DNA of 64,000 nt, taken from positions 124,001-188,000 of the forward strand of contig PUQB01000246.1 of assembly GCA_003024785.1 (NCBI GenBank). Reading direction: 5' to 3'. Source of the DNA: Selaginella tamariscina (lineage: Eukaryota > Streptophyta > Lycopodiopsida > Selaginellales > Selaginellaceae). The notes beneath the pieces are model-generated. The model had not been told where the DNA came from, made no database searches, and saw only the letters and a list, made by a program, of their open reading frames with translations. A program made the position numbers and the translations under genes. Shown here in pieces: positions 1-64,000 of the stretch (positions within the stretch are counted from its first letter, which is position 1; every line of letters starts with the position of its first letter).

Positions 1-2984
1 ACTGCACGCAGAGAGTACGCTGACAACAGTGATACTGTCTGGTTTGAAACTGTCTTGCTGCATTCTCCAAAAGTACTTGAGGGCATCTCTCCCTCTACCA
101 TGCTGTGCATGGGATGTAACTATAGCGTTCCACGTGGCAAGATCTCGTCTATCCATGGACTCGAACACCCTGCTTGCATCCACCAATCTCCCAGACCTCC
201 CGTACCTGTAGCGTGCGCGTGTGTGTAAAATATTATGTACACACACAAGTGAACTTACATGTTTACAAGGGCGTTACCCACAGTGACGTCATAGTTGAGA
301 AACCCTCGTTGAACAACTTCTTCCTCGATATGTTTAACTTCTTTTAATCCTAAACACGCGTTTAATACAGTCACTAAACTGATAGCATCCGCTGAAACAC
401 CCTCATGTCGCATACTTCTGAAGAGATTTAGTGCCTCTGAGTACCGTCCTTGCTCCACATTACCAGCAATCACTGTGTTCCTGCATGTAATCTTATAAAC
501 ACGCACACGCACACGCACAGACGTACCATGAGACTATGTCTTTGTAATACATGCTACTGAATACTCTTGTGACTTCATCAATACTACCTGTGAAGGCTGT
601 CAACAAGGCTGTCTTAACCACGTTGTCCGAGTCCAACCCACTTTCAATCACCATTCCCTCAATACTAAAAGACACGCAGGATATTCAGTCCACACACGCA
701 CGCACGCACCACACACACACACACCTCTTGACGTGTGCAAGGCGTGGACATCCATTGAGAGCACTGACAAACGTAATCTTGTCCGGTTTCACACCTTCAA
801 GCTGCATTTCGAAGAAGAGCTCAAGGCTTTCGACACACCTGTCACTCTGTACATGAGCAGCAATGATGGTGTTCCACGAGACAGTATTCCGGTTCCACAG
901 ACACCGGAATATCCTGTCGCTTCCCGGAGACAGCCACATTTGGCATACATATCCACAAGTGCATTCCCAACCGCAGAACGCGTTACCAACCCTGCCTCCT
1001 CTGCATGACCGTGAACAAGACGTCCCTCCGCAAGATCTTCACCAAAGGAACACGCATTCAACACCCCAACGATCGTGAGCTCGTTCGGAAACATCCCTTC
1101 CTGCCTCATCTCCCGCGAGCACCTCAACGCCTCGTCACTGTACCCCTGCTGGACATACCCGTTTATAAGCGACGTCCAAACCACCACGTCGGTCCTCCAC
1201 GGTGTGGAACACAAGCTTAGCATCCTCAACCCGGTAACATCTGCAGTGGACACTCACCAGTGCCGACGCTAAGTAAGCTATTGATCCCGCTCTCGTCAAG
1301 GATCCTGATAACAAACTCTGCATCACGTGAACTTCCCACCCCATCGAGAGCGGCAATGTGAGTAAACTTGTCTGGAGGACCCCGTCCTGCTGCATCCTCC
1401 TGAAGTAGAACATTGCCTTCTGTGTCCTCCCCATGGATGCGTGCCCTGAAATAACTGTGTTCCACAAATACTGTCCCACTCGGTCATAGATTCGAAATCT
1501 CACAGGACTTGTCGATTCTTCTGCATCCAATGTACATTGTCATCAGGCAGTTCCCGACTACAACATCCGACTCGTAACCGTGCTCTACCACGCATCTGTG
1601 CAGCATCTCGCCGGTGCCGAGCTCTGAGCACGCTCCCAAAACTGTTATAAGCGTTACTTTGTCCGCGACCAAACCATCCAGCTGCATCTGTCTAAACAGA
1701 TGGAAGGCCTCCTCGGGGTATCCATTCTCGACGTACATAGATACCATCTTCGTACACGACTCCAAGTCGTTAACAACCAGTCTGGAGAAAACATTGTAAA
1801 ACTCCTCTAAGCTGTGCCTCCTGTAGAGGTTGAGCAGCGCACAAGACACCGCCTGGTCGTGTTCGAGTCCGGCTTCCACCACGAGACGGTGGAGGTGCCG
1901 TCTGCTACTCATAACAATGTACCCCGAACAACAACACGATATCACGGTCACGAAAGTGATCCTGTCGGGCTGGCATCCGTCCTGAAGCATCTCCTGGAGG
2001 CACCGAGTACCTCGTCCGGTGTTCCATGGGCCGCAATAACCGCGTCCAGCAAGCGGTGTTCGGGTGAGGGATCCTACTGAAAGCCATCCAAGCCTCCTGG
2101 GTCATCCCGCACTTGCCGTACATGTTGACTAAGGAGCAGCTGACAACGACATCCGAGTCAAAACCACGCTCAACTACCAGTTCGTGCACAAGCTTACCGT
2201 GCCGCAGCGATCCGGTGATCGCACACGCAGTAAACACCGCTGCATATGTAATCTCGTTTGCCTCTTCTCCATACTGATTCATCTTGTGGAAAACCTCGAT
2301 GCCCTCGTGGTAATACTCGTTCTGTACGTACGTGACTATCATGGAGCTCCACGAAACCACGTCGCAAACCGAGAGCGTGTTGAAGACCTCTCTAGCCTCC
2401 TCCACGCTCCCGCATCTCCCATACATGTTCAACAGGGACGTACCCACGACCGGGTTTGAGTCCAGGCCAGCCTGAGAGACGTACCCGTGCAGCATCTTAC
2501 CGTGGTACACATCCTCACAGGCACCAAGTACCGTGGTAAAAGTTATCCTGTCGGGAGCAGTACCGTCCAGCAGCATTCTATTGAACAGTGAGATGCGGTG
2601 CCCGAACGCGGCATACGCAGAAATGAGGGAGTTCCACGAGACCACGGTGGGACTGTGCATGCTCTCGAACACGGACAGCGCCTCCTCGGTGCTCCTACAC
2701 TTCCCGAACATATTTATCAATGCATTCTGTACAAGTTCGTCGGTTTTATACTCGCTCTGTTCCGTACAGGCGTGTATATATCTTCCCTCTTCCAGGGCAC
2801 ACTGTCGTACGCACAAGCCGAGCAGGGACAGGAATGTGTTCCTGTCCGGCGTCATACCTTGTTTCTGCATTTTCTTCAGCCAGTGTATTGCCCTGTCGAG
2901 ATCTCCATTCTGTGCATATGCTGCCACAATCTTGTTCAGGGACATTGCCCCTCTTCCTTGAAGCTTGGAGAGCACTTCCTGCAT
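1..2984 (-). pseudogene. Pentatricopeptide-repeat (PPR) protein gene, frame-broken, runs off the window start
   Basis: PLS-type PPR motifs run on the minus strand without a gap from 2984 to base 1, so the gene continues outside the window. Plant PPR proteins bind organelle RNA for editing, splicing or stability. Typical pieces are VVSWNSLISAYAAFG, LLNMYGRCGSVEEAREVF and DVVVSCSLVNMYGKCG. Tiny introns restore the reading at about 214-262 (joins AAC-AT to G-TAC, giving NMYG), 491-530 (SW-NT) and 675-735 (K-S-IEG), each with GT..AG ends and GT/GC-rich cores. Between about 900 and 2050 the motif string jumps frame at least six times by one base (for example in PNTACWT/VIAAHGTPDE/CLQEMLQDG near 1975-2030 and in CGCLREA/RIFRCLWN near 905), with no splice sites to explain it. 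Residues 1-359 (2984-1905) are clean. The Met at 2984 starts mid-motif, so the true N-terminus is uncertain. Either a recent pseudogene or uncorrected indels. Confidence 0.8.
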
Positions 2985-3158
2985 TGCGTGCGCGTGCGTG
3001 TGCGTGTGTGCATGTGTGTGAGTACATGGGGAATTCCCAATTAAGAGTGAAACCCTAAAACAGGGGAATTCTCAAAAAATGGTGGAACCCTAAAACAGGG
3101 GTTTGTTAAGGGCAAATTAAGGGTGAGAGTGCCCTAAGGGTTTGATCTAGGAGAGATC
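2985..3158. promoter_or_regulatory. Short divergent intergenic region between PPR (-) and gamma-SNAP (+)
   Basis: Only 174 bp separate the PPR Met from the gamma-SNAP Met. Beyond a GC/GT tract (2985-3025) it holds two copies of an ACCCTAAAACAGGGG block (about 3050 and 3088), each containing the plant telo-box core AACCCTAA, and a TAAGGGTTT near 3136. Telo-boxes are known in promoters of plant housekeeping genes. A shared promoter is an inference from spacing. Confidence 0.5.
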
Positions 3159-3563
3159 ATGGATAAGGAGAATGATCCTTATAGGATGATGCGCAAGGGC
3201 GACAAGCTGTAAGCTCTCTCTCTCTCCCCTTGCATTTGGAGGTGACCTTAATGCATTTTTCTTTGCATTTTTACCTTATTCATATTATATATATTGCATA
3301 TATTTCTATATATTCATATTATATATGTAGGCTCAGACAGGTAGATGTGGATATATATATATGCGAACTTAATATGTGTGTTAAATATGGATTGCTATAT
3401 AAACAGGTATATATGTAATATAACCTATATATTGTACGTATGTATCTATACATTGTAAATGCACACAGGTATTCACGCACATATCTTTACAAACATATAC
3501 ATGTGTTTTAACTATATGTATGCTTTATATATATGGACAACATAAGAAATGCATTTTCTATAT

Positions 3564-3608
<45 letters not shown>

Positions 3609-5265
3609 ATATATATATACATATATGTTGATGTATATTGTTATATTTTGTTTATAGGACGAAGCTGAGCTTCACAAGATGGAGCGCAGACTGGGCGAAG
3701 GCTGTGCCTTACTATGAACGTGCAGGTCTCATATATACACATCCATTCCAATATGTGTGTTATGTGTACTAGAAATGCAATTTCCTATTTAATTACTTCC
3801 TTTATGTAGCCAATCTATTCAAGATTGCGAAAAAATCAGAGAACGCAAAGGAAGCACACGAGAGGGCAGCAATGGGACATGAGAGACTTCAATCGTATCC
3901 TGGAAGCAAATATATAAATACATACACAACACTTACCCACACACGCATATACAATTAGATATGTTTTGTTTTTCCTTAAGCTATTGTTGTGAAGACCTTG
4001 GCAGGCAGGAAAACATATGGAAAGTGCTGGAGCACTTGCAAAAGAACTTCAGCTGTGGAACGAGGTAGCAGATTTTTATAGGAGAGCTAATGAACTGTAT
4101 ATAGAGTGTGGTAAACCTCAGCCAGCTGCAGAGGCCCTTACAAGGGGCGGAAGGTAAATATATGCATGTCTATATGGATGCATATATTATGTAATGATGT
4201 AGTATGAATGTGTATTATGCATATGTGTGTTTTTATATATGTGAATAGGTTCATGTATGTGTGTCTATACCGTGTACAGAGCTCTGGAGGAAGGTCTACC
4301 TGATGAAGCTGTGAAGATGTACCTTGAGGCTGTGGGTATATATGAAGAAGAACAAAGGGAATCGATGGCTTTTGACACATACCGTGCCGCTACCAACTTG
4401 TACATAAAGCTTCAAAGGTAAACAGGTTTTCGAACTTACGTAACTAGTATTAAAATATAAACATATTTATATATGAATGACAGATAATAGATTCTCCACA
4501 CTAAACCAGAGTGAAACAGGTATACAGACGCAGCTACCATGCTATTAAGATGGGGTCAATCCGCGGATAGATGTAAAGCTACTTCTACACAATGCAAGGT
4601 CTCTCTCTCTCTCTCTACTTATACATCAGGGTCCATGTATATTTGCTGTGCATGTTGCAATATATGTGTGTGATTGTGTATGAGTACTAACCACGCACGT
4701 ATAGGCATGCTTGGGGGCGATCATTGTGTATTTATACGCGCAAGACTTTAAGCAGGCCGAGCAATGCCAAAACGATCTCTCCATGTAAGGTTTCATATAT
4801 TTATTGCAAACGTATGAGTTACTCAACACATATATTAGTCTGTCTGTGTGTATGTGTGTTTTTGTGTTTATATATGGCCTGTTTATTTACTTGTGTATTC
4901 AGGATAGATGCATACTTCCAAAGTGAACAGGGGAGGTTTGCAGAACAGCTGTTAAACGCATACAGGGAAGGAAATGCTGAGGAAGTAAAGCATGTGATTA
5001 AGTCTAATAGCGTTGCAAATCATCTGGACCATATGGTGCGTGTGTGTGTAGCTAGATAAGTATCAATTTGCTGTGAAGCAACTGTACGTATATATAAGTT
5101 AGAATATATACAAATATATGGTTATATATTGTACTTATTTTATATCTTGTGCAGATTATCAGGCTTGCTAGACAGCTCCCAATGGGTGATATATCGCATT
5201 TAGCAGAATCAAGTGGCACAGGAGAACCTGCTGGAGATGGCCTTGAAGAAGACGATTTAACATGA
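3159..5265 (+). CDS. Gamma-soluble NSF attachment protein (gamma-SNAP), nine exons, intact
   Basis: Gamma-SNAP binds SNARE complexes and recruits the NSF ATPase that disassembles them after membrane fusion in the cytosol. Nine exons read in frame: Met-Asp-Lys start at 3159-3208, then KLSFTRWSADWAKAVPYYER (3659-3725), ANLFKIAKKSENAKEAHERA (3810-3900), KHMESAGALAKELQLW..ALTRGGR (3997-4151), ALEEGLPDEAVKMYLEA..YIKLQR (4279-4420), YTDAATMLLRWGQSADRCKA (4520-4600), ACLGAIIVYLYAQDFKQAEQ (4707-4785), YFQSEQGRFAEQLLNAYREG (4903-5036) and an acidic tail ending EEDDLT (5155-5265). About 305 residues, the usual size of the family, made of TPR-like helices. All junctions are GT..AG. Introns carry (AT)n, (CT)n and (GT)n tracts. 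No frame break was found, unlike its neighbours. Confidence 0.92.
3545..3635. repeat. (AT)n tract in gamma-SNAP intron 1
   Basis: About 75 bp of almost pure AT dinucleotide, broken once by an ATTAT step, about 25 bp before the exon 2 acceptor. It would fold into a hairpin in the pre-mRNA. Confidence 0.9.
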
Positions 5266-5970
5266 TTACTATGTGTAAGTATATGAAATATATTATTAAT
5301 CATTATTACTTAGTATATAATACATGTATATATACACACACATATACATATTCATACATGTGTGTGAGATGTGCTGCCTCTCATTCACGACACACACATA
5401 GGCACGCAACACACACGCAGACACACACAGTACTGATGTATACATGCAGGCATTATAACTTAAATGACACACCATCAGTTAACTGAGAGAGAGAATTAAT
5501 AAACACACACACACACACACACTCATGCTGCATATATACAACTTTATGAAATCTTATATAAGGGAAAATTATCTAGTTTTATATAATTATCAGATTATAC
5601 ACAATGCTATATATTTTAGAACAAACAATATATTTATCATTTGTGTTAAATATTATAGGTTTAAACTGTGTAGATTAGTAATAAATTTGACTCAGTGCCA
5701 ATTTGATAATTGTATAAAGCTAGAGAACTAGTTTGATAATTATATAAAATTAGAGGGTCAGTTGATAATGTTTTTATATAATTAAAATTATAATTAAGAA
5801 ATTAATATGAAGCCGAAGTATATTCTATTTTGATTTTATGTGTATACTTATTAAATTATTAAAGTTAAGGATGTAGGCAAATTTGCTTAAAGCATTACTT
5901 AAACGAAAAGTTAAACGGGAATATGCGGATAAATAAAATAATTAAAGTCTAGGGTTTATAGATACCAAAA
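5266..5970. other. Intergenic, AT-rich, no gene seen
   Basis: Downstream of gamma-SNAP there are short (CA)n runs (5335-5430, 5500-5520) and AT-rich DNA. I see no conserved reading frame or RNA gene. A TAGGGTTTATAG element at about 5952 lies just before the next gene. Confidence 0.6.
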
Positions 5971-5973
5971 AAT

Positions 5974-7414
5974 CATGGATTCACTGTTGGCAACACAGGA
6001 AATGCGACACCCACTGTAAGTACACATCACACATATACATTTATATATGCACAGATGTGCACACAATATATCTTTTACAGGAGAACTATGAACAATCTAG
6101 CGATTTCAAGGCAGATAGTGAATCAATTAAGCGGAATTGAAGAGCAGGTTATGAAGAAGATCGATGATTCTCAAATGGGGAGCGATGAAATTGATACGAA
6201 TCATGGAGATCATGTGGGCACCGAAGAACATGGTGAATATGAAGGAAAACGGGATGATCTTCATGTGGGCAGTGAAGAAAATGGTGTATATGAAGGAAAA
6301 CAGGATGATCTTCATGTGGGCAGTGAAGAAAATGGTGTATATGAAGGAAAACAGGATGATCTTCACGTGGGCAGTGAAGAAAATGGTGTAGATAGTAAAC
6401 ATGAGGATCATGGTGATCGAAAACAGGAAATCGGCGAAGAAAAACAGGGGGATGTTCCTGTGGGTAGTGAGGAATATGCGAGGATCGATGAAGAACAGGC
6501 TGCTACTCAAGAAATTGTGGATTTCTGAAAAAACTAACTGAGATGGAGACGTGAAGGTGTGTATTCCTCTGTGTGTGTGTGTGTGCATATAGATATGAGA
6601 GAGAGACTGGCTAAGTTGTGTTCAACAGGCTTACGAGGAGCCAGTAAATCGCACTGTAAACGGTGTTCAGGTGTGTGTGTGGGTGGTGGGTGTGTGTGTG
6701 TGTGTGATGTGCTAAACAGGGAGATGAGGAGAAGCCAATAGAACTACCTGTAAAGCTTCTACTGAGGAGTCATCGGAGAGAAATCTCAAGGTAGAATATT
6801 ATAATACGGGAAAGTATATGTATATTTCACGTTCTTATAAGATAGAAAGAGCTGACAGGATATATATAGAGAGAGAAGACAGACAGACAGAGAGCACAGT
6901 TTTATACATACATATACATGCATATCACACACACACACACATTTTATATAGTATGTATATATGGAGTATAGTAAAATACACACCCACACACATAGACGTA
7001 TGTCATGGACATATGTATGTATGCAGAGACATCCGGGACGTGTTCAGCGGTGAAAACAAGGCAAAGAATCTCTTAAGGATGGTTTACCTCATGCAAGGAG
7101 CAATGCCAGAGAATTGATGGACGTCATGGGCAAATGGACTCGCTCTTGGCGTGGTTCTTACGTGCTCCATTGTTGTGGCTGCCAGAAATACGACAAAGGT
7201 AATATACATATACGTGTATAGAAGCTCTCTCTCCTCTACCCTCCCCCCTCCCCCCCCCCCCTCTTCTCTTATATGTGGGTACACACACACACACATATGT
7301 TACGTATTATATGTAACTCGATTTTGCAGCAAATAAATAAGTGGAGGTATGTATTATTATTGGTTGGACTCTACAAGTTTAATAAATAAAAAGTTAATGT
7401 GTGTGCCGTGTGTG
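5974..7414 (+). CDS. Unrecognised gene: acidic repeat protein with hydrophobic C-terminus
   Basis: The start MDSLLATQEMRHPL at about 5974 is spliced by a GTAAGT..TTTACAG intron (6016-6080) to an exon reading RTMNNLAISRQIVNQLSGIE followed by 3.6 copies of a 17-residue unit, DDLHVGSEENGVYEGKQ. That frame closes at 6526. Exon-like blocks follow with good splice signals: AYEEPVNRTVNGVQ (6630-6671), GDEEKPIELPVKLLLRSHRR (6720-6791) and DIRDVFSGENKAKNLLRMVY (7025-7117), then a hydrophobic block, ANGLALGVVLTCSIVVAAR, and a last exon QINKWRYVLLLVGLYKF ending near 7414. The exons after 6526 do not join cleanly: an in-frame stop at 7117 precedes the hydrophobic block, so the model has breaks or is wrong there. 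The layout suggests a membrane-anchored protein with an acidic repeat domain. I do not recognise the family. Confidence 0.45.
6211..6393 (+). repeat. 51-bp in-frame tandem repeat, about 3.6 copies
   Basis: Units start near 6253, 6304 and 6355, with a diverged copy before them from 6211. The unit length is a multiple of three and keeps the frame, giving a repeated acidic 17-residue peptide. The two central copies differ by one or two bases, so the expansion is recent. Confidence 0.9.
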
Positions 7415-7900
7415 TTTATTGTTTTATAATTTCAATTCGTATAAGATAATATATTTGTTTTATAACTATCAAAATAATATTCTGCATTGGCTCAAACTTA
7501 CAATGTTAGTTAGTTAATCATGCAGTCTTAATAGTGTATACCTTGTCTATTACGACGGCGGCTACGTGTCATTTTGCAGAATATACTTAAAAAGCATTTA
7601 TAGAATATATATCTTGATTCTAGTTAATAATGTTTTGAAAATGTATATGCTGTCTAGTTGATTACGTAATGCTGGTTTAATAAGACGTGAGAATGATCCG
7701 ACGGCTGGTAAATATTTGGGATCGACGGCTGGCAAATATTTTTCAAATATCCTTAAGATCCGATGGCTGTTAGTGGTTGGATTTGAACCATATGTAAGAG
7801 TCGCATGCACTAATTAATTTAAATATCTTATCCTAATTACTTTAAATAAGCAAGCGTCTTATTCTTGGTTAGGGTAAGATCTAGGCGGAGTGTTGCGGAG
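7415..7900. other. Intergenic; repeated GAYGGCTG motif upstream of WNK
   Basis: AT-rich DNA with no gene seen. Three copies of ATCCGACGGCTG-like sequence lie at about 7698, 7723 and 7758, two of them followed by GGYAAATATTT. It may be a small repeat or a regulatory cluster for the gene downstream. Confidence 0.5.
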
Positions 7901-8349
7901 GCAGGATTTCTGAGCAAACATAATTAAATTCGTCAAGAACAGTGTAAATCTGTGTTCCTGAAGAAGATCTTTCATAGGCGCCGTTCAATCCTTCGTTATA
8001 CGGCGCACAGGGAGTCAGGTGCAGATCTCATAATTTTTTAAGGGTTTCTAAGGAGAATTATATCAGAAACAGCTCGATTCGTCTTCCCGAAGAAGATCCT
8101 TCACGCGGGAGCTATTTGAAGTCGAATTCGAGGTCTTTAGGGCTAGGGTTCTTTGAGCTTTGGCCGGGCTCCCGTGTTTTTTTTCCTTATTAGAGGTTCT
8201 TAAATCGCCAGATGTTGCTGATTTCAGGATACCTAAAGCTTCCATTATCTTTCCGGAAGCCTGCGCATCCCCTTTTTGTAGTCGCGGTGTTTTTTTTCTT
8301 CTTCTAGAGAGCTCCTCCTGTAGGAATTTCTCTGTGTATGTGTTATTCG
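7900..8349 (+). promoter_or_regulatory. WNK 5' leader with duplicated segment and telo-box
   Basis: A block reading GAAGAAGATCYTTCA occurs twice (about 7960 and 8088), each preceded by a TTCGTC stretch, showing a local duplication of roughly 130-bp spacing. GGCTAGGGTTCTTTG at about 8141 is a telo-box-like element. No upstream reading frame is clearly coding. Confidence 0.45.
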
Positions 8350-11300
8350 ATGGAAATTGACAACATGGGTCAATCGGAGGATATTGAGCCGGATGATGAT
8401 TCTGAGTTCGTGGAGGTCGATCCGACTGGGCGCTATGGTCGGGTAAGTATAAATATATTTTGCTCTTGTTCTTGTTTTCAATTTTCCTACGTTTTTCAGT
8501 ACAATGAAGAATTGGGAAAGGGGGCACACAAGAAAGTGTATGTTGAATTAATGTTATTCTGCTCAGTTTTTGGTTTCTGACAACCATGTTACAGGTACAA
8601 GGCCTTTGATAAAGTTGAGGGGATCGAAGTTGCGTGGAATAAGTTACGTGTTCAAGACCTTCGGGAGGGAAGCGTGGAGAGGCTATACTCTGAAGTAAAT
8701 CTGCTGAGGAACTTGAAGCACAAGAATATTATGAAGTTCTACAACTCATGGATCGATCCAGAGACAAAGGATGTCAACTTCATTACGGAATTGTTCACGT
8801 CCGGAACACTGAGACAGTAAGTGCTCTTTAACCCAGTAGTTCTTTCACATAGCTGCTTTAGATATGTATATGTACGTTTTCATGAGGTTTAGGATGTATG
8901 TAGACGTATGTGTGGTTTGCTTTTGCCTTAGGTACCGTGAAAAGCACAAAAATGTTGATGTGAAAGCAATTAAGAATTGGGCTAGGCAAATCTTACGTGG
9001 TCTGGAATACCTCCACAGTCACGATCCTCCGATCATTCACCGGGACTTAAAATGTAATATTTTTATTAATGGGAATCAAGGGAGTAAAAATTGGGGACTT
9101 CGGCTTAGCTGCATTATGGAACGGGCTATTCGACCCCGCAGTGTGCTTGGTAATGTGTAGATAGGGTTATCATGTATTTGATTAGTTTTGTTTTGGTTTG
9201 CTTATGTGGGACTATTTTTCAGGTACTCCAGAGTTTATGGCGCCAGAATTGTATGAAGAGAATTACAACGAACTCGTTGATATTTACGCATTTGGTATGT
9301 GCTTATTGGAGCTTGTCGTCTTCGAGTATCCGTACAGTGAGTGTAACAACGCGGTTCAAGTATACAAGAAGGTTTTAGCAGTAAGTTTCATAAGAGTTTA
9401 TTATACATGTTATTGGGAGACCGTCATGTGCATGTAATAATTATATGCGTTTCTTTTGCTAGGGGATTAAACCAGAGGATTATGCAAGTTTAAGAATCTG
9501 GAGCTCCGAAGGTTTGTGGAGAAGTGCTTGGTGTCGGCTTCTGAGAGATTGCCTGCCAGTGAGCTCCTTAAGGATCCATTTCTTCAGGAAGATCCAGGTT
9601 TTTAACAATTCACATATAGTTCTGATATGACTGATTATTTTGCAGTGGGTGATGCAGCAACTTATGTAGACGGAGGATTAACCCTGGGATCTTCAGCATA
9701 TAAAAATGGAGAGCTATTAACGAGGGGCAGCAATTAGTAGAGCCTAGGGAAAATTCGACGTCACACGATAATGACGATAACTTACAGGACGATAATAAAA
9801 GTAAAGACTTCAAGCTTAAGGGGAAACTGGGAGAAGACAAGATTTCCCTCAAGCTGCGCATAAACGACAATGGTAACGTATCACAGAGAGAGAGAGATAA
9901 TTATTGAACTCAGTTGATTCTGATATGTCATGTAGTAATATGTCTGGACTGCTATGAGCGTGTCATATGCTTTAGTTTTATATACAGAATAATGTTGTAT
10001 AAACTATATACATGTATAGTTAATATATTAGTGTATGCGTGTTGTTAATATATATCTTTTAACAAAGGTTATCTCAGGACATTTCCGGTGTATTCAATTC
10101 CGTTTGATTTAGAAGCGGATACAGCAATAAGCGTGGCAAGTGAGATGGTAGGGGAGCTGGAGATATCGGACCAAGACGTAACCATGATTGCCGATATGAT
10201 AGACACGAAATACGATCTCTGGTGCCGGACTGGAAGGCAGGTGCATCATTTGATGAAACAGACGACGTGGATGAACAACCCAGCGAGGAGAATCCGACGG
10301 CCGTGGTAGAGCCCGAGTCACCTAGTCCAGCAACGGTGGAGGAGCCCGAATTGCCCAGTCCGGCAACTGACGGAGAGGTACGCACACATTTTACTTATGT
10401 ATCTAGCTGTATACATTATATTATAGATTTATATACATAATATGTATGCTCATGTTTTTGTATATACAGGGCTTAATGTTCGGGCGATTTGAGGAAGTAT
10501 CGGCAGGGAGCTTGTCTTCGGATAGTGAACCGGAGCTATTAGATCAGAAGAAAGCGGGATATTTGATCATCTGATGGATTTGAACTTCACAGATGCCTCT
10601 TCAACTGACAACTGGTTTCAACTGATTCACACTTCAGTTGCTAGTTATAACCAGGTTAGTAGTTACGAGGCTCGTAATGGGGGATTGGAGACATGGTGGA
10701 GCCTGGTAAAGATACTGTATATGCGGAGCTCGGGAAAGCCGAGGATATGTGCTCCTCAACTGCGACTGACGTGCATATGAGTGATCTAACGTGTTACCAA
10801 TCGAGCCCAAGCCAAGTCTCGACGAGTGACTGTGTAATGGCTGATGCAGAGAGCACACACAAGGAACGTGTGGAAACAGGTAACAATGGGATTCGTGGGT
10901 TGATAACGGTGTCGTAGACAGCAGCACGGTAACATGCGAGTCCTGAAAGCATACGAAGTGTTAACACTGTGGTACAGCAGGGGGTTTCAGAAGTGTTAAC
11001 AGTCTACTTGGAGGTCAAAAAGCCATGTGATACAGGAGGGTGCTAAAACGGGTGGCAATGGGATTCATGGGACTCCGATAGGGACTCATGGGATTCATGG
11101 GACTCAGATGGGGACTCGTGGAATTCGTGGGGTATACCAGGTGACAATGGGGCGGCTCGGACTCCTGGGATTCGTTTGGTGAGCTCCAAAAGTGATACTA
11201 CTGCAGCAGACGGGATTCGTGGGGGTATACAGGGGATTCGTGGGGATGAGAAGGTTCTGTTTAAGAATGAGATGCTGCAGAAGAAATTTGCGGAGATGGA

Positions 11301-11380
11301 GGCTCGAACGCTGGAAACCTATCGAGTAAAAACGGGTACTCATGCACTGGTATGGTTAAGAAGGCGGCTACCCCGATAAG
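8350..11380 (+). CDS. WNK-type serine/threonine kinase, several frame breaks
   Basis: WNK kinases lack the usual catalytic Lys of subdomain II and use one in the glycine loop. Here this is visible: [13 protein letters not shown] (8400-8442), [13 protein letters not shown], then VAWNKLRV with Asn where other kinases have Lys. Further blocks are [80 protein letters not shown] and [19 protein letters not shown]. The conserved WNK domain after the kinase is present: [18 protein letters not shown] and [20 protein letters not shown] (9810-10190). A Gly-Ile-Arg-Gly repeat tail ends in a coiled-coil-like [16 protein letters not shown] near 11300. Single-base breaks appear at about 9060-9115 (with loss of the Asp codon of KCDN), 9490, 9740, 10205 and 10560. 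Most look like one-base losses. The 3' end of the model is the least certain part. Confidence 0.8.
11030..11260 (+). repeat. GGGATTCRTGGG minisatellite in the WNK 3' coding region
   Basis: Imperfect repeats of GGGATTCATGGGACTC type, about six to eight copies, coding Gly-Ile-His/Arg-Gly steps in one frame. They make the tail low-complexity. Confidence 0.7.
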
Positions 11381-11399
11381 CATTCTGTGAGGTTGGAAA

Positions 11400-13600
11400 A
11401 GGGGAAAGGGTAAGAGAAAAGGGTTTAAGGGTGTTTTGATTTTGGAGAAGTGTAAATAGAATTACCGGTGATCATTCATAAAAAGAGTGAAGGAAAACAG
11501 GTGTTATTTTTCGGCGTATTCTTTTTTCTTTTTCTTTTTGATTTTTTTTGTATTGATTTTCATTCATTTACAGAGTTCGAAAGCTCTTTTCTAGTGATGG
11601 TAAACAAATTTACCATTATATATTTTAAATATGGTTTTATTAGGAGATAATTGTTAATTTAACATACATATAAATGTATGTAACTAATAATATGAGATAT
11701 TCATATATATATATATATATTATATCATATTTAACTTAGAGATCTACTCTTTTAATATTTAACTAGTTTTTATTTAAGACTTGCAATTTTGAAATTAAAA
11801 TCAACTTACAAAGTTAAATTGAAATGATGGACAAACCAACGGACACAGAGTCTTTTTAATTTTTACTATATATACACACAAATATTAAATTACAAATTAT
11901 CTCTAATAATAACTTAGATTCTTATAATTATAATATATAATAGCTGTTGAGTGAATTTTTAACTTTATGCGTAAGATACTGTATATACGTATATACGTAT
12001 GTGTATATACACATATACATAGTGACACATGGGTGGTGATCTGGCCCATGTGTTAGTGCCACGTGTGCATATGTGCATGTGGCAGAAGGTTTTTTTGTAT
12101 ATAAGCAAGGTTTTTGTAGCTGAATAAGTATCACATTTTGTACATATTTATCTGTTTTTCATACGAATATTTATACATAATTGTGAAGAGCTTAATGTTA
12201 AATATAAATTATTTAAATATTATTATTGTGAATATGTTAATTTTAGATGCTTTTAAAACTACGAATTTCTGGCCCCTTTTTAGTACATGTGTAAAAAATA
12301 TAAGGGAAATTAGTATTTACCCTAATTCTCAAGGGGTTTTTTTGTGTGTAATGCTCAAAATTAGTGTAATTTGTTCTGTTGGTGATGTATATTCATTTGT
12401 GTGTGGGTACATTCAGAGGATTACATACTTGTACTGCTCAGTTTAAGGAATTTACAAAGAATTTTAAAATTTTTCCTCATGTCATAGCAAGTAGGCATCC
12501 TAATCCCTCTGAAATACTGTTGGAATAAGAGGGGTTGTTTATTCATGTAATTATATATTATGCTAGAAAACTTAATTATTAATTCACTATTCTAGATAAT
12601 CTGAGTTTAAAGCATATACATAATTTTTGAACATTTACATACACATTTGTGTGTGTGTATGATACATTTTATGTGCGAGAATGTGAAATATAAATTGTTT
12701 ACATTATTTTACCAACCTACTGAAATATTTAATTAATATTTAATTTGAATTATTGGAAATGTTAACGAACGTCTATAAGTATCATATTGTACGACTACAC
12801 ACGCACACACATTTTATGCATATATACTCTACACAAAGAATGTACACATATAACCACAGTCATGTGTGTCTTTGTGTGTGTGTTACATTCATTTATGTTA
12901 AACTGTCCGTAAATTGCTTAGATGATTATGCTAAGTATCTTAATTTAGTTAAAGTATATCTTTATAATTTTTATATTAAAAATAATTAATTAAGTTTACA
13001 TATATGATTACATGAATAAACTCTATATAATCACAAGTGTATATTAGTTTACATAAGAATATATAGCCATATATGTACCCTGTGTGTGTATGTGTGTGTC
13101 TACATGCCTATACACATTAAAAGCTTAAAGCAAACACATATATAATCATAATTTAATATTATTGCCTACGTTAATGAACAAGTTTTATGCTTAATTAATC
13201 ATGTTAAAATGTATTAATATCGATTTAATTATATGTAAAGTATCAGATCATATTTATATAACTTTGTAACATTTTATGCATAATTTGTGGGAGTTAATTA
13301 AAAATTCACACTGTTGCATGATTTAAATTAATCAAGTACTGATTTAAATATTTTATTTTATATATCAAAAGTTATTAATGAACCAATTTTCAGATAGTTT
13401 ATTTAAATTGAATTAATCTGGTTTAGTAGTTATTTATACATATTAATTAGGAGCATAATCTTAAAAGGAAATATTTTGTTTTTTTGATAAATAAATTTAA
13501 AAGTTCACTATATGGTTAATACACGCTGGACACGCACACACTTCTACTTATGTCTGTGTTTTACACACACACACACATTATATATTATATTAAGAAAAGT
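11400..13600. other. Intergenic AT-rich DNA, no gene seen
   Basis: AT-rich sequence with scattered (CA)n/(GT)n runs and short (AT)n tracts. Neither strand shows a conserved domain or RNA gene that I can support. Confidence 0.6.
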
Positions 13601-13604
13601 TAAA

Positions 13605-13740
13605 CTAACTTACTAAGTATAAGACATACCAGGTTAGTTGTTAAGTAATATGGTACAATATGATGGTAAACCCACTCTTAGGTAAATGTCCATCTTCAAA
13701 GTATAACTAAACATAAAGAATTAATTTAATTAAGAAATAC
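13605..13740 (-). pseudogene. Decayed duplicate of the SGF29 terminal exon and flank
   Basis: The block AAGTATAAGACATACCAGGT...TGGTACAATATGATGGTAAA matches 14405-14600, the SGF29 last exon and its 3' flank. The copy keeps CTCTTAGGTAAATGTCCATC (the LPKR-coding part, reversed) but lacks the middle of the exon, including the stop region, and the DDDEE codons. It lies about 800-860 bp downstream of the working exon. Confidence 0.75.
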
Positions 13741-14473
13741 ATAAGTATTGTAAAGCAAGCACATGAAACGCATTTGTATATTACATATACATATATTTGT
13801 ATTTTTAAAATTAAATTATATCTTAATGTTTTATTATTTTATTATAATTTATAATTTACATTATCTTTGGTTATATATATAGAAAGAGACACACACACGT
13901 TGAGTGTATTGGCTAGTATATATTCACGTCTTAAGCCCGTGTGTACGCGTGTATGTTAGTGTCTGTTGAATTGGGAATTAATGAATCAAATAAATACTAA
14001 ATAATTTAAATGAGAAATGAATTTAAGTTAAATATTATTTAATAATAATAAATAGATAAAGCATTTAAATGGAAATTAATCTGATTCAGTACGTTTTAAT
14101 GAGAATTAAATGAACATGGGATATAATGAATTTAATGATAATTATTTAACACAATTAATATTAAAACTGTAAACAGTTTAATTATCATTGTCTTAAAGAG
14201 AACTTACATAATCAGTTAACTTGGTAAAAATCATTTGTCCCATGTACATAGTAACGCACATACACTCTTCTCCTGCATTATACAAAGTTAAATATTCATA
14301 TGTACGCTAAACTCCCTATATATAAAACCATCACTTTATTATAGATCAAATATACATTAAACATTACATTATATATTATAAATATGCAAAATTTAAATAA
14401 TTATTGAAGTATAAGACGTACCCGGTTAGTTGTTAAGTAATATGGTACAACATGATGGTAAACTCCGGTTTTA

Positions 14474-17432
<2,959 letters not shown>

Positions 17433-18300
17433 ACTCACGCACACATACACACACGCACGCGCGCGCACGCTCCCCCGATATACAGGCACAAATATATATG
17501 TATGCGTATGTATCTATACATGCTCTAAGTATCCTAATAGTACATTCTTGGAATCTTATTATCGGCGTTATATATCCTGCCACATGGCGCTCCGATCCGA
17601 CGGTCAGGGAGTGTCGTATACACATACTATTGTTTTATATATTAATTATATATATTTAACATATATACTCTTAAAATTTCATAATTATATATTCTCAAAT
17701 TTTTATAAATTATATTTTACCCTAAAAAATTATATTTACATAATATACTTATCAAAGAAGTCAAACAATATAATTTTAATTCTGCAGTTAGCATAAGATT
17801 TTAATCATTAATAAAAAATTAAAAAATAATTAAAATTCTTATTTAAGCAAATTCAGTATTAATTACTTTAATTAAATTTTAATAATATATTCTTGTTATA
17901 TTTTTTATTTTGAAATGAAATAAAATAATATGAATTAAAGATATAAAGTTGATTTTAAAAAAGAACATAATAAAAAGAATGACGCATGATTACTCAAAGA
18001 TATCATTTCTGTATGCGCACACACAACGCATAAACAACAAGTGTGTGTGTGTGTGTGTGTGTGTATAAAACAAATATATATATGTCATAATCTTGTAAGT
18101 AAAAACATTATATTATAATATTTAATTGTGTTGGAGTTATTACTACAAATTATAAATTAATATTAAAATTATATTTATTTTTTAAACATATTAATAAATT
18201 TCAAAGTAAAAACGTAATTTTAAAACTTCATAAATAATATATGTAATTTCCCATAACATTATATACACACAAGATCCCCAGCATATTCATGAGATATACG
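17433..18300. other. Intergenic region upstream of SGF29
   Basis: A (CA/GC)n run at 17440-17470, an ATCCGACGGTCAGGGAG motif at about 17594, then AT-rich DNA with one (GT)n run at 18040. No gene seen. Confidence 0.55.
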
Positions 18301-18304
18301 TTTA

Positions 18305-18906
18305 TCAAACGAGTGTGTACGTTCCAGATTTAACATAATGCAGCTTGCAATCCGCTCCGTACATCCAGGAGATCATCCTGACCGTGCGATGATCCACCAC
18401 CCAATGCACAACCAAGGCATGGTCCTTACCTACACAGGTTCTTTGGGGCAACACAGTGAAGTTATAAGGCATATACACCAGAGAATATTCCTCTTCGACT
18501 TCCTTCTTCACACCACATTTGAACCCTGTCCATTCCGCTTCCTGCTCTATCATACTCAGCCCTGTATATAACAGTTCATCTTAGTAGCTTGTATGTGTAC
18601 ACACTATATACTATATGCACAGGCACGCACACGTGTATGTGTATGTGTGTATGTGTGTACTGACCAACAGTTAAGATTATTTCATGTCCAACGAATCTCC
18701 CTTTGGTTCTTCGCGGGATTCTTCAAGGTTTTGTATTGCTTTCTGTTGGTCCCATACTTCCCCATTCCACGTCGGATCGGGCTTCTCCTCAGAGCTTCTT
18801 GCCTCCTCTAACATGAGAGCTGCCCCCATTTTGCCTTGTTTATCGTATCCAACAATTACAGGAGCTCTCCCATCTTTTCCTGCAATTTATACATATATAA
18901 GACACA

Positions 18907-18964
<58 letters not shown>

Positions 18965-19480
18965 CCTGGGAGCATAAAATGGACTTCACCGAACATGACC
19001 TCATTCGGTTAATGTCTAACTGGAGCCAGCCAAGGTCTCCATTTGGGAACTGCAGCATTCTGAAGTCGTCCTTGTTAGGATGCAGAATTCCATTTGGTAA
19101 GCTGTGTGTATGTTCTTCCATTATCCAAGGCCCATATTCCCACCCATGTAGCTCGCTCCCATCCACAGCAAACCATTGATTCCTACATAGAACTTGTTTT
19201 TTTGTATATGCATATACACACACACATATATGCTGTATGTGTGTGTGTGTTACCTGTGGAAGACCCTTGTTCTTTCGTGATTATCAGCACGCAGGGATCT
19301 AATACAGCGATTTGCCTTGACATATGAAGGGGATTCGAAGGGCTGCCAGAGAACCCAAATTCCATGCCAATTCTTCCAGTGGTTCAGATCGTTCCACACC
19401 CACATATCGTGGGGTGTGAGCTGCGTCTTCTTCACCTCCTCTGAGCCGCATCTCTTTGTATCCGGAACCATATCCACAAT
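18305..19480 (-). CDS. Conserved protein, calycin/DUF3598-like (tentative)
   Basis: Minus-strand exons with sound splice sites: MWVWNDLNHWKNWHGIWVLW..NHERTRVFHR (19480-19256), NQWFAVDGSELHGWEYGPWI..LDINRMRSCSVKSI (19183-18968), GKDGRAPVIVGYDKQGKMGA..EESREEPKG and RFVGHEIILTV (18882-18662), and MIEQEAEWTGFKCGVKKEVE..HALVVHWVVD..SGTYTLV with the stop at 18305. The Trp-rich start (NWHGIW), the LIHP-like ILHPN and the closing VVHW..SW block resemble the lipocalin-like DUF3598 family of plants and cyanobacteria. I recognise the pattern but cannot confirm it. One base appears lost near 18700, shifting KG/RFVGHE. The 5' exon, which could hold a transit peptide, is not found. Confidence 0.6.
18912..18962. 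repeat. (CT)n(CA)n compound microsatellite inside an intron
   Basis: Fifty bp of CT then CA dinucleotides. On the gene strand the intron opens directly with (GT)n followed by (GA)n, so the donor GT sits in the repeat. Confidence 0.85.
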
Positions 19481-19539
19481 AATGTATTGCAGTTAACTTA
19501 AACCTTAATACATAAATGGGTATACTCTCAGACACACAT

Positions 19540-19559
19540 ACACACACACGCACGCACGC

Positions 19560-19601
<42 letters not shown>

Positions 19602-19781
19602 TATATATATATATATGACAAAGCAACGGTGGATTCAATGGATGTGTATTCTTCCACGTAAGGTTTACGTGTCTATCAAAACAAGTGAAAGTTACCCCTA
19701 GAATATTCGAGAATTAGTCACTAGAATATGCTAGTTTTGAAGGGAATTTTCCCTATAAAATATGAATTTAAAAATATTAAG

Positions 19782-19833
<52 letters not shown>

Positions 19834-19865
19834 ATATATATATATATATATAATATATATTTCAT
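19540..19865. repeat. (CA)n and long (AT)n tracts
   Basis: (CA)n at 19541-19600, a short (AT)n, then about 75 bp of (AT)n at 19783-19860. The tracts form the border between the host genes and the transposon-rich block to the right. Confidence 0.85.
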
Positions 19866-20083
19866 TAACTACTCCATTTTATATTTTCAAGTTTTATTAT
19901 TAGGATTTTACTCTGAACTTTAAAAATAGGATTACATCAAATTTTCAGTAAATTATAAAAATATTTAATAGTTGATTGACATGTACAGATATATGTAAAA
20001 TATAAATATAAAAACTATATATTTATAAAAAAAATTAAAAGTTTTTGATTTAAGATTGGTTGTTATTAGTTTCTTATTAAGTA

Positions 20084-20116
20084 GAATTTATTAGCTTTTT
20101 ATATATTGAAAACTAG
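20084..20116. repeat. 33-bp direct repeat, copy 1
   Basis: The sequence starting GAATTTATTAGC and ending GAAAACTAG recurs without change at 20612-20644, inside the left LTR of the adjacent fossil. Confidence 0.8.
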
Positions 20117-20388
20117 GATAACATTAAGGAGGACAAGACATTAACATACCTACCATCACCTACCTTAAATATATGTCCATATTAGTTCCACAAAGTAATA
20201 ATAATGTTACTTTTGCTAAATTAAATCTTCTTACCAACATAATTGACTTAACAGAAAGGTACAAGTAACATCTGCTAGACAAGATGAATTCATGAAATGG
20301 TTAATAAAGTTGAATCCACTTATCAAAAATTCTAAGTATTATCCTAAAATGGAATTCATTAGTGCATATGTTATAGATTAAATATGTT

Positions 20389-23300
20389 TGTCACAACCTT
20401 GTTAAGGGTGATTGAAAAATGAAAGAATACAAATAAAATAGAAAAAAGAAATGTATTAAATAGAGAATTAAAGAAATAAATATGAAATTTGACAGAAAAA
20501 CCAAATGAAATGAAAACTTAAACAATTGATAAGGAAAATGATAACTTAAGAAAACTTAATAGGAGGCTTTTTATATAATGACACATTGGCAATCAAATTG
20601 GCTCCAACAATGAATTTATTAGCTTTTTATATATTGAAAACTAGTTGAAATTGAAAGTGTAATTGATAATGACACTTGCGGTGGAATTGATAATGATTTT
20701 AGGTCGTGGGTTTGAATATCCCAATGCACCTACCTAATGAAATTATGACATCACCCCCCTTTGCCAAGACAAGCACCATGCATTTGAGGACTTGGCTTAC
20801 TAGGATATTGATGATGAAAGGCAACTACAAAATCTGAAATGTTACAAACTTTGTTGATAGATTCCCAACTACTTGGTGGATAACAAAACCAACACAAGAT
20901 AATATAGGTGTCTATTTTTGAAGTTTGGAGTCAAGGATGGCAGTAACTTCAAATTTAGGTTCATCGGCAACTCGTCCCATCTTAGTTGGAGGATGTATGG
21001 TTCAAATAGAGAATCGTGGAAAATAAGATGGAGTTGCACAATTGGTGATAACTTGAGTTGGTAAGTTACTAAATGTTCACTTAAGAATCAAAACCTAATT
21101 GTTGGTAGTCCAATTATCACAAGGTAGCGTGGAAGACCAATGACACCGAAGAAGCAAAACCTTGTCACCTTGTTAAAACTATGGTCTTGGTTATCGAAAG
21201 ATTGATATGTTGTGTGGGTAAGCTTCTCAAGCACAAGCAAGGTGGTGATGAATATCCTTGTGAACTAACTAGAGTCATTTAACCCATCATCAGTGATAAT
21301 AGGACCAACGTGGATGAATACCTTAAGTGTCATGTTATGAGAAATAAAAACCACAGCTTTAAGGTTTGAATTGTTCTTTCCATTTGAAGATGGTGTGCGG
21401 TTGAAAACTTTCCTTGATGTTAAGCAACTTGAGAAAAACATGCTAGAACTGGAATATAAATTGTGGTCTCGATCACTAATGACATTTAGTAACCCATGGA
21501 GATGGAAAATCTCCTATAAACTAGATTTACTACATCTACACCTATGAAGGACTTATAACATGGTTAAAAGTGTGTCATCTTTGAGAATATGTCCACAATG
21601 ATAAAAACTGTATCAAAATTGTGATAAATATTGAAATTTGTGAGAAAAACCATAGAGATGGATTTCCATGATTGCTTAACAATTGAAAGAGGCTAAAGAA
21701 GACTAGTTGGGTAATGTTGAGGCTTTGTTTATTAACATGTGTCACAAGATCGAACAAATTCTTAACGTACCTTCACATGTGGTAATTAGAAAAGTCAATT
21801 GTACCAGCTCCATTGTCTTTCAAATTCTAAAGTGTCCAGTCGTATGAGAGTCATGACAAACCTGGACAACTCGAAGGCGAGGTTCTCATTCTAGTACATA
21901 GAGTTGGAATGATGATACAAGAGGTCATCGCACAAGTGTTACTCCACATAGCATGTGTGGTGATCACATCCCACACAAAGTCTTCTAATGACTAGGCCAC
22001 CTCAATTTGATTGGTCAGCTCATCGAGTGGAGTTGGAAACGGCAATAATGCCATAGCTTAAGCAATTATAATAAGAAGGACTTGCTTTAATTGTTGAAGA
22101 TTGGGTCATTAGGAACATGTGCACATGAGAGTGCATACCTTATTGTGGAGACGGCCCGACCAATGCATAATTGTGAAAATGAAACGTGGAAGTGATAAAG
22201 CCCATTGTGCTGTGATGATTCAGAAAAACGCATGTTTGCCAGTATTGAAGATCATTGTACACACAATCACGACATGCGAATGAACCCTCCAGATAATGAC
22301 GTCACTAAAAAAAATCCATGATTGACAATAACTCCATGTCGAAGATGTCATAGTTAATCTCTGTTAGTGTGAATTTCCATGAGTAGAATGCAACTGGATG
22401 TAACACGTTGTCAAAGCCTCCTACAATAAAACATCACTATCGTATAATTTGAAGCATTAACTTTCACGAAGTATGGTAATATAGATTTGAATGAACCAAG
22501 ATTAAGCAGAGATGAACACTGATTTCAAGAATTGAAATGCATTTAACTTCAACATACCACTAAAATAATATGTTTTTAACAATTAATTTGGTCAGTGGCA
22601 ATGTAATCTTCATGAAATCCTTGATGAAGCATTGATAGAAGTTAACAATCCAAAAAACACTACATTTCGTATACACACTTGGGTTGCTCCCAACCAAGAA
22701 TAGTTTAAATCTTTGGGATTCATTTGAACATTTTGTAGAGATGAAGTAACCCATAAACTCTACCTCTGATTGGTTAAAGAGCACTTCTTTAGCTTAGTAA
22801 CAACCCATGCTTTCGGAGTCTTTGCAACACCTATAGTATCTGCTAATCATGTTTTTCAAAGAATATCAATATGTCATTAAGATAAATAATAACAAATAAA
22901 TCAAGAAGTCATTAAAGATGTCATTTACCATGTGTTGAAAAATAATTGGAGCATTCATGAGACCAAAATGCATAACAATATACTCAAAATGTCCATAGTG
23001 AGTATGAAAAGCGATCTTCCACTCATCTCTTTCACATATCTTGATAAGGTTGTATGCTCTATGTAAGCCGATTTTGGTAAAGAAGCGTGCTTCAAAAGTA
23101 ACTCTAGCATCTCTGGGATTAATGGCAAAGGGTGCCAATTCTAACTAATGAACATTATAATTAAAATGGGAATGATACATGAAAATGGAATATAAAAAAA
23201 AAACTTTGATTAATATTTACATATTAATTATTAATATTTTAAACATACATTTTAAAAATATTTTTTCTTTAAACATATATTATTCTAAAAATTATTTTTT

Positions 23301-25640
23301 ATATTAAAAATACTAATTAAATAATTAAAATTGTTAATTATTAAGAAAATGGGACTATACACATTCCCATTTTAGTTACAACTATAATACTATGATTCTG
23401 TGATAGTCACAATATGTAAAGACTTTTGTCTTTCTTGGAGACAAAGAAAATTGGGGTACCGCTAGTGAACGCGAGTGGTAAATAAAATCAATAGAACATA
23501 TGCCTGTAGTGTCTCCAATTATGTAAATGAAAGGCCATAGATTGGTCCATTTGGAGGTTGTATTAGATTAATGGGGTAATTGTATGGGTGGTGATGATAG
23601 TTTTGTTACCTTCTTCTAGTCAAACACATTTGCAAAGACTTGGTACTTGTTGGGAAGCACCATTGGAACCTTCTCTATAGACATGTTGAATGGATGAAGA
23701 GTGACAACAAACGCAAAGTGGGATCATGTCGACTAGCATCACAAAACTACGTATGAAATGCTAATCATTGATTATAAAAGCAGAGGAAGAAATGCATTAA
23801 TGATACCTTAGAGTTGTGCAAATTGTATGTCTTCCAATCAATAACAAGGCTTGTCAGTTGCAACCACGAAAGTTCAAGGATGATTGGGCATTCAAAGATG
23901 AAATTAGGTTGAAGAAGATGACATAATAAAATATATACTAGATTTGATCGATCACAACTTGAGTCAAGCAGGTTCACAAGTTGGCTTCAAGACAATACCA
24001 TGGAAAACATCAAACTCCCTATTATTGAAATTTGCATTTGTTACACTACTCCATGAGTCCCTTGCAAGAGATTGTAGACCATGAAGATTTGACTTGAACA
24101 TTTATGTAAATGTTTAATAGTCATATATGATGGAATGGAACTTAAGTGTTCAAGAGTTGAAACAACTTTATTTACTAGTCGAACGATTCCTACTGATTGG
24201 TTCTCGTTATTTCCCGATTATACAACTTAATCACAACATGGGCTTGATGACTAGGAGTATGATTTGGATGTGGAACAATGCTTTAAATTGTGGTTTAGAT
24301 CTCCATAATATTAATATAGATTGTTGTCGATTTGGTGTTGTCTCTCAACAATTGAAAGTCATTGATAACAACAATTGTTTAGCTCCATCAGTTCATGTGC
24401 ATTCCTTCTCCTTCGTGGGTAATGGCAAGAATAATGTTGTGGAGAAACTCCATGCCTTTTGGAGATGATTGGCCGATGTGAGAGAGGTGGGATCTGGTTG
24501 GCACAATAACAAATCTTTAATATCATTTTGCAAACCAGTTCCCGTAAGGCTGCATCATCCCAAGGAATATCAACAACAATCATTTGGAACTTAGTTGCAT
24601 ATGCCATTGCTAACCTTGATCCTTTGTGAAGCTGTTGGACTTTGTTGATAGTGGTGCATTCTTGATTTGTGTCATTAAACATATTTATAAAATGCTACTT
24701 AAACTTTGTAAAACTTTAAAGGATTGGGTCATGGTTTTCAAATAGTGCAACAAACCATGAAAGAGTGATTCCAGAAAGGAGGGAACCAACCAATCCCACC
24801 TTAGCAACATCAGTGGAATACTACTTTAGTTGCATAAGGACCTGCAATTTTACGAACCCATAGAATTCCAAACGAATCCTGGCTAGCATGCAATCTTTAA
24901 TTATAAAGGACTTACCATAGAGGAAGATGGTAAGTTACGAAGATGTTAAACTTCAGCCCTTAGTGCCTTATTGGCCTCCTTTGATGCCTAAAAAAACTTG
25001 CATATGATCAAGAGTCAATTGCATGTAACTTAAGCATTGTTCCAAAAGAGATGACATTTTTTTAGAGCGTTCAAACTATCACGACTTATCAATAATGATT
25101 AAAAAATAAAAGAATAAAAGTAAAATAGAAGAGAAATGTATTAAATAAAGAATTACAAAAATAATAATAATTAATTGAACAATCGAGAAGAATATTAAAT
25201 AAAGAAAATGGGGACTTGAAATACAGAATGAACTTGTTAGATTCTTCTTAATTTATGTTTATAGGCATCAAACTCTTTGCCTAAATCAAACCCTATTAAG
25301 GAGGTTGGGCTTCTTCCACTTGTTGAAACAATTATAAGGATGGTTTTCTAGAAGATTATTCTTAATCTTGTAATATACATCAACAAAGTCGATGTACTTG
25401 ACTAAAAGATGAACAACAAGTTTGTTGGAATTTGACTTAGGTGCTGGATTGATGACCACAACAAAGATCAATAAAGATCTTCATTACCTTCTTGAATGAA
25501 TTTCTTTAAGAAAATTGTGTTGATTTGGAATGATTTTGAAGTGAGGTTTAAAACTCAAAATTTAACTCCTCACACTGTAAACTAAAACACTACTTTCACT
25601 AATTGATGCTTGAGCTATGCAACTCAAACCATGACATGCG
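20389..25640 (-). mobile_element. Ty3/gypsy LTR retrotransposon fossil (minus), broken
   Basis: The left LTR (20389 to about 20750) opens TGTCACAACC and closes TTATGACA, with a C-rich complement of a polypurine tract next to it. A related right LTR begins near 25077 (TATCACGAC) and ends near 25640. A decayed primer-binding-like block (AGAGCGTTCAAAC) precedes it. Between them, on the minus strand, lie gag-like (24360-24680), protease-like (23765-23980) and reverse transcriptase (22560-23140) traces. The element is heavily broken, with well over ten breaks, and old: the LTRs are clearly diverged. The right end is approximate. Confidence 0.7.
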
Positions 25641-26990
25641 AAGGATAACATGTACTTATGATGACTGATCATGTTGAAGAAACACAAGAACTATTTCTCA
25701 ACGTGCCTAAATAACATCACATGAAGTAATATGTTAAGAATCCATAACTTGTAGGGAAACTTGTTTAAAGTGATTAACATTTCGGAACTCTATTTTTTTT
25801 AAAAATTTATTATTTAATTTAATTTAGGTTAGGTTTGGTTGACCTAATAATTATTATTTTAATACATATCAGCTTGTGCTGCAAATAACTCTAAAGTACA
25901 AATAAAATAGTTATTTATAAGACTTGGGTTGTTCAATCGAATGGTTACAATTTTAATTGGACTTAATAATTTAACTTCTCGTTGAGCTTGTTAAAAACCT
26001 AAAAGCATTTGTTCCTACTTAAGACTTGGAATTCTTCGTCTTGGCTTATTTATGTAGTTCATCACAATGTAACTTGGAGCATCACAATAAAGGCATATAC
26101 TCAATGTCCATAGTGTCAAGTTTGGATTGCCTCACACTCCATATAACTGAACTTCCAGCTAGAACTGAGACAAGAGTTATTGTCTATGCTACTATTGGCG
26201 ATGTTATTATTACCACATAAGTGTACTCAAGCCGTAATTGAGATGCCTAAAATTGCCTTGATGATGTTTAAATAATTGATTATCATATTGAAAGACATGA
26301 CTAATAACTTTGGTGAGGGATTTGGAATCTCAAGAGGATGTCTTTAACATTGTTGCATAACCCTTGTCAAAACACTTGTCTATTAAGACTTTTTCGTTAC
26401 ATCATACACTAAGGGATAGAACTCAAAAGCATAAACTTATGATGGCAAATCGTATTGATTGTTGTGCAAACACTATCAATGTCATAAAAAACGTTGTCCA
26501 TCATAGAAGAATTTTTCTCCACAAGGGTGACAAATTATGCATGTGTGATGTTAGTGAGTAATAAAAACTAATTTTTTGATTGGTCTTTATGATAGTAGTT
26601 AAGATTCATTTGCATAATGAAATGTATTTCAATGTATACATATGTATAATATTTGATGTTCAATAAGTTAACTTGGGCTCACAAGTAACATGAGCTTAAG
26701 AGCCTAACTTGGAGTTGTCGCATTTATTATTAAAGCTCATTCATTTGCCTCATTAATTTTTGACCTTTTCTATCTTACCACTTCTTGATGTTAATGAATT
26801 GTAGGTTTTTGCTTAATATTTTATTATTCTTCGTCAATAATCATTAGTTCTTTTGTTTCAAACTTGTGAATTTGGTGCATGAGTAATTTAATTTGAAGAA
26901 TAAGCAATTCAATATATAAACTTATGTATGTACATATGTGTGTTTATGCTTATATAGATTAATAAAACATATATCATGCGTTTTGTACAG
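25641..26990. other. AT-rich spacer, no gene recognised
   Basis: No conserved protein or RNA feature was recognised on either strand. Confidence 0.5.
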
Positions 26991-26992
26991 CA

Positions 26993-27650
26993 AAGAACAA
27001 AAAGGTCAAACACTTTAGAGCGTCTACAAGCGTTGGCTTTGCAATATAACCTTGCAGAGAATACATATATTAGCAATTGAGAAGCTTCGGCCGGTGTATA
27101 AAAAATGCCAAAATTGGTTAACAAACTTATTCTTCATATTGAAAAATGCCTCTCGAATTGACGTAAAGTTTCAAAAAAGCACAAAAACATATGATAATGT
27201 AAGTGTCTATATATGTGTTCCTATGATATTTAAGATGTATTCAACATGCACGTTAGAGTTATATAGAACTAGCTTACTTGTGTTCTCATGTATGCACACA
27301 TACATACACATAGTCCTTCCAAACATGTATCTAAATATATGCACAAGTATATTATAATATATATATATATATGTATGGGTGTGTGTGTGTGTGTGTTAAT
27401 GTTTGTAAGACATTTATGTTTCATGTATTTAATAGAATGGATGTTTAATATAAGTAGATATTCTTGGTCTATATATATATTATATAGTTGTTGTCCTTAG
27501 TTACATACATTGTAGAATATTACACACACACACACATCTTACTATATACATTAAGTAATATTTGCAGGGATTAGTTCAAGAAAAGAGAGATGTGGGAGTC
27601 CCTAAAAAGCTTGGAAGAAAGAAACGAGTGGGAAATGTCTATTGCTTTTA
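26993..27650 (+). pseudogene. Unrecognised gene remnant, two exon-like blocks
   Basis: After a TTTTGTACAG acceptor comes an exon-like block reading QRTKRSNTLERLQALALQYN and, in a second frame, IEKLRPVYKKCQNWLTN..RIDVKFQKSTKTYDN. It ends at a strong donor GTAAGTG at about 27199. The intron holds (AT)n(GT)n. After TATTTGCAG (27567) a short basic exon reads GLVQEKRDVGVPKKLGRKKR and stops at about 27652. This looks like the 3' end of a host gene between two transposon fossils. I do not know the family. One frame change in the first block suggests decay or an indel. Confidence 0.35.
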
Positions 27651-28359
27651 GTTCAATTAATGAATGCTTACAATTTCTATTAAGTAATAATGAATGCCTA
27701 GAGTTCTTATTAAGTGTAAAGAACCATAACTAAAAGCAATAAACAAACTTAAAAACAAATAAAATAAACTATATAAAAAACAATTGAAAATACTACTAAA
27801 TAAACAAAGGTAAAAATAAAACAATATTTTAAGGTACATTAACTACAATAACTACAAGGTAAGAAAATAAACCCATGTTTGACCCTTAGTATGTTAACTG
27901 CTTTTAGAAAAAATAAAGGCATGTTTACTAGGGATGTTTTTACCCTAAAAATGATAAAAATTAGGGGTTTACATTTTTTGATGATACTTTATCTCTAACA
28001 AAGTTAGAGGTTCTGCACAAATATGTGGAACAAACTTAGGCATTAGGATTTATTCAACATTCAAAGTCTCATGTTGTCACTCATATCTTCTTTGTTAAGA
28101 AGAATGATGAGAGTTTACATTTGGTTATTGATTACACAAGATCATGATCACAAATATGTTTTCATTGCCTTTTGATTTAGAACTTTTAAAACAGTTGTAA
28201 GGAGCACATGTGTTCATTAAAATTGATTTACAAGGAGCTTATAACATGGTCTGCATTTGGTTGGGCAATGATGGTGTCAAGCCACGATCCAGGAACTAGG
28301 AAGAGAGCAGGATTTCAAGAACAAGAATGCTTGACTCATAAGTAGAACAGAGAGCAGGA

Positions 28360-28610
28360 CAAGAACTAGGAACTTAGGAGCAAGACCATGCGCATAATAG
28401 GATCCAGGAGCAAGATAGGAACAGGATAGGATCCGGGAGCAAGACAGGAGCAGGACAGGACCCAGGAACAAGACAGGAGCAGGACAGGACCCAGGAACAA
28501 GACAGGAGCAGGACAGGATTTGGGAGTAAGACAGGAGCAGGACATGAACCAAGAGCAAGACAAGAGCATGAGGCAAAGAGCAAGACACGAACAAGACAAG
28601 AACAAGAATG
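28360..28610. repeat. AGGAGCAGGACAGGACCC-type minisatellite in the solo LTR
   Basis: Units of about 29-30 bp of ACAGGAGCAGGACAGGACCC type repeat with small changes. The array is expanded compared with the shorter LTR copies near 55.4 and 59.9 kb, and accounts for much of the length difference. Confidence 0.8.
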
Positions 28611-28754
28611 ATCGTAGAATGACTGGTGTTGATAGTAACTGATTGTACAACAATTAGGTTAGAGCTTTTATGCTCACAACTCTAAGCTAATTTGGTCATG
28701 AGTCTAATCTAGTCATGAACTAAAAATAGTGACCCTTATCCTCTATGCATATCC

Positions 28755-28860
28755 TGTAGCATATCCTATAGGCATATCCTGTAGGAATATCCTATAGGTA
28801 TATCCTGTAGGAATATCCTGTAGGTGTATCCTATAGGCATATCTTGTAACATGTATTCGG
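28755..28860. repeat. TATCCTGTAGGYA tandem array near the LTR 3' end
   Basis: About seven 13-15-bp units of ATATCCTRTAGG type. The same array occurs at about 55660-55770 and 60080-60160 in the sister LTRs, with different copy numbers. Confidence 0.8.
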
Positions 28861-30459
28861 AATCCTACATCTTGTATTGGGTTGTGACAGATGGAAGCTC
28901 AATTTTTGCACTAGATACAAGCATTTCAAATACATTACAATGCCTTTCGGTTTAACCAATGCACCTGTATTTTCCAACACATGCTCAATGATATCTTTCA
29001 AGAATACCTCAATCGTTTTATGGTGGTCTATTTGGATAACATATTAATCTTCTCCAAAAAAATCAAGAGGAACAAGATGAGCATGTTCAATTGATCTTGC
29101 AAAAGCTTTAAGAGCATGGTCTGTATACAAAACTGAAGAAGTGTTTCTTTGATTATGAGTTCTTAGGCTACATCATATCACCAATCAATATATTGATCAG
29201 TTACAAACCATTGTCGATTGGTAGCAACCCAAGTATGTGGGTTTTGCTAAATTTTATAGGTATTTCATTAATGACTTTTCAAAGATCACTTTGACTTTAA
29301 CATAACTTACCAAGCACACACAAGATTTCCTCAGGACAAAGGAGGCTGAGGAAGCTTTTTAATATCTTAAGAAGGCCTTCATTTCAACTCTTATTCTTGC
29401 TCACCCTAATCCTTCTCAACCTTTCATTGTGGAAGCGGATGCTTCTAATTTCGTCATTAGATCTGCATTGTTACGGATATATTCTTACATCTAGTACGCT
29501 TTTATTCTCATAAGTTCCAAGTAGTTAGAATTAACTACAAGATTCTTGATAAGGAACTTTTGATAATTATGAATTCATTTGAGGAATGATGACATTTCTC
29601 AAGGGGTAGCACATTTGGTGGAAGTCTTAATGAATTTTGAGAACTTGGAGTATTTTTAGACGGCTTGTGCCCTTAGTTGTCAAGCTAGGTGGGCAGAGTT
29701 TCTCTCAAGGTTTAACTTCATCATTTGTTATAGGCATGATTCTCGGAAGGTAATGTCAATGCTCTTTCCCATCGTTCTTACTTGGTTCCTATCATGAGGG
29801 ACGCTAGAGGCAAATGTAGCATTATAAGCTCTCAAGCATGCTTTCACTTCAGCTTTGATCCTCAATCACCCAAATCTTGAACAATTTTTTGTTGTTGAAG
29901 TTGATGTTCCACTTGGTAGTGTTCTCTTTTAGGTTGACAAAGATGCACAACTTCACCCTATGGCTTTCCACTCTCGCAAGTTTCTAACATCGGAGATCAA
30001 TTATGAGGTACATAATAAAGAACTTTTGTTTATTGCGTTCAAGGAGTGCATGCATTTTCTTGAAGGCTCCCCACACCAAGTTATGTTTTACAATAACCAC
30101 AAGAACTTCATGTACTTTCAAATAGCCAAGGTGATGAGTTGTTAACAATTTCGTTGGACTTAACTCTTAGTTTGATTCAACTTCGTCATCACATACCATT
30201 CAAGCTCTTAACAAGGTAAAACATATGTTTCTTACTCCCCAACAAGAGGACCCATTATTCAACTAACAACAACAGATTCTTTTGGGATCATTGAAAGTGA
30301 TGGTTGTCAAGATAACCCTAGTCCTAGGGGTCATGATCAAACTTTAAGTTTTGGTTCCAATTTTGACTGTGGTGATTATGAATGACTCGGGGTTCAAGAT
30401 GACTTGCTTTTCTACAATAAACTATTGTATATACTAGAAGGTTCATGTCGTCTCTAGGT

Positions 30460-32140
30460 TAGTTTTTACTATGACTCGACTCTTTACTTTTGGAGGTTGA
30501 TTGTTGTCACCTATTGTACTATATTGACGGGCCCTATATATAATAAAAAACATGCCCACTTAGTGCACTCGAGTATCTAGTGATGGTCTGGCCGGGTGTT
30601 ATTGACATGCAAGAGCTACAAGTGGGCCTTGACTAATGTAATTTCATGTTGTTGTTAGTGGTTGTGTTGCTCCTTGAGATGTGTCTTTGTGAATGTCATC
30701 TCCATTTCAACATTGTTTGTATATGTAGCATTGAGGCCTTATCAAATATTTGTAAAAAACTTTAGGCAAAACTAGAACTTACTTTCTAAAAAATTCTCCC
30801 TCGATTTTGACATCCCAATTAGGTTTTTGGTTAGTTCAGATGAGTTTGGTTAGGGTTGAACTAACCCTAGGGTTGCCCTAACCCATGCCCTAAAAGCCCC
30901 CACTCGAGTAGGGTTTAGGGGTAGGAGTTAGGTTAAGATAAACTCATCTTATTAATAAAGGGGCTGGCATTTTGTGCCAGCCCACTTACACAAATAGGAA
31001 AAAGGGGGGCTTCCGTCACATGAATAAGGTAGTGTATACATTGTGAGAGTTCCTGATTCATAACTAAGCTTGTTATTCTTATATTGGTGCAAGTTATAAC
31101 TTATGTTGTTAAGGCACAACCATCTGTTGTGCTGCCTCAATTTTCAGACAATAAGGGAGATGTTTTGTTGGAGTGCATGTTCTAAGGGTCAGAGGTTGAG
31201 ACATGTCTTCAACTTTCTTTTCCACGTCAAACTAGGTGTAGCACTCACAGTTAAGTAGGGCACATCCATGTCTTTGTCCAATTGTGAGCGTGAGATCTTG
31301 GCTGACATGTTTTCTTTACCAAGTTCCTGAGGGTTTATAAAGGGGTTCTAGAGTTAACATTTAAGAACCACGATAGTGTAACTTTTAAATCTAAGGGGCT
31401 ATGACATGATAGCCCACATCTTGGGAAATAATGTCACATAAAGATATAACACTAAGTTAGAAGGCACATGATACAATGCTTGAGGCACGCCCTTTGGGTT
31501 TATTTCATGAGCTCAACGCAGAGGGGTTGGAGACTCTAGTAAGCAGGCATGTTTGTGTTCACATTAGGGTGCTAAGCATGGACATTTGCTCAAGGGAGGT
31601 TAGGTATCTTAATTGGATGTGCTATTGGCACACTTGCTACTTGGCTAAGGGGGGATCCAAGGGTTGAATGACCTAAACTTATTATACCATTTGTGAGGCA
31701 TTTGTAAGGTCATGTACTTAGAGTTATCTAAACTTAGGGTTCGTACTTAGTGACGACACGAGTGTGCATCGTAAGCAAACATGAGTGTTCTGCTAGTAAA
31801 CTCTCTAGGACATGAATTGGCCACCCAAACCCTTAGGGGTTAATCGTGGTTCAGGGTACCCCTTGTTGCTCAAAAAAGGTTGTACTCCCGAACAAAGGTG
31901 AATCCTTAAGGGATAAGTGATAATGCCTTAGCTATGTGTAGAACACATCTTCTTGGTGGGGTTAGGGCATGAGCATGTCCAAGTCTCCTAGGGCAAAATC
32001 TTAAAGTCTACTTGGGTTATCATCAAAGTTAGACTTTCATGGTTGTCTTGAAAGACTTAGTGTTGCTCATACATGATGTTGACGCCACATGGCCACTTGG
32101 CAGCCACATGTTAGCCCTTCAAGTTAAAACTCTGATAACA
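30460..32140 (+). mobile_element. 1.7-kb LTR-like repeat, copy A, nested in the gypsy fossil
   Basis: The block from TAGTTTTTACTATGACTCG to AAAACTCTGATAACA is matched, reversed, by 61068-60178 plus 55371-54599, where a later element splits it. The inner ends read TG(ACTCGAC) and (CTCTGATAA)CA, as in LTRs. It sits between the RNase H and integrase parts of the older element. A GGGCTGGCA hairpin lies at about 30961. No coding domain is seen. A solo long LTR is my reading; another repeat class is possible. Confidence 0.6.
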
Positions 32141-33850
32141 ATCGTGTCATGATGCCTTTGTTGCTAGGCATTTTGGGGCTTGCAAAACACTCAAGCTTAT
32201 TACTCATGAGTAATGGTGACCTCAACTCCGTAAGTATGTCACCGACTTCATATGAACTTATACATGTGTTGTTAGTCCATGGTTCCTCACCATTGTTTAT
32301 ATGGGTTGTTCAAGCCATTGCCTATTCCAACTAGCCTTGGGGAGTTAATTTCCATGGACTTCAGCACTAATCTTCCCAATGTTAAAGAATTTAAATAGGC
32401 CTTGATTGTGGTGGATAGGCTCTCTAAGATGTCTCATTTCATACTATGCACCAAGTCCATCACAAGTGAGGAGACTACTAATCTGATGATATGAGAAGTT
32501 TTTTAGTTACATGGCTTCCCAAAGCATATTGTTATTGATCATAGACCTTAGTTTGTTACTAAGTTTTGCAAACAGTTCCTCGAGATCCTAAGCTTTCCTT
32601 GCTACCATTCGCAAATTGGCAGTCAGACTAAGGGTATCATCTAGACTGTGGAGCAATACCTTTGATGTTTTTAGCAAATACCAACAAGACAACTGGGTCG
32701 ATCTCTTGTCCATTGTCAAGTTTGCATATAATAACTTGATGCATACCTCAACAGGTCAATCACTATTCTTTGCAGTCACTAGTTAGCATCCCTATTAGTT
32801 TTTACATGCTTGCATCAACATCCTTGTCAATCCATTGGCTGAAGAGTGTCTCAATCATCTCCACTGTATTCAAGAGAAGCTGGTTCATCACCTCGACCAT
32901 GCTCAAGCTTCCTGAGGCAACTATTGATTGACATTAATGTGTTACTCTTGTTTTTCAAATCGGTGATCAAGTTTAACTTATTCGACATAATCTCAAGACC
33001 ACTAAGTCATTTGATAAGCTGGATTACCAACAACTTAGACCATTTTCCATTGTTGATAAGATCAACGTTGTTGCCTTCCACCTTCAACTCCCCACTTCCA
33101 TGAAGGTCCATTTTGTCTTCTATGTTTCTATGTTAAAACTTTATATAACAAATACCTTCACAAATCATATAATCCTGCCACCACCACTTTGATGGTACAC
33201 CAAAGTACAAGGTTGTTTGTTGCTATCTTAAATTTCAAACTTCTTCATGGTAAACTATACTACCTCATTGATTGGTTAGTTACTCTCCAAGTGATCGAAC
33301 TTAAGAGCCATTAAAAATCTTGCTCATGCACATGAAGTTATTACTATTTTTCATTGCTCCTATCCCCACAAACCATGTCAAAGTCATGGTGTTACTCATG
33401 GAACTAGGGGATGGTGTCATGAACCACCAAAAGCCAATATGACACTAATGATACTAATGCCAATATCAAAATATGGCTTGGAATATACTAATAGAATGTT
33501 AATGCCAATGTCCTTAAGGAATATACTAAGTTATTTGAGGTTTGGTGGTCTAAGTCATCCAAATGAATTGGTGGTCTAGGTCATTGGTGATCTATATGAG
33601 TTTTTAGAAGGTTTAATATTGAGAATATTCTAAGTCCAAATTCCTATATAAAGGAGGTTAAAAATTAGATTTTTAGCTATTCCACTTCAACACAAGTTGT
33701 GGGACCTTCTCTTGTTCATTAATTAGTCTTTCTTGTTATTCTTTTTTTGTTGAATTCATAAAGATAGTCTTGGTGTAATTAAACATATTTAAATAGGTAA
33801 ACTACATACGGAATTTGAACACAAATGTGTTAACCATTACTTTAACACAA

Positions 33851-36800
33851 TAACTATAAAGGTTGAAGGGTTTTAAGTGTTTAAGTTAATGCTTTAGATT
33901 GAATTTTAAAATTATTTTCTTAACTTATTAAGGTAAAAGATAAAAATAATAATTGTTATCAACAATCAACAATTGAGATAATTGTGAAATGATTAAATTA
34001 TATTAAATAGATATGAAAATTTGGAATACTTTATTAAGAGATGTTAAATATGCATAATAAGTGTTATACAATTGTTAAGTAAGTAATTAAAAAGCACATA
34101 AAATCTTATGTTTTGAAAGGATTTTAAAATATTAAAAAATCAATTAAAAAAAAAACATTAGGTTAAAGAAGGTATAAGATGTATATAACAAACTTTGTGG
34201 GATTGTACAAGACATGTTCTTTTGTAATAATTATGTAAATGAATATTATAAAAGTAAATATGAATAATTATATTGTACAACATGGTTGTTGAGGATTGTT
34301 TGAGACTAAAGGTTTATAAGTTATATAAGAGATATGTGTGTTTAAAAGATAAACATTAACTCTTAATCATTTGATATCAAGAAATTAAACTTGAATAATT
34401 TGGTTTAATGTTTGAGGTTGTATATTATGCTTGCAAAATACAACTTAAAAGTAATTTTATCATTTTTGATATTTTATTGAAATTATTGAATTGAGTTAAG
34501 TTAACAAACAATTGAATAATAAACTTTATTAAATTTATTATAAACTTAATAAAGTTAATAATGAATTTTATAGCTTATAGCTTATAATGAATTTTTTGAT
34601 GTTGGTGGTAAACATTTTTATATTTGTGGTAAATTTTAGAGTTTATGATTTATTTCAAATAAATTTATGTTTTTAATAGAAATTCATGGAAACTCTTTTA
34701 TAAATTCTTATATATTAATCATGATTTATAACTTTTACAATTAATATCCATTACTATTTAACTTTTATAGATTGTTATAAAATAAATTAACTCATAAGTG
34801 TATTGTTAATTAATAATTATGTTGATAACTATTATTAATTATTTAGTATTAACTTGAGAGTTCATAGTAATTGTTGAAACAATTTGAATTATTTTATTTT
34901 AATTTTTAAAAGTTAATTAAAAATGATTTCATATCTATGTTTTATTTGAGTCGTATATTAAAACACTAACTATAATCTTATCAAATTCTATATAGTGAAA
35001 TAAATCTTATGTAAGGTGATACTCAAACAAGTTAATGAACTGATTACATTTAATCAGTCATTTATAAAAATATTCATAAAAGATACATATATTAATTACT
35101 AATGTTTTATTTATATCAATATATCAACAAATAAATTGTGAAAGTGATTGAGGGGTGCAAAATTACATGTTCATACAATATACATCATATATACAATTCT
35201 TAAAATTTTAATATATATAATTTTATAATATAATAGAATGATTATTTCAATAAGCTTTATATACGTAGTGCACAAGTATAATGTGGTAAAGTGTTAATAT
35301 TTATAAATAAACTATGTAATTGTATAATCATAACAATGTGATTAAGGAAATACTCGAATAAGAAATAAAGAGTTTATAATATTAAAATAGAAAAATAGTG
35401 TGTATAATATATTTTTAAGTTCATGAATGAGATTTTAAATAATCTCATTTCACTTAACATATTTTTAATACTCTCGAATTTGAGAGACATTATAGTGTAT
35501 AAGAAACGCAAAACACTCTTTTATAAAAAAAAACTTTTTATACATCTGTTTTAAGATGCTGTTGAAACAGTATTTGATTTGGTTAAAATTAATATTATAA
35601 TTGATAACTATGATATATTATAAATAAATAATTAAAAAGTACTTAAAGTTTTGAATTACCAATTATTTTATCTAATGTGACAGTAAGGTGACACGACAAT
35701 ACATTAATACTCTTTAAAATGTATTACATTTTAAATGATATTATTTTAAAAGTGTTCATAAGAGCGTAATTAAATTCATGAGCCTTGATTATTCTTAAAT
35801 TGAAGATAATAATTGCATACTTGATTATTATTATTAAGTATATAAAATTTTTATAATACTATTCATTATTATTATAAGTCAAAACATTATTTAAATTACT
35901 TATATTGTTTTTATTTCTTACAATTTAGTGGTATTATTACAATGCACTTAGTGTTATAAATTAAAAATTTTGGTAAGGAAAAGAAATTGAAAAAGAAATA
36001 AAAAATTTAATGAAATAAAATTTAATGCTTAAATGTCTTTGAGTTCATAATTGAGTATGTAATTAGTATGTGTTAAAATAATTTTATAATTCATTATCAT
36101 AATATACTAATTTAATCAAATTTAAGAATTTAAATCTAAACTAGTTTATTTAACTTGATAATATATTTAACTCGTTTAATTTGCATACATTTTGAGTATG
36201 GATTTATTATCATTTGAAATATTTATATGGACATAGTTTATGTAACAACCATAATGATATTATCATATCAATTTTGGTATTAAAAATTAAAATTTATAAT
36301 AATTTAATAGTATTAATATTTATAACATCTCATTTTGTATTATAATAAGTAAAAACTTGTAAATATCATAATAATACTTTAAACTTTTTAAATTTATTTT
36401 CAAGAACATTTTAAATGTTTACATGATTTTCATTTTACTTCCACAATTATTCAATGGTTTTTCATAAAATTATGTTCAAACTATATCATCACCCACCACA
36501 TATTCATTAAGATATTCTTTTAGTCTCATATTTATTAATAGAATATTATATAATATTAAAAATACTAATAAGTCTATATTTAAATAATATTAATTATGTA
36601 ATTAATAAAATACTAAAATTCATATAGAGTCCGATGTGCTCGACTTTGAGACTTAATTACAATAGCTTTTACTTAATATGTTTTTTAATCTTTAATTAAA
36701 GTGAGGATATACTTGTGTTTAAGCAGCATATATATATTAATAACAATCTAAATCAACTATTTTACTGATCTTGCAATGGGATATGTGTATACACATACAT

Positions 36801-37900
36801 GTTTAAATCATATTGTTTAAAGTTCCTCAAATATTATTAAGTTTTAAGCTTGAATATATATTTGAATTTATTTAAATTATAAAAATTAATAGCATATTAA
36901 CTATTTTCCTATTGCATACTAACTATTAATGCCATATAAATGATTAATAGCATCCTATTCCTTAGTAATTAATAGCATGTAGCATCATACATATAATACA
37001 CATCTATATTATTCATAGACATGCGTGTGTGCATGTTTATATGTCAAGTATTTAATTTTATATCATATTACATAAGATAAATCATTTACAAAACTTAATT
37101 GATATGTTAATTTTGTAGCTTTCAATTTAATATGTTTAAATTGTAAAATTTATATGTTAACTTATGCAGTCCATATAAAAACATTTAGAATCTGCTATGA
37201 AGTAAAAATAAATTAGAAAATACATTTGGAATATTCTGTTCAATAATTAAATATATACCTTGGACTTTTTATGTATAGCCCATATTGTTGGACTTTGTCT
37301 AGCAACATTGGACATGTGAAATATTGGTCAATTATTATATTAATAATAAATTAAATTAATTTTTTTTTAATTTGTTTGGTGGATGGCCAGCAGAGATGGT
37401 GACCACTGACCATTTACACTTTTTTCAAATTATTATTTTTATTATTTAATATTTTTTTATATATTTTAACACGTTTTCCATCATATATTATATATGTACC
37501 GTCACAATATCTGAACGTAGCACAAGGTCCATATTCAAATATTGCATGCTTCCCTTAAACCCGTAATTAAGACGTTAAACCATGCTTAAACAGAGACTGT
37601 ACTTTGAAAAGATAGATTCTAAGCTAAGGCATCAAACACGCCTCATTATTGAAATATATATATAATATATATATATTATATAATATTATTTATTTAAAAA
37701 CTTTTATATCAGGTCTTATCAAATCTACATATTATATACGATACGTCTACAAAAAGATGATTCCAAAAGTTATGGCCATTTAAAAAATAAATAAAAAATA
37801 AAATGATGTTCTATAAATTAAATAAAGAAGCACATTTTTAATTATTATTAATAAAATTACACGATGATATTTTGTTACAGCGTGCACTTAGAGATGTGAC
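33851..37900. other. AT-rich desert, about 4 kb
   Basis: Very AT-rich sequence with many short ATTAAT-type words and no reading frame of note on either strand. No terminal repeats or RNA genes found. It may be old decayed repeat. Confidence 0.6.
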
Positions 37901-37929
37901 TGTCAAAATTCAAACGAGAAGCATATTCG

Positions 37930-38344
37930 TATCATATCCCTCTCACTGCCACGTGGATGGTTATGATCGAGGCCACGTACTATGAAGGAAAGTGCTTTCA
38001 CATCAGCACAGGGGTTAGTTTGCAGAGTGGAGCTAGGGTTCTTCACTTTCACTTAGGGTTGTTGTATTCTTGTATGGATTTCCGCAGGACTAGGCCACTA
38101 ATTTGTAGATTTCTTGCATTTTCTACAGGATTTTGAGCGAAATTACAAGCTAATTACAGATTTATTTGTATTTAGTACATGATTTCAAGGAATATTTCCT
38201 GTTTCTGAATAGTGAAGAAGAATTCGAGTCATTCTTTTATATAGAGTCTGGAAAATGCAGGACCACACATGGAAAGGAAGGCCGCCATGGGGCAAATTCG
38301 TGTAAATCACTGTACACATACATAGAGAATTTCGAATTGGCTAT
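37930..38344 (+). promoter_or_regulatory. Raf-like kinase promoter/leader with G-box
   Basis: A perfect G-box palindrome CCACGTGG at 37949-37956 and a second GCCACGTAC at about 37972 lie about 390 bp before the Met. Both are known bZIP/bHLH targets in light and ABA responses. Two TAGGGTT telo-box-like copies follow at about 38033 and 38056. Confidence 0.55.
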
Positions 38345-38599
38345 ATGGGTTCTGAAGACGACAGGTACATGTCTAGAAGAGAGCTTGCTAAGACATCTCG
38401 TGTTCTCCCTGAAGACGAGGACATTCTCTCCTCGGATCGCCCCATTTCTGTAGACAGACTCGAGGGCGTTCCCTGTAAGCTCGATGTAGAACCCAAGTGG
38501 ATTATTGATCCCCGTATGCTCCTTGTTGGGTCAAAGCTTGGTGAAGGTGCCCATGGCAAAGTATACGAGGGAAAGTAAGTACTCTCTCTCTCTCTCTCC

Positions 38600-38651
<52 letters not shown>

Positions 38652-38831
38652 TTTGTGGGCAGGTATGGAGATCTTCGTGTGGCAGTGAAGATAATACAAG
38701 TGGGAGATAACCAGAGGATATAGCCAAAGCGAGGTCGAGATTTGTTCGTGAAGTTTCTATGCTGTCCAAAGTACAACACAAAAACCTTGTGAAGGTAAAT
38801 ATATGTATCAATTGATGCAAACTATTTCACA

Positions 38832-38862
<31 letters not shown>

Positions 38863-39356
38863 CACATATAAAGACACACACACAGACACACACACACCTA
38901 CTTTTTTGTAGTTTATTGGGGCCTGTGAAGAACCCATGGTGTTAGTAACAGAGTTGCTTAGCGGGAATTCACTAAGGAAGTATTTGCTTAGTTTAAGACC
39001 GAACAGGATGGAGGTTGAAAAGGCTATCACATTTGCAGTCGAGATTGCGCAGGTCATGGACTGCCTGCATGCAAATGGGATTATACACAGGGACCTCAAG
39101 CCTGGTAAGCAATCTAATATTTGAATATTTATGGGTATAATTGTATTTTAATTATGTATATATTTGTATATCAAGTGGTTAAATATGTTTTTAATTGTTT
39201 TCCTTCAGATAATTTGTTACTTACATCGGATCAAAAGTCTGTAAAACTAGCGGACTTTGGTTTAGCACGCGAGGAAAGTGTTACAGAGATGATGACAGCA
39301 GAGACTGGAACCTATCGGTGGATGGCCCCAGAGGTATATATATATATATATATTAT

Positions 39357-39400
<44 letters not shown>

Positions 39401-40637
39401 TTATTTAATATGTAATGTATGTGTAATGCAGTTATATAGCACAGTAACACTGAGAAATGGGGAAAAGAAGCATTATAATCAGAAGGTGGATGTATACAGC
39501 TTTGCCATTGTTCTTTGGGAGTTATTAACTAATCGGATGCCCTTTGAAGGCATGTCCAATCTACAAGCTGCATATGCTGCGGCTTTCAAGGTAAATTATT
39601 ATATATAATATATTATTGATTATACTTAATTATGATTATTATTATATTGGGTATGCTTGACCTGCAAGCTGCATATGCTGCAGTCTTCAAAGTACATTAG
39701 CTTATTCATCTATTGGATTGCTTTATTTTATTTATTAGATTGTTTATTTAGTTGGTATCTAATTAATCGTGCATCTTATCCACTTGATGTGATTTGTCTT
39801 GCGTTGACTTTGAACTTGTCTAGTAGCATTAGTGTGTATTATATTGCATTTGTATATTCAATGTGATCTCTCTCTCCCCTCCCCCCGCCACACACACATA
39901 CTGGTTTTTTTTGGATACATTTGTTCTAATTAGTTAACTTTTGTTTGTTCCTCTTAATAGCATTTATGTTAGTGTTGTTTTTTCGTTTTTAAAGTAGTTT
40001 AGCAGTTATACAGTATTGTTTTATTCTTACTTGGTTTCTAACATTTTTAGTAAATAGTATAATAAATGCTAATGAAATCTGCCATAATACCGGTCGTTCT
40101 GGTGTGTGTGTGTCTATATGTGTGTGTGTGTGTAAGTTTGGTTATTTAAGTTAATAATACATATGATGTGTTAATATCGTTCATTATACGATAGTTATGT
40201 GCTACAGTATACTAAACTTCAAGAAAAGTTAACCTGGAGCATATTAAGCTTGTCATATTGTCACATAAGTGCATCTGTGTCTCTGTCTCTTTCCCTCTCT
40301 CTCTCTGGACATGCATATGCAATAATAGCTGCAATTGCTTATATGAAAGATGTTTATCGTAATTTTCTTGCTTAAAATAACGTAACTGTTTTGCAGAACG
40401 TGAGACCGAGTCATGCGGAGTCAGAGAAGCTACCTGAGGAGCTGGTGTTTATACTACAGTCGTGTTGGGCAGAGGATCCGAACGTGCGACCGAACTTTGG
40501 GCAAGTAGTGAGGATGCTGACTGCGTTCCTCTTCTCTCTCCCTGGACCTCGCAAAACCCCTCCTAAACATATCATTGTGAAGGCTTCCAAGGATTCACCT
40601 TCCCCTAGTCCCAGCCCTGTCTCCATTTCCAGGTAAC

Positions 40638-40692
<55 letters not shown>

Positions 40693-40929
40693 GCACGCAG
40701 GTTTCGGGTTCATGTGAAGATCTGTAAACACACACACACACACACACACACACTTTAATAGAGAGAGAGTGCATGCAATATACATGTGCTCTGTGTGTGT
40801 GTGTGTGTGTGAGGAGAGAGAGAGAGAGAGAGATTTCACTCTGTAGTAGGTGTAGAGCTCTCCCTTAGATTAAAACAAGTGTGTATTTCGTAGATATATA
40901 CTGACACACAGCGAACGTGTTTATATATA

Positions 40930-40975
<46 letters not shown>

Positions 40976-41124
40976 CTCGTTTTTACAGGATGGAAACTCC
41001 AACTTCTGCAACATCTACAGCCTCAGCTGCTGCAAATGAGAGCTTATCTACAAAATCAAGTAAACTCTTCCAGTGTTTTGGGCAGTGCTTTTTGTCAGCT
41101 GGGAGTCCTGGAGGTTTACACTAA
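38345..41124 (+). CDS. Raf-like MAPKKK (group C, ATN1-like) protein kinase
   Basis: Plant Raf-like group C kinases are soluble Ser/Thr/Tyr kinases. Seven exons: [32 protein letters not shown] (38345-38575), [16 protein letters not shown] and [16 protein letters not shown] (38664-38794), [28 protein letters not shown] (38912-39102), [28 protein letters not shown] (39210-39333), [40 protein letters not shown] (39432-39590), [35 protein letters not shown] (40397-40634), and a Ser/Thr-rich tail ending SPGGLH (40989-41124). Gly loop, VAVK Lys, HRDLKPDN, DFG and APE are all present. One base seems lost at about 38714 (VGDNQ/EDIAKA), the only break. Introns hold (CT)n, (AT)n and (GA)n. The CFGQCFLS tail could carry lipidated Cys (speculative). 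Confidence 0.9.
39659..39694 (+). repeat. Duplicate of Raf-like exon 5 3' edge inside intron 5
   Basis: CTGCAAGCTGCATATGCTGC..TTCAAAGTAC repeats the last about 30 coding bases and the donor of exon 5 (39558-39593) about 101 bp downstream. It still codes [10 protein letters not shown] and keeps a GTA donor-like end. Confidence 0.85.
40640..40980. repeat. SSR-rich intron 6 of the Raf-like gene
   Basis: The intron between 40635 and 40988 is mostly (CT)n, (CA)n, (GT)n, (GA)n and a (AT)n run of about 50 bp just before the last acceptor. Confidence 0.85.
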
Positions 41125-41383
41125 ACATGGATTACTCTCAATTAATCAGGTATGCTTGGGACTTATCCAGATGGTAGAGAGCTTGGCATTTACCTGATAG
41201 GTCTTGAGTTCAAATATCTGGGGGGTGCATTGCATTTCTGGTCCGCTACTAAACATCATACCCTTACCATTTGTATATACGGTGGAGAAGACTAAAATGA
41301 AGCCTTTTTGTAAGGCAAAAACTAACTGGTGCTTGTTGTAAATCACAGCTTGTAATGCTACTGTTTCACTTAATTTAACACCA

Positions 41384-41424
<41 letters not shown>

Positions 41425-41578
41425 GAGAGAGAGAGAGAGAGAGAGTAATATGAATTTACCGTAATAACTTAGGTGCATCGTCATCTCCTCGGGACCGTTG
41501 GATCCAACCACGATCTAGTATGTATGGCATATTCCATAGATATGAGAAAAGAATATACTTAATCTGGGATTAGGGTTC

Positions 41579-42675
41579 ATGGGTGCGGCTTTGGAGGAAG
41601 ACAACAGTGGCTATGGAGGCGCCATTGTAGTGGGGCTGCAGCCAGTAGCTCTTGTTGATCATGTCGCTCGTGTTGATTGGTCATTGCTCGATTCTGTGCC
41701 AGGCGAACGTGGCGGCTCAATCCGGGTATGTACTCTCACTTAATATCCAAATATTTTGCTTTGTTGTTAATTCGTGTATACATATCGTATATGCTCCAAA
41801 CAAACGCAAACTGTGCTACATTGTAATATCAATATCATGGTTATAGCACTCACACACATACACATACATGTGCAATTTATTTTTGATATCTGTGTCTTTT
41901 AGGCGACACCAAGTGAGTTCGGTAGTTTAGAGCATAATGTTTATTTATTTTTAATAGCTGTGTCTTTTAGGTGACACCAAGTGAGTTGGAGCACATACTA
42001 GCTCAAGTGAACAAGCATGTACTTCTGAATACAGAAGGTGCTCATGGTCCCGTTCGAACTCTCGCTGGGGCAGTGTTGCAAACACGATTCGTGGATTATC
42101 TGGTGCATTAAGCGTTAAATGCGGTAATACATATGTATATTTATCGAAATACATCTCTCTCTCCACATCTACATTTATTTAAAGAGACGAATTAAATAAA
42201 TGTATTTGATATATATAGTTGTGTGTGCGTATCGGGCAGACAATTGTACACATATAACCTCATCATATGTGTGTATATCTATATACATATAGATAACTCT
42301 CTCTATAAATGTATCTTCATTTATGCAGGCATGGTGGGTGCAAGGGGATGATGAACAAGGGGAAATGTTTGCCAATAGCATGCAAAATTTTCACGTTGAT
42401 CTCTCGTGCATGAGAATCAAATCCGGACCAACTGGACAGGTTATACTTGTGTTTTTTTATATGTGTACACACAGTCGTTACAGATTTCTCATCTTGTATT
42501 TTAGTAGTGTGCCTGCTTGGTCGATGCTCTTGGTAACCGCACAATGCGACCTTGTCTGTCAGATGCTGTGAGGCTCCAGGTAACTATGTATATATCATCT
42601 ATCAATGAAGGAGGAGAACAACAATATCCTAAATTCATACTGTTGTATATACACAAGTCATATATGTTTATATAC

Positions 42676-42713
<38 letters not shown>

Positions 42714-43769
42714 ATATGTCGTTTTCTTTTGTGTATGTGTACTTGCAGGCTAGTGAGCTGAGGCGTGAAGATTTTAAAGGAGCTAAGGTACATGTCTCAT
42801 GCGCGCGTGCGCGCACACACACACACACATATATATGTATTCTCATTCATACATACAACACACACACAGACACACACTCAGAGCTTTGAAGGGATGTGAT
42901 GTGTTTACAGTGGCTTGTGCTAAATGGATATGGATTCTATGGTGAGGAACTTGTGGAGAGGGCTGTACATCTTGCCAAATTGGAAGGTGTTCTTGTCTCC
43001 ATGGATCTTGCTAGCTTTGAGGTTACTTAACACACACACACACTTCTCTGTACTGTTTTATTCAGGTTCCATGATAAGCTTATATAGTATACGACTTGTA
43101 TATTTTATCCCATAAGCGGTGCGTGTGTGCGAGCATTTATATATTGCTATTTGCATAGGTCGTTAGAAGCTTCCGTACTCGACTTCTGAAGCTGCTTGAA
43201 TCGAGGAAAGTGGACCTCTGCTTTGCAAACGAAGATGAAGCTCGTGAGCTTATGGGGTGATCATTACTTATAGCGCACACACACACCCACACACACACAC
43301 ACACACACATGTATGCAGTATTTTATTGGATGTTTTCATACAGGAGGGACTCCCAAGCAGGTCCTGAAGCTGCATTGGCATTTTTGTCACAGTATTGTAG
43401 CCATGCAGTTGTAATGCTGGGTTCAAAAGGCTGCATTGCTCGCACTGGAGACAAGGTAAACAATCTTTCGCGTGCGTGTGAGAGAGAGATGGATGTGTGT
43501 GTGTGTTATAGGAAGTTTGTTTGCAGGTTGTACGTGTGAAAGCTATTGAGGGAGGTCCTGTGGTGGACACAACAGGGGCAGGTGATTTGTTTGCCAGCGG
43601 TTTTATTTATTCAATGATCAAGGGATTATCTCTGGAGGAGTGTTGTCAAGTAGGCTGTTGTGCTGGTGCGGCAGTGGTGCAAGACTTGGGTGGACAGATT
43701 AACTCGCAAGGTAAGAAATGGATGCTTAATAAAATGAAAAGCATGGGTCTTCTTACTCCAATCCATTGA
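41579..43769 (+). CDS. pfkB-type carbohydrate/nucleoside kinase family protein
   Basis: Closely follows the plant pfkB family of about 350 residues. Exons: MGAALEEDNSGYGGAIVVGL..VDWSLLDSVPGERGGSIR (41579-41727), VTPSELEHILAQVNKHVLLN..VRTLAG (41971-42124), then VANTIRGLSGALSVKCG, DDEQGEMFANSMQNFHVDLS..KSGPTGQ (42330-42439), CACLVDALGNRTMRPCLSDA (42509-42580), ASELRREDFKGAK (42750-42788), WLVLNGYGFYGEELVERAVH..LASFE (42911-43021), VVRSFRTRLLKLLESRKVDL..EARELMG (43160-43257), RDSQAGPEAALAFLSQYCSH (43344-43455), and VVDTTGAGDLFASGF..LTPIH (43527-43769). DTTGAGD is the catalytic and anion-hole signature. Two breaks sit in G runs, in LAGGSVANT at about 42070 and in GAxGDDEQ at about 42345, which fits homopolymer indels. 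TTAGGGTTC just before the Met is telo-box-like. Substrate unknown. Confidence 0.9.
41877..41922 (+). repeat. Duplicate of pfkB exon 2 5' edge, with its own acceptor
   Basis: TGTGTCTTTTAGGCGACACC..GTGAGTTCGG repeats the acceptor and first coding bases of exon 2 (about 41945-41990) some 69 bp upstream. Using the upstream acceptor would run into an in-frame TGA before the real exon, so it looks like a decoy. It also holds a GTGAGT donor-like site. Confidence 0.85.
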
Positions 43770-43866
43770 TTAACCTTTTAACATTAATATTTTTTTTAAT
43801 TTAAGTATGAGAATTCCACTTGATTATATATGAGAAAACAATCGTAAATACCGAGTCAAGTTAGTG

Positions 43867-45964
43867 CTAAAATCTGCAAAATAATGCCTTGATCCTGGTA
43901 ACAGTAAGTTGACTTGTACTCCGAGAACTTCTCCTCATTACCAACACTTCTTCAACCTTGTGGTTAACCACGTTATCCTCCTTAACCACGTCCTTGATTA
44001 GCTTAACCTCACTCTGGTTAACCTCCTTAACTACATCCTGGTTATCTAATTCTTCGCGAGGAACTCCACGTTTTCTTTTAATTCTGGATCCTGGTATGAC
44101 CACGTCATCAGTCGGAGGACTTTCAACTGCCATTTCCCGTGAACTTCCGTCAACACGCCGTCTACTAGTTGATGGACTTCTGCCGGCACGCCGTTTACTA
44201 GCTGATGAATCTCCGTCAGTACGCCTTTTACTAGCACGTCGTTTGCTAACTGACAAATTTCTGTCAGCGCTAACTGATGAACTCCGTTTACTAGCTGAAC
44301 TTCCGTCAGAATGCCGTTTGTTAGCTGCCGCTTCAGGTGAACGTCCTTTAACTTGTTGTCTTTCAACCGCTTCAGGTGAATTTCCGTTATCCTCGACTGC
44401 AGCATCTGAATCGCCGTCAACTCCCCGTCTACTACGGGTCTTAGGCCTTGTACTACCCTGCTTACTACCATGTGCATCCGTACATTTCCCCTTTTCTGTA
44501 GTAACTAAAGCTTGTTCCTCCGTACACTTAGCCGTAGCTTGCGCTTGTTTCACATTACTCTTGTCACCGTTAGCTTGGTCAGCGGTAATTCCGTTGGCCT
44601 TTGTAACTCTGTCCCTGTTACCGTTAAGTTGGACATCGTTAACGTCATTCTTCACGGTGTCTTTAGTTACTTCGGGATTTGCCGTATCTTGTTCCACTTT
44701 ATCGCCGTTAACTTGAGCAACGGCAGTTGACGGTGCTTGTACCTCGACCGGTTCTTCCGTACGTTGTTGCTTTGCTTTTCGTACCTTGTCACACGAAGCT
44801 TCACGCTTTTTCTTACAGATCGGTCGTGAATTCTTCTTTTCAGTGTCATCTGCCGCTGCAAAAGCACTCGTTATGTTGTGTGCATGCGTGCGTGCGCGTG
44901 CGTGTGTGTGTGAGAGAGAGAGACCTGTGTATGGAGCATGTTGTGAAGCTCTCAAACCTCTAGAGTCTAGCAGCATTTCTTCTTCAAACGGCTCAAAAGG
45001 CTCCGGAAATATGGCCACATGAAATGGACGCTCCGGTTCATGGTCAAAACCGGTCAAAGTGTGCTGGTCAAAGCTTGTCAGGACCTGGTCAAATCCGCTC
45101 TTAACCTCAACAGAAGTCAAATGCTGCTTATGCTGCACCTGGTCAAATCCGGTCAACTCGTGTTTAAGACGGTCAAAAGCGGTCAACTCCTGTCCATTCT
45201 CTCCTTTATGCTGGTCAAACACGGGCGTCTCGTGTCTGTTGAGTATCTGTCTGCCCTTCGATTTAAGCCGATCAAATGCGGTCAAATCCTGGCCGTTCTT
45301 TGTCGGTCTTTGCTGGTCAAACTCCTCAGGTATGCCTTTCCTGCGTCGAGCTTTGGCAAGCTCTGCACGTAATCTTAGCCGTGGAGCTGAAGTCTTTGGT
45401 ATATTCGGAGCATCTGGAGAAGCCGAGATACCTGGAATATTCGAAGGATGGGAAATATTCCAAGCATCTGGGAATCTCCAGGAAAAGCTTTCTCCTGTGT
45501 GGAAGCAGCTCTCTAAGTCAAGTACCTCCATTTCCATGTCCATGTTTAAGAAGCGTATGTCTGCTTCTATCTGCTCAGATTCCTCTCCGTTGTTTACCAT
45601 ATTAACTGTTAATAAAGCGTTAATTAATTCATTAGAGAATATACTAAAATATTTAATAAGAGGTTTATTAATTATATTATTTAAGTTAAATATGTTTTTA
45701 ACGTTTTTCAACGCTAAATTCAATCTAAAGTAAAACATACATGTATGCAAGTTTGTGTGAGTATATACATCATGAATATAATATATAGATACATAGTATG
45801 TGAGAAAAGACAAATATACTTAAACACACACAACACACACACACACACACACACACACATTTAGCTTACGTCTCTTCACGCCAAGATTGCCTTCACGCAA
45901 CCACGTACTTTGTGTGTAGGTAGCTGTTCACTGAACGGAAGGTATACTCCTCACTTGTAGCATC
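43867..45964 (-). CDS. Low-complexity basic protein, probably nuclear; possible MBD-like first exon
   Basis: A long minus-strand frame starts after an acceptor near 45608; the first Met is MVNNGEESEQ at 45600. Residues about 100-230 repeat a FDQ/FDR motif (LTAFDRLK, LTGFDQV, VLTSFDQH). A 69-bp intron (44924-44856, GTCTCTCT..TTTGCAG, SSR-filled) is seen in frame. After it come Asn-Gly-Asp-Lys repeats and then Ser/Arg/Lys repeats (SASKRRAGRSPSTSRRR), ending KALFCRF at 43867. Upstream, an exon-like block at 45964-45870 reads DATSEEYTFRSVNSYLHTKY and, in another frame, REGNLGVKRR, like the FRS..YL part of a plant methyl-CpG-binding domain. The link is tentative. Many basic clusters suggest nuclear location. 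No catalytic domain seen; the 5' end is missing. Confidence 0.55.
44856..44924 (-). other. 69-bp microsatellite intron
   Basis: On the gene strand it opens GTCTCTCTCTCTCACACACA and closes CTTTTGCAG. Removing it joins ACA-G to CG-GCA in phase (HAPYT-A-ADDTEKK). It has no stop in frame, so retention would insert 23 residues of Ser-Leu-His-Thr-Ala-Arg type. Confidence 0.75.
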
Positions 45965-45993
45965 CTGCAATTAAGCAGTTTATAATATATATA

Positions 45994-46027
<34 letters not shown>

Positions 46028-46370
46028 CTGTGTGTGTGTGTGTGTGAAGGTGGCTACTAATACACACACAGGCACACACACGGCAATAAACAGATTAGTA
46101 CATTATAATATACAGATCATATCTATTATAATTAGCAACAATATGTTTATCATATGTTCATATAATAACCACATTATATTATATCATATGTGTATATGTA
46201 TTACATATATGTATAAGTTATATGAATGTTATTAACAAAAATACAACTATAGCAACAAAGCACAAAATATTTACTAGTACTTAAAATGATTTATTATATA
46301 AGAAAAATGCGCATTTTAAACATATTATTAAATATGGCAATTACCAGCTGGAAATTAAATTCTGTTATAT
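45965..46370. other. SSR and AT-rich region 5' of the basic-protein gene
   Basis: (AT)n (45984-46027) and (GT)n (46028-46046), then AT-rich DNA. No further exon recognised. Confidence 0.5.
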
Positions 46371-46374
46371 ATAT

Positions 46375-46535
46375 TTTCATCCACTTACCCGGAATTTCCT
46401 TCATATGCCTGTGGCTATATAAGAGAACTAGGTTACCCAAATCCAAGAACACATCGGAGCGCATACGAATCGAACTCGGTACCTTTCCGTTCAAACGGGA
46501 GGATATCTATAGTGGGGAACACTTCAAACTTTAAA
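46375..46535 (-). mobile_element. tRNA-derived SINE-like fragment
   Basis: Read on the minus strand, a GTTTGAAGTGTTCCCC block (box A-like) is followed some 35 bp on by GAGTTCGATTC, a near-perfect pol III box B (about 46468-46478). Between them is a CCCGTTTGAACGG stem. A non-tRNA body follows (TTTGGGTAACCTAGTTCTCT), as in plant SINEs. No target duplication was found. A decayed tRNA gene is the alternative. Confidence 0.4.
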
Positions 46536-46539
46536 AATA

Positions 46540-47260
46540 TTATTATTATATATACATTATAAATAAACATATACATTTTAAATAACGTCCAATTTCAAAT
46601 CGATGCAAGAGAATATGCACACGTGAGTGTAGAAACTCACAATTAAGTGTAATCTATTATTTATGCTAATATGATTTTAATAAATATGATATATGATATC
46701 TTGAAAACTATAATTTAGTTGATTTAAGTAGTTAAAATGATATGCAATGGAATTATATTAACTTAGCTTTTAATTAGTTTAGGCTATTTACAAAGTGATG
46801 TATATACTGTTATTATTTTTTCTAAATTCAATATTTTTTTTAATAAAGTGGTAAGTTGTTTTAGAAGACAGTATTCTTAGAGAATTTACAAAACTAAGAA
46901 TAAAAATAATAATAATAATAATAGTCATATATAACAATATGAATATATACTTATAGAAATTATATATATATATATATATATATCATATCTGACATGAGAA
47001 CAGTACAAACATGTCATATTTGTGTAAATACTATTTTGTAATATACATATGTATAATATGTCACTTAAGAATTACAATATTCTGATATAACTTATAAGTA
47101 TCAAAATTTAAATACTAGGTTTCTAAACTGCGCCTTGTTATCAATATTAATGTAAATTAACTTAAGGATATATTAGCTTTCAAATATATTTTTTATCAGT
47201 TATAAATTTCGGGTCTCATTAACTATATATTATATATTATAAACGGTAAGTTAAAGGTCA
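46540..47260. other. AT-rich spacer before the LINE
   Basis: AT-rich, with an (AAT)n run at 46905-46923 and an (AT)n run at 46965-46983. No gene seen. Confidence 0.55.
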
Positions 47261-47261
47261 A

Positions 47262-47446
47262 ATTGGTCAACATGGCTGCTGACGTGGCTGCTGGTGTGGC
47301 TGCTGACGTAGTGAGATGGTGGAACATGGTATAAGGTGTACATAGTATTCTTTAGTTAGCTAGCAAAGTAGTACAAACGGCAGTATAGTAGGGAAAAACT
47401 TGGAATTGTTGGTTGTAATTTTGCCCCATGAATAAACTTCTAACAC
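47262..47446 (+). mobile_element. 3' tail of an older LINE copy, cut short
   Basis: GACGTGG-type repeats (47280-47310), then CTAGCAAAGTAGTA, GTAGGGAAAA, TTTTGCCCCATGAATAAAC, in the same order as the end of the LINE to the right (50572-50870). It ends at an AATAAA (47431) a few bases before a fragment of tRNA-Ser. Only about 185 bp remain. Confidence 0.7.
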
Positions 47447-47464
47447 TTCAACATGTCCGAGTGG
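47447..47464 (+). repeat. 18-bp tRNA-Ser start fragment (left target duplication)
   Basis: TTCAACATGTCCGAGTGG matches the first 18 bases of the tRNA-Ser at 50871 with one change (C for T at position 12). It stands between the old LINE tail and the new LINE, as a target-site duplication would. Confidence 0.8.
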
Positions 47465-47825
47465 ACGCCGCGCGGTTATGTGTGCATGCATGGCCTCTGC
47501 TTGCATCAAAAACAAGTATGGCGCTAGTGGGCAACCCTGTCGGACTGATCTCTGCAGTACCATGGCTGGACCAAGTTTTCCGTTTAGCAGCAAGTGGCTC
47601 TTCGCGCTCCGATACAATTTGGCCATCCATCCGATGAAACGTTGCGGTATCCCCTTGCGCCTCATCACTGCCTCTAAGAAAACCCAATCTACACGGTCGT
47701 ACGCCTTCTCTCCATCCAGCATTAGAAAGCAGAAGTCTCCGTCTAGTTCCTGCGCTCTCTCTCCAGCTAGGAGTAGTGCGCGGCGTCCACAGAGACCGGT
47801 GGGCATACCGTTACCAGATTGTCAG
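47465..47825 (-). mobile_element. LINE reverse transcriptase, 5' part, inverted
   Basis: The minus strand codes fingers and palm motifs of an L1-type reverse transcriptase: QSGNGMPTGLCGRRALLL, FLMLDGEKAYDRVDW (first catalytic Asp), RQGCPLAPYLFLMQAEAM, ending HAHITARR at the left edge. The catalytic FADD box that should come next is found on the plus strand just to the right. Confidence 0.88.
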
Positions 47826-50230
47826 GGGGTGTTAGCGGATCTGGGACCTCCCATATAGAGGGACGTGTTGGACAGTTTATTCGCAGATGACACTAGCCTT
47901 TTGCTAGCTGGGGATGCACAGAACCTGGACAGGGTTCGAAGATTGTTAGAACGCTTCAACCTAGCAGCAGGGGCGCGTACCAACTGGAATAAATCACGTG
48001 GAATCTGGATTGGTGAAGGTGAGCATCCGGACTGGGGAGAGAGTGGGGGTTTCAGTGGGTTGAGAAAGGAGCCACGACGCGGTATTTGGGTTTCCAGATT
48101 GGAGCCAGTTACTGCCCGACTCGACAAAGTGCTTTTGTACTCAATCGCGTGGCCAATCACTTGAACCAGTGGGGAAGGCGGCAGTTGTCATTTCCAGCTC
48201 GTGTCACAGTCGCTAATAGTGTGTTGTTAGGGAGTTTGTGGTTTTTTGCAGGAACATGGAGCATTAACGTGGAAACAATGAGGAAGATAGAGTCGCTGCT
48301 CCGAGTATATATTGGAAAGGAGCAGGTCACAAGGCCGATACCAGGCGAGAGTGAGGTGGGAATCTTGTACAATGCCCAAGGCTGATGGAGGATTAGGCTT
48401 GATTCCACCCAGAAGCGGCTAAAGCCTTGCTGGTGAAGCTAGTGATCCGAGGTCTGGCTCCGGCACGCAACCATGGAAAGTCATGCTCAGGGATATAATG
48501 GCGAGGGTGCGTCCGGCACGCTCCACTGGACGAACAGCAGAATGGGCACGGGATGACAGATGGATATTCGCAACATCGACACTGAAACTGCCTGTGGTGC
48601 GCGAGTCCTTTTGCGGCAAACTGCTGAGCAGTTGGGAAAAGTTGAAGACAGCTCTACGTCCAAAGATGCCGGGGTGCAAAGCGGAATATACGAGGCATCC
48701 AATCTTTCTACATGCATTGATGAGTTCAGAGGATGGCTACCCATTGGGTGATGAGAGATCACCACAGGTAATTCGAGATACGTTTCGCCGGTGGCACAGA
48801 GCAGGGTGCGTACGGTGCAACAATTGGACGAGTTGACGTCGACAGAGGAGAATCAGACACGATGGATCGGACAATGGGAAGGATCACAATGAGATCCGTG
48901 ACAGAGTCAATGCGGCAAGCTGTGAGGATGCTGCTGGTGGCACGAGACAAGTTGCGACAGTCAAGCGCATGGCAAACGCAGGAATTTGCAGATGGACATT
49001 GGATCGTACTGGGAGATCAGGTGTGGCATATATACGACAGAATCGGCGGTGAAGGGGCGAGATTCCAGGCGGGCAAGGACGGGCTGTTGCATCCCCACCG
49101 AGTGAGGATTGAACCATTGCCAGATTTAACACATGCCAAGCTGGTGCGAGTGGTGGACATGGAACGGAAACGCCTAACTGTGGATCCGAGGGTCAGGCAC
49201 GGCGACTGGAGGATATTGTACTGGTTTCGTAAGCAGGCAGTAGAGGAGCTCACGTTTGATCCGAAGGCCTGGAGCTGGAATTCGAGCGCAGGGGGGGGAC
49301 TTCTTCAGCTATGAGCCGCGCATGGGCAGGAGGCTATTCCTGGGCAGACGACCAGTATCGAAACTAGCAGATCAGCTGCACGCGGCAGGATTACCACGCG
49401 GATTGAGCAGAGATTTCGGAAGGGAGCTGTGGGCAGGCGCATGGCCGTCAAATATCAAAACCATGATGTGGCTAATGCTACAGGATAGTTTAGCAGTTCG
49501 AGGTAACGTGAGGGGACTGCCGTATCAGGGTTGTGAAGCTTGCGGTACACTGGAAACAGAACGCCATTGCTTTTGGGAATGTATATGCGCACGAGAGGTA
49601 TGGGCACATGCTTTAAGGTTGGTGCAACATCTGAGCCGAGCGGATGCTTTGATCAGCTGGGAAGTTGCGTGTTTGGGGGAGCATGCATCTCACTTAGCTA
49701 AGTCTGTCGGAGTGTGGATCGTGAAAGCTGATGGTGTGGAGCGCCCCTGCTTTAATCCCGGATTAACCATGGACATAGTGGAGGAACCACCAGGGGTTTC
49801 TTCGATACACTGGTACTTCGTGAGAGGTTGTGCACTGTGGACCATTTGGCGTTCGCGGAATGCAGGCGTATTCAAAGGAAGCAGGTGGCCGATTCAGCGA
49901 GCAGTAACATTTTTCTGGACTACGCTAGTTTCGTCCTCTCATCGTATCATGAGATATCTCGCGAAAGGGGGGACTTAAATGAACACGACTTGATGGAGCG
50001 GCTGTGGATACCATGCTTGGGGATTAAAAGGCAGAACCAAGTCAGGTGGAGGTGGAGCCCGCCTAGATGGCTGCTGGTGTCATGATTAGGAACGCCCGCA
50101 AAGTAGTAGACGCAGAAGTATCAGTGAGGTTGTCTGATGAGCTGAGCATTGAGTCAGTGACTTCGAGCCTAGAGAGAGTGCCCTTTGCGACCTGGTCTTG
50201 TAGAATGAATGAGTGACGGATGGTTCCTGT

Positions 50231-50426
50231 AGGCGGGGAATTGCTCCCTTTCATGCTCTCTGGCTCCCCAGGGGAACCGCAAAGGAGAGAAGTTTGGCTT
50301 ACTGAGAATCTCCCGTATCCTTGTGCATACTGAAGCGATCCTTCAGGCGGGGAAGCTACGCTCCCTTTCATGCTTTCCTGCTCCCCATGGGAGCATCAGG
50401 GAGAGAAGTTAAGCCTGCTCAGGACC
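50231..50426 (+). repeat. About 80-bp direct repeat in the LINE 3' UTR
   Basis: AGGCGGGGAA..GCTCCCTTTCATGCT..GGAGAGAAGTT occurs at 50231-50310 and 50345-50426. Confidence 0.8.
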
Positions 50427-50571
50427 CTTCCAGGATACGAATACAGTTTCTCTTCTTTCTAATTAAGGGCTGTACGGCAGAGTCTTGGGGCTTCCTTAAT
50501 GATGGCTTAGTTACCTGGTTCCTTGGTTAGCAAGGCGGACACTTTATGAATACCGAGTGAATACTGCTTTG

Positions 50572-50750
50572 ATGTGGAGGATGACGTGGCGAGTGACGTG
50601 GAGGATGACGTGACAGATGATGTGGAGAATGACATGGCAGATGACGTGGAGGATGACATGGCAGATGACGTGGAGAATGACATGGCAGATGACGTGTGGC
50701 TGGTGACGTGTAGGATGACGTGGCAGCCGACGTGGAGGATGACGTGGCAC
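50572..50750 (+). repeat. GATGACGTGGAG minisatellite in the LINE 3' UTR
   Basis: About twelve imperfect 12-15-bp units of GATGACGTGGAG type. A shorter GCTGACGTGGCT version lies at the matching place in the older copy (47277-47312). Confidence 0.85.
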
Positions 50751-50870
50751 TTTGTATATACAATTTTTGCTAAAGTAGTAGAGATAGGTAGGAGGCTAGG
50801 ACACAAACGTAGAAGGAAAACCAGGAAGAGTGTGCTTGTATATGCTCCATGAATAAACACATAAACTTCC

Positions 50871-50951
50871 TTCAACATGTCTGAGTGGTTAAGGAGATAG
50901 ACTTGAAATCTATTGGGCTTGCCCGCGCAGGTTCAAACCCTGCTGTTGACG
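50871..50951 (+). tRNA. tRNA-Ser (anticodon UGA), possibly defective
   Basis: Class II cloverleaf. The acceptor strand TTCAACA pairs with TGTTGAC except for the first pair (T opposite C; eukaryotic tRNA-Ser normally starts with G). The D-arm region has GAGTGGTTAAGG. The anticodon arm is ATAGA-CTTGAAA-TCTAT with TGA. The long variable arm is GGGC-TT-GCCC. The T-arm is GCAGG-TTCAAAC-CCTGC. Discriminator base G. No run of four Ts follows within the next 50 bases, so termination is uncertain. The LINE 3' end abuts its first base. Confidence 0.85.
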
Positions 50952-51790
50952 TATATATGTAACGTTTATAGGAAATAAATAACATCTTGAGATATATATT
51001 ATTGAATCTTTGCAAATGACAGTATTGATTGCATATATTAAATCAATCTGTACCTTAAACATTTATTTAAAGAAAATAAATGTAAATATATAAGAAGTAT
51101 GTTCAAACCCGAACTGATTAGTTTTACATATAAGAGTTTCTGTTTTATATAAAATATTTTATTAATTAATAAATTTTTAACTTAATTATTATTTTTTAAC
51201 TTTGTGAGTTTATTTGTAATCTGATCCTCAACGTAGTTGTCTTATTAAATTCCTATGTTTAGGTTTAATTATTTAATAATGCTTAATTTAATTATTATCT
51301 TTAACTTGGTAAATTTATTATTTAAATTTAATCTTTAATTATTCTTAATCTATTAAATTTAAGCTAAATCCTGGGTTTTAAGTATTTAAGAACCCTTTAA
51401 CATAATGTTATCTTTAACCTGGTGGGCTTAACTTAGTAACATTGTGAGTTTGTTAAATCCTTAACCTAGTTGTTATTATTAACTATTTATAACCTAGTTA
51501 TTATTCTTAACTTATTAAGTTTATCCTTAATTGAATTGTTATTTTTAACATTATGAATTTATTCTTAACTCAATTGTTAAATATATAATCAACCCATGAA
51601 TAGTCTAACAACTCCAATATTATTAAATAGATTTAAAATTTAAGATGATCATTAGATGTAATCACTCATGCCATATATGAATTTAATAACCTTGATAGTG
51701 CCATGTGGGTTTAGCATTTATGATAATATTACTTTAATAGTGCTACATGGATTTAATATTTAGCACAGCTATTAAATAAAATTTAAGATA
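50952..51790. other. AT-rich spacer
   Basis: Repeated words of the AACCTAGTTRTTATT and TTATTTTTAACTT kind suggest an old degenerate tandem repeat at 51170-51560. No gene seen. Confidence 0.5.
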
Positions 51791-51806
51791 GTCATTGGAA
51801 TAAAAT

Positions 51807-51958
51807 TTAAAATGGTTGTTAATGTGTTTATTCAAATAAATAAACAGACACGTAGAATAAACTTATTATATAATATATATATCTTATATAATAAGTTTAT
51901 TCTACATGTCTATGTATGTGTATTTATCATTAACACCACATTAACAACCATCTTAAAT
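51807..51958. repeat. Foldback (hairpin) element
   Basis: Core arms of 27 bp (51847-51873 and 51884-51910; GACACGTAGAATAAACTTAT and its complement, with one mismatch) around a 10-bp AT loop. Outer arms AAAATGGTTGTTAATGTG (51809-51826) and CACATTAACAACCATCTT (51937-51954) also pair. A MITE or foldback element is likely; there is no coding capacity. Confidence 0.8.
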
Positions 51959-51959
51959 C

Positions 51960-54598
51960 CATCTAATGGTAACAGTTATTTAAAATTATTTTATAAACAT
52001 TATTATAAATTTTATTTGACAGTCATTTTAAATTCTATTTAATGATTACTTATATCAAACCTAAATTTTAAATTCTTTATTTACTATACATTACATAATA
52101 TATAATCAAAATCAAATAAATCTATTTTAATGAAAATATAATTATATTAATACATATTAATATTTAACAATTATAAACAAAAAGCTTAAATTTTCTCCAT
52201 TTTTATATGGTATACCAGAGAGTATTTACATAAAAGAATGGTTGTTAGTGTACATTTATAATGTGTCATGTGCATATAAAATACCTATATGTTAAAGATA
52301 CATATATTTCCATATAATAAGATGCCATAAGTTTATGTCAATTGTTCTTTAGTATACATTTACAATTTTAATGATTATTTAATTTATTAATATATAATTG
52401 CAAGGTTAAAGTCTAATTTGGTTAAGAATAATAATTAGATTGAGGATAATTAAATAATTATGGAATAAGGTAAACTTATCAAGTTAAAAGATAATAAGTG
52501 GCCAGCTTAGAGATAACTTCATCCAGTTCAAAAAACTGAATTAACAATTCAATTTAAATGTAAACTCATCGTGTTAAGGATAAAAACTAAATTAAAGATT
52601 TATTAATTAATAAAATATTATTAAATAATTAAGCTCACCAATAGTGAACATATGTACTAGTGTGTGGTGTGTATATATATATTGTCACATTTATAATTAA
52701 TGAAAATACATTTTGCTATAATAAAATCCAATGGACCCATGATTCAAACATATATAGATGAGCAAGTTACTTTGGCACACACATTCATTTCTAGTGAAAA
52801 GATGAAATTATTTATGTTAATTAGTGTGAACTAAACCTTGTACAGCAAATTTTAAAAAACTTATATCAACTTTTAATATGCTGAGTCGTACGGTACATAC
52901 AAAATTTGCTTACGTAGAGAGAGAGAGAGAGAGTGAGTACTTAACTTTTAACAATGTATGTTAGACTTATAAGCTATTTAAAAACTGGTTAACTGCAAAG
53001 CATACATGCCGTCCTCCTTACTTCCACAGAAATTGAGTGATCCATGGGTCTCATTTATGGTGCTTATGAAGTAAGTGACATTGGTGTGTGTTGTGTACAT
53101 GTTTCAGTGATGGACAATATTAAAAGAAGGCAAAAGTAGAGGGAGGTCATTCCTGCATGTCACCACATGGAGTAGACAAGGCAACATATGAGGTGTGTGT
53201 GCGCGTGCGCGTGTGTGGTTTTCCTATTGTAGTTAGTTGCAAAAAAAAAACAGTTGCTTCACCAGATGTTGAAAAACCAACAAGCTATCTACGATACTTT
53301 AGCGTTCAGGTTCGTATGTTCTTTTCTTACTCCTCAAGTTAGTTTATTAGCATATATAAGAGTCAGAGGGGCTATAATTCGGGTTTTAGTAATGTATGTA
53401 TATTTTTAATAATAATGTAGAGGTTTCTTTAGCCATAATGTAGCCCGCCCCTTGGGGTTAATAGTTTTGGGTCATAGAAAAATGTAAATGAAAGTAGGAC
53501 AAAATCTAGGTTATGACACCCTTAGGATTAGTTTGGTTCAAGTTGTTCCTTGTTGTTCACTTTAAAATACAGATCTTGATATTAAATAAGAATATTTAAT
53601 TCTTTTTTATTATGAAAAAACCACCTAAATAATATGCAAGTGGATAAAAAGATTGTTATGGGTTACAAGATCGTGGATAAATAAAAGTAAAATGGTAAAG
53701 AGGGCATTCAAATTTTGAATCATCTTTATGATGTATTATTTTTTTGAATATATTTTCATCTTTTTCTCACTATTATATTTGTTTTTTATTTTAGTAGTTT
53801 CTTACGTTTCCTTAACATTATTACACCAAAGTCCACAGTAGTATTCTTAACATATTGATATTCTTACATCATAGTACTATACATTCTTATAACCAAGTCA
53901 TAATTACTTTCATACTCTTGTATTTAATTGTTCAGTCATATAGATAAGCACTTCATAAGCATAAAAGAAATAACATATTAAGAAGATGTATACAAACAAG
54001 AAATTGTGAAAGTATTATGTAAGGCACTCGAAGATGAACATCTAAAACATTTTGTAGTAGATCAACATGAAAAGTATTAGAAATCGGATTAAGGTGGTCC
54101 ACATTATTAAAAGTGCGAATTAAATATTGTCAACAGTGTGAAATTTGTAATAACATGGATATATACATTACATCAAATACAACTTTTGCATTGAATCATG
54201 ACATTAAGACTTTTATGAAATGAGTAATGGATTTCATAAAACCCATAAATTTAAAATTAATTGATAAAATCAATTTATTCTAGTTCTGGAGTACATCACT
54301 AAAAGGTGGAACATACATATTGAGCATGAAGAGTAACAAAGGTTTTATATAGAAATATAATATATATGAACCACTATTATATTTAATTAACTATCATGAG
54401 AGTCATTTATGAATAATGTAGTATAGATACTTTACTTTAAATATTTAATTGAGGTCATCTTTTGCATTATGAACATTTCATATTACTTTCAAAATAATTA
54501 TTAAGTTTAGTTTATTTCAATTAAGAAGTAGTAATAGATGAAAGTTATTATGTCATCTCTAAGTATTGTAACAAGAAAATATAATATGAAAGAAACTA
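51960..54598. other. AT-rich region, no gene supported
   Basis: Mostly AT-rich. A (GA)n lies at 52917-52934 and a (GT/GC)n at 53193-53215. A possible exon (53244-53310) is discussed under rejected items. Confidence 0.5.
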
Positions 54599-55371
54599 TG
54601 TTAGAGTTTTAACCGAAGAGCCAACACGTAGTTGTTTAGTGGCTATCTGGTGTCATCACCTTGTGTGAACAACACTAAGTCTTTCAAGATGTCCCTAAGA
54701 GTTTGACTCAGATGCTTAAATAAACAAAAACTTAGAGTCTACCTTAAATCCCTTAGAATAACCATCCCAAACCATGGAAGATATCCCGAATAAACTTTAG
54801 GATCCTATCTAGTAAACCTAGATAGGTTATGCCTTAACCCACAAAGGAAATGTGTTCACACATACCCTGTGACAAAGCTAAGGCATTGTCACTTACCTTT
54901 TAAGAATCACCCTCATCTGGGAGTACAACCCTTTAAAGTGACGAGGGATACCCTGAACCATGACTAACCCTTACGGGTTTGAGTAGCCAAGTTATACCCT
55001 AGACCTATGGCTAACTTAGTAAGGACATGAGTGTGCGCGTAGGCGGACACAAGTGTTTTCTAAGCAAACTCCTTAAGGTTAAGTTTGGATAACCCTAAGT
55101 ACATAGTCTCGCGGGTGCCTTATGAAAGGGCTCTACTAACAAGCTTAGGTTATTCAATTCTTGAATTCAAGGAGAATGCTAAAGCACACCTAGTTATGAG
55201 ACCTAACCTCCCTTGAGCAGATGCCCAAGGCTTAACACCCTAGTGCGAGCACAAACATGCTTGTTTGCTAGAGTATCCAGCCCCTTGGCAACAAACCCAT
55301 AACACAACCCTAAAGGGCATACCTCGAGCATTGTATCGTGTGATGTTTAGCCCAGTGTCACATCTCCATGA
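54599..55371 (-). mobile_element. 1.7-kb LTR-like repeat, copy B, distal part
   Basis: Reverse complement of 31420-32140 at clear but imperfect identity, starting TGTTAGAGTTTTAAC (complement of the CTCTAACA end). It is split from its other part (60178-61068) by the gypsy element between. Confidence 0.65.
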
Positions 55372-58300
55372 TGTCAAGCCACGATCCAAGAGCATTGTCT
55401 TAAAGTAAGGAGGCTTGACTCAAGAGCAAGACAAGAATTAGAACAAGACAAGAACAAGAGGCTAAGAGCAAGACAAAAAAAAGACAAAAACAAGAAGCAA
55501 GGAGCAAGACGAATAAGACAAGAATGATCGTAGAATAACTAGTGTTAATAGTAACTGATTGTATAACAATTAAGTCAGAGCTTTTATGCTCACAACTCCA
55601 AGAGCTAATTTGGTCATGAGCCTAATCTAGTCATGAGCTAAAAATGGTGACCCTTATCCTATAAGTATATCCTGTAAGCATATCTTATAAGCATATCCTG
55701 TAGGTATATCCTGTAAGCATTTCCTGTAGGTATATCCTATAGGCATATCATGTATCATGTATCCTGTATCAAGTCATGATAGCACCTCCTCCTTAAGGAC
55801 GAGTTCCACGAGTCCTAGACCTGGTTTAGTAGGATAACATTGATGAAAAGAAGCAACCTTAGAAGAAGCATGGAGTAAATTGGATGCAGGTTCCCAAGTG
55901 CGATTAGTAGGCAAATAACCTTTCCAATCCACCAAGTATGTAGTTGGCGGCGATGAATACGAGAATCAAGGATGGCAACTTCGTACTCAGGTTCGTTGTC
56001 AATGACATAGGAGGGAGGAGGAGAAGCACGACCAGAAGAGAAGAAGTATGATACGGTTTTAATAAAGATGTGTGAAACACAGATAAAGATTCACAGTAGA
56101 TGGTAGCTAATCGAAAGCTACAGGATTGACCTTAGCTACAATTTTGTAAGGGTCCAGTGTTGAAAATCCAACTTAGAAGAAGGCATGTTGGTGTGGATAT
56201 GTTGACGAAAAAGCCACACGAGATCACCAATCTTGTACACAGGTGCTGGCTGACGATGAGCATCAGCATGACGCTTATACCGTTCCTGTGCCTGTTAAAG
56301 ATGAACTTGGAAGATCATCTTCTACCTGACAAAGATGCTAAAGACGATCCTGTACTGCAGGAGCGGAAGAAGGAGAAGCATAAGGAGCAAAATCAAAAAC
56401 GTGGATGGTAGCTTGTAAAAGCAAAGAAAGGTGTCTGGCCTAGATGTGTGAACGGAGTTGTTGTAAGCAAACTCCGCTATAAAAAGAAGGTCCAACTAAT
56501 TGTCCTGTTGGTAACTGATGAGACAGTGAAGATACTGCTCCAAGGTCTGAATCGTGCGTTTTGACTGCCTACAGGATGGAGTAACTTGTCTTCTCCAACT
56601 TGTGATAACATAAAACCTATTGTAAAATCTGAAGTATTTGCTTCAATGAAGAAAGGACGAGAAGGATCAAGATGTGTTAAAATCGAAGTTGTCGTGAGCC
56701 TTTCACTCTCGTAAGTTCCTTTTGGCGAAGATTAATTATGAGATTCATGACAAGGAATTCAATGCCATTATGGATTCATTTGAGGAATGGCGGCACATTT
56801 GTTTTCTGCTCATTGGAGATCCATTTTTATGGATTTCCTCACAGATCTTCCTCCTTCTCGTGGATTTGATGCAGTTCTTGTGGTGGTTGACCGTTTCACT
56901 AAATAGGCTTATTTCCTACTATATAACAAGATGGCTACAAGCCAGACAACTGCTGAGTTTAGTGATCCGCAAAGTGTTCCAACATCATGGTCTTCCTGAC
57001 AGCATTGTTTCTGATTGGGTCCAACAATTCATGTCCAGATTTTGGCAAGAGCTTCTCCGGAGTCTATAAGTTAAAGCGGATCTTTCTTCAGAATATCATC
57101 CACAAACCGATGAAGGCATCCTTGAGTGTTGTGAATGCATGTTTCACCTTGTCAGATCAAGAGAAATCCCCTGTGCGCTTGGTGAGTTCTATGAATGGAA
57201 GTACACACTTGGAAAAGTCCTGTATGAACCGCATGTAGAAGTTTGCAAAAGCCAAGGAAACATTGTACGTCTCGTATAAACTTGGGCCTCTCCCACTTCA
57301 CTATAGTCTTCACCTTGTACATGTCCATGGAAAACGCCTGATGTAGCCCAAGAACTCCACAATATCCCTGTCAAGAAAATACTTTTTCAACTTCGCATAC
57401 AGGCCATGCTCATGAAGCTTCTATAGAACTAGTCATACATGCTTGTCATGTGTCGCCTGATCCTTGGAGAAAATCAAAATGTCATCGAGGTAGATCACCA
57501 CAAACTGGTCCAAGAAGTCATGAAAGATGTCGTTCACCATGTGTTGAAACACGCTGAAGCATTGTGTAAGTCCGAAAGGCATCACCATGTACTTGAAATG
57601 TCCATACCTTGTACAAAAGGCAATCTTCCACTCATCACTTAGACAAATCCGTACAAGATTGTAGGCCCTTCATAAGTCAATCTTCGTGAACACCTTTGCT
57701 CCTTGTAGCCAATCGAGAAGTTCCGGGATTAATGGTAATGGGTATCGGTTTCAGATGGTGACTTGATTCAAACCCTATAGTCTATAACCAAACGCAAACT
57801 CCCATCTTTCTTCTTGGTAAAAAAGATAAGTGCTCCTGCAAGGACTTTGAGTGACAAATGAAGCCGAATGCCAAGTTGTCCTCGATGTACTTGCGAAGAA
57901 CCTGCAATTCTGTAGGTGATAGTGTATAAATCGATCCGAACGGTGGAGTTTTTTTTTCCACAAGATCGACCAAAAGATGAAAAGGAACATGATCAGTGGC
58001 AAGTTCATGCATAGTAGTGATAAGAACTCGAGAGGAGAAGGAGGGAGTTGTGACTAAAAAGAGGAAGGATCCTGGGGGTGGAACAGAAGCAAAGTAATGA
58101 ATAGAGCAGATTGGGGAAAACCTGTGCGAATGTTGACGAATGTACAGGATTGGAAGAATCTTATACAAAGTCTGTGAATGTACATTAGTGAGGAGAGACT
58201 GTGAATGTGCTGACGAACTAACAGGAGATGAATCCTGTCGAGGAGGAATTTTCAACACTAGGCACTCTGTAGCTTGTACTACCTTAGAAACTAAGGTCAT

Positions 58301-60177
58301 ATCCTGCACGCAGGAAGGTACATGATTAATCCTAGTTGCCAAAGAGGAAAACATGAGCGTCTTAGACCTCCAGTCGATATGAGGATTTGCAACCACGAAC
58401 CATGGCATGCCTAAAACGATGGAGTCGTTCAAGTCTTAATCAAGTTGAAGAAATCGAACAGTTGAATGCGTCATGAGTGCAAGAGAGAGGTGTGGTAGCA
58501 TAGGTAACTGCGCCAAAAGCAATTAGACGACCATCACCACCTCTATAGGAACTACACGCTTCAATTTACCACCAGAATGCCATGCTGAATTGCAAAAGTG
58601 TCATCCATGAAGCATGCATTTGCCCCAGTGTCTAACAGGGCAAACTCCTTGAGCTCTTGATTATTAAGACGAATGTGTACATGAAACTTGAGCGACGGAA
58701 TGGTGTGAGCAACACCAATGAAGCTTGCACCTACGTCCAACTTCGTGGCTCCTAGACGAAGTGGACATTAAAGTTTTCTGACTAAACTTCAGCTTCAACT
58801 TCACGCATCTTGAACTTTCTAATTTTAATAAGACATTTCGCCACCTTGTGTACTACTTCACCACAATACAAGCATAAGTTCTCACGCGACGACATTGCTT
58901 CTCAGCAATTGAAAGTGGGCCACGCTTGTATTTTTCAACCTCCATAAGAACACTTCAGAAGGTGTTGTAGTAACATGTGCTACAGCTACAGGATTAGCTT
59001 AAGAACTGATGACGGGATTTTTCCTAACGACGCTTAGAACAAACGGTTGTCGCAATGAACAGCCATTGCATGATCTCCATTAATGTTTGGGCATCCGGTA
59101 ACGTAAGTAGAAGGTCCTTCACGTCATCCTCACCCAAAATGGAAGTTCAATTTAAGTCTCGTCCCATGGAATGTTCGTGCAAAGTTGCTAAAATTGGATG
59201 CATAAACGGAACTGGTTGGGATCCTTGTGTGAGCTTCTGTAACTTCGTGCATGCGAATGGTACTTATTAGGATCTCCAAAGAAGGCTTCAAAGGTGCAGA
59301 ATCCTTCAAAGTCTTCCATCAATGGGTCATCACACTCTAGCAAAGGGGCAAACCCAAGCTTATGGAGATCCAATTAGTAAGGATGTCAAAAGGCCAACCT
59401 TTTGTGCATCAGTCGAGTAACGGCGTGGTTGCATGCGGATCAAAAGCCTGATCTGATTCAAGAAACCTTGAAAATCGGCAGTTTCCACTAAACTTCTCTA
59501 GCATGTTTGATCTTTGGTTCTGAAGAAGAGTTCAATGGAGAGGAAACAACGGATGCTTGAGAAGAGCCTGTGTAGCAGCCTTGGAGGATGCATCAGCATT
59601 GCATGTGCCGCATTGGTGGAACCTTGTAGATCTGTGACCACTTGGCGTAAAGTGGCTAGCTCATGAAGTAACATTTGATGCTCGCGTTGAAATTGCTCAA
59701 AATCTACCATGATCCGTAAAAAAAGAAGAAAGAAAGCAAGGGAGAAAAGCTAAGGAAAAAAAAAGTAACTAAAAGTCAGTTAGTTATAAAATTAGTTACT
59801 ATCAAACTGTCAAGTCACAATCCAAGAGCAAGGAGGCTTGACTCAAGAGCAGGACAAAAACAGAACAAGACAAGAACAAGAGCTAAGAACAAGACAAGAA
59901 CAGACAAGAATAAGAGGCAAGAAGCAAGACAAGAACAAGACAAGAATGATCATAGAATGGTTGGTGTTGATAGTAACTGATTGTACAACAATTAGGTCGA
60001 AGCTTTTATGATCACAACTCTAAGAGCTAATTTAGTCATGAGCCTAATCTAGTCATGAGCTAAAAATGGTGACCCTTATCATGTAGGTATATCCTATAAG
60101 CATATCTTGTAGGCATATCCTGTAGTATTGTATGCATATCCCGTATCCCGTATCCTATATCTTGTATTGAGTCGACA
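55372..60177 (-). mobile_element. Ty3/gypsy LTR retrotransposon fossil (TGTCAAG family), rearranged and broken
   Basis: LTRs at 55372-55781 (410 bp) and 59808-60177 (370 bp) open TGTCAAG and share the TATCCTRTAGG array. Both belong to the family of the solo LTR at 28275. On the minus strand are gag-like (58.9-59.7 kb), protease (LGMPWF..NPHIDW, about 58.4 kb) and reverse transcriptase (57.4-57.9 kb) parts. A block at about 56690-57090 with RNase H and integrase traces reads on the plus strand, so the inside is rearranged or composite. More than ten breaks. The LTRs differ noticeably, which means considerable age. It is nested in the 1.7-kb repeat. Confidence 0.75.
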
Positions 60178-61068
60178 CTGCCTACCACAATGTGGGCTAT
60201 CATGCCATAGCCCCTTAGATTCAAGGGTTGTACTAAGTGCCATAAATGTGGCTCCTAAATGCTAACTCTAAAACCCCTTAGTGAACCCTTAAGAATTGGG
60301 TAACATGAACCTGTTAAACAAGATCCCATGCCCACAATTGGATAAGGACATGGATGTGCCTTGTTTGGGCATGAGTGTTACACTTGGCTTGACGTGGAAG
60401 AGGAGGCTAGAGACAAGCCTCAACTCTACCTCTTGGAACATACATTCCAACAAGACCTTCTAGGCATGGATTCGCCAATGTTAAGGGTGAGCTACCCTAA
60501 AGTGTGGACGTACCTTATTTGGAATTTAGGATGGCACAACAAAGGGTTATACTTTAACAACACAAGCTAAAGCTTGCACTGGCAGAAGAGTAATGAACTC
60601 AGTCATGAATCCAGAGTTCTCTACTACATACCTACCTTATTTATGTGACGGAGCCCCCCCCTCTTTTCCTACATGTATAAGTGGGTTGGCACGAAATGCA
60701 GGTCCCTTAACTAAATAAGATGAGTTATTAATGAAACCTAATTCTTACCCCTAAACCCTACTGAGGGGGTGGGTTTTTAAGGGCTGGGTTAGGAGGGGTG
60801 TTCTTAACCCTAATTAACATGCCAAACTCACATGCATTAACCAATCAACCTAATTAAGACGTCAAATTGGGGTTGGGTTTTCTAAAAGGTAAGTGCTACC
60901 TTTGCATAGAGTTTCTCGCGATATCTAATGACAACCAGTTAGACTACCCTAAACACCTAAGTGCACTAAGCGGGGCTGTTTCTCACTACATTTAGGGTTC
61001 ATCAACATAGTATAGTAGGTAACAACAATCAACCTCCAAAGTAAAATGTCGAGTCATAGTAAAAACTA
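60178..61068 (-). mobile_element. 1.7-kb LTR-like repeat, copy B, proximal part
   Basis: Reverse complement of about 30460-31420, starting at the TAGTTTTTACTATGACTCG end (61050-61068, reversed) and stopping where the gypsy element enters, next to the CCCACATT site that is uninterrupted in copy A. Confidence 0.65.
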
Positions 61069-61471
61069 TGACAAACTAAATAAGAAGAAAATACACTTAA
61101 CATGACAATAAATATTTATATGGAATAAACATTATAAAATATATAGTTATATAATCACATCTTAAAGTCTGACATGATTAACAAACAAGAATACAAATAA
61201 GACTAAATCAAAGAAGGTGATATAATATGTTATTATCATCGTCAATTGTGATACTTAAAGACATATACTTAAACCTAAATGGTATTATTGAAAGAATTAA
61301 ACAAAACCATGATGTTATTAAATTTAAGAGGGAATTTTTTATTACAAACACTAATTACATTCACAAATACAACAATTATAATACTAGATAAAGATATTTG
61401 AGAAATAAAGAATATATACTTTTTAAGAAAAAATTCATTGAACAAGAAAAAAACTCAAAGTTATTATTATT

Positions 61472-61539
61472 GTTCATTATATTATAGTGCAATCCTAATG
61501 AATTATACTTCATTAGGATTGCAATATAATATAATGAAC
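61472..61539. repeat. Near-perfect 31-bp-arm inverted repeat
   Basis: Arms 61472-61502 and 61509-61539 (GTTCATTATATTATAGTGCA and onward) pair with one mismatch around TTATAC. It is unusually well kept for the AT-rich desert around it. Confidence 0.88.
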
Positions 61540-62235
61540 ATTAAAAAATAAAGAAGTATTTCTAACTATGTAATTCATCATAATTAAGTTAAAGATATAA
61601 GATAGTATTTAAAAATTAAATCTTATAAAAAAGAATTTATGTTTGTAACAATGTTTGAAAATGGTAATTGTGAAGTGATACAATGTATCTACCATTATTT
61701 TTAAGTGCAACAAGTACATATTATAAATATTTAAAGTAGCTTGAAGTTTAATTAATAATAGAAAGCTGGATAATATAAAATATTAATTATATGAAAAACA
61801 TAAATATTTAATAAATTAGAATATTGATTAATTTAATATATAAAAAGAGGTATTAAAGAGGAAATAGAAGAAAGAATTGTCATGAAAGTTGAAAAAAGCC
61901 TTGTAAATTAAATTTAATGTGTTAATGTTTTAAAAACTATTTAAATAAAATCTATTGAACATTAATTTTAAAATTTACATACTTAAATGATGTATTTGAG
62001 TTCATAAAATTTATTGAGTTGCATATACACATTAGTACCTTTTCAAATTTTGTTATAAAAACCCTATATATATATAATTTTAATCATGTTATACATGATT
62101 ATTCATTGGGTTTGCATATTATTGTAAGTAAAAGTGAACTAAAAATAATAAATAAGAGAAACATATTAAAATGAAAAGTTAATTCTATTTTAAAATTTAA
62201 GTAACCCTTAATGAATAATATTAAAGAAAGTTAAA

Positions 62236-62315
62236 AAAATGTGCAAACCATTGTAATGCACATATTATAATGGGCATAATTATAATATGTGCCCATTACA
62301 CATTGTGGGCACACA
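62236..62315. repeat. Inverted repeat GTAATGCACATATTATAA
   Basis: The left arm around 62252-62270 pairs with ATTATAATATGTGCCCATTAC at 62279-62299, with a small bulge. Direct neighbours repeat CATTGT/ACACATTGTG. Confidence 0.6.
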
Positions 62316-62439
62316 TGAAATGTTTTTATCTTAAACATTAGTTGATTTTATTTTTGCATATTTATTTAACACAATATAACCAAAAAACTTCATTAACAAT
62401 AAATATTTTTCAATTTAATAAAGATTTATAAGATCCACG

Positions 62440-64000
62440 TGTACGGCTGCATGCGCACATACTATTATTAGCATAGTGGATTTGATAACCGTCGGATTGG
62501 ATTAAGGCACCGTACTTTCCTATAAATAATAGCACCCAATTTAATGTCACTCCTGAGCTGATCACTATCAAGAAATAAAGAATAAAGCAAGTCTTTATTT
62601 CTTATTAACCAAGGGGCCGGCAACAACACTAACTAGAGGCCTCCTATATAAATTTGGACCACTCGCTCTTGTATATAAGTTAGGGCTTCTGAATTAATGG
62701 GGATACACATTTCTATATTCCGAGCTCTCACATTGGTGGAGGTGAGGGGCACTTCTAATTGTCCCTACGGAGTGCTCGGATTTGTGTCTTTTTATCAATT
62801 TTCTTTGTTTTTTTAGGTTTAGCTTTTCTATTGTTTAGATATATTCCTTTCTTGTAGATTTGTCTTTTCTTTGTATATTGATCCACAACAGGCAAATCCT
62901 TTGTCTGTGGAGTAGTTACTCATGCAATTGTTTGAATGCCATGCGTATGCAACTGACAATCATTCTCAGTTGATGGCAACATCACAGTCCAGGGTACTCC
63001 TCCTCTACTCATGTTGCAAACCCTGTGTCCGGCCGGATTTCTTCGTGGAAATCCTGGAGATGATGTGTACCATTGGTTTGACCACTTCCACTGTGGTTGC
63101 CACATATTATTGTGGGATGCTGCTCAGTGTTTGTGCGAGTTTCCTACTTGTCTTCAAGGGCTGGCGTTGCGAGTGGTACAATGGTCTGGACGTTGCAACT
63201 CGTGGAGATTGGAATATTCTTCTAGAGATCTTCAAACGTGCATTTGGGCATGCGGACGACTGTGATCGATGTTTTCAGCAGTTGCATCGTATTCGTCAGG
63301 AGCCATCTAAGTCGGTGATGACAATTTGGTGTTCGATTTTGAAGCCTTTTGCTGTGTGCAAAACTTAACATGTCAGAACGCATTCAAGTTAGGTATGTTG
63401 TGGCCAGCACTCGTTAAGACCTTGTGGGGATTGTGCATGCACTAGCTCCAGTGACTCTTGAAGATGCTTTGAGGCTGGCACAACGATTATGAGTCGTCAC
63501 CTCTCCCACTTGCGCCTTCACGTGCTCTTGTTCCACTCATGTTGGGGATGGACCTGCTCCGATGGAGGTTGAGGCTGTTGCCGCTCGTGTACCAGCACAA
63601 GGTGGGGCCCGTGGACGAGGACGTGGACGTGCAGTTCGTTGTTGGGCATGTGATGAGGTTGGACACACGTATCGGCGCTGTCAACGGTTTCCCGATTGGC
63701 GTCCCCCATTTCCAGGATGGAGGCCATGGCGTCAACAACGTCCGGTTGGTGCTGCTGCAGTGGAAGGTTGTGATGCGGTGGATCTTCCGGGAAACGACGA
63801 ATCGCACGAGTAGAGGAGGGTCCTCGTGCGAATAAATTAGTGACCCCTCCATCTTTCTTTCGGGAGTATCATCAAGGGGTTCACTCGGCACCAAATCATC
63901 CGGTTTTCACTTTTCAAGCTCGTTTAATCACACCACGTCCTGTTTTCCTTTCAGTGTTGGTGGATACAGGTTCAAGTTTGTCCTCTGTTTCTCAATCTGT
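62440..64000 (+). mobile_element. 5' part of a Ty3/gypsy element (LTR end, gag, protease start), cut by the window end
   Basis: CTATATAAATT promoter-like sequence and an LTR end near 62730 are followed by a primer-site-like TTGGTGGAGGTGAGGGGC (62733). Gag follows (RGDWNILLEIFKRAFG..CFQQLHRIRQEPSKSVM), then a zinc knuckle, CWACDEVGHTYRRC, at about 63640, and the protease start LVDTGSSLSSVSQS at the window end. The parts are not all in one frame; at least a few breaks. It looks younger than the other gypsy fossils because the domains are clear. Confidence 0.8.

Follow-up and report, generated by a model that had tools for sequence, protein, structure and literature searches.

It is very probable that a tRNA-Ser(UGA) gene of Selaginella tamariscina has received two successive insertions of related LINEs, and that their family is directed to the 5′ ends of Pol III-type units. 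The gene lies in the window, i.e., the whole stretch of DNA analyzed here (64,000 nt, contig PUQB01000246.1, positions 124,001 to 188,000). The features of the locus, in window coordinates, are:

47266 to 47274, plus strand: original 5′ end of the tRNA-Ser gene, GTCAACATG (from the sequence; the empty homologue L008 runs straight into the tRNA)
47267 to 47274, plus strand: left duplication of the first insertion (LINE A), 8 nt
47275 to 47446, plus strand: LINE A, the first insertion, a 5′-truncated LINE 3′ end of ~172 bp with GACGTGG-type repeats and a CCATGAATAAAC.. end
47448 to 47464, plus strand: left target-site duplication of LINE B, TCAACATGTCCGAGTGG, tRNA positions 2-18 (from the sequence)
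47465 to 47775, minus strand: inverted 5′ segment of LINE B with RT motifs, an inversion of the twin-priming type (blastn; right end by eye)
47776 to 50870, plus strand: sense segment of LINE B, with the remaining RT (frame broken), zf-RVT and 3′ UTR, ending in ..AATAAACACATAAACTTCC
50570 to 50747, plus strand: GACGTGG tandem array of 24-bp and 12-bp units in the LINE B 3′ UTR
50871 to 50952, plus strand: regenerated tRNA-Ser(UGA) (ARAGORN, with its start at 50870; Rfam tRNA, 48.8 bits in L030)
50872 to 50888, plus strand: right duplication of LINE B, inside the regenerated tRNA-Ser

LINE B is 3.4 kb long and 5′-inverted (47465-50870), with TCAACATGTCYGAGTGG on both sides. On the plus strand of the window TCAACATGTC is found at 47448 and 50872 only, with one further occurrence on the minus strand at 23680, and AACATGTC[CT]GAGTGG is present on the plus strand at 47450 and 50874 only. 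The original prediction placed a LINE between tRNA bases 1-18 and the whole tRNA. There is tRNA sequence on both sides, with the gene on the right (predicted in the window by ARAGORN as tRNA-Ser(TGA), 50870-50952), but the piece on the left, 47448-47464, consists of 17 nt that represent positions 2-18. Nor is this piece the original 5′ end of the tRNA; that end is GTCAACATG at 47266-47274, and its G1 (47266) base-pairs with the 3′ acceptor arm, which lies 3.6 kb further downstream in the gene. The LINE A stump (47275-47446) stands between the original tRNA start and LINE B, and thus one tRNA gene carries two insertions. The predicted regeneration of the gene extends to all of it except base 1, which is now T and not G; a G is at position 1 in 16/16 empty tRNA-Ser genes read. 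The LINE B terminus, ..CCATGAATAAACACATAAACTTCC at 50870, is without poly(A), as predicted.

A paralogue devoid of both LINEs, L008 (C556:335.7 kb), covers both flanks. Window positions 47155-47274 and 50872-50969 align to L008 positions 1383-1508 and 1501-1598, and the overlap consists of the 8-nt duplication only. A precise LINE insertion at a Pol III gene start, with a duplication that rebuilds the gene, is borne out. A duplicated copy of the window locus is also found on C1017 (98% identity over 1100 columns, left flank). A blastn alignment of LINE B with a longer relative, L089, covers 47472-47770 in minus and 47796-50085 in plus orientation, almost contiguously, and the inverted part represents the first ~310 bp (exact ends by eye). 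The stop-to-stop frame would extend the inverted part to about 47821, but the alignment to L089 places its end at ~47775. The inverted segment has a profile match to PF00078 (4.3e-9), and the zf-RVT piece of LINE B is at 49244-49975.

Judged by its sequence, the family is an L1-like LINE (APE, RT, zf-RVT) without poly(A). A piece of L089 displays the APE endonuclease domain (PF03372, 1.7e-6), and the sole solved-structure match of the endonuclease is 2v0r (E 5.5e-4), a LINE endonuclease chimera. The reverse transcriptase (PF00078, 3.7e-28) is closest to the L1 kind by pairwise scores, 3.6e-29 with human LINE-1 ORF2 vs 1.9e-11 with the best R2-like protein. An ORF1 piece shows a CCHC-like motif (by eye), and the marks of target-primed insertion are present, i.e., 5′ truncation, 5′ inversion and target duplications. 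Copies end in ..AAAC.TTCC and not in the 3′ poly(A) tail of L1 elements, and an APE is present in place of the restriction-like endonuclease of R2 and NeSL elements. Insertion at Pol III genes is shared with the TRE elements, but not their fixed distance from tRNA genes, which is ~50 bp on the upstream side for TRE5 and ~100 bp on the downstream side for TRE3.

A genome-wide pattern search detected 325 family 3′ ends; the same pattern read backwards gave 2. Insertion directed at tRNA-Ser is not the rule of the family: the main target is the 5S rRNA gene, which adjoins 110 of the 325 3′ ends (control 0), although the independent LINE events are fewer, since many of these junctions come from contigs that are nearly identical (e.g., C634, C828, C272) and a companion element described below accounts for many. 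Specificity for tRNA-Ser is ruled out by this dominance of 5S. By separate patterns, a tRNA-like repeat adjoins 27 family 3′ ends and, with a strict pattern, tRNA-Ser adjoins 7 (control 0 for each). Chance is excluded because all three junction patterns gave 0 control matches. The tRNA-Gly and tRNA-Ile genes are also among the targets. Rfam matches below gathering scores (microRNA, snoRNA, sRNA and others) were disregarded, with the exception of a weak tRNA match at L068. The tRNA is separate from the element, in answer to the concern that the same tRNA-Ser might always accompany it; several occupied tRNA-Ser genes have differing flanks, and most copies adjoin other sequence.

In 5S, tRNA-Ser, tRNA-Gly and the tRNA-like repeat the junctions coincide with the first bases, in the orientation of the gene; the tRNA-Ile insertion is ~18 bp upstream of its gene, at a differing sequence (L055), and at L145 the tRNA is on the opposite strand. 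Four 3′-end types are found at 5S. Of 28 classified ends of the LINE B type 22 have a target motif, and LINE coding sequence is present within 1.5 kb upstream in 18/28 LINE B-type copies and upstream in 12/26 long copies with the LINE A end type. In a positional sample of 60 of 233 family ends, a 5S or repeat motif is found by rule in 24/60, and counting those with a B box 40-75 nt downstream as well brings the number to 30/60. The other half adjoins unrelated DNA, and an A-box-like motif is not enriched at 38 of these and similar sites, which rules out such a word as the guide of all insertions. Thus the genome-wide survey of 3′ ends upholds a strong preference for Pol III starts, but half of the sample is without a recognized Pol III target, an outcome that the original prediction had listed as refuting it, and the preference is no absolute rule.

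Target duplications are mostly 13-19 nt, with that of LINE A only 8 nt; examples are TCAACATGTCCGAGTGGTT at tRNA-Ser (L006), TCATACGGACCAGTTGG at the tRNA-like repeat (L060) and CATATCAACACGATTGC at 5S (L046). Empty sites include 16 tRNA-Ser genes, 5 native 5S genes and one paralogue of the window locus.

The companion is a non-coding element of 2.5 kb that has the family 3′ tail and its targets in common with the LINE, and it is probably moved by the enzymes of the LINE. The assembly holds 18 exact native 5S starts, of which 13 are interrupted, 10 of them by the companion; in these 13 the native sequence stops where the duplication has its right end. At L186 the whole companion stands between a native 5S start and the 5S remainder. 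The form GATCATATC gave 0 matches as native 5S, and the native form is GTCGGGTCATATC. A recurrent CCTAGCCGCCTTGGCG.. start in 5S genes was considered as the LINE 5′ end, but it has no match to L089, and L186 assigns it to the companion.

The best reading, in which considerable confidence is placed, is a plant LINE that targets Pol III genes and is accompanied by a hitchhiker. The APE-type endonuclease would nick the gene close to its start, on the template strand and beside a CA[A/T]A-like motif, and the freed 3′ end would serve as primer for reverse transcription of the RNA, beginning at the AAAC.TTCC terminus. A second nick, in the opposite strand, would be made ~17 nt downstream, a position that in tRNA-type genes is typically past the A-box core. 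Guidance would most likely come from a tether at the Pol III initiation region combined with local sequence choice. As the duplicated stretch would be the target itself, the downstream gene would be rebuilt almost intact and could be struck again; such rebuilding would account for the double insertion at the window tRNA-Ser and for the arrays of successive insertions in 5S genes.

Guidance by primary DNA sequence alone is possible but less likely, whereby the endonuclease reads a TCATAY..AC.AGTTGG-like stretch common to 5S, tRNA-Ser, tRNA-Gly and the repeat, without Pol III factors. CA at the junction is common to the targets, as is a rough C.A(G)T(T)GG/GC where the duplication ends on the far side (by eye). 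At 47 sites outside the main motifs, a few of them tRNA-like, target bases 1-4 are biased (C 81%, A 81%, A/T 83%, A 68%), and 12/38 off-target sites start with CA[A/T]A vs ~1.3% expected. Dada DNA transposons also choose tRNA and 5S genes by sequence, according to PMC8869645. However the far-end motif shows no enrichment at the 38 off-target sites, and the tRNA-Ile gene was struck upstream at a differing sequence. The B-box distance is moreover nearly constant despite differing target sequences: measured from the 3′ end, the B box word lies at 50-52 nt in the two tRNA-Gly copies and in 12/13 repeat copies where it was found, and at 59-60 nt in five tRNA-Ser copies, although some words lie at other distances (28, 32, 33, 41, 71).

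A tentative extension of the Pol III-targeting reading is that the family parasitizes the 5S rRNA genes of plants, much as R2 parasitizes 28S genes. Support comes from L177 (duplicate L183), a LINE found in a tRNA-Ser gene; the 5′ end of this LINE bears 5S sequence that begins with base +1/+2. LINE copies in 5S genes might then be transcribed from the 5S start into RNA with the first ~24 5S bases, and this leader might pair with the next 5S gene and finish the insertion. The rebuilt target might permit serial insertion of LINE and companion, and tRNA-Ser, tRNA-Gly and tRNA-like repeats might be secondary targets reached via the common Pol III start complex. L090, which carries 5S sequence with ~9 extra upstream bases, speaks against an exact +1, and rules out that LINE RNAs always start there.

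Near-random insertion with survival only in 5S and tRNA-like multigene families is improbable; half of the sampled copies do lie elsewhere, but any of the four target motifs is found at 26/18252 random offsets in the window vs 24/60 sampled ends, and the near single-base precision and single orientation are beyond what survival explains. Least probable is a tRNA or 5S piece carried by the element, or one insertion multiplied by segmental duplication, which is true for part of the copies (the C1017 duplicate, L029/L031 as probably one event, the like arrays of C634/C828/C272, the 5S sequence of L177/L183) but is refuted in general by identical 3′ ends followed by different targets, tRNA-Ser copies with unrelated flanks (L004, L006, L026, window), the variety of 3′-end types at 5S, duplications that fit the local target, and the empty sites.

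Similar targeting is found in other systems. Mutsu of zebrafish is a 5S-specific LINE. Passages in PMC5911963 and PMC5006619 describe dictyostelid TRE5, TRE3, NLTR-A and NLTR-B as tRNA-gene-targeting LINEs (clade L1 in a review table), with TRE5 ~40-54 bp upstream of tRNA genes, TRE3 40-150 bp downstream of them, and NLTR-A, which has an RNase H domain, 2-6 bp upstream; TRE5 also goes to 5S genes, and both TRE5-A and TRE3-A terminate in oligo(A). Unlike these elements, as described there, the Selaginella family has a plant host, 5S as its main target, a site inside the first bases of the gene, a duplicated gene start and no A tail. According to PMC4640811, the Tx1 and R1 clades are target-specific LINEs with APE, whereas NeSL-1_TV (tRNA-Pro), LIN15_SM (tRNA-Arg) and LIN25_SM (tRNA-Glu) belong to the restriction-like-endonuclease group. 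Like these target-specific LINEs, the Selaginella family has a single site in multicopy small RNA genes; the latter three are named there with one gene type each, whereas the Selaginella family has 5S, several tRNAs and a tRNA-like repeat. Ty3 of yeast inserts at the Pol III gene start (a passage of PMC5911963), and Dada transposons of fish in the A-box region of tRNA genes and in 5S genes (PMC8869645); these use other enzymes (integrase and transposase, respectively), without reverse transcription at the nick. The family resembles plant L1-type LINEs in its ORF1 piece, APE, RT and zf-RVT, but differs by its lack of a poly(A) tail. A literature search of titles and abstract starts found no plant L1-type LINE described as Pol III-targeted, and in a 2018 review the non-LTR elements given as going to tRNA genes are those of social amoebae.

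Repeated gene-start insertion with target duplication is known for such elements of social amoebae and of a few further organisms, though apparently not for those of plants. With a plant LINE family that prefers Pol III genes and chiefly uses 5S, Pol III targeting would probably have arisen independently once more, in a host that may be amenable to insertion maps, mutants and Pol III biochemistry. The off-target copies expose the bare nick preference, so that sequence choice and tethering are separable, and the companion, with the family 3′ tail, makes the RNA signal testable. The rebuilding of the target by each insertion shows how such elements can pile up in an essential gene family, where 13/18 5S starts are interrupted.

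The assembly searched comprises 300.7 Mb in 1391 contigs, and the window lies at C556:124001-188000. One tRNA-Ser(UGA) gene in it carries two LINE insertions, LINE A and LINE B, arranged as follows.

47266-47274, original tRNA start, GTCAACATG, right of the native flank
47275-47446, LINE A, a 172-bp 3′ stump
47448-47464, tRNA piece between LINE A and LINE B, TCAACATGTCCGAGTGG
47465-50870, LINE B, 5′-inverted
50871-50952, tRNA-Ser(UGA), right of LINE B

A paralogue of this locus, L008 (C556:335.7 kb), contains neither LINE. Its positions 1383-1508 align with window 47155-47274 (72.6%) and 1501-1598 with window 50872-50969 (90.8%), with no LINE between them, and thus the empty site of the window locus is known. 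A second, duplicated version of the filled locus is found on C1017. Alignment of LINE B with L089, a longer LINE relative used as reference, is in reverse at 47472-47770 and forward at 47796-50085, and the matching parts of L089 are almost contiguous (4659-4957, then from 4974). In twin priming, reverse transcription begins at both nicks; judged from the alignment, the 5′ inversion of LINE B is the usual trace of this process. The LINE 3′ UTR also has a repeat of about 73 bp (50225-50294 and 50339-50410, 78% alike) beside the tandem array. An AT-rich palindrome 3′ of the tRNA (51842-51915), whose hairpin match in L030 is below threshold, is probably a small inverted-repeat element.

A search of the assembly for tRNA-Ser gave 141 candidates, of which 40 were scored, and 42 matches. 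The tRNA body is covered at 24 places among the 42 matches listed; these comprise five loci with the 3′ end of the LINE family, AAAC.TTCC without poly(A) (L001, L002, L004, L006 and L026), and 19 others. Sixteen of the 24 places listed are empty genes, and base 1 is G in all 16. In the other eight, some of them duplicates of each other, the gene abuts a family 3′ end and base 1 is T throughout; thus the tRNA-Ser is rebuilt save for its first base. The 308-bp case L006 has a duplication of 19 nt and retains the native G in front. By eye, several of the eight (L004, L006, L156, L160, L162) have the tail of a non-coding companion element, unlike the two window insertions, which are both LINEs. 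At L177 (C604:604853-604994) and L183 (C1337:67693-67834), probably one duplicated event, a LINE within tRNA-Ser has the first ~24 bases of 5S rRNA at its 5′ end, beginning at +1/+2, as if the RNA had started at the 5S start.

Insertion is not confined to tRNA-Ser. The pattern CCATGAATAAACN{7,9}TTCC has 325 matches in the assembly (control 2), and 110 of these are joined to 5S sequence (control 0). Patterns with looser gaps and no required TTCC, hence not strict subsets of the 325, gave 27 ends abutting a dispersed tRNA-like repeat and seven strict tRNA-Ser ends (control 0 for each). In L062 and L063, apparently one locus in two copies, a tRNA-Gly(GCC) gene begins exactly where the element ends (ARAGORN, Rfam). 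An insertion lies ~18 bp upstream of tRNA-Ile in L055 (Rfam 30.4 bits) and, by eye, likewise in L058. The Rfam 5S match at the junction begins at model position 9-10 in L042, L033, L054 and L087; in L039, L084, L100, L113, L114 and L125 it begins at position 1, the model extending into the last bases of the element. The tRNA-like repeat, a frequent target (copies L034, L051, L060, L066, L067, L069, L085), combines a conserved 5′ part of at least ~200 bp with a tRNA-like region containing A and B boxes; the repeat is possibly of SINE or TRIM-like type.

Two sets of 30 copies were taken by similarity-ranked search. For LINE B ends, 22 of the 28 classifiable have a target motif by rule, including L049, which is barely above threshold and may be chance; with indel variants (L036, L037, L048) and the two tRNA-Ile cases added, 27/30 are on target. 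For LINE A ends the rule gives 15/29, and four more (L059, L066, L084, L088) are on target by hand or Rfam. For a sample by position, 60 sites were drawn from the 100 listed for a 233-match pattern, with clustered contigs thinned and some known loci skipped. By rule it contains 14 5S, 10 repeat and 36 other ends. A sense B box is present in 7 of these 36 vs 42 of 1278 window control segments (binomial p 1.5e-4); in one of the seven, L134, it is at an odd distance, and antisense B boxes occur in 2/60. Once a B box 40-75 nt downstream is included, the number of ends at a Pol III-type target rises to 30/60. With identical junctions merged, 54 remain (11 5S, 8 repeat, 6 with a B box). The other ends look unrelated to Pol III genes. 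The sole reverse-orientation case seen is L145, with a tRNA-Arg gene on the opposite strand 17 nt from the element 3′ end. Another dispersed sequence, in which no Pol III feature was seen, has been entered at almost the same position in each of three copies (L102, L120, L083).

The native 5S gene reads ..AAATCTCATGTCGGGTCATATCAACACGATTGCACCGG (Rfam 99.5 bits). Exact TCGGGTCATATCAACACGATTG occurs at 20 places, two of which are the LINE 5′ ends at L177 and L183. Of the remaining 18 starts, five are empty and 13 are interrupted, the 5S sequence breaking off 0-3 nt past the motif (L173 is partly masked; L176 has a rearrangement in front). In ten of these 13 the companion follows, and in two of the ten (L170, L184) it begins in its interior and is thus 5′-truncated; in L176 the 5′ end of an L089-type LINE follows, and the last two are L169 and L178. 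The companion, present at L186, L171-L175, L179, L181, L182, L044 and L053, interrupts most of the native 5S starts identified.

The structure of the companion is clearest in L186 (C438:23440-26020), a 2.5-kb insert with a native 5S start (..GTCGGGTCATATCAACACGATTGC) directly on one side and the remainder of the same gene (TTCATATCAACACGATTGCACCGG..) directly on the other. Of its sense frames only one reaches 90 aa (95 aa), and its match to L089 is restricted to 54 bp at the 3′ end (92.6%), extending into the common 5S piece. By these features the L186-type element is non-coding, carries the family 3′ end and can be described as a non-autonomous companion of the LINE, presumably moved by the enzymes of the latter. 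Companion tails, a third type beside those of LINE A and LINE B, account for 26 of the 60-copy sample, 11 of them at 5S, two at the repeat and 13 elsewhere; the other tails are 11 of LINE A type, five of a fourth type and 18 outside these classes.

Four 3′-end types are joined to 5S. At C1223:5808-75006 and C867:105760-151388, family 3′ ends line up serially on a single strand with the same 5S piece behind each of them, giving 18 and 12 junctions among the matches listed; C634, C828 and C272 include near-duplicate arrays. The C1223 junctions extend, on a single strand, from a 5S start at 75 kb down to 5.8 kb, an arrangement that is apparently one 5S gene entered repeatedly. Additional partial 5S duplications (ACGATTGC, ATCAACACGATTGC) at the 5′ junctions of L038, L041, L045, L057, L092, L093, L104 and L185 resemble slippage in second-strand priming. 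A 5S-like gene at L084 is ~1.25 kb from an 18S start, and intact 5S genes are 12.2-12.8 kb apart on C438 and C472; these distances suggest linkage of 5S to the 35S rDNA unit.

L089 covers about 8.3 kb of a copy that extends for roughly 9.5 kb from one 5S piece to another on C1223. Its open pieces encode APE (PF03372), RT (PF00078) and zf-RVT (PF13966), and no RNase H match was found in the pieces tested. ORF1 has a CCHC-like motif by eye, without a Pfam match. Among solved proteins, the RT is nearest human LINE-1 ORF2. The L089 frames are broken; relatives at about 60% identity have RT frames of up to 702 aa. LINE coding sequence is found within 1.5 kb upstream of 18/28 LINE B-type and 12/26 LINE A-type ends.

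Elsewhere in the window, one reading frame (1.9-3.1 kb) gives a PPR-repeat match (PF13041, 2.2e-38), which points to a land-plant host. Paired stretches with AGAACAAGACA and TATCCTGTAGGCA arrays (55421-60125 and 28376-28848) are perhaps two retrotransposon LTRs plus a related solo copy; a Pfam search of the frame between the paired stretches gave no match. A 650-aa open frame with short repeats (43867-45819, minus strand) likewise has no Pfam match.

In the accessible parts of a review of Pol III-targeting retrotransposons (PMC5911963), the tabulated non-LTR elements are all dictyostelid and the word "plant" is absent. Accessible parts of another paper (PMC4640811) name tRNA-specific NeSL/LIN families and assign the majority of families with a specific target to the early-branched, Tx1 and R1 groups. 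In a largely open-access literature, titles and abstract openings yielded no plant LINE with tRNA or 5S genes as its target.

How these elements find their targets was considered from the junctions. Outside the main motifs there are 47 non-redundant sites, including a few tRNA-like ones, whose targets begin with C (81%), A (81%), A/T (83%) and A (68%). A CA[A/T]A start is found at 12 of the 38 least Pol III-like sites vs ~1.3% expected from composition. Thus the endonuclease would prefer CA[A/T]A even off target, and Pol III genes appear to be entered at a CA[A/T]A-like site near the gene start. The distance from the B-box word to the element 3′ end is 50-52 nt for the two tRNA-Gly copies and for 12 of the 13 repeat copies having the word (41 in L118), and 59-60 nt for five tRNA-Ser copies. 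Among relics, L130 (50), L135 (51) and L142 (51) fit this distance, whereas L050 (28), L134 (32), L139 (33 and 68) and L078 (71) do not. Such constancy despite differing target sequences speaks for tethering where the Pol III unit begins. The common first bases of the main targets and their rough C.A(G)T(T)GG end favour some sequence recognition. On these junctions we lean to guidance by tethering and sequence recognition together.
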